A stretch of 35,003 nt of DNA from NCBI GenBank assembly GCA_007127745.1, contig SKYV01000125.1:1-35003 (forward strand), read 5' to 3'. Within the stretch, counting starts at the first letter, position 1, and every line of letters begins with the position of its first letter. Both the position numbers and the translations under genes were made by a program. This DNA comes from Balneolaceae bacterium. GTDB taxonomy: Bacteria > Bacteroidota > Rhodothermia > Balneolales > Balneolaceae. Positions 1 through 35,003 of the stretch are shown in pieces. The notes under the pieces are model-generated. The model was not told where the DNA came from, did no database searches, and was given only the letters and a program-made list of their open reading frames with translations.

Positions 1-1299
1 CAGCTCATCGGGATCGCCGAGCGGGCGCATATTTTGAAGATACGGACTTTGAAATTCCACCAGAGAATTTTCCTGCAGCGGTGTAAATCCAAATGGATAA
101 TCCTGATCCAGGCTATTGAAAATTTTGAACACGATGGGCTGCATGGCACGCATATGCTTTGGATTGGCCTGGTCTCGATTGTTGTAGTTTGGCGGACTGT
201 CGTAAACTGTAATGGAGCCTTCATCCTTTCCCCGTGTTGTGCTACCTATTTGAATGACCTCCATATAAGGCTCCAGGCCGTTCATCAAAGTTTCGCTGGC
301 TGAGGCAGTCCAGTTTGCAGTTAATACAAACACCCGGTCCAGATTTAGTTGGTTCATGTTAATCCACTCATCAAAATTGCCTTCATTGTCATAAACCGGC
401 ACTGCATCGAATACAGGGAATAATGTATTCCTTTCTGATTGTTTCTCATTGTAGATAAGGCGGGCAAATGTAGGTTCTTCATTCAATCCGGAGATTAATC
501 CGGCCAGCATTGCAGCCGTAATAAGCGTTCCGCCACTGTTGTAGCGCAAGTCGATAACCAATTCATCCACCTGCTCGTTTTTGAACTGGGCAAACACATC
601 GTTCAGCTCCTCATGAAAATTAAAGCGAAAGGCGTTGTAAACCAGGTAGCCCACTTTTGCAGAGCTCGTGTGAATAATACCCGTGGCAGGATGGATTGGA
701 TTTTCCTGCAACACCACTGAAGAGAAAGGGTCTGTTTCAATCCGTTCATTAAACCCGCCGTTTTCAATTTCAGACAGGGTAAGGGTGTACGTATCATTCT
801 GCAGGAGTGAATTGTAATTATTCAATGTAAGCTGTGTTCCATTGACCCGATTAAAAATATCGCCCCGTTTCAGTCCGGCTTGGTCAGCCGGGGAATCGGG
901 CACAACATACTGCACATATCCGAATAATAGATTCGAGTCATCTGCAATCCGGTCAATGCCATACCGAAAACCAAACGATTTCGATATTCCCTGCCTGGCT
1001 TCTTCGTGTTTCTCATAATCTTCGATGAACCAGGAAAATGTATCCTGCGGGTGCCGTAAACTATAAAAAAGATTCTCCTCATCATCATATCGGGTCAGAA
1101 AATCGTGGTATTCGCCGTCATCAGAAAAGCGGCCATCGGCCAGATCGGGCACACTGCTTTGCCAAAAATACCACAAGTTCAATCCGTTCCAGACAAACTG
1201 CTTCTCTTCAGAAGCTTCAGTAAAACTGGTGGAGCTGGTGTCGCAACCATAAAGTGCCAGTAAAAGAGGCAGAATCAAAAAATAGTATTGTCGTTTCAT
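1..1299 (-). CDS. S41 family peptidase lipoprotein (C-terminal processing protease type), 3' end cut by window edge
   Basis: The frame is open from an ATG at 1299 down to base 1, giving 433 codons with no stop, so the C-terminus lies outside the window. The N-terminus is a lipoprotein signal: Lys/Arg start, hydrophobic run, then L-A-L-Y-G-C with the lipidated Cys at 19, which places the protein on a membrane facing the periplasm. Around residues 110-170 there is a PDZ-like segment (P-D-S-P-A-D-Q-A-G-L-K-R-G-D). The protease core follows, with T-A-S-A-S-E at 331-336 and R-G-K ending at 358. Ser333 and Lys358 are exactly 25 residues apart, as in the Ser/Lys dyad of Ctp/Prc proteases. It is divergent from the small lipoprotein gene at 1418. 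Substrate unknown. Family assignment is strong. Confidence 0.9.
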   Translation of the reverse strand, partial: MKRQYYFLILPLLLALYGCDTSSTSFTEASEEKQFVWNGLNLWYFWQSSVPDLADGRFSDDGEYHDFLTRYDDEENLFYSLRHPQDTFSWFIEDYEKHEEARQGISKSFGFRYGIDRIADDSNLLFGYVQYVVPDSPADQAGLKRGDIFNRVNGTQLTLNNYNSLLQNDTYTLTLSEIENGGFNERIETDPFSSVVLQENPIHPATGIIHTSSAKVGYLVYNAFRFNFHEELNDVFAQFKNEQVDELVIDLRYNSGGTLITAAMLAGLISGLNEEPTFARLIYNEKQSERNTLFPVFDAVPVYDNEGNFDEWINMNQLNLDRVFVLTANWTASASETLMNGLEPYMEVIQIGSTTRGKDEGSITVYDSPPNYNNRDQANPKHMRAMQPIVFKIFNSLDQDYPFGFTPLQENSLVEFQSPYLQNMRPLGDPDEL

Positions 1300-1417
1300 G
1301 ATGCAGTTATAACGTCATAATTTCAGTACATTCACTTTTAATCATAATTGAATCACCGGTGCGTTCAATTACTGAAGAGCAACATTTTTTGAACGCATTC
1401 AGGTTCCTTGCTAACAG

Positions 1418-1828
1418 ATGAAAACGATCTTTATTTTTTTTACCTCATTATTATTTTTTGCAGCCTGCTCCTCCCCGAGAGAAGCGGCCATTCAAGATCC
1501 CATTGAACTGGAACAAGCAGAATATCAAAACTGGGCAAACTCCTCACCGGATGGAACGGAAAGTATGGAGCGAGGCACCGATATCAGGCTTGTTTTTTCT
1601 GAATGGCCGGAAGATTACAATCCGGTTTATATTGTTTTTCGCAACAAAGAATCATTCCCGGCCGAACTGGAAATGCTGGACGAAAAAAGAGCTGTTGTTA
1701 CAGCAAGAATTGTGCATGAATCGGGTGTGCTGGCGGAGGTTTCTGAATCCGTTTTTTTGAGCGACCGGATTGTATTTACCAGGCCGAACGGAGAGCTGGG
1801 ATACCTGGAAATTGAGCAATGGGAATGA
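1418..1828 (+). CDS. small lipoprotein of unknown function
   Basis: This 136-residue protein starts at the ATG at 1418. It has a typical type II signal: Lys2, a Phe/Leu/Ile-rich stretch, then F-F-A-A-C with the lipid-acceptor Cys at 17. The mature part (about 120 residues) is acidic and rich in short beta-type alternation, with no motif I recognise. It stands alone between the divergent S41 peptidase and the convergent small gene at 1866-2114. A second frame inside it (1458-1760) has no signal sequence and looks like a shadow. I infer an envelope lipoprotein and cannot suggest a function. Confidence 0.75.
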   Translation: MKTIFIFFTSLLFFAACSSPREAAIQDPIELEQAEYQNWANSSPDGTESMERGTDIRLVFSEWPEDYNPVYIVFRNKESFPAELEMLDEKRAVVTARIVHESGVLAEVSESVFLSDRIVFTRPNGELGYLEIEQWE

Positions 1829-1865
1829 ATCTCCTTTCAACTGGCAGCGAATCAACGAGTGTGAA

Positions 1866-2114
1866 TCACTCATCCGTTGGGCTCAGCAATTCTACATGCA
1901 GCCGGAATGCTTTCGTTTCCAGGGTCATTTCATCGTAAATGTCACGAATCAGATCAAAAACAACATCTGTATCGCCTTTCACACTTGTAGATAGATAATT
2001 TACATCCACTTCCACATCGTGCTGGGCAACAAATTCAATTAAATCCTGCACTTGCTCTTTTGGATGATCGGAGTAGAGCGGGATATAAGTAAGCTGGGCA
2101 ATGGTTTGCATCAT
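1866..2114 (-). CDS. small thiamine-binding-like protein (YkoF/MTH1187 family fold), tentative
   Basis: This 82-residue protein begins with two adjacent ATG codons (2114 or 2111). The N-terminus reads as a beta strand ending in I-P-L, then a helix, then a strand, then a long helix from D-T-D-V-V-F-D-L-I-R-D and a final strand. That layout, with the opening ...Q-L-T-Y-I-P-L and a G-D-x-D-x-V segment, resembles the MTH1187/YkoF thiamine-binding family, whose members are 80-100 residues. The match rests on remembered family appearance only, so another ferredoxin-like protein is possible. There is no signal peptide. It converges with the small lipoprotein gene and has no thiamine genes beside it in the window. 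Confidence 0.55.
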   Translation of the reverse strand: MMQTIAQLTYIPLYSDHPKEQVQDLIEFVAQHDVEVDVNYLSTSVKGDTDVVFDLIRDIYDEMTLETKAFRLHVELLSPTDE

Positions 2115-2280
2115 TTATTCATTTAAAATGTTAACAACATAAAAAAATATTTCAATCATTAAGAAAACGTATCGACTTAAAGCTGCGTTACCATAGTAAA
2201 GCAAACTGTAACGGAACAATTTACAGGAAGTCAGATACAAATATTGTAGAAATTAAAAATTCAATTAATCCAAAGTGACT

Positions 2281-3075
2281 ATGAAAATACTGAAGTACAT
2301 ACTTTTTATCATCGCGAGTACCCTGGTATTCCTGGGTTGTGACCAATCGAGCGATACAGATCTTGGGACACTGCGAGTACTGCTGACTGATGCACCTGCA
2401 AATTATGATGCTGTTTATATTGATGTTCAGGAGGTACGAATACATCGAAACAGTGATGCTGAAGACAATGATGGTGGTTGGATTACCATCAACACAGAAC
2501 CCATGATTGTGGATCTGCTTGAACTTACCAACGGCCGGTACAAAATTCTGGGTGAAGAAGAACTGGAGCCCGGTCGGTACAACCAGTTGCGCCTGATTCT
2601 CGGAGATGAGAATTCAGTGGTCATAGACGGACAATCTCATTCACTAACTACACCCAGTGCCCAACAATCGGGACTGAAACTCCAGATTAATGCTGATATT
2701 GACGGAGGCCAGATGTATACACTACTGCTCGATTTTGATGCATCACGGTCACTCGTCCACGCCGGTGCTTCAGGCCAGATTTTACTGAAGCCGGTTATCC
2801 GCACTGCCTGGCTTGAACAGGCCGGATCCATAGAGGGAACGATTGAGCCAGTGGAATCTCTGCCATGGGTTTACGCTATTGCTGGTGCCGATACAGTAGC
2901 CGGGACGCGAGCCGCCACTGATGGTGACTTCCAAATAATCGGACTCTCCTCTGGGATGTATCAAATTTCCGTAACTCCGGGGACTGACGGCTACATACCG
3001 GTTGTTATTTCGGATGTTGAAGTAAATGCACCGGAAACAACCAATGTCGGAACTATTAATGTAGCCTCAGAATAA
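2281..3075 (+). CDS. DUF4382 domain lipoprotein with C-terminal carboxypeptidase-regulatory-like domain
   Basis: The chosen start is the ATG at 2281. An in-frame GTG two codons upstream is possible, but the ATG places the signal peptide normally. The 264-residue product has a lipobox L-V-F-L-G-C with Cys20. Residues of about 30-175 match the DUF4382 pattern: L-R-V-L-L-T-D-A-P-A at the start of the mature part, then V-Y-I-D-V-Q-E-V, and later the strand-rich L-L-L-D-F-D-A-S-R-S segment. The last 85 residues (G-S-I-E-G-T-I-E-P, then G-D-F-Q-I-I-G-L) look like a carboxypeptidase-regulatory-like Ig-type fold. It is probably an outer-membrane or periplasmic surface protein; the role of DUF4382 is unknown. 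The gene is monocistronic and followed directly by a strong terminator. Confidence 0.85.
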   Translation: MKILKYILFIIASTLVFLGCDQSSDTDLGTLRVLLTDAPANYDAVYIDVQEVRIHRNSDAEDNDGGWITINTEPMIVDLLELTNGRYKILGEEELEPGRYNQLRLILGDENSVVIDGQSHSLTTPSAQQSGLKLQINADIDGGQMYTLLLDFDASRSLVHAGASGQILLKPVIRTAWLEQAGSIEGTIEPVESLPWVYAIAGADTVAGTRAATDGDFQIIGLSSGMYQISVTPGTDGYIPVVISDVEVNAPETTNVGTINVASE

Positions 3076-3098
3076 TTCATAGAGCATGTTCCCCTGAT

Positions 3099-3128
3099 AA
3101 AACCCGGACTTGGTCCGGGTTTTTTTTT
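3099..3128 (+). terminator. Rho-independent terminator after the DUF4382 gene
   Basis: A perfect nine-base stem, AACCCGGAC (3101-3109) with GTCCGGGTT (3113-3121), closes a three-base loop and runs into nine T residues. It lies 25 bases after the stop codon and separates the lipoprotein gene from the histidine leader region. Confidence 0.9.
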
Positions 3129-3169
3129 GGAATGATTTCTCCACACCTGTTTGTTTTATGTAAAAAATA

Positions 3170-3201
3170 TTGGTTAAATGGCTCAAGAATCCCTAACTTT
3201 T
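3170..3201 (+). promoter_or_regulatory. possible his promoter (Bacteroidota-like -33/-7 elements)
   Basis: A TTG at 3170-3172 and a TAACTTTT box at 3194-3201 are 21 bases apart, close to the Bacteroidota pattern TTG-N19/20-TAnnTTTG. If this is the promoter, transcription would begin at about 3206-3210, right at the GTG of the his leader frame. Short AT-rich matches arise easily by chance, so this is weak. Confidence 0.3.
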
Positions 3202-3206
3202 TGTCA

Positions 3207-3281
3207 GTGATTAGAAATTACTTCCATACCTCCCTTCATCACCGGCTCCATCATGGCAGCCATTGGCATCGTGTGCATTAA
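3207..3281 (+). CDS. histidine-rich leader peptide of the his operon
   Basis: In the frame ending at the TAA at 3279-3281, the last 18 codons before the stop contain eight His codons (3225, 3237, 3240, 3249, 3252, 3261, 3267, 3276), including two His-His pairs. No ATG lies in frame. The likely start is the GTG at 3207 (24 residues) or the TTG at 3201. The stop is 65 bases before hisG. Such His density immediately upstream of hisG is what a ribosome-sensed leader peptide needs: the ribosome stalls when charged His-tRNA is scarce. The principle is established for the enterobacterial his leader; its use here is inferred. The complementary strand reads as a Met-rich frame only because CAT reads as ATG in reverse. 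Confidence 0.8.
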   Translation: MIRNYFHTSLHHRLHHGSHWHRVH

Positions 3282-3346
3282 TATTGTTCCCCCCCCCGCA
3301 CTCCGAATTGCCGACTATTTTTAACCCAATGATTTATTAAATTTTT
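3282..3346 (+). promoter_or_regulatory. hisG leader RNA, candidate attenuator region with C9 tract
   Basis: Between the leader stop and the hisG ATG there are nine consecutive C residues (3289-3297) and a T5 run (3318-3322). Weak pairings can be drawn, GGCA (3265-3268) with TGCC (3309-3312) and GTGC (3273-3276) with GCAC (3298-3301), which would place a loose hairpin just before the T run. I see no compact GC-rich terminator stem, so the exact regulatory structure is unresolved. Confidence 0.4.
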
Positions 3347-4231
3347 ATGTCTATGAGAACCCTCGATTCCAATACCTCTTTACGAATAGCCGTTCAGAAA
3401 AGCGGACGGCTTACCGATAAAACCCTGAAACTGCTTGAAGGCATCGGCCTGGAATTTGACGATTACAAGCGGAGCCTTCTGGTAAAATGTCTCAATTTTG
3501 ATGTAGAACTGCTCCTGATTCGCGACGACGACATTCCCGAATATGTTGAAGACGGCGTCTGCGATCTCGGATTTGTAGGTGCCAATGTGGTTGAAGAAGA
3601 TCAGGCTGATGTAACCATCCTGCGCGGATTAAATTATGGTGTTTGCAGGCTATCTCTGGCGGCTCCGAAAGAAGACAAATTGAAAACCGCTGAAGATTTT
3701 GCAGGAAAAAGAATTGCCACCAGTTATCCCGGTATTACCGGCCGCTATTTTGAATCCCGAAATATCGATGTGCAGATCATTACCCTTTCCGGTTCGGTGG
3801 AAATCGCACCTCGTCTCGAAATTGCCGATGCCATCAGCGACCTGGTATCAACCGGTGGAACACTAAAAGCCAACGGCCTGGAAGAAGTGTTAAATATTTT
3901 TGACTCAGAAACCCAACTGGTAAAAACCAACAAACCGCTGAGCAACGGAAAAAGTGAGCTGATTGAAAAAATTCTGCAGCGGATTGAAGGTTACCAAAAA
4001 GCTGCCAACAGCCGCTATATTATGATGAACGCTCCGCAAGAAGCCGTTCCGAAAATCAAGAAAATGATACCATCTTTGAAAAGTCCCACTGTAATGCCGC
4101 TGGCAGACAACGGGATGGTGGCCATTCACACCGTTATTCCGTTAAAAACATTCTGGGATGTGATGGAGCAACTGAAGGAAGCCGGAGCCACCGGAATTGT
4201 AATGCTCCCGATTGAAAGTATGATTGTTTGA
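3347..4231 (+). CDS. hisG: ATP phosphoribosyltransferase, long form (HisG)
   Basis: HisG carries out the first and committed step of histidine synthesis, joining ATP and PRPP to give phosphoribosyl-ATP in the cytoplasm. The 294-residue length is that of the long HisG form. It has two periplasmic-binding-like lobes (R-I-A-V-Q-K-S-G-R-L near the N-terminus; D-L-G-F-V-G-A-N-V in the first lobe; D-L-V-S-T-G-G-T-L in the PRPP-binding region) and a C-terminal ACT-like regulatory domain from about residue 215 (S-P-T-V-M-P-L-A-D, then A-T-G-I-V-M-L-P-I-E). The long form does not need HisZ and is normally inhibited by histidine. ATGs at 3347 and 3353 are both possible. It is first in the his operon and lies behind the His-rich leader. 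Confidence 0.97.
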   Translation: MSMRTLDSNTSLRIAVQKSGRLTDKTLKLLEGIGLEFDDYKRSLLVKCLNFDVELLLIRDDDIPEYVEDGVCDLGFVGANVVEEDQADVTILRGLNYGVCRLSLAAPKEDKLKTAEDFAGKRIATSYPGITGRYFESRNIDVQIITLSGSVEIAPRLEIADAISDLVSTGGTLKANGLEEVLNIFDSETQLVKTNKPLSNGKSELIEKILQRIEGYQKAANSRYIMMNAPQEAVPKIKKMIPSLKSPTVMPLADNGMVAIHTVIPLKTFWDVMEQLKEAGATGIVMLPIESMIV

Positions 4232-4306
4232 AAAAAAAGTAGTGTGTATTTGGTATTTTAATTAAACCAATATCACATCACTCCCAGCTTTTTTACATGA
4301 TGCAAT

Positions 4307-5605
4307 ATGAAAATTCACACATATAATTCACTTACAAAAAAAGACACTGAGACCCTGTGTAAGCGTCCAAAAATGGACTTTACAAAAGTATCCGAAGAGG
4401 TCAGACCCATTCTGGATGATGTGAAAGCCAACGGAGACAGAGCAGTTCGTGCCTGGACAAAAAAATTTGACGGTGTTGATCCCGATCTGGGTTTGATGAA
4501 CCCCGATGAGATAGAAATCAATCTGGATCCGCAAATAAAAGAAGCGATTGACCGGGCCATGGGCAACATTTTCCGATTTCACCGGGAGCAGGTTACCCAT
4601 CCCATAGATGTGGAAACCGAATCGGGCGTGGTTTGCAGCCGCATTGCCAAACCAATTGAACGAGTTGGACTCTACATTCCGGGCGGAACCGCACCCCTGC
4701 CCTCCACAGCAATGATGCTGGGTGTTCCTGCACTGATTGCGGGCTGCAAAACCCTGGTGATGGCTACACCGCCTGACAGAGAAGGAAAGTTGCCTGAATC
4801 GGTTATCTACGTGGCTCAAAAACTTGGAATCAAGTATCTCCTGAAAGCCGGTGGAGCCCAGGCCATTGCAGCAATGGCATTTGGAACTGAAACTGTGCCG
4901 AAAGTGGATAAGATTTTCGGGCCGGGAAATCAGTATGTAACTGCCGCAAAAATGATGGTTCAAAACAGCGATGCCATGGTTTCTATCGATATGCCGGCCG
5001 GGCCATCAGAAGTGCTGGTAATTGCCGACGAAACCGCCGATCCCGAATTCGTAGCTGTTGACCTTCTGTCTCAGGCAGAGCACGGCTCAGACAGCCAGGC
5101 CATCCTGGTGGTTACCCACAATACTGATCTTGAAGCCATTCAATTTCACCTGAAATCTCAGCTTGATGAACTACCGCGCAGAGAGTTTGCTGCCGAGGCC
5201 ATATCAAAAAGTTTTATTCTTATTGTTGATGATACCGAACAAGCTATGGATTTTTCAAACCGGTACGCGCCGGAGCATCTCATCATCAACACAAAAGATG
5301 CCGATGAACTGGCTGAAGAAGTGATGAATGCTGGATCCGTCTTCATCGGGCCATGGACTCCCGAAAGCATGGGCGATTACGCCTCTGGTACCAATCACAC
5401 CCTGCCTACCTACGGATATGCACGGATGTACAGCGGGGTTTCACTCTCCAGTTTTCAGAAATTTATTACCATGCAAAAAATATCGAAACATGGGTTGAAA
5501 AATCTCGGTCCTGCTGTCCAAACTCTTGCCAAACTGGAAGGGCTGGATACACACCGGAATGCCATCAGTTTGCGGCTGAAAAAGTTGGATGAAAAGGGCA
5601 GGTAA
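4307..5605 (+). CDS. hisD: histidinol dehydrogenase (HisD)
   Basis: HisD oxidises histidinol to histidine in two NAD-dependent steps using a zinc ion. The 432-residue length is normal for the family. Visible motifs are Y-I-P-G-G-T-A-P-L-P-S-T near residue 120, K-A-G-G-A-Q-A-I-A-A-M-A-F-G-T, the signature I-F-G-P-G-N-Q-Y-V-T-A-A-K, D-M-P-A-G-P-S-E-V, and S-Q-A-E-H-G-S-D-S-Q carrying the zinc and catalytic residues. A-P-E-H-L and A-S-G-T-N-H-T-L-P-T follow near the C-terminus. It starts 75 bases after hisG in the same direction, so co-transcription is likely. Confidence 0.97.
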   Translation: MKIHTYNSLTKKDTETLCKRPKMDFTKVSEEVRPILDDVKANGDRAVRAWTKKFDGVDPDLGLMNPDEIEINLDPQIKEAIDRAMGNIFRFHREQVTHPIDVETESGVVCSRIAKPIERVGLYIPGGTAPLPSTAMMLGVPALIAGCKTLVMATPPDREGKLPESVIYVAQKLGIKYLLKAGGAQAIAAMAFGTETVPKVDKIFGPGNQYVTAAKMMVQNSDAMVSIDMPAGPSEVLVIADETADPEFVAVDLLSQAEHGSDSQAILVVTHNTDLEAIQFHLKSQLDELPRREFAAEAISKSFILIVDDTEQAMDFSNRYAPEHLIINTKDADELAEEVMNAGSVFIGPWTPESMGDYASGTNHTLPTYGYARMYSGVSLSSFQKFITMQKISKHGLKNLGPAVQTLAKLEGLDTHRNAISLRLKKLDEKGR

Positions 5606-5717
5606 AAAGTAAAAAGTTTTTTCCACAAAGATGGATTATGAAAATCCAACTCTAAAAGTTTCCGGTGAGGTTTTTCAGCTCACAAACCATTTATAATTTC
5701 ATTGAATAAAACTTGAA

Positions 5718-6773
5718 ATGTCTGACATTAATATTGAATCTCTTGTTCGCGAGAACATCAGAAAATTAAAACCCTACCGCAGTGCCCGGGATGATTTTGA
5801 AAAAGGGCTGCTGCTCGATGCCAACGAAAACAGCCTCGGATCGGTTGTTCGAAATTCGCTGGATTTACATCGTTACCCCACGCCTGCACACGATCAGCTC
5901 AGAAAAAAAATTGCAGACTGGCGCCAGGTAGATTTTGAAAACATTTTTCTCGGTGTGGGAAGTGATGAACCTATCGATCTGCTGATGCGGATTTTCTGCG
6001 AACCCGGAAAGGATGCCATCATTACAACTCCCCCCACATACGGAATGTACAAGGTAGCTGCAGATATCAATAATGTTGGAGTGAAAGAAGTGCTTCTTAC
6101 CGAAAAATTTCAGCTTCGGGTTGATGATATTTTGGCCTCGACCGATGAGAGCACTACACTTCTTTTTCTCTGTTCGCCGAATAACCCCACCGCGAATGAT
6201 TTGAAGCAAACCGATCTGCTGAAACTGGCAACAAAATTTCCCGGAATTGTAGTGATTGATGAAGCCTATATTGATTTCAGCAGCCGTGAATCGTCAGCGC
6301 AACTGGTACAGCAATATCCCAACCTGGTGGTGCTTCAAACGTTTTCAAAATCGTTTGGGCTTGCAGGAATTCGCCTGGGTATCGCCATTTCCAGCCCCGA
6401 AATCATTCAGTTTATGCTGAAAGTGAAAGCACCCTACAACATCAACAAACTTTCGGCAGACGTTGCCATGAAGGCATTTGATAACATGGAGCTTTTGAAA
6501 TTCAACATTGAAAAAATTCTGGACGAGAGAGACTATGTGGCTGAACAGCTTTCTCACGCCGATGCGGTGGAAAAAGTCTATCCTTCGGATGCCAATTTTC
6601 TGTTGTTTAAAATAAAAAATTCGAAAGAGGTTTATCGCAAACTTGCCGAAAAAGGAGTCATTGTTCGGTATCGCGGAAATGAACCTCACTGTGAAGACTG
6701 CCTGCGTGTTACCATCGGCATGCCCGACGAAAATGCGCGGTTCCTGAAAACTTTAAAAGAGATTGTATCATGA
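5718..6773 (+). CDS. hisC: histidinol-phosphate aminotransferase (HisC)
   Basis: HisC transfers an amino group from glutamate to imidazole acetol-phosphate using PLP. The 351-residue protein has the fold-type I landmarks in order: L-L-D-A-N-E-N near residue 33, Y-P-T-P at 53-56, S-P-N-N-P-T at 153-158, D-E-A-Y-I-D-F at 181-187, the Schiff-base lysine Lys211 in T-F-S-K-S-F-G-L-A-G, and the phosphate-binding Arg219. The stop codon overlaps the hisB start by four bases (ATGA), which implies translational coupling. A 112-base gap with no obvious terminator separates it from hisD. Confidence 0.96.
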   Translation: MSDINIESLVRENIRKLKPYRSARDDFEKGLLLDANENSLGSVVRNSLDLHRYPTPAHDQLRKKIADWRQVDFENIFLGVGSDEPIDLLMRIFCEPGKDAIITTPPTYGMYKVAADINNVGVKEVLLTEKFQLRVDDILASTDESTTLLFLCSPNNPTANDLKQTDLLKLATKFPGIVVIDEAYIDFSSRESSAQLVQQYPNLVVLQTFSKSFGLAGIRLGIAISSPEIIQFMLKVKAPYNINKLSADVAMKAFDNMELLKFNIEKILDERDYVAEQLSHADAVEKVYPSDANFLLFKIKNSKEVYRKLAEKGVIVRYRGNEPHCEDCLRVTIGMPDENARFLKTLKEIVS

Positions 6774-7657
6774 AAATATTTATTGAAACATCAGCGCTGA
6801 GGGGTGATACTAAAAACCTGCTCGCACCTTCTGCCCTGTTTGGAATCAAATATCTGCAGCAATCGGGTTGTGATCTTGCATTTGATGAGGAGACACTCAG
6901 CCCCGATCAACAACAATTGATTAAAAACGAAGCCATCAAAAACAGCCGCTTTCCAAAAGAAAATTCGGAAGGTATTATCAAAAAGGATCAGAATTTTCTG
7001 TTCCTGGCAGACGAAAATATTGTAAACATAGCCGGTGACTGGACAGAATTGAGCCGGTTGATTCTGTATCCGGAACGGAAAACTGCAATCAAACGAAATA
7101 CAAAAGAGACCAACATTTCACTCAGCCTGAATCTGGACGGTACCGGGAAAAGCTCCATTCAAACAGGGCTGAATTTTTTCGATCATATGCTCGATCAGAT
7201 TGCGCGCCACGGCTTGATTGATCTTGAACTGACTTGCAACGGGGATCTGGAAGTGGATGAACATCACACCATCGAAGATACCGCCATTGTACTGGGGCAG
7301 GCAATCCGCCAGGCCATTTCTGACAACAAAGCCGGCATTCAACGCTACGGTTTTGTTCTTCCGATGGATGAAACACAGGCAATCGTATCTATCGACCTCT
7401 CCGACCGGCCGTACCTGAGGTGGGAAGTTGACCTGAAACGGGAGTACGTGGGTGATTTCCCGACCGAAATGCTGGAGCACTTTTTTTATTCGCTTGCAAT
7501 GAACGCCAGGGCCACCTTGCATGTTAATGCAGACGGTAAAAATGATCACCACGTTATTGAGGCGATTTTTAAAGGTTTTGCCAAAGCGCTGCGCTTTTCT
7601 GTCAGCCGTAATGAACGAACAAGGGGCATTCTTCCCTCAACAAAAGGAACGATATAA
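6770..7657 (+). CDS. hisB: imidazoleglycerol-phosphate dehydratase (HisB) with a degenerate N-terminal domain
   Basis: Residues of about 108-295 are a complete IGP dehydratase: F-F-D-H-M-L-D-Q-I-A-R-H-G at 137-149, H-H-T-I-E-D at 165-170 and D-H-H-V-I-E-A-I-F-K at 259-268 supply the Mn-binding histidines. The first 107 residues are extra. The joining stretch G-D-W-T-E-L-S-R-L-I-L-Y-P-E-R-K resembles the linker of bifunctional HisB proteins, whose N-terminal half is a HAD histidinol-phosphatase. Here that half is about 60 residues shorter than usual and lacks the D-x-D-x-T nucleophile motif, so I infer a decayed or repurposed phosphatase domain. The gene overlaps hisC by four bases. Confidence 0.93.
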   Translation: MKIFIETSALRGDTKNLLAPSALFGIKYLQQSGCDLAFDEETLSPDQQQLIKNEAIKNSRFPKENSEGIIKKDQNFLFLADENIVNIAGDWTELSRLILYPERKTAIKRNTKETNISLSLNLDGTGKSSIQTGLNFFDHMLDQIARHGLIDLELTCNGDLEVDEHHTIEDTAIVLGQAIRQAISDNKAGIQRYGFVLPMDETQAIVSIDLSDRPYLRWEVDLKREYVGDFPTEMLEHFFYSLAMNARATLHVNADGKNDHHVIEAIFKGFAKALRFSVSRNERTRGILPSTKGTI

Positions 7658-7745
7658 TTTTGATTCTTGAGTAAACAAACGTCTGATACGAAGTTCAAAA
7701 AATGAACGACGTATATTCCTTCCGTTTTCTCACTACTAACCAACC

Positions 7746-8336
7746 ATGATAGGCATCATCAAATATAAGGCCGGAAATCTTGCATCTGTCTCCAACGCAC
7801 TGAACCGCCTCGGGGCCGATTATTTTATTTCCAACGATATTCAGAAATTGGAACAAGCCAAAGCCATTATTTTTCCCGGTGTTGGGCATGCTGCTGCCGC
7901 TATGGACGATTTGCGCAGCAAAGACCTGGACGTTTGGCTGAAAAATACAAAAAAACCGGTTTTGGGAATCTGTCTTGGTATGCAGCTTTTATACGAATCA
8001 TCTGAAGAGGGCGATTCCACCACACTTGGAATTATCCCCGGGCGGCTTAAAAAGTTCGATTCGGCCAAGGCCAAGGTTCCCCATATGGGCTGGAACAAGT
8101 TCAAACCACTGAAAGAGCATCCGATCATCAACGGAATTGGCGATAAGCAGTTTTTGTATTATGTGCACGGCTACTACGCTCCAACCAATGATTATACCCT
8201 GGCCACCTGCCACTACATTCAGGATTTTGCCGCCGTTGTGGCGAAAGATAATTTTATCGGGGTGCAGTTTCACCCCGAAAAATCCGGACAAGTGGGCTCG
8301 CTCCTGCTGCAGAATTTTTTGAGTATGATAAAATAG
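7746..8336 (+). CDS. hisH: imidazole glycerol phosphate synthase, glutaminase subunit (HisH)
   Basis: HisH releases ammonia from glutamine and passes it to HisF. The 196-residue protein is a class I glutamine amidotransferase with the oxyanion loop F-P-G-V-G-H near residue 45, the nucleophile Cys76 in G-I-C-L-G-M-Q, and the His176/Glu178 pair in Q-F-H-P-E-K-S. The ATG at 7746 follows an 88-base gap after hisB. Its partner hisF lies 2.7 kb downstream, beyond hisA and an opposite-strand serpin gene, although the two usually sit close together. Confidence 0.97.
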   Translation: MIGIIKYKAGNLASVSNALNRLGADYFISNDIQKLEQAKAIIFPGVGHAAAAMDDLRSKDLDVWLKNTKKPVLGICLGMQLLYESSEEGDSTTLGIIPGRLKKFDSAKAKVPHMGWNKFKPLKEHPIINGIGDKQFLYYVHGYYAPTNDYTLATCHYIQDFAAVVAKDNFIGVQFHPEKSGQVGSLLLQNFLSMIK

Positions 8337-8470
8337 CCACGCACAGTCTTCTCATTATAGACTTCCTCCTTTCGAACAGAAATAAATCTTATCTTGGGGA
8401 TTCATTATTCGAATGTAAGTTTCCCAAGAGGATTCTTCGTGGGATTGATTTAATATTTGGGGAAAGAGTC

Positions 8471-8613
8471 TGAGGCTGTCCAAAAAGGGCGTCATCCCGT
8501 ACCCGATACGGGATCTCCTCTCTTTGATAAAAGCAGGAGATGCCGGATCAAAGTCCGGCATGACCTTATCGAAATTGAATAATCTTATTGAGCGCCCTCT
8601 TTGGACAGCCTCA
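8471..8613. mobile_element. MITE-like element with 21-bp terminal inverted repeats
   Basis: A 143-base segment begins at 8471 with TGAGGCTGTCCAAAAAGGGC and ends at 8613 with its reverse complement, 20 of the 21 terminal bases matching. Inside are two further palindromes: TCCCGTacccgatACGGGA near 8495-8513, and GATGCCGGA...TCCGGCATG near 8537-8563. It has no coding capacity. Such a layout is typical of a non-autonomous transposable element or a large interspersed repeat. No clear target-site duplication is visible. It sits between hisH and hisA and could act on transcript structure. Confidence 0.7.
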
Positions 8614-8713
8614 CTTGTTTAGTTGTCAAATTTTAAGATTCTATATCGCCCACAGGGATGCCAATGTGAACTCACCTTATCTAACCGAAGTATTTAAAAC
8701 TCAAAGAAAATTT

Positions 8714-9430
8714 ATGAAAATCATCCCCGCCATCGACCTTCTTGACGGCCAGGCTGTGCGCCTGCAAAAAGGCGATTATGAAAAGAAAACCATTTACAAT
8801 CACAATCCGCTTGATGAAGCCCGGAAATTTAAGACGGCCGGATTTTCTCACATTCACATCGTAGACCTGAACGGAGCAAAGAGTGGACAATTTGAGAATC
8901 TCCCCATCATTAAAAATATTATTTCTGAACTTGGCCTTTCTGTACAAACCGGCGGCGGTGTTCGATCTTTAGAAGATATTCAGCTGCTGATTGATGCCGG
9001 CCTCAGCGGAGTGATCTGTTCCTCCATGGCCGTAAAAAAACCGAACGAGTGGATGGAAGTAGTAAAACAATATCCCGAAAAGATGATTCTCGGGTTAGAC
9101 CTGAAAGACGGCAAAATGGCCTATGGCGGCTGGCTGGAAACGTCGGATGAGCCTGTTGAGCATTTCCTTAACCCGATGATTGAAGTGGGTTTGCAAACTG
9201 TTTTAAGCACCGATATCTCGCGTGACGGCATGCTGAGCGGCCCGAATGTGAAGATGTACAATGATTTGCAAAAACGGTTTCCGCAGCTCAATTGGATTGC
9301 CTCAGGTGGTGTTGCCGGGCTGGATGATCTCGTCACTTTACAGAGCCACAAACTATTTGGAGTGGTGGTAGGCAAGGCGTATTACGAGGGGCACATCCGG
9401 CTGGATGAGATGGCAGGGTTAAACCGGTGA
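8714..9430 (+). CDS. hisA: phosphoribosylformimino-AICAR-phosphate isomerase (HisA)
   Basis: HisA is the TIM-barrel isomerase converting ProFAR to PRFAR. The frame is open upstream to 8588, but homology starts at M-K-I-I-P-A-I-D-L, so the ATG at 8714 (238 residues) is chosen; the upstream part overlaps the repeat element. The catalytic aspartates are Asp8 in A-I-D-L and Asp167 in S-T-D-I-S-R-D-G. Phosphate-binding loops are Q-T-G-G-G-V-R at 78-84 and A-S-G-G-V-A near 208. Trp140 in Y-G-G-W is typical of HisA and absent from HisF. It is the last gene before the his locus is interrupted. Confidence 0.96.
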   Translation: MKIIPAIDLLDGQAVRLQKGDYEKKTIYNHNPLDEARKFKTAGFSHIHIVDLNGAKSGQFENLPIIKNIISELGLSVQTGGGVRSLEDIQLLIDAGLSGVICSSMAVKKPNEWMEVVKQYPEKMILGLDLKDGKMAYGGWLETSDEPVEHFLNPMIEVGLQTVLSTDISRDGMLSGPNVKMYNDLQKRFPQLNWIASGGVAGLDDLVTLQSHKLFGVVVGKAYYEGHIRLDEMAGLNR

Positions 9431-9545
9431 CAGTGACATTACAATTTTGAATTCATTATCCAGATAAGGAAAAATAGCTGCGGAACACGGATTAACACAG
9501 AAGTTTTACTCCGGGCATTACCATCATTCTGCGGCTATTATCCTA

Positions 9546-10823
9546 TTATAACGGATTTTTCACCTTGCCCATAAACAGGTTGGTGCCGCTTTCCCGCTCG
9601 TGGATGATGAATGCAAACGGACGATCAACGATGATGGAGGGCGGCATGGATGTAATACCAATTCCCACACTGGTTACGGCAGCCGCTTCGGTTCCCTCCT
9701 CATCAACCCGGATAAATGTTTTGTGTTTCACTTCACTGATAAACAGGTTTTGAGGCGAAACATCAGCAATGCCGGTAAAGTCCGCCTCCCATTCATCAAA
9801 AGCCAGTTCCATCCCCATCGCTTTCAGGATCTCGTTGTACTCAATTTCGTATTCGAGTTCAAATTTTGGAAGCTGTAAAATTACATCCCTGGAGCCCACT
9901 GAAAGGTTCGCCCGCCAGTTGTTCAAATTTTCCGCTGAAAGGCTCTCTTCAACAAATCGGTCGATTGGCATTTCGGGATCGTTCGGCATCAGCACGGTCA
10001 TGGAAAAGAGGCTGTCTCCGTAGGGAAGTTCAATCATCTGGACTTCATCCGAAAAATAGGTGGCAAAACGGCTTTCCTGGCGCATCATATCCACCTGAAC
10101 AGAACTGCCGTCCTCAAGCCGGAAGTCGCCGGGGCGGGTGTCGTCGGTGTCAAACGGCCGCAGCCAGTCACCTTTAAAATAGAGTGCGTTAATCAGGTAC
10201 ATCACCATATCATCGGGAATTTCGTCGATGATCGTTTCAATGAGGCCTTCGGTATTTTCCCTGACCCAATCGTTGATAATATCTACCGATGCGGGGTCAG
10301 CAAAATTGAGTTCTTGTACTTTTGCACCGTAGTATTCAGTCAGACGTTCCAGGAAATCTTCTTTTACAGGCAGGCTCAATCTATGCCAAACAGAATTGGC
10401 AATTTGCAGGGTAACTTTCGGGTCAAGTTCTATCAGCAATTCGATTAGTGACTTAAATGCCTCATTGATCTCTTTCTTCCCCATCGCATGCAGATGCAGC
10501 ACGTCTCTCATCTCCTCGTAGGTTTCTTCTTCGGCACCATTCATTGCCATCGACAGGGCCATGGAAATGCTGAGGGGTGAAATAATCACATTCTCCTCAT
10601 CATCAAATGCCACCGTATTTCTGAAAATTTCGTAACTGAATGCCTGATCGGCTTCAATCAGCATTTTTTCAGTTGCTGTCAGTTCTCGCGGGAGTTCTGC
10701 AATCGGGTCATCTGTACCTGTTACAGAGTCATCACAGGAGTTGAACATCAGCAGGACAATTAATACAATAGTCATTGGTGTAAATACATTCATCAGTAAT
10801 TTATTTGATTTTAGATTCTTCAT
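9546..10823 (-). CDS. serpin-family protease inhibitor, lipoprotein
   Basis: The 425-residue protein starts at the ATG at 10823. A membrane-spanning signal leads to F-N-S-C, with the probable lipidated Cys at 30. The remainder is a full serpin: N-V-I-I-S-P-L-S-I-S at 78-87, N-A-L-Y-F-K-G-D-W at 212-220, and the C-terminal D-R-P-F-A-F-I-I near 400. The hinge E-E-G-T-E-A-A-A-V-T (375-384) has the small residues of inhibitory serpins. Counted against alpha-1-antitrypsin at equal loop length, P1-P1' is Thr391-Ser392. Periplasmic or outer-surface protease inhibition is inferred. It lies on the opposite strand between hisA and hisF, converging with hisA and diverging from hisF. Confidence 0.92.
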   Translation of the reverse strand: MKNLKSNKLLMNVFTPMTIVLIVLLMFNSCDDSVTGTDDPIAELPRELTATEKMLIEADQAFSYEIFRNTVAFDDEENVIISPLSISMALSMAMNGAEEETYEEMRDVLHLHAMGKKEINEAFKSLIELLIELDPKVTLQIANSVWHRLSLPVKEDFLERLTEYYGAKVQELNFADPASVDIINDWVRENTEGLIETIIDEIPDDMVMYLINALYFKGDWLRPFDTDDTRPGDFRLEDGSSVQVDMMRQESRFATYFSDEVQMIELPYGDSLFSMTVLMPNDPEMPIDRFVEESLSAENLNNWRANLSVGSRDVILQLPKFELEYEIEYNEILKAMGMELAFDEWEADFTGIADVSPQNLFISEVKHKTFIRVDEEGTEAAAVTSVGIGITSMPPSIIVDRPFAFIIHERESGTNLFMGKVKNPL

Positions 10824-10994
10824 ATACGGATAATTTGGTTTCCCTTTTTTACCTGATACACATCAAAAAGTTCGGACACCTATCCAATAAGATTTTTTTT
10901 TGCAATTAACTCATAAAAATATTCGTAAACTCCTTCTGTAAAGCTTCCCATATTTAAAAAATATTCTGTTATCTTTCAGGCTTAACATTTTTCT

Positions 10995-11750
10995 ATGCTT
11001 ACAAAAAGAATTATACCATGTCTCGACATTAAAGACGGCCGCACCGTAAAAGGGGTGAACTTTGTCGGCCTCCGGGATGCCGGAGATCCTGTTGAACTGG
11101 CCCAGCGATACACCACCGAAGGCGCCGATGAACTGGTATTTCTCGACATCACCGCTACAAAGGAGAAACGCAAGACACTGGTGAAACTTGTTGAAGACAT
11201 TGCAAAACACATCAACATACCCTTTACGGTTGGCGGTGGCATTACATCCGTTGATGAGATTGCAGATATTTTAAGAGCCGGAGCCGATAAAGTATCGCTG
11301 AACAGCTCGATTGTTCGCAATCCTGAACTATTGACACTCGCCTCGGATGCATTCGGCTCTCAGGCCATCGTGGCTGCCGTGGATGCCAAACGCAAGGGAA
11401 ATTCCTGGGAAGTGTATGTAAAGGGTGGCTCTGAACCCACAGGTATCGATGCCCTTGAATGGATGATGGGAACCGAGAAACTGGGAGCCGGCGAAATTCT
11501 ATTAACCAGTATGGACCGAGATGGCACAAAAGCCGGTTTTGATCTTGAATTACTAAATAAGGCTAACAGCATTGTAACCATCCCCGTCATAGCAAGCGGT
11601 GGTGCCGGAACCATTCAACACTGCTGTGATGCCGTACTGCAGGGACATGCTGATGCCGTACTTGCTGCCAGTATTTTCCACTTCAGAGAAATTGAAATTG
11701 CTGATCTGAAAAAAGAGATGGCTCGCGAAGGCATCAGCGTAAGAATGTAA
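10995..11750 (+). CDS. hisF: imidazole glycerol phosphate synthase, cyclase subunit (HisF)
   Basis: HisF uses ammonia from HisH to cyclise PRFAR into IGP and AICAR. The 251-residue TIM barrel starts [12 protein letters not shown] with catalytic Asp11. The second catalytic Asp130 is in A-A-V-D-A-K, and the phosphate-binding loops are V-G-G-G-I near 79-83 and A-S-G-G-A-G near 200. Because the upstream serpin gene runs the other way, hisF and hisE cannot be read from the hisG promoter without crossing it, so a promoter between 10824 and 10994 is expected. I see no convincing one; a TATCTTTC at about 10970 is a weak -7 candidate. Confidence 0.97.
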
Positions 11751-11767
11751 ACAACGACCAATACAAA

Positions 11768-12064
11768 ATGGCCAAAAAAGAAATTGAATTTTTATACGAT
11801 CTGGAAAGATTGTTAATCAGCCGTCGGAATGAAATGCCGGCCGGCTCCTATACTACAAAACTGTTTGAAGAGGGAATTGACAAAATTGTCCAAAAACTGG
11901 GTGAAGAAGCTGTGGAAACGATTATCGCCTCAAAAAACAGTGACCGCTCAGAAGTAATTTATGAATCTGCCGACCTGCTTTACCACCTGCTCGTGCTTCT
12001 TGCAGAAAAAGAAATCCCGCTTGATGATGTTATCCGGGAATTGAAGAAACGGTGGAAAAAGTAG
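11768..12064 (+). CDS. hisE: phosphoribosyl-ATP pyrophosphatase (HisE), standalone
   Basis: HisE hydrolyses phosphoribosyl-ATP to phosphoribosyl-AMP, the second step of the pathway. The 98-residue MazG-like helical protein shows F-L-Y-D-L-E-R-L-L near the N-terminus, G-S-Y-T-T-K-L-F near 26-33, and the signature K-L-G-E-E-A-V-E-T-I-I-A followed by E-S-A-D-L-L-Y-H-L. In many Bacteroidota this domain is the C-terminal half of a HisIE fusion. Here the protein begins just where HisE begins and no HisI domain precedes it. It lies 17 bases after hisF and is surely co-transcribed with it. Confidence 0.95.
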   Translation: MAKKEIEFLYDLERLLISRRNEMPAGSYTTKLFEEGIDKIVQKLGEEAVETIIASKNSDRSEVIYESADLLYHLLVLLAEKEIPLDDVIRELKKRWKK

Positions 12065-12150
12065 CAGTTTGCCCGGAAAGCGAGATAATTTTTGAATATC
12101 TGGGAGAAAGCTGCATATAATTCCTCCCGTAAATAAGTCTATTCAGGAAA

Positions 12151-12214
12151 GTTAACAGTTGGCAAGTTTGTCAACTGTTAACCAACATTTGGCACAAACG
12201 GGACGTTTGCGCCA
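12151..12214. repeat. two adjacent hairpins in the hisE/abgT convergent gap
   Basis: GTTAACAGTTG (12151-12161) pairs perfectly with CAACTGTTAAC (12172-12182). Directly after it, TGGCACAAACG (12190-12200) pairs with CGTTTGCGCCA (12204-12214) with one mismatch. Neither is followed by a T run on the plus strand. They lie between two convergent genes, so a bidirectional transcription stop or an interspersed palindromic repeat are both possible. The rest of 12065-12265 holds nothing else I can recognise. Confidence 0.55.
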
Positions 12215-12265
12215 TCACATCAAAACCTAACTTCTCAAGACTCACGACTAAAAAACTAAAACCTA

Positions 12266-13861
12266 TCAAGGCGCCGGATATACGTAATAAGCCTCAAAAC
12301 TCAGCGGAATTCCGATAGCCCAGTATACCAGCAGGAATATTGTCCACGTAATCAGGAAAATGATAGAGTACGGTATCATCATGGATATCAGGGTACCGAT
12401 GCCTGTATTTTTCACATATCGCTGGCAGAACACTACCACCAACGGGAAGTACGGCAACAACGGTGTGATGATATTAGACACTGAATCCCCTACGCGGTAA
12501 GCAGCCTGGGTTAAATCCGGAGAGATGCCAAGCTGCATCAGCATCGGTACAAAAATCGGGGCAATCAGCGCCCATTTTGCCGATGCCGAGCCCACCAGAA
12601 TATTGACAAGCGCACTTAAAAGAATAATGCCCACAATAGTTACCTGACCCGGCATGGCCAAAGCCTGCAACCCTTGGGCACCTTTCAGAGCCACCAACAA
12701 TCCAATGTTCGACTGGTTAAAAGCATCGATAAAGAGTGCACAGAAAAAGGCCATTACAATGTAGTAGCCCATGCTCTCCATCGACTTGGTCATGTTGTCG
12801 ATCATATCTTTTGAGCTTTTGTACCTGCCCGAGGCATATCCGTAAACCACACCGGGGATCAGCAACAGTACAAAGATCAGCGGTACAATTGCCTGCATCA
12901 GAGGTGCTTCGAAAGAAACAAGAGTCTGCACTTCGGGGTCCATCATGTCGGGGCCTCGCAGGGCAGAGTTTTCAGGAATAGCCCAGACAATCAACCCAAT
13001 TATTCCCAGCACCATTGCACCCAGACCGTACCAGAATGCACGGCTCTCTTTGGGGGTAACCGTTTCCATCTTGGGCATTTCGTCTTTATCCCCATCTACT
13101 TCAATACCCTGCAGGCGGGGTTCTACAATTTTATCGGTTACATACCATCCCACAAAAACAATCAGTAAGCACGAAGCAGAAGTAAAGTACCAGTTGTTGA
13201 TGGGGTTCAGCGATATTTCCGGATCGAGAATTCTTGCCGCTTCAAGCGTAAAACTCATCAAAAGCGGATCGATGGCCGAGGGTATGAAGTTGGCTGAAAA
13301 CCCACCACTGACACCAGCAAAAGCTGCTGCAATCCCGGCAAGCGGATGCCTCCCGGCCGCATAAAAAATCACCCCACCGAGCGGTATCACCAACACATAA
13401 CCTGCATCAGCGGCAGTGTGGCTTACAATGGCAATCAAAATCAACATTGGGGTAAGAAGAGATGGCGGTGTTTTGCCCAAAAGTTTTTTTAGCCCGGCAT
13501 CTATCCAGCCCGAATGCTCGGCCACACCCACCCCCAGCATAGCTACCAGCACAATTCCCAGCGGGGCAAACAACACAAAGGTGTTTACCATGTTGGCAAG
13601 AAAATTGGCAAGGTTTTCTCCCGTGAGCATATTATTTACCACCAATTCATCACCCGTTCTGGGATGAACCTCCCCAAAATCGAAGGGTGAGAGAATTGCC
13701 GACAATACCCACACAATCACCAGCAAAATAAAGAAGAGCATGGCGGGATCGGGGAGTTTGTTGCCAGCCTTTTCGATGAAGTTTAGAAATTTGTCAAACA
13801 TGGTGCCTCTGTCTTCCGACGACGGAGGCGCACTTTCAGGTTCTTTTTTCTCTTCGGCCAC
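12266..13861 (-). CDS. AbgT-family transporter
   Basis: This 531-residue integral membrane protein starts at the ATG at 13861. After a charged, soluble N-terminus it has about ten or more hydrophobic segments. Family hallmarks include N-K-L-P-D-P-A-M-L-F near residue 36, A-D-A-G-Y-V-L-V-I-P-L near 150, G-G-F-S-A-N-F-I-P-S-A-I-D near 185, and a late stretch with G-S-A-S-A-K-W-A and G-D-S-V-S-N-I-I-T-P. The founding member takes up p-aminobenzoyl-glutamate, while other family members export sulfonamides. Which applies here cannot be read from sequence. It is alone, convergent with hisE and divergent from ppc. Confidence 0.93.
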   Translation of the reverse strand: MAEEKKEPESAPPSSEDRGTMFDKFLNFIEKAGNKLPDPAMLFFILLVIVWVLSAILSPFDFGEVHPRTGDELVVNNMLTGENLANFLANMVNTFVLFAPLGIVLVAMLGVGVAEHSGWIDAGLKKLLGKTPPSLLTPMLILIAIVSHTAADAGYVLVIPLGGVIFYAAGRHPLAGIAAAFAGVSGGFSANFIPSAIDPLLMSFTLEAARILDPEISLNPINNWYFTSASCLLIVFVGWYVTDKIVEPRLQGIEVDGDKDEMPKMETVTPKESRAFWYGLGAMVLGIIGLIVWAIPENSALRGPDMMDPEVQTLVSFEAPLMQAIVPLIFVLLLIPGVVYGYASGRYKSSKDMIDNMTKSMESMGYYIVMAFFCALFIDAFNQSNIGLLVALKGAQGLQALAMPGQVTIVGIILLSALVNILVGSASAKWALIAPIFVPMLMQLGISPDLTQAAYRVGDSVSNIITPLLPYFPLVVVFCQRYVKNTGIGTLISMMIPYSIIFLITWTIFLLVYWAIGIPLSFEAYYVYPAP

Positions 13862-14239
13862 TGTAGAGCAGTTTAGTTAGAAATTTAAAGATTCATCGTG
13901 CGTTCAGCAGGTTGCTTTTAATCGACCTGTCAGAGTTCCAAATCTCATAACAGCGTCGGCCGGTAAGACGCTGACAAAATCCAAAAACCCGCCGGATGCT
14001 GTCAGGCCAACAAATCTTGGTCAACCATTAAACGCTTAATTACAAGTTTGAAAAATAAGGTATTTGGAACTGTTTGCAAGTAAAAAATGGAGCATAGAAA
14101 AAGAATTTCAAAAAATCAGATAAATCTGATTGACATCCTCAAAAACCCTCGCGGGTTAACTTTCTGAAATACCGGCCATGATATGCGAACTATCCACTGT
14201 ATTTATTATATTTTTTAAAATGAACTAATTTTGATATTT
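13862..14239. other. non-coding gap between abgT-type gene and ppc (divergent promoters expected)
   Basis: No credible gene is seen. Two small hairpins are present: CAGCGTC (13951-13957) with GACGCTG (13967-13973), and AATCAGA (14114-14120) with TCTGATT (14125-14131). Both flanking genes start here, so promoters for both must lie within it. No element matches a -33/-7 consensus well enough to mark. The AT-rich 40 bases before ppc would suit an S1-assisted, Shine-Dalgarno-free start. Confidence 0.5.
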
Positions 14240-17029
14240 ATGTATTTTAGCACAACAGACGACAGTATAGAACTTGGTAAAATCAGAGACGATCTTGAGT
14301 TTTTGCATCACTGTTTTGTAACCATGCTCCGGGAATCAGGTGAAAGTGATGTAGCCGATTTTATCAATAAGGGCGACTTTAAGGCAGCAGACTCTGGAAA
14401 AATAAGCAAGGCTTTTTCTCTATATTTTCAATTGACTACTATTGTTGAAGAAAATGCAGCCGTTCAACTTCGCAGAAAACTTGAAAATGAGCATGGCCTG
14501 CATCGCATTTCGGGACTTTGGGGGCGTACACTGAAAGATTTGAAAGAAAGCGGAGTAGAAGAAAGTGAGATCGCGGCGTTGCTTCCTAATACCCGAATCG
14601 AACCGGTTTTTACAGCTCATCCTACAGAATCAAAACGATCCACAGTTATTGACCAGCTCCGCTCCATCTATTTGCTGATGGTAAAAAGAGAAAACCAGGT
14701 GTGGACAGAAAACGAGCTACAGGAAATTGAGCATGAAATTATAGCTGCCATGCAGCGCTTGTGGCATACCGGCCAGGTTTTTTTGCAAAAACCTAAAATT
14801 GAAGACGAGCGCAGAAATGTTCTCCACTACCTGAAAAATGTATTTCCAAATGTTCTGCATCTTCTCGACCATCGCCTGCGCAATGCATGGGAAAAGACCG
14901 GGTTCAATCCGGAGCTGCTCCGTTCAAGATCTTCTTTGCCGGCCGTACAATTTGGAAACTGGGTTGGCGGAGACCGGGACGGACATCCATTTGTTACCGA
15001 TCGTGTTACATCGGAAACCCTCCTCGAATTCAGAAAAGAGGCATTGCTGCTGTTGCATGAACAATTATCAAAGTTGGCTCAAAAACTCAGTATTTCAATC
15101 CATGAAGTTTCGCCACCCGATGCCATTCAGAAACGAATCAGGCAGATGGCCGAACGGTGTGGAACAGAATCCGCAACGGCTTTGGAACGTAACCCGGATG
15201 AACCGTGGCGGCAATACCTCAATTTAATGCAGCTTCTTCTTCCTCTCGATAACAATGGCAAGCCGCTGCTGAATCCTGATCCCGAGCGTTATTATCGGGA
15301 TGAAATGGAACTTTTAAAAGACCTTGACCTGCTCACAACATCCCTCCATTCCATTAATGCATCGCGCATTGTAATGGCCGATGTTGAACCGGTAGCCCGA
15401 ATGGCTGAAACTTTCGGTTTTCATCTTGCATCCCTGGATATCCGCCAAAACAGCCGTTTCCATGATCAGGCACTTTCCCAGCTATTGAAGGCAGCCGGCA
15501 TACCTGATGGCGAAAACTTTGCAGAATGGCCCGAAAAGAAACGTGTTGAATTTTTAAACCGTGAATTGGAAATGCCCCGGCCATTTGTGCACAACCGCTT
15601 TGGTTTGGGTGAAGAATCGGATGCCGTTCTTTCCTGCTACCGTGTACTTTATAAATATTTCACTCGGTTTGGCCACAGAGGAATCGGTTCACTGATTGTC
15701 AGTATGACCCGAAACCTGAGTGATCTGCTGGTAGTTTATGTTCTGTGCAGAGAAGCAGGCCTGGCAACCATCACAGATAAGGGATTGGTTTGCAATTTTC
15801 CCGTGGTTCCACTTCTCGAAACTATCGAAGATCTGGAAAAAGGGCCCGATATTCTTGACGCTTTTCTGTCTCATCCCGTAACGGTTCGTACGCTTAAGTA
15901 CCGGGCCGAACTGGAAAAAAGAGAGCCGACTCAACAGGTGATGATCGGCTACAGTGACAGTAACAAAGACGGCGGTATACTGGCAAGCCTTTGGAGTCTG
16001 CATTATGCCCAGCGCAAACTCAGCGAAACCGGTAAAAACCATAATATTAAAATCCGGTTTTTCCATGGCCGCGGGGGTACCATCAGCCGCGGAGCCGGGC
16101 CTACACACAGATTTATCGCAGGCTTGCCTCCTTCTGCCATTCAGGGAGACCTCCGGCTAACCGAACAGGGAGAAGTGATATCTCAAAAATATGCCAACCG
16201 AATCACAGCACTTTATAATCTTGAGCTGCTTCAAGCCGGAACAGCCGGATTAACTCTCGGTGTGTTTGACAAGACCAACATCAGAAAAACAAAAGCCGGT
16301 GATGAGAGCGCTCAAACAGATCAAAAGCTTGAAGAAATTATAAACCGGCTTTACGACTACAGCCTTGAAAGTTATCAGAAACTGGTTCAATCTGAAGATT
16401 TTGTTCGATTTTATGCACAAGCCACCCCCATAGATCTTATTGAAATGAGCAGCATCGGATCAAGGCCGGCAAGGCGTACAGGTAAAAGAACATTTCAGGA
16501 TTTACGCGCAATACCCTGGGTTTTTAGCTGGAGCCAGGCTCGTTTTTTCCTTACCGGCTGGTATGGTGTAGGCGCCGCACTCGAACGGCTTCGCGAGCAG
16601 GATCAGGAATCCTTTGACCTGCTGAGCCGCAATGCCATCGGATATATGCCATTCCGGTACATCATTACAAGTGCTTCATCTGCCATTGCACTGACCGATA
16701 TTGACATCATGAAATCTTACGCTTCTCTTGTGGATGACAATGAACTGGCTGAACACTATCTGAGCCTGATTACGGACGAATTTTATCGAACCAAACAGAT
16801 GCTTGAACTTCTTTACGGCCACAAACTGCGCGACAGACGCCCCCGGTTGTATCAGATGATCGATTTTCGGTCTGAACGCCTGAAACCTTTGCATGAGCTG
16901 CAAATCCGGCAGTTAAAAGAGTGGCGGAGTTTGAAAAAAGACGATAACAATGATCAAACCGCCGAAAAACTGCCGGACATGCTTTTGGTTTTAAATGCAA
17001 TTGCAAGCGGACTGGGAACAACCGGGTAG
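14240..17029 (+). CDS. ppc: phosphoenolpyruvate carboxylase
   Basis: The enzyme adds bicarbonate to PEP to form oxaloacetate, refilling the TCA cycle. I use the ATG at 14240 (929 residues) rather than an in-frame TTG at 14231. Motifs in order are F-T-A-H-P-T-E-S-K-R at 124-133 with catalytic His127, N-W-V-G-G-D-R-D-G-H-P-F, G-Y-S-D-S-N-K-D-G-G, and F-H-G-R-G-G-T-I-S-R-G. Then come G-S-R-P-A-R-R and R-A-I-P-W-V-F-S-W-S-Q. The C-terminus is A-S-G-L-G-T-T-G, whereas most enzymes end (R/Q)-N-T-G, so the penultimate conserved residues differ. It is monocistronic and convergent with ilvD. Confidence 0.96.
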   Translation: MYFSTTDDSIELGKIRDDLEFLHHCFVTMLRESGESDVADFINKGDFKAADSGKISKAFSLYFQLTTIVEENAAVQLRRKLENEHGLHRISGLWGRTLKDLKESGVEESEIAALLPNTRIEPVFTAHPTESKRSTVIDQLRSIYLLMVKRENQVWTENELQEIEHEIIAAMQRLWHTGQVFLQKPKIEDERRNVLHYLKNVFPNVLHLLDHRLRNAWEKTGFNPELLRSRSSLPAVQFGNWVGGDRDGHPFVTDRVTSETLLEFRKEALLLLHEQLSKLAQKLSISIHEVSPPDAIQKRIRQMAERCGTESATALERNPDEPWRQYLNLMQLLLPLDNNGKPLLNPDPERYYRDEMELLKDLDLLTTSLHSINASRIVMADVEPVARMAETFGFHLASLDIRQNSRFHDQALSQLLKAAGIPDGENFAEWPEKKRVEFLNRELEMPRPFVHNRFGLGEESDAVLSCYRVLYKYFTRFGHRGIGSLIVSMTRNLSDLLVVYVLCREAGLATITDKGLVCNFPVVPLLETIEDLEKGPDILDAFLSHPVTVRTLKYRAELEKREPTQQVMIGYSDSNKDGGILASLWSLHYAQRKLSETGKNHNIKIRFFHGRGGTISRGAGPTHRFIAGLPPSAIQGDLRLTEQGEVISQKYANRITALYNLELLQAGTAGLTLGVFDKTNIRKTKAGDESAQTDQKLEEIINRLYDYSLESYQKLVQSEDFVRFYAQATPIDLIEMSSIGSRPARRTGKRTFQDLRAIPWVFSWSQARFFLTGWYGVGAALERLREQDQESFDLLSRNAIGYMPFRYIITSASSAIALTDIDIMKSYASLVDDNELAEHYLSLITDEFYRTKQMLELLYGHKLRDRRPRLYQMIDFRSERLKPLHELQIRQLKEWRSLKKDDNNDQTAEKLPDMLLVLNAIASGLGTTG

Positions 17030-17367
17030 CCCTGGTAATTGCTCCATGTATATCTAATTTTTTAGTCCGGATGTTTATTTTTGCTTGTTTCCAGTAGAAC
17101 CACATTTTTTGTAATTCATTCATCATTAAAAAAATATTTACAGTGGAACCGGATAAAAATAACAGAATCGAAAAAGTTGAAAGTTGACAACTTTTCAAAA
17201 GAGGTTACGGCAAATGGATAGTATTTATCTATTGCTAATTCAATAATATACAACTATCCATATTTATTAAAATGTGTTGTCAACTGCCTACTGTCAACTC
17301 AATCCGATAACAGTCAGGAGCCTGAAAACGTGAGTATGTAGCAAGCACTTGTTATTAAATTTTTATA
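17030..17367. other. non-coding convergent gap between ppc and ilvD
   Basis: I see no gene here. A hairpin TTGAAAGTTG (17177-17186) with CAACTTTTCAA (17188-17198), carrying one bulge, lies about 150 bases after ppc. A nearby segment repeats the word GTCAACT twice (17280-17298). The region is AT-rich with no clear T-tailed terminator for either gene. Confidence 0.5.
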
Positions 17368-19047
17368 TCAGCCGTCATCCGTCACACACCCCTCACTCGC
17401 CGTGGATACACTCTTTGCATATTTATAAAGAATTCCACTCTTGTATTTCAGTTCGGGGGCTTGCCAGTTTTTGCGCCGCTGTTCCAACTCCTCATCGGAA
17501 AGATCCACGTTTAAAATTCGCTTGTCTGCATTAATGGTGATGGTGTCACCGTCTTTCAGCAAGACGATGGTTCCTCCAAGCTGGGCTTCTGGCGTTACAT
17601 GGCCAATTACAAATCCGTGGGTTCCACCTGAAAAACGGCCGTCTGTGATCAATGCCACTTCTTTGCCGAGGCCGGCTCCCATTATTGCAGCGGTAATTGA
17701 GAGCATCTCCCGCATACCGGGACCACCTTTCGGGCCCTCGTAACGGATCACAACCACATCCCCTTTTTTCACTTTCCCGGCTTGAATGCCCTGCAGGCAA
17801 TCTTCTTCCGATTCAAAGACTTTCGCTGTTCCGGTGAATCGGGTACCCTCTTTTCCGGTAATTTTTGCCACACTGCCTTCGGGCGACAAATTGCCATACA
17901 ATATCTGAAGATGGCCTGTTTTTTTGATTGGATCGGAAACCGAGCGAATAATATTTTGCTCTTCAAGCAGGCCGGGCACTTCATCCACATTTTCAGCAAG
18001 GGTTTTTCCGGTTACGGTGATGCAATCTCCGTGAAGAAATCCTTCCTCCAGCAACATTTTCTGAACTGCAGGTACGCCTCCAACATTATAAAGGTCTTCC
18101 ATCACATATTTGCCGCTCGGTTTCAGATCGGCGAGAAAGGGAGTTCGGTCACTCACTGCCTGGAAATCATCAATCGTAAAATCTACGTCGGCCGCTTTTG
18201 CGATGGCCAGCATATGCATTACGGCATTGGTTGAACCGCCAAGGGCTATAATCATGGAAACGGCATTTTCGAGAGATTTTTTTGTGATAATATCACGCGG
18301 CTTGATGTCTTTTTCCAGAATATTTAAAATGGCACTGCCTGCCTTCTCACACTCTTTTTTCTTTTGCTGATGGGTGGCAGGTATGGAAGAACTGAAAGGC
18401 AAACTCATTCCGAGAGTTTCAATGGCCGAAGCCATCGTGTTGGCCGTATACATTCCACCGCAGGCACCTGCACCGGGACAGGCGTGTTTCAAAACGTTGT
18501 TCATCTCCTCTTCGTCAATCTCTTTTGAGAGATATTTCCCGTACGATTCGAATGCTGAGACAATATCCAGCTTTTCACCATTGAGATTGCCGGGACGAAT
18601 GGTGCCGCCATAAACCATAATGGATGGCCGGTTGAGGCGCGCCATAGCCATTACGGAACCGGGCATATTTTTATCGCAACCCACAACAGAAATGTTGGCA
18701 TCGTACCACTGCGCCTGCATGACAATTTCAATAGAGTCGGCGATGATATCTCTGGACGGAAGTGAGAACTTCATTCCCTGTGTTCCCATTGAAATTCCGT
18801 CGCTCACCCCAATGGAGTGAAACACAAAACCCACCATGTTTTTACCCCACACCGATTGCTTGATCAGGCCGGCTAAATCATTCAAATGCATGTTGCAGGG
18901 ATTGCCGTCCCAGCCGGTACTTGCAATGCCAACCTGGGGTTTGTTCAAGTCTTCCTCGCTCAAACCGGCAGCAAAAAGCATAGCCTTGGAACCAACTTGT
19001 GACTGTTCCTGTGTTAATCTGGAGCTATATTTATTTAATTTATTCAT
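17368..19047 (-). CDS. ilvD: dihydroxy-acid dehydratase (IlvD)
   Basis: IlvD removes water from dihydroxy acids to give the 2-oxo acid precursors of valine and isoleucine. The 559-residue protein has three cysteines placed as iron-sulfur ligands: Cys51 in G-N-P-C-N, Cys124 in G-C-D-K-N-M-P-G and Cys196 in G-A-C-G-G-M-Y-T. Lys126 belongs to the same motif. Later motifs include G-G-S-T-N-A-V-M-H and [10 protein letters not shown]. It is transcribed away from ilvB and shares a 523-base intergenic region with it, so it does not pass through the ilv leader peptide region as part of the same RNA. Confidence 0.97.
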
Positions 19048-19175
19048 TCTTTAATATAATTCTTTAATACTCTGTTATTTATAGACTTAAATAATATATT
19101 ATATTTTTATGGAAGCGCTTTTAAAAAATATATTTTAAGTTTCACTTCTGGCTCAAAAACTATATAAAATAATTC

Positions 19176-19206
19176 TTGACTCAAACACACACGCTGTATA
19201 TGTTTT
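19176..19206 (+). promoter_or_regulatory. probable ilvB-operon promoter
   Basis: TTG at 19176-19178 is followed after 20 bases by TATGTTTT at 19199-19206, fitting the Bacteroidota TTG-N19/20-TAnnTTTG pattern with one change. The same bases also give TTGACT-N17-TATGTT, a fair sigma70 promoter. Transcription from about 19213 would give a leader RNA of about 355 bases before ilvB, which fits the leader-peptide arrangement. Confidence 0.5.
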
Positions 19207-19321
19207 TGCAGGTGATAATCACATAACAGATTACAAATTGTCTGAAGCAATAACACATAAACTTTTTCACACTTTTAACTACGCATCTGCCGGGCGCAGA
19301 AATGCTCTTGCTTTAAGTGCT

Positions 19322-19477
19322 ATGAGTTTGCTTACCGTGTTAACTGCGATCACTCTTTCCATCACATCTGTTATCTCTATTATTATTCCCTCTATCGATA
19401 TTATTAGCATTATTATTGGGCTAATTCTATCCATACTAATTTCTGGCATTCTAATTCTAAACCTAATTATTAGATAA
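19322..19477 (+). CDS. branched-chain amino-acid-rich leader peptide of the ilv-leu operon
   Basis: From the ATG at 19322 to the TAA at 19475 there are 51 codons, of which 19 are Ile, 10 Leu and 2 Val (61%). Ile runs of three occur at residues 20-22 and 30-32, with I-I at 27-28 and 49-50. The frame is open upstream to a TTG at 19238, but that part is not enriched, so I take the ATG. The stop lies 93 bases before ilvB, first gene of the Ile/Val/Leu operon. This is the expected signature of a leader peptide whose translation senses charged Ile-, Leu- and Val-tRNA. A small membrane protein is the alternative, because the peptide would be very hydrophobic. Confidence 0.82.
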   Translation: MSLLTVLTAITLSITSVISIIIPSIDIISIIIGLILSILISGILILNLIIR

Positions 19478-19549
19478 TCCCACCAGCCAGAGGTTAGAAT
19501 TCGAAATCCCATAAATAGTTTTTCATTTCTTTTTTGACCTCTGGCGGGT
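19453..19549 (+). promoter_or_regulatory. candidate ilv attenuator: two mutually exclusive hairpins
   Basis: Pairing A joins AATTCTAAACCT (19453-19464, last codons of the leader frame) with AGGTTAGAATT (19491-19501), 11 pairs with one bulged A. Pairing B joins 19482-19495 with 19536-19549: its core is CCAGAGGT with ACCTCTGG, extended outward with one A/G mismatch to about 13 pairs. A and B share 19491-19495, so both cannot form. A ribosome finishing the leader would cover the 5' arm of A and favour B; a stalled one would favour A. The T-rich stretch (19518-19535) is inside the loop of B rather than after it, so B is not a textbook terminator. Confidence 0.55.
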
Positions 19550-19570
19550 AACCTATATCCGTGAGTCAAT

Positions 19571-21364
19571 ATGAAATATCAAAAATCAACATCCACATCC
19601 ACAGCAAAAAAAATTGAATCCGAAATGTCCCTGAAGCCTGTTAAAAAGGCGGTCAGCCCTGAAACTCAAACATTTAACGGTGCAGAAATTCTCATAAAAA
19701 CCCTCGCTGACCTCGATGTTGACACCATCTTCGGCTATCCGGGTGGTGCGGTTCTCCCTGTATATGACACTCTTTTTGACAACCACGACCTGAATCACGT
19801 TTTGATACGCCACGAACAGGCCGGAACTCATGCCGCCGACGGATATGCACGCGCTACAGGTAAACCGGGAGTGGTGCTGGTTACATCAGGCCCGGGCGGC
19901 ACAAACACTGTAACGGGAATTGCCACGGCAATGATGGATTCCATTCCTCTGGTAGTTCTTACCGGACAGGTACCGACCAGTGTGATCGGGAATGATGCCT
20001 TCCAGGAGGCCGATATTGTGGGAATTACCCGGCCTATCACCAAGCAAAACTATCTTGTCAGAGATGTAAGCGAACTTGAAGATGTTCTCCGCGAAGCGTT
20101 CCACATTGCCACAAACGGCAGGCCAGGACCGGTTTTGGTAGATCTGCCCAAAGATATGCTGAATACTGTCGGCAATTACAAGTGTAACAAAAAAGTGGAT
20201 ATCCCAAGTTTTAAACCCACGCTTCACGGTCATCAGCCACAAATTGCGAAAGCAGCAAAAATGTTGAGCGAGGCTAAAAAACCGTTGATTTATGTAGGTG
20301 GCGGTGCAATTTCCGGAGAAGCCTGGAAAGAAGTTACCGAGTTTGCCGAACGATTAAACGTTCCCGTAACCACAACCTTGATGGGGCTCGGCGTATTTCC
20401 CGAAAGCAAACCGCAATCGCTGGGGATGCTGGGAATGCACGGCACCTGGTACGCCAATATGGCGATGACCGAGTGCGACGTTCTTCTGGCTGTAGGCGCC
20501 CGCTTTGATGATCGCGTAACCGGCCGACTCAATGGGTTTTCACAAAAATCCAGAAAAATTCACATCGATATTGATCCATCCTGTATCGGAAAAAATGTGG
20601 ATGTGGAAGTTCCCATCGTGGGAGATGTTAAGCGGGTGATCCCGGCGATCGATAAGCTTGCAACCCCGCCCGAAACGTCAGAGTGGTGGAACATCATCAA
20701 AACCTGGAAAAAGGAACATCCGCTGGAGGTTCCACAAGCTGATGACAAAATCTATCCGCAGCAGATGGTCAAGATGATTTCGGAAGTAACCGAAGGTAAT
20801 GCCATTGTGGTTACCGATGTGGGTCAGCACCAGATGTGGGCGGCACAGCACTACAAATTCAACCATCCACGATCATGGATCTCATCAGGCGGACTCGGGA
20901 CCATGGGATACGGCTTCCCCGCAGCCTTGGGTGCGGCACTTGCCTGCCCGGACCGGGACGTGGTTTGCATTACAGGCGATGGTGGTTTTCAGATGTCATC
21001 TTACGAACTTGCCACGGCCGTGGAATACAAAATTCCCGTAAAAATTGCTCTTATGAATAACAATTGCCTCGGTATGGTTCGCCAGTGGCAGCAGCTTTTC
21101 TATAAAAACCGCACCAGCTATTCAGTTTTCGGTTCCAACAATCCCGATTTCGTTAAAATGGCTGAAAGTTATGGAGCTGTTGGAATGCGGGCTACCAATC
21201 CAAAAGAAATGAGAGATGTTTTAGACAAGGCAATGAAAATTGATGACGGCCCCGTTTTGATGGATTTTAGCGTGGTGGAAACTGAAAACTGTTACCCGAT
21301 GGTGCCATCCGGTGCGGCACTTAATGAGATGGTGGAATCTGATGAAGAAGCAAACAAAGGTTAA
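19571..21364 (+). CDS. ilvB: acetolactate synthase, large (catalytic) subunit
   Basis: The enzyme joins two pyruvates to acetolactate (valine, leucine), or pyruvate and 2-oxobutyrate to acetohydroxybutyrate (isoleucine), with ThDP, Mg and FAD. The 597-residue protein shows G-Y-P-G-G-A-V-L-P-V-Y at 55-65, catalytic Glu82 in R-H-E-Q-A-G-T-H, T-S-G-P-G-G-T-N, and the ThDP motif G-D-G-G-F-Q-M-S followed by N-N-N-C-L-G-M-V-R-Q-W. The first 33 residues are Ser/Thr/Lys-rich and unlike the family, so an internal ATG at 19625 could be the true start. It is the first structural gene after the leader, and ilvN follows after three bases. Confidence 0.97.
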   Translation: MKYQKSTSTSTAKKIESEMSLKPVKKAVSPETQTFNGAEILIKTLADLDVDTIFGYPGGAVLPVYDTLFDNHDLNHVLIRHEQAGTHAADGYARATGKPGVVLVTSGPGGTNTVTGIATAMMDSIPLVVLTGQVPTSVIGNDAFQEADIVGITRPITKQNYLVRDVSELEDVLREAFHIATNGRPGPVLVDLPKDMLNTVGNYKCNKKVDIPSFKPTLHGHQPQIAKAAKMLSEAKKPLIYVGGGAISGEAWKEVTEFAERLNVPVTTTLMGLGVFPESKPQSLGMLGMHGTWYANMAMTECDVLLAVGARFDDRVTGRLNGFSQKSRKIHIDIDPSCIGKNVDVEVPIVGDVKRVIPAIDKLATPPETSEWWNIIKTWKKEHPLEVPQADDKIYPQQMVKMISEVTEGNAIVVTDVGQHQMWAAQHYKFNHPRSWISSGGLGTMGYGFPAALGAALACPDRDVVCITGDGGFQMSSYELATAVEYKIPVKIALMNNNCLGMVRQWQQLFYKNRTSYSVFGSNNPDFVKMAESYGAVGMRATNPKEMRDVLDKAMKIDDGPVLMDFSVVETENCYPMVPSGAALNEMVESDEEANKG

Positions 21365-21367
21365 AAC

Positions 21368-21892
21368 ATGAGCACAACTACAATCAAAAAAACACCCAAA
21401 CACACGCTCTCGGTTGTTGTTAAACACAACCTGAACACACTTTCCCGAATCATCGGAATTTTTAGCGCTAAAGGTTTTGAGCTCGACAGTGTTACCTTTG
21501 CATCCGAGGCTGAACCCGGTATGGCCCGGTTGACCATAACCACACGAGGTGATGAAAAAACCGTGGAACAGATCAACAAGCACCTCTACAATGTGGTGGA
21601 TGTGCTCAAAGTCATCAACCTCACCCATAAAAAATGCATAGAACGCGAGCTGGCAATCGTGAAAGTTTCAACCGCAAAAGTGGGGCGACCTGAAATTATG
21701 CTGATTGCTCAGGCTTTCAAGGCGAAAGTGATTGACATTACAAGCGACAAGCTCGCCCTGGAAGTTACCGGAAACACCGACAAAGTGGATGCTATGATTG
21801 AGGTACTGCGGCCCTACGGAATTGTTGCTATGTCGCGAACCGGAAGTATTGCACTGAAACGCGAATTTCAGGGAGCTGTGAATATTAACTGA
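21368..21892 (+). CDS. ilvN: acetolactate synthase, small (regulatory) subunit
   Basis: The 174-residue protein begins with an ACT domain: H-T-L-S-V-V-V-K-H-N-L-N-T-L-S-R-I-I-G near residues 12-30, then G-F-E-L-D-S-V-T-F. A second regulatory half follows, with R-E-L-A-I-V-K-V near 95 and A-L-E-V-T-G-N-T-D-K-V-D near 136. It normally confers valine feedback inhibition and raises catalytic activity of the large subunit. It starts three bases after the ilvB stop, so translation is coupled. The symbol follows the ilvBN convention; ilvH would be equally acceptable. Confidence 0.95.
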   Translation: MSTTTIKKTPKHTLSVVVKHNLNTLSRIIGIFSAKGFELDSVTFASEAEPGMARLTITTRGDEKTVEQINKHLYNVVDVLKVINLTHKKCIERELAIVKVSTAKVGRPEIMLIAQAFKAKVIDITSDKLALEVTGNTDKVDAMIEVLRPYGIVAMSRTGSIALKREFQGAVNIN

Positions 21893-21972
21893 CAAGTCAT
21901 TTCCCTGCTTAAAAATCGGGAAAGATTTAAACAATAAATTTAAAACGTAAATAACACAACTAAACAAACTCA

Positions 21973-22974
21973 ATGAAAGCGAAAACGTATTATAACGGAG
22001 ATGCAAATCTCGATGTACTATCCAATAAAACAGTAGCAATTATCGGTTATGGCAGCCAGGGACATGCCCATGCCAGAAACCTGCAGGAAAGCGGCGTTAA
22101 TGTCGTTGTGGGCCTTCGAAAAGGGAGTTCGTCCTGGAAAGAAGCCGAAGAAGCAGGGCTCGAAGTTCTGGAATCAGCAGATGCCGCTGCCAAAGGAGAT
22201 CTGGTGATGATCCTCATCCCCGATCAGTACCAGGGGCCGTTTTATAAAGAAAAGATTGAACCGAACCTTGAACCCGGCAATGCTTTGCTGTTTGCTCATG
22301 GTTTTAACATCCATTTCGGTGAAATTGCACCTCCGGAAAACGTAGATGTTTTTATGGTTGCCCCGAAAGGCCCCGGCCATCTCGTACGCCGGGTATATAC
22401 GGAAGGCTCCGGTGTACCCTGCCTGTTTGCCATCTATCAGGATGCAACAGGAACCGCCAAAGAAACAGCACTTGCCTACGCCAAAGGCCTGGGCGGAACC
22501 CGTGCCGGCGTACTGGAAACCACCTTTAAAGAAGAAACTGAGACCGACCTGTTCGGCGAGCAAGCTGTACTCTGCGGGGGTGCCTCCGAATTGGTGAAAA
22601 TCGGGTTTGAAGTGTTGATTGAAGCTGGTTATCAGCCGGAAATTGCCTATTTCGAATGTCTGCATGAACTGAAACTGATCGTTGATTTGATGTACGAAGG
22701 CGGCATTGAAAGAATGTATTACTCGGTGAGCGATACGGCTGAATATGGCGGCCTCACCCGGGGAACACGCGTGATTGACTCAGACACAAAAAAGCGAATG
22801 AAAAACATCCTCGAAGAAGTTCAGAGCGGTGCTTTTGCCAAAGAGTGGATGGACGAAAACCGAAAGGATTTGCCAAATCTCACAAAAATGAGAAATGCTC
22901 TTGGTGACCATAAAATTGAAACCGTCGGCAAAGAACTCCGATCTATGATGGACTGGATTGACGAAGAAAAATAG
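21973..22974 (+). CDS. ilvC: ketol-acid reductoisomerase, class I
   Basis: IlvC isomerises and reduces acetohydroxy acids to dihydroxy acids. The 333-residue length is that of the short class I form. The Rossmann motif is [10 protein letters not shown] near residues 27-36. The cofactor loop G-L-R-K-G-S-S-S-W has the Arg and Ser residues associated with NADPH preference. The knotted C-terminal domain has the metal-binding D-L-F-G-E-Q near residue 196 and E-C-L-H-E-L-K. It lies 80 bases after ilvN with no terminator between them. Confidence 0.97.
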
Positions 22975-23022
22975 AGGTTCCCGACAAGGAAAAATTTTCA
23001 GAAAACCATTATTTCAGAAAAC

Positions 23023-24654
23023 ATGCCAAAACCTATTCAAATATTCGATACTACCCTGAGGGATGGAACCCAGGGCGAAAAAGTCTCTTTTTCAGCCGGG
23101 GATAAATTCCGTATTGCCAAACGCCTTGATGAGTTTGGGATCGATTACATTGAGGGCGGATGGCCGGGATCGAACCCCAAAGACATGGCATTTTTTGAAA
23201 AGGCGAAATCCCATCACTTTCAGCATGCAAAAATTGTTGCTTTTGGCAGTACCTGCCGGGCAGGCAACCGACCGGATGAAGACCCCAATCTCCAGGCTCT
23301 GATTCAGGCAGAAACACCCGCCCTTTCATTGTTTGGGAAATCGTGGTTGCTGCATGTTACTGATGCTCTGAAAATTTCTCCTGAAAAAAACCTTGAAATT
23401 ATTGCCGGTTCTATCAAATACCTGAAAGAGCATGGCAAAGAGATTATTTATGATGCCGAACACTTTTTTGACGGGTACAAAGACAATCCCGAATATGCCA
23501 TAAAAACTCTGCTTGCCGCACAAAATGCCGGTGCGAATGTACTTGTTTTGTGTGATACAAACGGCGGAACGCTCACGCATGAAATTTCAGCCATTGTAAA
23601 TGAAATAAAACAGGAAGTTGAAGCTCCGGTGGGCATACACTCTCACAATGATTCGGAACTGGCCGTTGCCAACGCACTTGCCGCGGTCGAGGCCGGTGCT
23701 GTGCATGTGCAGGGAACCATCAACGGGTACGGGGAACGCTGTGGAAACGCCAACCTCTGTTCCGTTATTCCCAACCTTCAGTTAAAAATGGGTTATTCCT
23801 GCATTCCCGTGAAGAAGTTGGACGGCCTCTCCACCCTTTCAAAATTTGTAAGCGAGCTGGGTAACCTCACACCCGATAACAAACAGCCCTATGTCGGCAA
23901 AAGTGCATTTGCCCATAAAGGCGGCATCCACGTAAGTGCCGTCATTAAAAATGAGCAGACGTATGAACACATCAAACCCGAACAGGTGGGGAACAGCCGG
24001 AGGGTGCTGGTATCTGATCTCTCGGGAAAAAGTAATGTCACTTACAAATCAGAGGAACTGGGTTTTGAATTTGATAAAAGCTCGAAACAAAGCTCAGAAA
24101 TTGTGCAGGAACTGAAGAAACTGGAAAATGAAGGGTATCAGTTTGAAGCGGCAGAAGCATCCTTTGAACTGCTTGTAAAACAACTCACCAACAATGCACC
24201 GGATTTCTTCAAACTGGAGGGATTCCGTGTGATAATGGAGCGAAACGGCAGTGGAGAATCGAGGTCGGAAGCCACCATTAAAGTGAGGGTGAATGATCAG
24301 ATAGAACTAAGTGCCGCCGAAGGAAACGGGCCGGTTCATGCACTTGATGCCGCACTGCGCCGGGCACTTTGCGAATTCTACCCCGAAATTTCATCCATGC
24401 AGCTTCAGGATTATAAAGTGCGTGTGCTGAACGAAAAAGACGGAACCGGTGCAAAAGTCCGCGTTTTGATCGACTCAGCAAAAGACGGCACAAGCTGGGG
24501 CACCGTTGGGGTTTCAGAGAATATTATCGACGCAAGCTGGAAAGCCCTCTCAGAAGGCATCATCTATTTTTTAATGAACCAAAACAGTAAACCCAAAAAG
24601 AAAACAGAATTGGCCGAAACGGATCAAAACATACGATCAAACGCCCCATCTTGA
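23023..24654 (+). CDS. cimA: citramalate synthase (CimA)
   Basis: CimA condenses pyruvate and acetyl-CoA to (R)-citramalate, opening the threonine-independent route to isoleucine. The 543-residue protein starts [13 protein letters not shown], and the G-T-Q-G-E version, followed by G-G-W-P-G-S-N-P, is typical of CimA, where LeuA has G-E-Q-S-P-G. H-S-H-N-D-S-E carries metal ligands. A LeuA-type dimer/regulatory domain occupies about 390-515 (G-S-G-E-S-R-S-E-A-T, then V-L-N-E-K-D-G-T-G). Isoleucine inhibition through that domain is expected from the family. It lies 48 bases after ilvC. Confidence 0.93.
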   Translation: MPKPIQIFDTTLRDGTQGEKVSFSAGDKFRIAKRLDEFGIDYIEGGWPGSNPKDMAFFEKAKSHHFQHAKIVAFGSTCRAGNRPDEDPNLQALIQAETPALSLFGKSWLLHVTDALKISPEKNLEIIAGSIKYLKEHGKEIIYDAEHFFDGYKDNPEYAIKTLLAAQNAGANVLVLCDTNGGTLTHEISAIVNEIKQEVEAPVGIHSHNDSELAVANALAAVEAGAVHVQGTINGYGERCGNANLCSVIPNLQLKMGYSCIPVKKLDGLSTLSKFVSELGNLTPDNKQPYVGKSAFAHKGGIHVSAVIKNEQTYEHIKPEQVGNSRRVLVSDLSGKSNVTYKSEELGFEFDKSSKQSSEIVQELKKLENEGYQFEAAEASFELLVKQLTNNAPDFFKLEGFRVIMERNGSGESRSEATIKVRVNDQIELSAAEGNGPVHALDAALRRALCEFYPEISSMQLQDYKVRVLNEKDGTGAKVRVLIDSAKDGTSWGTVGVSENIIDASWKALSEGIIYFLMNQNSKPKKKTELAETDQNIRSNAPS

Positions 24655-24677
24655 GAGGGTACCAGCTTGGCGCTTAA

Positions 24678-24790
24678 AAAGTGACCTTGAAGAGTCTGAA
24701 GCATAGCGGAAGTCCTTCAAGCGTCACTTTGCAGCCATGAAAAGAACGCTTCAAGGAGCTTTCGCACGCTTGAAGGTTCTTTTTCGCTAA
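24678..24790 (+). promoter_or_regulatory. tandem hairpins between cimA and leuA, possible internal attenuator or terminator
   Basis: Hairpin 1 pairs 24678-24692 (AAAGTGACCTTGAAG) with 24715-24730, 15 pairs and one bulged base. Hairpin 2 pairs 24743-24755 with 24769-24780, 12 pairs and one bulge, and runs into T5, like a terminator. Alternative pairings exist: 24714-24724 with 24766-24776 (11 perfect pairs), and 24685-24692 with 24749-24756 (8 pairs). A 17-codon frame (24737-24790) runs through hairpin 2 but has only three Leu codons, so a leucine leader is doubtful. It may tune leuACDB against ilvBNC-cimA, or be an inserted palindromic repeat. Confidence 0.55.
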
Positions 24791-24837
24791 ACACCTACTG
24801 AGGGAACTTAACACCAAACAACAAAACAGACAGAATC

Positions 24838-26031
24838 ATGAACAATCACATTACCATTTTTGATACCACACTTCGAGACGGTGAGCAATCGCCGGGTTAT
24901 AGCATGAACAAGCAGGAAAAGCTTCGTTTGGCTCTACAGCTCGAAAAACTGGGTGTTGATGTGATTGAAGCCGGTTTCCCGATCGCATCAGACGGTGACT
25001 ACGATACCGTTAAAGAAATTGGAAAAACCATTAAAAAAAGTTCGGTGGCCGCACTCTGCCGAACCCGGATGGAAGATCTTGAACGGGCTGTTTCTGCAGT
25101 ACAGCATGCTGCAAAACCCAGAATCCACACCTTCATTGCTACGAGTGATATTCATCTTCAATACAAACTTCAGCAAACACGTGAACAGGTTCTGGAATCT
25201 GCTGTAAAAGCAGTGGAGTTTGCAAAATCTCATTACGATGATGTGGAGTTTTCTGCCGAGGATGCCTCGCGCAGCGACCCACAGTTTTTGATCGACATTT
25301 TTACAGCGGTGATTGATGCAGGCGCTACCACGATCAACGTTCCCGACACGGTGGGTTATGCCCTTCCCTGGGAATATGCTGAACTGATCAAAACCCTGAA
25401 TGATAATGTTCCAAATATCGACAAAGCCATTATCAGCGTGCACTGCCACAATGATTTGGGGCTTGCCGTAGCTAACTCACTCATGGCTGTCCGGAACGGC
25501 GCCCGCCAGATTGAATGTACGGTAAACGGTATCGGCGAGAGGGCAGGAAATGCTTCACTCGAAGAGGTGGCCATGGCCATCGAAACCCGAAAAAACAATA
25601 TGGGATACACCACCTCCATCAACACAAAGGAGATTTTCCCCTCCAGCCAGATGCTGGCTCAGATTACCGGAAAAGGTGTGCAGCCCAACAAAGCCGTAGT
25701 GGGTGAAAATGCATTTGCTCACGAAGCTGGAATTCATCAGCATGGTGTGCTGAAAAATCCGCTTACCTACGAAATTATGACTCCCGAGTCCGTAGGCCTC
25801 ACATGCAATAAAATTGTGATCGGAAAGCATTCCGGGCGGTTTGCTCTCTGCAAAAAACTGGAGGATTTGGGCTATCATCTGAACAAAGAAGACCTGAACC
25901 GAGTGTACACGGAAGTGACCAAACTGGCTGATGAGAAAAAGGTGGTGGAAGACTGCGACCTGATTAACATCCTGGCCGCTGCCGATTTTTCTGCTCAAAA
26001 TCAGAATCAATCGTATGCTGCAGGCGGATAA
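24838..26031 (+). CDS. leuA: 2-isopropylmalate synthase (LeuA), short form
   Basis: LeuA condenses 2-oxoisovalerate with acetyl-CoA, the first leucine-specific step. The protein begins [15 protein letters not shown] and has S-V-H-C-H-N-D-L-G near residue 200 with the metal-binding histidines, then N-G-I-G-E-R-A-G-N and E-A-G-I-H-Q-H-G-V. It is only 397 residues against about 510 for full-length LeuA, ending soon after the linker, so the C-terminal leucine-binding domain is absent. No remnant of that domain follows the stop, so this is a naturally short form rather than a frameshift. Confidence 0.93.
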
Positions 26032-26110
26032 TAAAACCAACTATTTAATACTCTCGAAAGAGCATTTAATCAAACCTTAAATTAAATACAATCAAATAAT
26101 TACTCCTACT

Positions 26111-27424
26111 ATGGGAATGACGTTAACTGAAAAAATACTTGCAAAACACAGTGGCAGAGACCGGGTTTCTCCGGGCGACAATGTGTGGGTAGATGTAGAT
26201 GTACTGATGACCCACGACGTCTGCGGGCCACCGGCTATTGGAATTTTTCACAAACAATTTGGCGACGATGCTAAAGTTTGGGACAAGGAAAAGCTGGTGA
26301 TAATCCCTGACCACTACATTTTCACCAATGATAAATATGCCAACCGGAATGTAGATGTGCTGCGTGCTTTTGCCGCTGAACAGGATCTGCCCTATTTCTA
26401 CGATGTAGGAACCGACAGCTACAAAGGCGTTTGCCATGTGGCCCTGCCGGAAGAAGGGTTTACCCGGCCCGGCGAGGTGCTTTTCGGTACAGATTCTCAT
26501 ACCTGCACGGCCGGAGCCTTTGGGCAATTTGCCACTGGCATTGGCAATACCGATGCTGCCTTCATTATGGGAACCGGCAAACTCTGGGTGAAAGTACCCG
26601 AAACCATGCGCTTTGTATTTGAAGGGGCTTCGTTGCCGCCCTACCTGATGGCCAAAGATATTATCCTGCAAATAATCGGGGATATTGGCGTTGACGGAGC
26701 CACATACAGAACGATGGAATTTACAGGCCCGGGCATTAAAGCCCTGACGATGGAAGATCGAATGACCCTCACCAACATGGCCATTGAAGCCGGAGGGAAA
26801 AACGGAGTAGTTGAACCGGATGAAGTAACCGAAGCGTATGTAAAGTCCCGGACCAACAAGCCATTTGAAAACGTGTACAGCGATCCGGATGCTGAATATC
26901 ACAGCGAACACTTTTATAATCTCGAAGAGATGGTACCAATGGTGGCCAAACCTCACAGTCCAGATAATAAGGCCACGGCTGAAGAGCTGGAAGGTGAATA
27001 TCTGAATCGGGCGTACATCGGATCGTGCACCGGCGGAAAACTGTCGGACTTCCGGGCCGCAGCAGAAATCATCCGAGGCCACAAAGTAAAACTCGATACC
27101 TACATCGTACCGGCAACAACCGAAATTGCAAGAGCACTCGAAACCGAGACTCTTTACGGAACGTCGCTGATTGACATTTTCCGTGAAGCTGGCTGTAAAA
27201 TTGGAAATGCCTCCTGTGCGGCATGTCTTGGCGGGCCGGCTGATACATTCGGCAGACTAAACAACGAAGAGGTTTGCATCTCTTCCACCAACAGAAATTA
27301 TCCCGGCCGTATGGGCTCGAAGCAATCTTCGGTTTACCTGGCTTCGCCATATACGGTAGCTGCATCCGCCGTAACCGGTGTGATTACTGATCCGCGTGTA
27401 TTCATTCAGCAAACTGTTATTTGA
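26111..27424 (+). CDS. leuC: 3-isopropylmalate dehydratase, large subunit (LeuC)
   Basis: LeuC with LeuD moves the hydroxyl of 2-isopropylmalate, and likely of citramalate, via dehydration and rehydration. The 437-residue protein has the aconitase-family landmarks D-H-Y-I-F-T near 67, G-T-D-S-H-T-C-T near 126-133, and 4Fe-4S ligands Cys306 (G-S-C-T-G-G-K), Cys369 and Cys372 (C-A-A-C-L-G-G). The C-terminus has N-R-N-Y-P-G-R-M-G. The length suits the shorter LeuC/homoaconitase type rather than the 465-residue E. coli type. The gap to leuA is 79 bases. Confidence 0.95.
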   Translation: MGMTLTEKILAKHSGRDRVSPGDNVWVDVDVLMTHDVCGPPAIGIFHKQFGDDAKVWDKEKLVIIPDHYIFTNDKYANRNVDVLRAFAAEQDLPYFYDVGTDSYKGVCHVALPEEGFTRPGEVLFGTDSHTCTAGAFGQFATGIGNTDAAFIMGTGKLWVKVPETMRFVFEGASLPPYLMAKDIILQIIGDIGVDGATYRTMEFTGPGIKALTMEDRMTLTNMAIEAGGKNGVVEPDEVTEAYVKSRTNKPFENVYSDPDAEYHSEHFYNLEEMVPMVAKPHSPDNKATAEELEGEYLNRAYIGSCTGGKLSDFRAAAEIIRGHKVKLDTYIVPATTEIARALETETLYGTSLIDIFREAGCKIGNASCAACLGGPADTFGRLNNEEVCISSTNRNYPGRMGSKQSSVYLASPYTVAASAVTGVITDPRVFIQQTVI

Positions 27425-27470
27425 TATGGTACAGGGTGCAGGCAAAAAGTTGCGGGACAGATAATAATTA

Positions 27471-27523
27471 ACCCCTCTCGAGAGGGGACAGATCAAAACG
27501 CGATTAGCGTTTTGATCAGGGGT
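27471..27523. repeat. nested palindromic repeat between leuC and leuD
   Basis: CCCCTCTCGAGAGGGG (27472-27487) is a perfect palindrome. GATCAAAACGC (27491-27501) pairs perfectly with GCGTTTTGATC (27507-27517). ACCCCT at 27471 also pairs with AGGGGT ending at 27523, enclosing the whole unit. It lies inside the operon in a 186-base gap and looks like an interspersed REP-like unit. It might stabilise or process the RNA between leuC and leuD. Confidence 0.7.
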
Positions 27524-27610
27524 GTGTCCGAGCGAACCTTACATCAATATTTTCAAAATTCTAAATGACAGAAACCAATCAAATTCTAAAGCAAACTTCA
27601 TAAAAAATAA

Positions 27611-28180
27611 ATGAGTAAAAAAACCGAACCCATCAAAGGCAAGGCTTTTGTATTGGGCAAAAATGTAGATACAGACCAAATCATACCGGCGGCACATCTG
27701 GTGTACAGCCTCGATGATCCCGAAGAACGAAAACTCTACGGAAAGTATGCCCTCTCGGGGGTTCCGTCTGAAAAATCCGGACTACCCCAGGGAAATATTC
27801 CGCTCACCCAAGATGACCAAACAGAAAGTGAGTTCAGCATTATTGTGGCAAGTGACAATTTTGGCTGTGGGTCTTCCCGCGAGCACGCCCCTGCCTGCCT
27901 CGAAATTGCCGGAATTAAAGCGATCGTCACACCTTCATACGCACGTATTTTCTACAGAAATTCTGTTGACGGCGGATTTCTGATCCCATTCGAAAGCTTC
28001 GATGATCTCAGCAAAGAGGTTCACACCGGTGATGAACTGGAAATTGACCAGGAAAATCATGTACTGAAAAACCTCACACAGAACAAAGAGTATAACATCA
28101 AACCGCTGGGCAGTGTGGCCGATATCGTTCATGCAGGTGGTATTTTTGAATATGCCCGAAAACACGGAATGGTTGCCTGA
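27611..28180 (+). CDS. leuD: 3-isopropylmalate dehydratase, small subunit (LeuD)
   Basis: LeuD is the swivelling domain partner of LeuC. The 189-residue protein has K-N-V-D-T-D-Q-I-I-P-A near 17-27 and the substrate-binding signature N-F-G-C-G-S-S-R-E-H-A near 83-93, followed by A-R-I-F-Y-R-N. The N-terminal eight residues are Lys-rich and variable. It shares one base with leuB, the A of its TGA stop being the A of the leuB ATG, so the two are translationally coupled. Confidence 0.96.
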   Translation: MSKKTEPIKGKAFVLGKNVDTDQIIPAAHLVYSLDDPEERKLYGKYALSGVPSEKSGLPQGNIPLTQDDQTESEFSIIVASDNFGCGSSREHAPACLEIAGIKAIVTPSYARIFYRNSVDGGFLIPFESFDDLSKEVHTGDELEIDQENHVLKNLTQNKEYNIKPLGSVADIVHAGGIFEYARKHGMVA

Positions 28181-29283
28181 TGATGAAGAAAACAGAAATT
28201 ATTGCCTTGCCCGGAGACGGAATCGGACCTGAAGTTACCGGTGTTGCCGTTGAAGTTCTCAAAATAGTGTGCCGCCAGCACAATGTGGAGCTTTCGGTGA
28301 AAGAGTTTCCTTTTGGCGGCACCTGTTACGAGCAGTACGGGAGTCCGGTTACTGATGAAATTCTAGATGAATGCAAAAAAGCGAAAGTTGTGCTTCTGGG
28401 TGCTGTCGGCGGCCCAAAATGGGACGACCTCAACGCCGACAAGCGCCCGGAAGCTGCATTATTAAAACTCAGAAAAGAGCTGGGTGTATATGCCAACCTC
28501 AGACCTATCAAAGTCTACCCGGTTTTAGCCGGCTCATCAACACTAAAAAAAGAAGTGATTGAGGGAACCGACATCCTGATAATACGCGAGCTTACCGGGG
28601 GCATTTACTTTGGCAAGCCCCGTTTCACCTCCGAAGAAGGGGGCGATCCTTTTTCGGTTGACACCATGAAATACAGCCGGTCGGAAGTTCAGCGTGTTGC
28701 AAAAGTTGCTTTCGAAGCAGCCCGCCTTCGCAGCGGAAAACTCTGTTCAGTGGATAAAGCCAATGTTTTGGAAAGCTCAAGAATGTGGAGAAAATCAGTG
28801 GACGAACTTACTGATGATTACTCTGATGTAAAACTCAGTAACATGCTGGTTGATAATTGTGCCATGCAGATTATTCGCGATCCAAAACAATTTGATGTAA
28901 TGGTTACCGGCAACATGTTCGGCGATATTTTAAGTGATGCTGCTTCTATGCTTACCGGTTCACTCGGAATGTTACCTTCAGCAAGTATTGGCGGTAAAAA
29001 CGGCCTTTATGAACCGGTTCACGGCTCCGCACCCGACATAGCCGGACAGGGAGTGGCTAATCCCCTGGCCGCTGTAGCATCTGCTGCACTGTTATGCCGA
29101 TATTCCCTGAAAATGGAAGAAGCCGCACAAACAATTGAAGAGGCCATTAAATCCCTTCTTCAGGATGGATTACGTACGGGTGATCTGTATGCCGAAGAGC
29201 CCGGAACGCGGCTTGTTCATACAAAAGAAGTTTCCGACTACCTGATCAATCAGATTCAGGCCAAAGAAGAATCGGCAGTGTAA
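28180..29283 (+). CDS. leuB: 3-isopropylmalate dehydrogenase (LeuB)
   Basis: LeuB oxidatively decarboxylates 3-isopropylmalate, and plausibly also 3-methylmalate from the citramalate route, with NAD. The 367-residue protein starts L-P-G-D-G-I-G-P-E-V and has R-E-L-T-G-G-I-Y-F-G near 138, K-A-N-V-L near 190, V-D-N-C-A-M-Q, T-G-N-M-F-G-D-I-L-S-D-A-A-S near 240 and H-G-S-A-P-D-I-A-G near 276. ATGs at 28180 and 28183 are both possible; the first overlaps the leuD stop. It is the last gene of the operon, followed by a good terminator. Confidence 0.97.
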   Translation: MMKKTEIIALPGDGIGPEVTGVAVEVLKIVCRQHNVELSVKEFPFGGTCYEQYGSPVTDEILDECKKAKVVLLGAVGGPKWDDLNADKRPEAALLKLRKELGVYANLRPIKVYPVLAGSSTLKKEVIEGTDILIIRELTGGIYFGKPRFTSEEGGDPFSVDTMKYSRSEVQRVAKVAFEAARLRSGKLCSVDKANVLESSRMWRKSVDELTDDYSDVKLSNMLVDNCAMQIIRDPKQFDVMVTGNMFGDILSDAASMLTGSLGMLPSASIGGKNGLYEPVHGSAPDIAGQGVANPLAAVASAALLCRYSLKMEEAAQTIEEAIKSLLQDGLRTGDLYAEEPGTRLVHTKEVSDYLINQIQAKEESAV

Positions 29284-29293
29284 TAGTAAATAT

Positions 29294-29328
29294 TAGGCCG
29301 GACTGAATAACTCCGGCCTTTCTCCCCT
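29294..29328 (+). terminator. Rho-independent terminator of the ilv-leu operon
   Basis: AGGCCGGA (29295-29302) pairs perfectly with TCCGGCCT (29312-29319) across a nine-base loop, 11 bases after the leuB stop, followed by a pyrimidine-rich tract with T runs (29320-29340). Confidence 0.85.
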
Positions 29329-29491
29329 TTTTTACTTTTTTGTGATAAAGATTACGCTCATCTTCTTTATTCTTGATTCTGTCTGCAGCCTGACTTTTCA
29401 GCAAACAGAAATGATCTCGCAACTATTTTTGTACCATTTTGACCCCCTGAATTTTAACCGAAACCGATTCTCTCAATCCAATCTGTATCAC

Positions 29492-29827
29492 ATGGAAAAA
29501 ACCTATTACAACCCCAAAGACCTGAAAAAATTCGGCAATGTAAGTGATTTTCAAAAAGAGCTCGGAGACAAGTTTTTTGATTACTACAACACCGTTTTTG
29601 CCGACAGTGCACTATCAGCCAAAGAAAAATCACTGATTGCACTTGCTGTAGCACACGCAGTTCAGTGTCCTTACTGCATCGATGCTTATACCGAAGAAAG
29701 TCTTGAAAAAGGATTCTCGGAAGAACAGATGATGGAAGCCGTACATGTAGCCACAGCTATTCGCGGCGGGGCATCTCTTGTGCACGGCGTTCAAATGATG
29801 AACAAGGTGGATAAACTGAGCATGTAA
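29492..29827 (+). CDS. arsenosugar biosynthesis-associated peroxidase-like protein (carboxymuconolactone decarboxylase/AhpD family)
   Basis: The frame is open from 29342, but the first 50 residues are not family-like, so the ATG at 29492 (111 residues) is chosen. The protein is an all-helical AhpD-type domain with the redox pair Cys59-Pro-Tyr-Cys62 in A-V-Q-C-P-Y-C-I-D-A-Y-T, preceded by S-A-K-E-K-S-L-I-A-L and followed by A-T-A-I-R-G-G-A-S-L-V-H-G. This type commonly sits beside the ArsS radical SAM enzyme, as here, with 59 bases between the two. A thiol-peroxidase or reductant role in arsenosugar or related chemistry is inferred from that pairing only. Confidence 0.85.
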   Translation: MEKTYYNPKDLKKFGNVSDFQKELGDKFFDYYNTVFADSALSAKEKSLIALAVAHAVQCPYCIDAYTEESLEKGFSEEQMMEAVHVATAIRGGASLVHGVQMMNKVDKLSM

Positions 29828-29886
29828 GCGATAAAATATTCAACCTTATTTTGACCCCTGGAATCTTGCAACCGATACCCTGATTT

Positions 29887-30930
29887 ATGAAGTCACTCAT
29901 CGCACAAAGTCATTCACTCTCTGACCCTGACGTTCAGCTCGATATCATCAATAACCACAACGAAAAGATTAAGAGCTTAGCCAGGTTTGAGCAGAAGTTG
30001 GATGAAATCGATCTGTTTCCGCTGAAACCGACCGGAATAGAAATCTTCCAGATTAACGTGGGTTACATGTGTAACATGACCTGCAAACACTGCCATGTGG
30101 ATGCCGGGCCTGACCGAAAAGAAATTATGACGCGGGAAACGCTTGAACTTTGTCTCGATGCCCTCAACCACGAGCAGATTACTACTGTTGATTTAACGGG
30201 CGGAGCTCCCGAAATGAATCCCCACTTTCGCTGGTTTGTGGATGAGGTATCGAAGCTTGGGAAACACATCATAGTGCGCTCAAACCTCACCATTCTTGAT
30301 ACACGGAAATTTGAAGACCTGCCGCAGTTTATGGCCGACCGTGGTGTGGAAATCACCTGCTCACTCCCGTTCTACAGCAAGCGCCGCACAGACACACAAC
30401 GGGGTGAAGGTACCTACGACAAGTCGATGAAAGTTTTGAAGATTCTGAATGAGATTGGTTACGGCAAAGATGAAAATCTTCAGCTAAACCTGGTTTACAA
30501 TCCCGTTGGAGCATTCCTGCCGCCCGATCAGGAATCTCTTCAGGAAGATTACAAAGAGCGGCTGTGGAATGATCACGGCATTGTTTTTAATGAACTCTAT
30601 ACGATAACCAACCTTCCGATCAGCAGATATCTCAATTTCCTGTTGATGAGTGATAACCTGGAAGAGTATATGGAAAAGCTGATCACATCATTTAATCCGG
30701 GAGCAGCCCAGGGAGTGATGTGCCGAAATACGATCTCCATCGGGTGGGACGGCACCCTGTACGATTGCGATTTCAACCAGATGCTGAAGATGCAAACAAA
30801 TCACGGATCACCCGATCACATCAAAGACTGGGATCTGGAAAGATTAAACAACCGGGAAATTATGGTCAACCAACACTGTTTCGGCTGCACAGCCGGTGCA
30901 GGAAGCAGTTGCGGCGGGGCTGTTACTTAA
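29887..30930 (+). CDS. arsS: arsenosugar biosynthesis-type radical SAM protein ArsS
   Basis: The 347-residue enzyme has the radical SAM cluster motif C-N-M-T-C-K-H-C (Cys62, Cys66, Cys69), followed by T-G-G-A-P-E-M-N-P near residue 103. The C-terminus is Cys-rich: H-C-F-G-C-T-A-G-A-G-S-S-C-G-G-A with Cys331, Cys334 and Cys342, probably binding a second cluster. Some homologues carry selenocysteine in this tail, while here all positions are Cys codons. The family is linked to forming 5'-deoxyadenosyl arsenosugar precursors from SAM and methylated arsenic. No arsM or glycosyltransferase gene is in the window, so the substrate is inferred from family name and the adjacent AhpD-like gene. Confidence 0.85.
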   Translation: MKSLIAQSHSLSDPDVQLDIINNHNEKIKSLARFEQKLDEIDLFPLKPTGIEIFQINVGYMCNMTCKHCHVDAGPDRKEIMTRETLELCLDALNHEQITTVDLTGGAPEMNPHFRWFVDEVSKLGKHIIVRSNLTILDTRKFEDLPQFMADRGVEITCSLPFYSKRRTDTQRGEGTYDKSMKVLKILNEIGYGKDENLQLNLVYNPVGAFLPPDQESLQEDYKERLWNDHGIVFNELYTITNLPISRYLNFLLMSDNLEEYMEKLITSFNPGAAQGVMCRNTISIGWDGTLYDCDFNQMLKMQTNHGSPDHIKDWDLERLNNREIMVNQHCFGCTAGAGSSCGGAVT

Positions 30931-31212
30931 GGAGGGTTGGGGTTGAAGTGATATAACGGCCTACGGTTTAACTGGCTTGGTATTATTAGCTGGTAATCTA
31001 AATAAAACTCGGAATATTTTACGTTAATGAATTTTGAAAGAGCAAACACCGGAACCAGATCATTCAAAAATAAAACACAAAATAAATTTTTCATCAGAAT
31101 CTTTTCTTCCGACCCCTGATCCAACCAAAAAATTTGGAATTTTTTCATACCAAGACTTCCGAAGTCTCTTTTAGAAATTATATTTTTAAATTTCTCTATT
31201 CAAAAATGATCT

Positions 31213-31521
31213 ATGGTTGACCTGACTCAATGCCCTTTATGCAAGCGTGAATGCCCTGAGCGGATAATGCAAAGACACCATTTGGATACTGTAAGAGAAA
31301 GTGACAAAACTGAAAATATTTGCAGGGAATGCCATAAAACCATTCACGGGCTTTTCAGCAATCGAATGCTGAGAAACCCGGAATTGAATTTGAACACGGT
31401 TGACGGGCTTCTTAGTAATGACCGGTTTTACAGAGCAGTAGAATTTATCAGAAAACTGAATCCCGGCGAACGGATGAGAATGAGAGATTCAAATACAAAA
31501 AAGTATCGCGGAAGAAGTTGA
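31213..31521 (+). CDS. small HNH-type zinc protein
   Basis: The 102-residue protein has Cys7-x2-Cys10, His22-His23, Cys37-x2-Cys40 and His45, the spacing of a small HNH (His-Me finger) domain with a structural zinc. The R-H-H-L-D stretch and H-K-T-I-H fit the beta-beta-alpha nuclease core. The C-terminal half is basic and helical (E-R-M-R-M-R near 85) and could touch nucleic acid. The ATG at 31213 follows an AT-rich stretch. It stands alone after a 282-base gap that holds no other gene I can see. Nuclease activity and role (defence, repair or other) are not established by sequence. Confidence 0.75.
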   Translation: MVDLTQCPLCKRECPERIMQRHHLDTVRESDKTENICRECHKTIHGLFSNRMLRNPELNLNTVDGLLSNDRFYRAVEFIRKLNPGERMRMRDSNTKKYRGRS

Positions 31522-31873
31522 CAAATTAAACCTGTTTAGCGGTTGCTGGTGGCATTATAGCTCTTTGGTACTGGCGCAAGCAGCCTGTACTGAGCGAAGT
31601 CGAATGTATCCGCTTGTGCCCCCGATTGGTCCAAGTGGGCGCTCATACCCGTTCAAAGATTATTTTCTAAATAAGTGGAATGTGGTGTGATGTCTTCTGC
31701 ACACCGCACTCCACAAAACATTAAATTTTTAAAATGGGTAACTCCTCAAAAGATCATACCCTATTTTACTCATCACTGATTTATTTCCGGATAAAAATTC
31801 ATGATTCAGTCCCGTCAATCAACCTGAAAAAGTGGTATTTTCTGAGTAAATACGAACTCAAAAACCGATATTT
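31522..31873. other. non-coding gap with two long imperfect hairpins
   Basis: No gene is visible. GGCGCAAGC near 31574 pairs with GCTTGTGCC ending near 31620, eight of nine bases, enclosing a CTGAGCGAAGTCGAA word that I recall as common in interspersed repeats. A second hairpin, 31675-31689 with 31700-31714, has 13 Watson-Crick pairs, one wobble and one mismatch around a ten-base loop. Neither has a proper T tail. The last 130 bases before the osmC-type gene are AT-rich and should hold its promoter. Confidence 0.5.
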
Positions 31874-32293
31874 ATGAAAATTACGATAGAACGCCTCAAC
31901 GACGCCGTCCACATGGAAGCAAAAAATGAAGACGGAGTCTCATTACAAATGGACGGAACGGAAAAAATCGGAGGAATTAACGGAGGATTCCGCCCCATGC
32001 AAATGCTTCTTGCGGCTGCCGGGGGTTGTTCTGCCATCGACATCATAAGCATTTTGAAAAAACAGCGTCAAAACCCCGATGATCTGAAAATTGAAGTTAC
32101 AGGCGACCGTGTAAATGTTGGCGATCACTCCGAATTCAAAGAAATCCACATGTATTTTGAGTTTAAAGGAGATCACCTGGATGAAAAAAAAGTGGCCCGT
32201 GCTATCGACCTTTCGCTTTCTAAGTACTGTTCAGTTTCCAAAACTCTGGAAAAGACGGCAAAAATAACAAGCAGTTTTAAAATTGTTGATTAA
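31874..32293 (+). CDS. OsmC family protein
   Basis: The 139-residue protein fits the OsmC/Ohr family: N-terminal beta strands, G-G-F-R-P-M-Q-M-L-L-A-A-A-G-G-C-S-A with the first reactive Cys52 at the start of the long central helix, and K-Y-C-S-V-S-K-T-L with the second Cys119. Members reduce organic hydroperoxides using this Cys pair in the cytoplasm as a dimer. The G-G-C-S-A-I-D-I version resembles the YhfA-like subgroup rather than Ohr, so substrate is uncertain. metZ follows after 54 bases, which may mean one transcript. Confidence 0.9.
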   Translation: MKITIERLNDAVHMEAKNEDGVSLQMDGTEKIGGINGGFRPMQMLLAAAGGCSAIDIISILKKQRQNPDDLKIEVTGDRVNVGDHSEFKEIHMYFEFKGDHLDEKKVARAIDLSLSKYCSVSKTLEKTAKITSSFKIVD

Positions 32294-32347
32294 AGCTTTT
32301 GTGTAATTTCGATATGAAAATTACACAGATACATTCACAGTGTCCCA

Positions 32348-33520
32348 ATGCCCAAAAAAAAGAAATTTGAAACAGACGCCATTCGCACACAGACAGCGGC
32401 CAGCGAACAACGCGAGCACTCCGTTCCTGTTTACATGACCTCAAGCTTTACGTTCGAATCGGCAGAGCATGCGCGTGCCCTTTTTGCCAATGAACAGGAG
32501 GGAAATGTGTACAGCCGGTACTCCAACCCCAACACCGATGAGTTTATCTCAAAAATGTGCAAACTGGAAGGCGCCGAAGCCGGTGTGGCAACGGCGTCGG
32601 GCATGGCAGCAATTTTTGTGACTCTTGCAGGTCTGCTGAAGCAGGGTGACCATATTCTTGCTTCCCGATCTCTTTTCGGGTCTTCACACCAAATCCTCAG
32701 CCAGATTCTTCCTCGATGGGGAATTTCTTTTACCTATGCTGATATCCACAATCCGGAAAGCTGGGAGGCTCAAATCCGGCCTAATACCAAATTGCTGTTT
32801 CTGGAAACGCCTTCCAATCCCGGACTTGACCTGATTGATCTGCAGTGGGCCGGCAAACTGGCCAAAGCACACAATCTCATTTATGTTGTGGACAACTGCT
32901 TTGCCACACCCTATCTGCAGCGTCCCATAGAGTTTGGCGCCGACCTGGTTCAACATTCGGCCACAAAATTTATCGACGGGCAGGGGCGGGCAATTGGCGG
33001 TGTAATTGTTGGGCGTGAAAAATTTATCGAGGAACTCCGGTTTTTTGCTCGACACTCCGGACCGGCCATGTCTCCGTTTAATGCCTGGCTTTTCAGCAAA
33101 AGCCTTGAAACGCTTCCGGTGCGGATGGACCGGCACTGTGATAATGCAGAAATTATTGCCGATTTTCTTGGCAATCACAAACAGGTACATTTTGTGAAAT
33201 ACCCGTTCCATAAAGATCATCCGCAAAATAAACTTGCCCGCAAGCAGATGATGCGTGGCGGCGGGGTGGTTTGTTTTGAAATTAAAGGCAGTTTCGAAAA
33301 AGCGAAAACGTTTATCGACAACATTGAACTGCTATCCCGTTCTGCCAATCTCGGCGATACGCGAACCATTGTTACCCATCCGGCCTCTACCACACACTCC
33401 AAACTTTCTGACAAAGAACGTGAAGCTGTCGGAATTACACTCGGACTGATCCGCATTGCCGTTGGCCTCGAAAATAGTGAGGATATCATCCGGGATATTG
33501 AACAGGCTCTATCTTTTTAG
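32348..33520 (+). CDS. metZ: O-succinylhomoserine sulfhydrylase (MetZ)
   Basis: The 390-residue protein belongs to the Cys/Met-metabolism PLP family. It has Y-S-R-Y-S-N-P-N-T near 55-63, A-S-G-M-A-A near 83-88, E-T-P-S-N-P near 153-158, Asp182 in V-V-D-N-C-F-A-T-P, and the Schiff-base lysine Lys207 in H-S-A-T-K-F-I-D-G-Q-G. The H-S-A-T-K-F-I-D-G-Q-G form and the short N-terminal I-R-T-Q are typical of MetZ, which makes homocysteine directly from O-succinylhomoserine and sulfide. Cystathionine gamma-synthase or gamma-lyase are alternatives in the same family. I see no SAM riboswitch in the short upstream gap. Confidence 0.88.
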   Translation: MPKKKKFETDAIRTQTAASEQREHSVPVYMTSSFTFESAEHARALFANEQEGNVYSRYSNPNTDEFISKMCKLEGAEAGVATASGMAAIFVTLAGLLKQGDHILASRSLFGSSHQILSQILPRWGISFTYADIHNPESWEAQIRPNTKLLFLETPSNPGLDLIDLQWAGKLAKAHNLIYVVDNCFATPYLQRPIEFGADLVQHSATKFIDGQGRAIGGVIVGREKFIEELRFFARHSGPAMSPFNAWLFSKSLETLPVRMDRHCDNAEIIADFLGNHKQVHFVKYPFHKDHPQNKLARKQMMRGGGVVCFEIKGSFEKAKTFIDNIELLSRSANLGDTRTIVTHPASTTHSKLSDKEREAVGITLGLIRIAVGLENSEDIIRDIEQALSF

Positions 33521-33620
33521 ATACTATCGGGCTTTTCAAAATGGCAATTTCAAACGATGAGCGATTTTATTCGGTTTTTATATCAAAGACTGAATGAAAC
33601 CCTGAACAAACCTCAGCCCC

Positions 33621-34919
33621 ATGAAAACTGTCAACTATTTTCTTGTCATTTCACTAACCGTTCTATTATCACCAATTTTCACTGCCTGCAGTGACGAATA
33701 TCCGGAAGACATCATCATATTTACGAATACGACAATTTGGGACGGTGCCTCCGTTTCCATGCAGGAGAACTCAGCTTTGGTTACTCATCAGGGAAGAGTT
33801 CTTGAAGTTTTGGACATGAATGATCCCGACTTTCCAGAGCATGGTGATATTGTGGATCTGAACAATCACTATATAGTTCCGGGTTTGATTAATGCTCACG
33901 GGCATGTGGGAATGGCACGAGGACTTGAAGCCGGGCCCGAAGTACACTCAGAAGAAAATGTAAGAGAACAACTTGCATTGTATGCCCGATATGGAGTCAC
34001 TACCGTGGTCAGTCTTGGTGATGAACCACAGGAAGCCTTTACTGTCCGGGATCAGGCCGATTTTTCCTCAAACGGTCTTGCCCGGCTTTTTATGTCGGGC
34101 CCGGTGCTGAACCCGGATTCGCCGGATGAGGCTTTTGAACAAGTTGAAAATCTGATGCAGCATAATCCCGACTGGACAAAAATCCGTGTTGATGACGGAT
34201 TGGGCACACGAGAAAAAATGCCACCGGAAGTTTATTCTGCTGTCATTGATGCCTCACACAATCACGGCGTACCGCTCGCCGCTCATATCGTCTATCTTGA
34301 AGATGCCAAGGGTATTATTGAAAACGGCGGAGATCTGCTTGCCCACAGCGTGCGCGATGAACCGGTTGATTCGGAATTGATCAATTTGATGCTCGAACGG
34401 GATATTTGCATTACCCCCACTTTAACACGAGAAGTATCTGTTTACATTTATGAAAACCGGCCTGATTTTTTTGACGATCCTTTTTTCCTGGCTGAAGCTG
34501 ATCCGGATGTGATCGACCAATTGCAGCAGCCTGACGTCCAGGAACGCTATACCGGCGAAGCTGCCGATTATTTCCGTGAGGCACTTCCTCTTGCCAAAGA
34601 AAATATGATGAGAATGCACAATTCCGGCATCCGGGTTGCATTGGGAACCGACAGCGGTCCGCCTGCACGTTTTCAGGGATATTTTGAACACATGGAGATG
34701 GAGATGATGCAGGAAGCCGGTATGACTCCCGCCGAAGTGCTCCAATCAGCCACCCGTTACGCTGCCGAGTGCATGCAGATAGATGATGAACTGGGAACAC
34801 TTGAGGAAGGAAAATGGGCAGATTTTGTTGTAACGGAAGATAATCCGTTTGACGACATCAGAAATCTGCGCACTATCCGGGGTGTGTATATCGGCGCCAA
34901 TCCGGTTCCGGGAATTTAA
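33621..34919 (+). CDS. amidohydrolase-family lipoprotein
   Basis: The 432-residue protein has a signal peptide ending in I-F-T-A-C with probable lipidated Cys23. It then shows the amidohydrolase fold: a small beta-sandwich (I-W-D-G-A near 39), His93 and His95 in N-A-H-G-H, Lys187 in W-T-K-I-R-V as the likely carboxylated bridging lysine, His222, His242 and Asp344 in G-T-D-S-G-P-P. The C-terminal E-E-G-K-W-A-D-F-V-V returns to the sandwich. The metal set resembles imidazolonepropionase/prolidase-like members that cleave peptides or cyclic amides outside the cytoplasm, but the substrate is unknown. It ends 84 bases before the window edge. Confidence 0.9.
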   Translation: MKTVNYFLVISLTVLLSPIFTACSDEYPEDIIIFTNTTIWDGASVSMQENSALVTHQGRVLEVLDMNDPDFPEHGDIVDLNNHYIVPGLINAHGHVGMARGLEAGPEVHSEENVREQLALYARYGVTTVVSLGDEPQEAFTVRDQADFSSNGLARLFMSGPVLNPDSPDEAFEQVENLMQHNPDWTKIRVDDGLGTREKMPPEVYSAVIDASHNHGVPLAAHIVYLEDAKGIIENGGDLLAHSVRDEPVDSELINLMLERDICITPTLTREVSVYIYENRPDFFDDPFFLAEADPDVIDQLQQPDVQERYTGEAADYFREALPLAKENMMRMHNSGIRVALGTDSGPPARFQGYFEHMEMEMMQEAGMTPAEVLQSATRYAAECMQIDDELGTLEEGKWADFVVTEDNPFDDIRNLRTIRGVYIGANPVPGI

Positions 34920-35003
34920 TGATTACCTATTTGATGAACTTTCGGTTCAGACGAGTCACTCGGCCAATTCAATAATCATGGATTGAAGTGGTGCAACGTC
35001 AAG

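Follow-up and report, generated by a model that had tools for sequence, protein, structure and literature searches.

The ilv-leu operon of this Balneolaceae bacterium appears to be preceded by a ribosome-mediated attenuator, in which a shortage of isoleucine or leucine would be sensed through translation of a long leader frame and passed along a relay of four RNA strands (A, B, C and D) to the start of ilvB, which would then be opened; we give this reading a probability of roughly 0.6. That leader-peptide attenuation of some kind controls the operon is close to certain, and its output probably lies at translation initiation. The window, by which we mean the whole stretch of 35,003 nucleotides that was analysed, belongs to an assembly of 3.07 Mb, where it is contig 62 of 287, and the features on which the argument turns are as follows.

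17368-19047, reverse strand: divergent ilvD, dihydroxy-acid dehydratase (TIGR00110, above cut-off).
19110-19123, no strand assigned: conserved block TGGAAGCGCTTTTA with palindrome AAGCGCTT, a possible operator between the divergent ilvD and ilvB (GGAAGCGCTTTT in 21/21 aligned loci).
19176-19208, forward strand: probable promoter of the leader transcript, TTGACT ... TATATGTTTTTG (consensus match, conserved block in the alignment).
19238-19477, forward strand: probable full leader frame, TTG start, 79 codons (TTG aligned in 21/21 loci, read in 33/33).
19322-19477, forward strand: 51-codon part of the leader with 31 Ile/Leu/Val codons, its ATG unconserved (translation, codon counts, alignment).
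19436-19448, forward strand: strand A, CTAATTTCTGGCA, within the leader, predicted to pair with B (alignment, pairing tests).
19486-19499, forward strand: strand B, GCCAGAGGTTAGAA, 8 nt past the leader stop, predicted to pair with A or C (alignment, pairing tests).
19532-19548, forward strand: strand C, TTTTGACCTCTGGCGGG, predicted to pair with B or D (alignment, pairing tests).
19559-19565, forward strand: strand D, CCGTGAG, 5 nt before the ilvB ATG, able to pair with the 3' part of C (weaker support than B:C).
19571-21364, forward strand: ilvB, acetolactate synthase large subunit, first gene of the operon (TIGR00118, above cut-off).
21368-29283, forward strand: rest of the ilv-leu operon, probable ilvN, ilvC, cimA, leuA, leuC, leuD and leuB (cimA by TIGR00977, the others from their translations).

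Within the operon cimA (citramalate synthase) occupies 23023-24654; ilvN, ilvC, leuA, leuC, leuD and leuB are what we take the remaining genes to be from their translations. The block at 19110-19123 presumably resembles an operator of the LacI-family or cre type.

Translation and codon counts bear out the frame that an earlier note on this DNA had described, which runs on the forward strand from an ATG at 19322 to the TAA ending at 19477, encodes MSLLTVLTAITLSITSVISIIIPSIDIISIIIGLILSILISGILILNLIIR followed by the stop (51 codons), holds 31 Ile, Leu or Val codons (19 I, 10 L and 2 V) and ends 93 nt before the ilvB ATG at 19571. In the 21 window genes these three amino acids make up 23.2% of codons, so that 31 of 51 has a binomial P of about 1e-8, uncorrected for many tests. 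Among 16,343 overlapping open stretches of 51 codons in the six frames of the window this one ranks first in Ile/Leu/Val content, and the best distinct runner-up, with 23, is antisense to it. None of 5000 dinucleotide shuffles of 19080-19570 reached 31 in a forward frame (maximum 28). The 51-codon stretch stands as part of the leader; the start that the earlier note had given it probably does not. Its closest relative (L002) has ATT where the window has ATG 19322, and this ATG was rejected as the conserved start. A TTG at 19238, which yields a leader of 79 codons with 36 Ile/Leu/Val, is aligned in 21/21 upstream regions and stands at the matching place in 33/33 loci of the window's family with a complete N-terminus (L001-L022 and L111-L123, frames read by eye; the 34th family locus, L013, is cut by a contig end and left out of this count). 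Judged by these alignments, the conserved leader probably starts at TTG 19238 and hence has 79 codons rather than 51. A weak start codon so strictly kept may limit how often the leader is translated. Classical leaders of this type have about 30 codons, and the present one is longer than these, as the earlier note had remarked.

The N-terminal half of the leader is variable among relatives, with free variation all the way up to the conserved end; within the genus, the final 16 residues show good conservation. What is kept between genera of the order is the type of codon. In the last 20 leader codons of the 18 Balneolales genus representatives, Leu is CTA in 75 of 96 cases and Ile is ATT in 109 of 134, compared with a CTA share of 26/799 Leu codons (3.3%) in 21 window genes, a background taken from the window genes only and set against a leader in which one conserved CTA sits in strand A, where pairing also constrains it. 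Codon type remains steady in Balneolales as the residue order of the conserved end changes between genera, and on the evidence of these alignments it is the use of CTA and ATT, more than the sequence of residues, that the leader preserves within the order. The expectation of the earlier note, that codon type rather than residues would be conserved upstream of ilvB in related genomes, is borne out in the order. The good conservation of the C-terminus within the genus bears on the condition that the note had set for its own refutation, and is accounted for in part by strand A and the CTA and ATT codons. The sister lineages do not favour CTA, which accounts for 6 of 37 Leu codons in their six representatives.

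The genus alignment contains three near-invariant blocks, TCTGGC (A, in the leader), GCCAGAGGT (B, after the stop) and ACCTCTGGC (C, before ilvB), and the letters of the proposed helices change jointly between lineages. For B:C such changes are seen in L112 (GCCGGAG/CTCCGGC), L026 (TCAGAGGTC/GACCTCTGA), L133 (GTCATTCC/GGAGTGAC) and the sister lineages (GGTCAATCCC/GGGATTGACC), and for A:B in L133 (TCAGGAAT/ATTCCTGA) and L028 (CTCTGGA/TCCAGAG). Pairing tests took one locus per genus from 24 genera, 18 of Balneolales and six of sister lineages. B:C was supported in 24/24 genera, shuffled sequences doing as well as the native helix in 13 of 7200 trials (no genus exceeding 5 of 300) and a C swapped in from another family matching the own B:C value in 36 of 470 cases. 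Over a core of 12 pairs, 232 of 288 cells pair and 27 two-sided changes occur, either figure being reached by 0 of 2000 reassignments of C among genera; the register was set by the same folding program, which favours pairing, the use of one locus per genus removes shared ancestry in part, and L168, whose register looks wrong, is kept in the counts. A:B fell at or below the 5% level of shuffles in 16 of the 18 Balneolales genera and gave no signal in the sister lineages (0/6 representatives); over all 24 genera the own helix was reached in 1252 of 7200 shuffles and 58 of 470 swaps. The C:D hairpin on its own lies modestly above shuffles, with 7 of 24 genera at or below 5% and a mean z of -1.1. 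A:B and B:C share strand B, and these predicted pairings, which overlap the leader, are hence mutually exclusive. No Rfam model (of 4227) matched the window at gathering score, and none matched 13 related loci up to E 1.

In the mechanism that we propose, a ribosome would translate the leader from its TTG, ending with 20 codons among which Leu CTA and Ile ATT predominate, and scarcity of charged tRNA-Leu or tRNA-Ile would cause it to stall over strand A. With A occupied, B would be free to pair with C as C is transcribed, and B:C would keep C off D, leaving the ilvB start region open and the operon expressed. When amino acids are plentiful the ribosome would reach the stop next to B and leave, A:B would form, and C, now free, would fold with D onto the start region, so that ilvB would be poorly translated. 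The opposite polarity is unlikely, because a biosynthetic operon would then go off in starvation. Stalling on Ile or Leu codons far upstream of A would leave A free and the switch off, which counts against the mechanism, as it does not account for the long hydrophobic tract. Support from sequence comparison extends to the leader frame, its codon bias, B:C, A:B in Balneolales and the failure to find an intrinsic terminator; the stalling, the direction of the switch and an action on translation rather than on Rho-dependent termination are what we infer.

The nature of the output is the point on which the principal rival turns. The same leader and A/B/C switch could govern premature termination, whether Rho-dependent or at a terminator with a weak U-run that the scan missed, a possibility that we hold to be somewhat unlikely. 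The nearest published leaders upstream of ilvB are described as transcription attenuators (PMC10272879, PMC1262725), and relatives in which ilvD heads the operon carry perfect intrinsic terminators. Against this, a scan for a hairpin followed by a T-run scored 0/62 ilvB-led loci, searched from leader stop to ilvB, and 11/11 Balneolales ilvD-led loci, searched over a stretch reaching 300 nt upstream and 120 nt downstream of the assumed ilvD start; the scan is strict, missing a hairpin with TATTTTT after the his leader of the same window. It likewise returned none in four sister ilvD-led loci. Runs of at least five T within 130 nt of the leader stop, which would suit a weak terminator, occur in 14/62 ilvB-led loci, the window included. 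From 18600 to 20200 there is one terminator-like site, with 1.4 expected, and it lies inside the leader frame at 19292-19307. No intrinsic terminator having been found after the ilvB leader, the classical mechanism cannot simply be assumed. Also weighing against termination is an ATG within 30 nt after C in 19/24 genus representatives, counted in any frame and with a chance level estimated at about 4 in 10. The predicted openness of the ilvB start region rises when B is available, by +0.05 to +0.46 in 21/21 genus loci, the start codon being taken as the first ATG after C, which is not always that of ilvB (as in L014). Over all 62 loci the gain is positive in 56, some of these below 0.05 and several near zero, Rhodothermus-like loci among them, and negative in six (L090, L113, L115, L124, L133 and L170); with B shuffled, the native gain was reached in 15 of 630 trials in the genus. 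Plain sequestration of a Shine-Dalgarno sequence was rejected as the form that translational control might take. Neither GGAG, GAGG, AGGA nor AAGG occurs within 20 nt of the ilvB start, and only 1 of 24 window genes has a Shine-Dalgarno-like motif; with such motifs so seldom present in the window genes, simple masking of one is ruled out. A pattern search for the 16S tail in the organism's own assembly found no match. In several lineages a second short frame follows C (12 were translated). With the ilvB starts as assigned, this frame runs into the start in L173 and stops short of it by 1 nt in L178 and by 13 nt in L131. Such frames would fit an effect on translation passed on by coupling, and Rho-dependent termination or a weak terminator would be compatible with them as well.

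The three remaining readings concern the conserved peptide or the DNA itself. Control by an arrest peptide, in which the residues of the C-terminus ISGILILNLII would themselves cause stalling and Ile or Leu would serve as the small-molecule signal, is improbable: the conservation of the last 16 residues in the genus would suit it, as would the retention of Ser-Gly in several families despite codon changes, but the residue order shifts between and within genera (ILILNL, IILLNL, ILNLIL, IINLIL), Ser-Gly is lost in L112 and L113 and belongs in any case to strand A, and a CTA bias is unexpected for a signal based on residues. A functional membrane microprotein, which the earlier note had named as the main alternative and which was rejected as the main reading, would suit the hydrophobic stretch of about 45 residues; we consider it highly improbable, since the N-terminal half is variable, the peptide has no Pfam or NCBIfam match up to E 1, all loci examined have the frame adjoining the operon, those in which ilvD comes first have another Ile/Val-rich leader, and both the RNA pairing and the codon bias overlap the frame. 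Just as little credence attaches to a DNA operator of which B and C would be the halves, instead of strands of RNA, also rejected as the main reading: the AGAGGT/ACCTCT core is nearly constant through much of Balneolales, as an operator might be, whereas the distance from B to C varies from 34 to 52 nt within one genus and the changes across genera are two-sided.

The proposal of a leader peptide ahead of the ilv-leu operon gains support from relatives in which a homologous frame is found. An orthologous ilvB (at least 62% identity) is present in 59/128 genomes of the order Balneolales; 56 loci were examined, the hits in G124, G126 and G050 lying outside these, and the leader precedes ilvB in 53/53 of those whose contig reaches far enough. 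In the other three (L021, L127 and L132) the contig breaks off between 0 and 130 nt ahead of the match. The order also contains a second ilvB group, at 43-47% identity and in 27 genomes, for which 0/22 loci read (L137-L158) have a leader directly upstream by the criterion of the script. In 11/11 extended loci of this group ilvD lies upstream of ilvB and heads the operon, and an Ile/Val-rich frame that differs in sequence from the ilvB leader is among the two best frames before ilvD in 10 of these 11 (not L218). Sister lineages of the class, which seem to include loci (L170, L171) resembling the Rhodothermus record L090, have the leader before ilvB in 9/21 loci (20 plus L090), an apparent end of ilvD before ilvB in 8/21 and nothing clear in 4/21. 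When five sister ilvD-first loci were extended, four showed ilvD with an Ile/Leu/Val-rich frame before it, and ilvD was unrecognised in the fifth (L229). A leader thus belongs to whichever gene heads the operon rather than to ilvB or ilvD in particular.

Searching 124 genomes of the order with a covariance model (R1) built for the element gave 34 strong hits (E at most 3.1e-10), one each in 34 genomes, of which 31 are sequences that built the model and match by construction, and three (G025, G067 and G072) are independent. All strong hits lie upstream of ilvB except that in G025, which is on a different contig from its ilvB, a gene that begins at a contig end. Weaker than these 34 were hits to the antisense strand of the element and matches with E between 0.026 and 1. 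R1 performs well on the window's family and detects other families weakly or not at all, and the distribution therefore rests on the ilvB loci; a second, cross-family alignment (A2) was too gappy for a covariance model. Thirty-two of 80 named loci of other phyla were scanned for Ile/Leu/Val-rich frames at a loose limit, and five passed, of which L031 (Balneolales) and L090 (Rhodothermus) carry this element; the others were L061, L044 and L048. L061, from Ignavibacteriae, has a branched-chain-rich frame before ilvB with a possible GGTTTC/GAAACC pairing and a T8 run.

Extended to the class as a whole, the reading becomes tentative, at a little under even odds: leader peptides would read amino-acid starvation by controlling translation initiation rather than termination, the A/B/C/D relay opening the ilvB start, in several lineages by way of a second short frame that overlaps or closely precedes that start (translational coupling). 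Second frames between C and ilvB were seen in L029, L030, L126, L129, L131, L023, L173, L174 and L178, several with Cys-rich parts (ACVCFSYGYSI, RCVCLTCTVC, CLVCSGIPLWCSC). In loci of genus g15, which belongs to family f3, CATCTGA in the stop region and CAGATG at the start of ilvB are complementary.

The closest functional parallels are the ilvL, ivbL and leuL leaders of enterobacteria, in which a short Ile/Leu/Val-rich frame with the rare Leu codon CTA and mutually exclusive pairings stands ahead of the operon. The window leader shares the rich frame, the rare CTA and the exclusive pairings, and differs in that no intrinsic terminator was found, in its 79 codons and TTG start, and in having no Rfam match. 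In translational attenuators of the erm and cat type, stalling on a leader shifts the pairing and frees the start of the next frame; the signal for the window element would be amino-acid shortage rather than an antibiotic. The ilvD-led leaders of the same order (L217-L226 and L232) resemble it as Ile/Val-rich leaders heading an operon of the same pathway, and differ from it in their perfect intrinsic terminator and leader sequence. L226 is an example of this terminator type, with MRTIIISLVIIQIIGIPYRPGEAL and a stop, then AAAAGCCTTCCC...GGGAAGGCTTTT.

Among published elements, the ilvB-II motif of Corynebacterium is a branched-chain-enriched uORF upstream of ilvB described as transcription attenuation, and the ilvB-OMG and Leptospira ilvB motifs also have branched-chain uORFs (PMC10272879); compared by description only, ilvB-II is alike in its uORF before ilvB and differs in belonging to Actinobacteria and in being described as a transcription attenuator. 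The LEU element upstream of leuA in Actinobacteria has a Leu codon run that pairs with a Shine-Dalgarno box at the base of a pseudoknot (PMC1262725). It shares with the window element a Leu-codon leader peptide and a pairing that involves the start region of the next gene; there the Leu codons themselves pair, whereas here an A/B/C/D relay is proposed and there is no clear Shine-Dalgarno motif. Two further papers refer in a general way to attenuation by leader peptides in Flavobacterium and Bacteroides (PMC9723704, PMC7366714), and a third treats uORF motifs and the ilvB motif in Leptospira, the words 'Rhodothermus' and 'Bacteroidetes' being absent from its main text (PMC8632094). A literature search that covered few subscription papers turned up no account of a leader of this kind from Balneola or Rhodothermus, nor of any ilv leader from Bacteroidetes. 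Since uORFs linked to ilvB have been published in other phyla (PMC10272879, PMC1262725), the kind of element is already known. What sets this one apart is the missing recognisable terminator, the strand relay kept across the class and the existence, within one order, of a counterpart of the terminator type.

Attenuation by leader peptides is most familiar as a device built on terminators. The order studied here appears to run two designs for one pathway: operons headed by ilvD have the textbook terminator, and those headed by ilvB have a pairing relay in which no terminator can be recognised. Transcriptional attenuation and what may be translational attenuation can be compared here as nature provides them, in a lineage with few Shine-Dalgarno motifs, as counted in 24 genes. 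In such a lineage the start of translation probably depends on how open the RNA is. The element, which matches nothing in Rfam, may further be taken as a candidate RNA family.

A second leader occurs in the window ahead of the his genes. At 3207-3281 on the forward strand a GTG-started frame encodes VIRNYFHTSLHHRLHHGSHWHRVH followed by a stop, with 8 His in 24 codons, and ends 65 nt before hisG. The terminator scan finds none after it, yet a folded hairpin is followed there by TATTTTT. Among 24 loci of the genus, 23 have a His-rich frame ahead of hisG, the 24th (L202) having no anchor, and such a frame is present in four of six loci of other families (not L205 or L206). Within the ilv-leu operon, inverted repeats were seen by eye in two of the gaps between genes, at 24655-24837 and 27425-27610.
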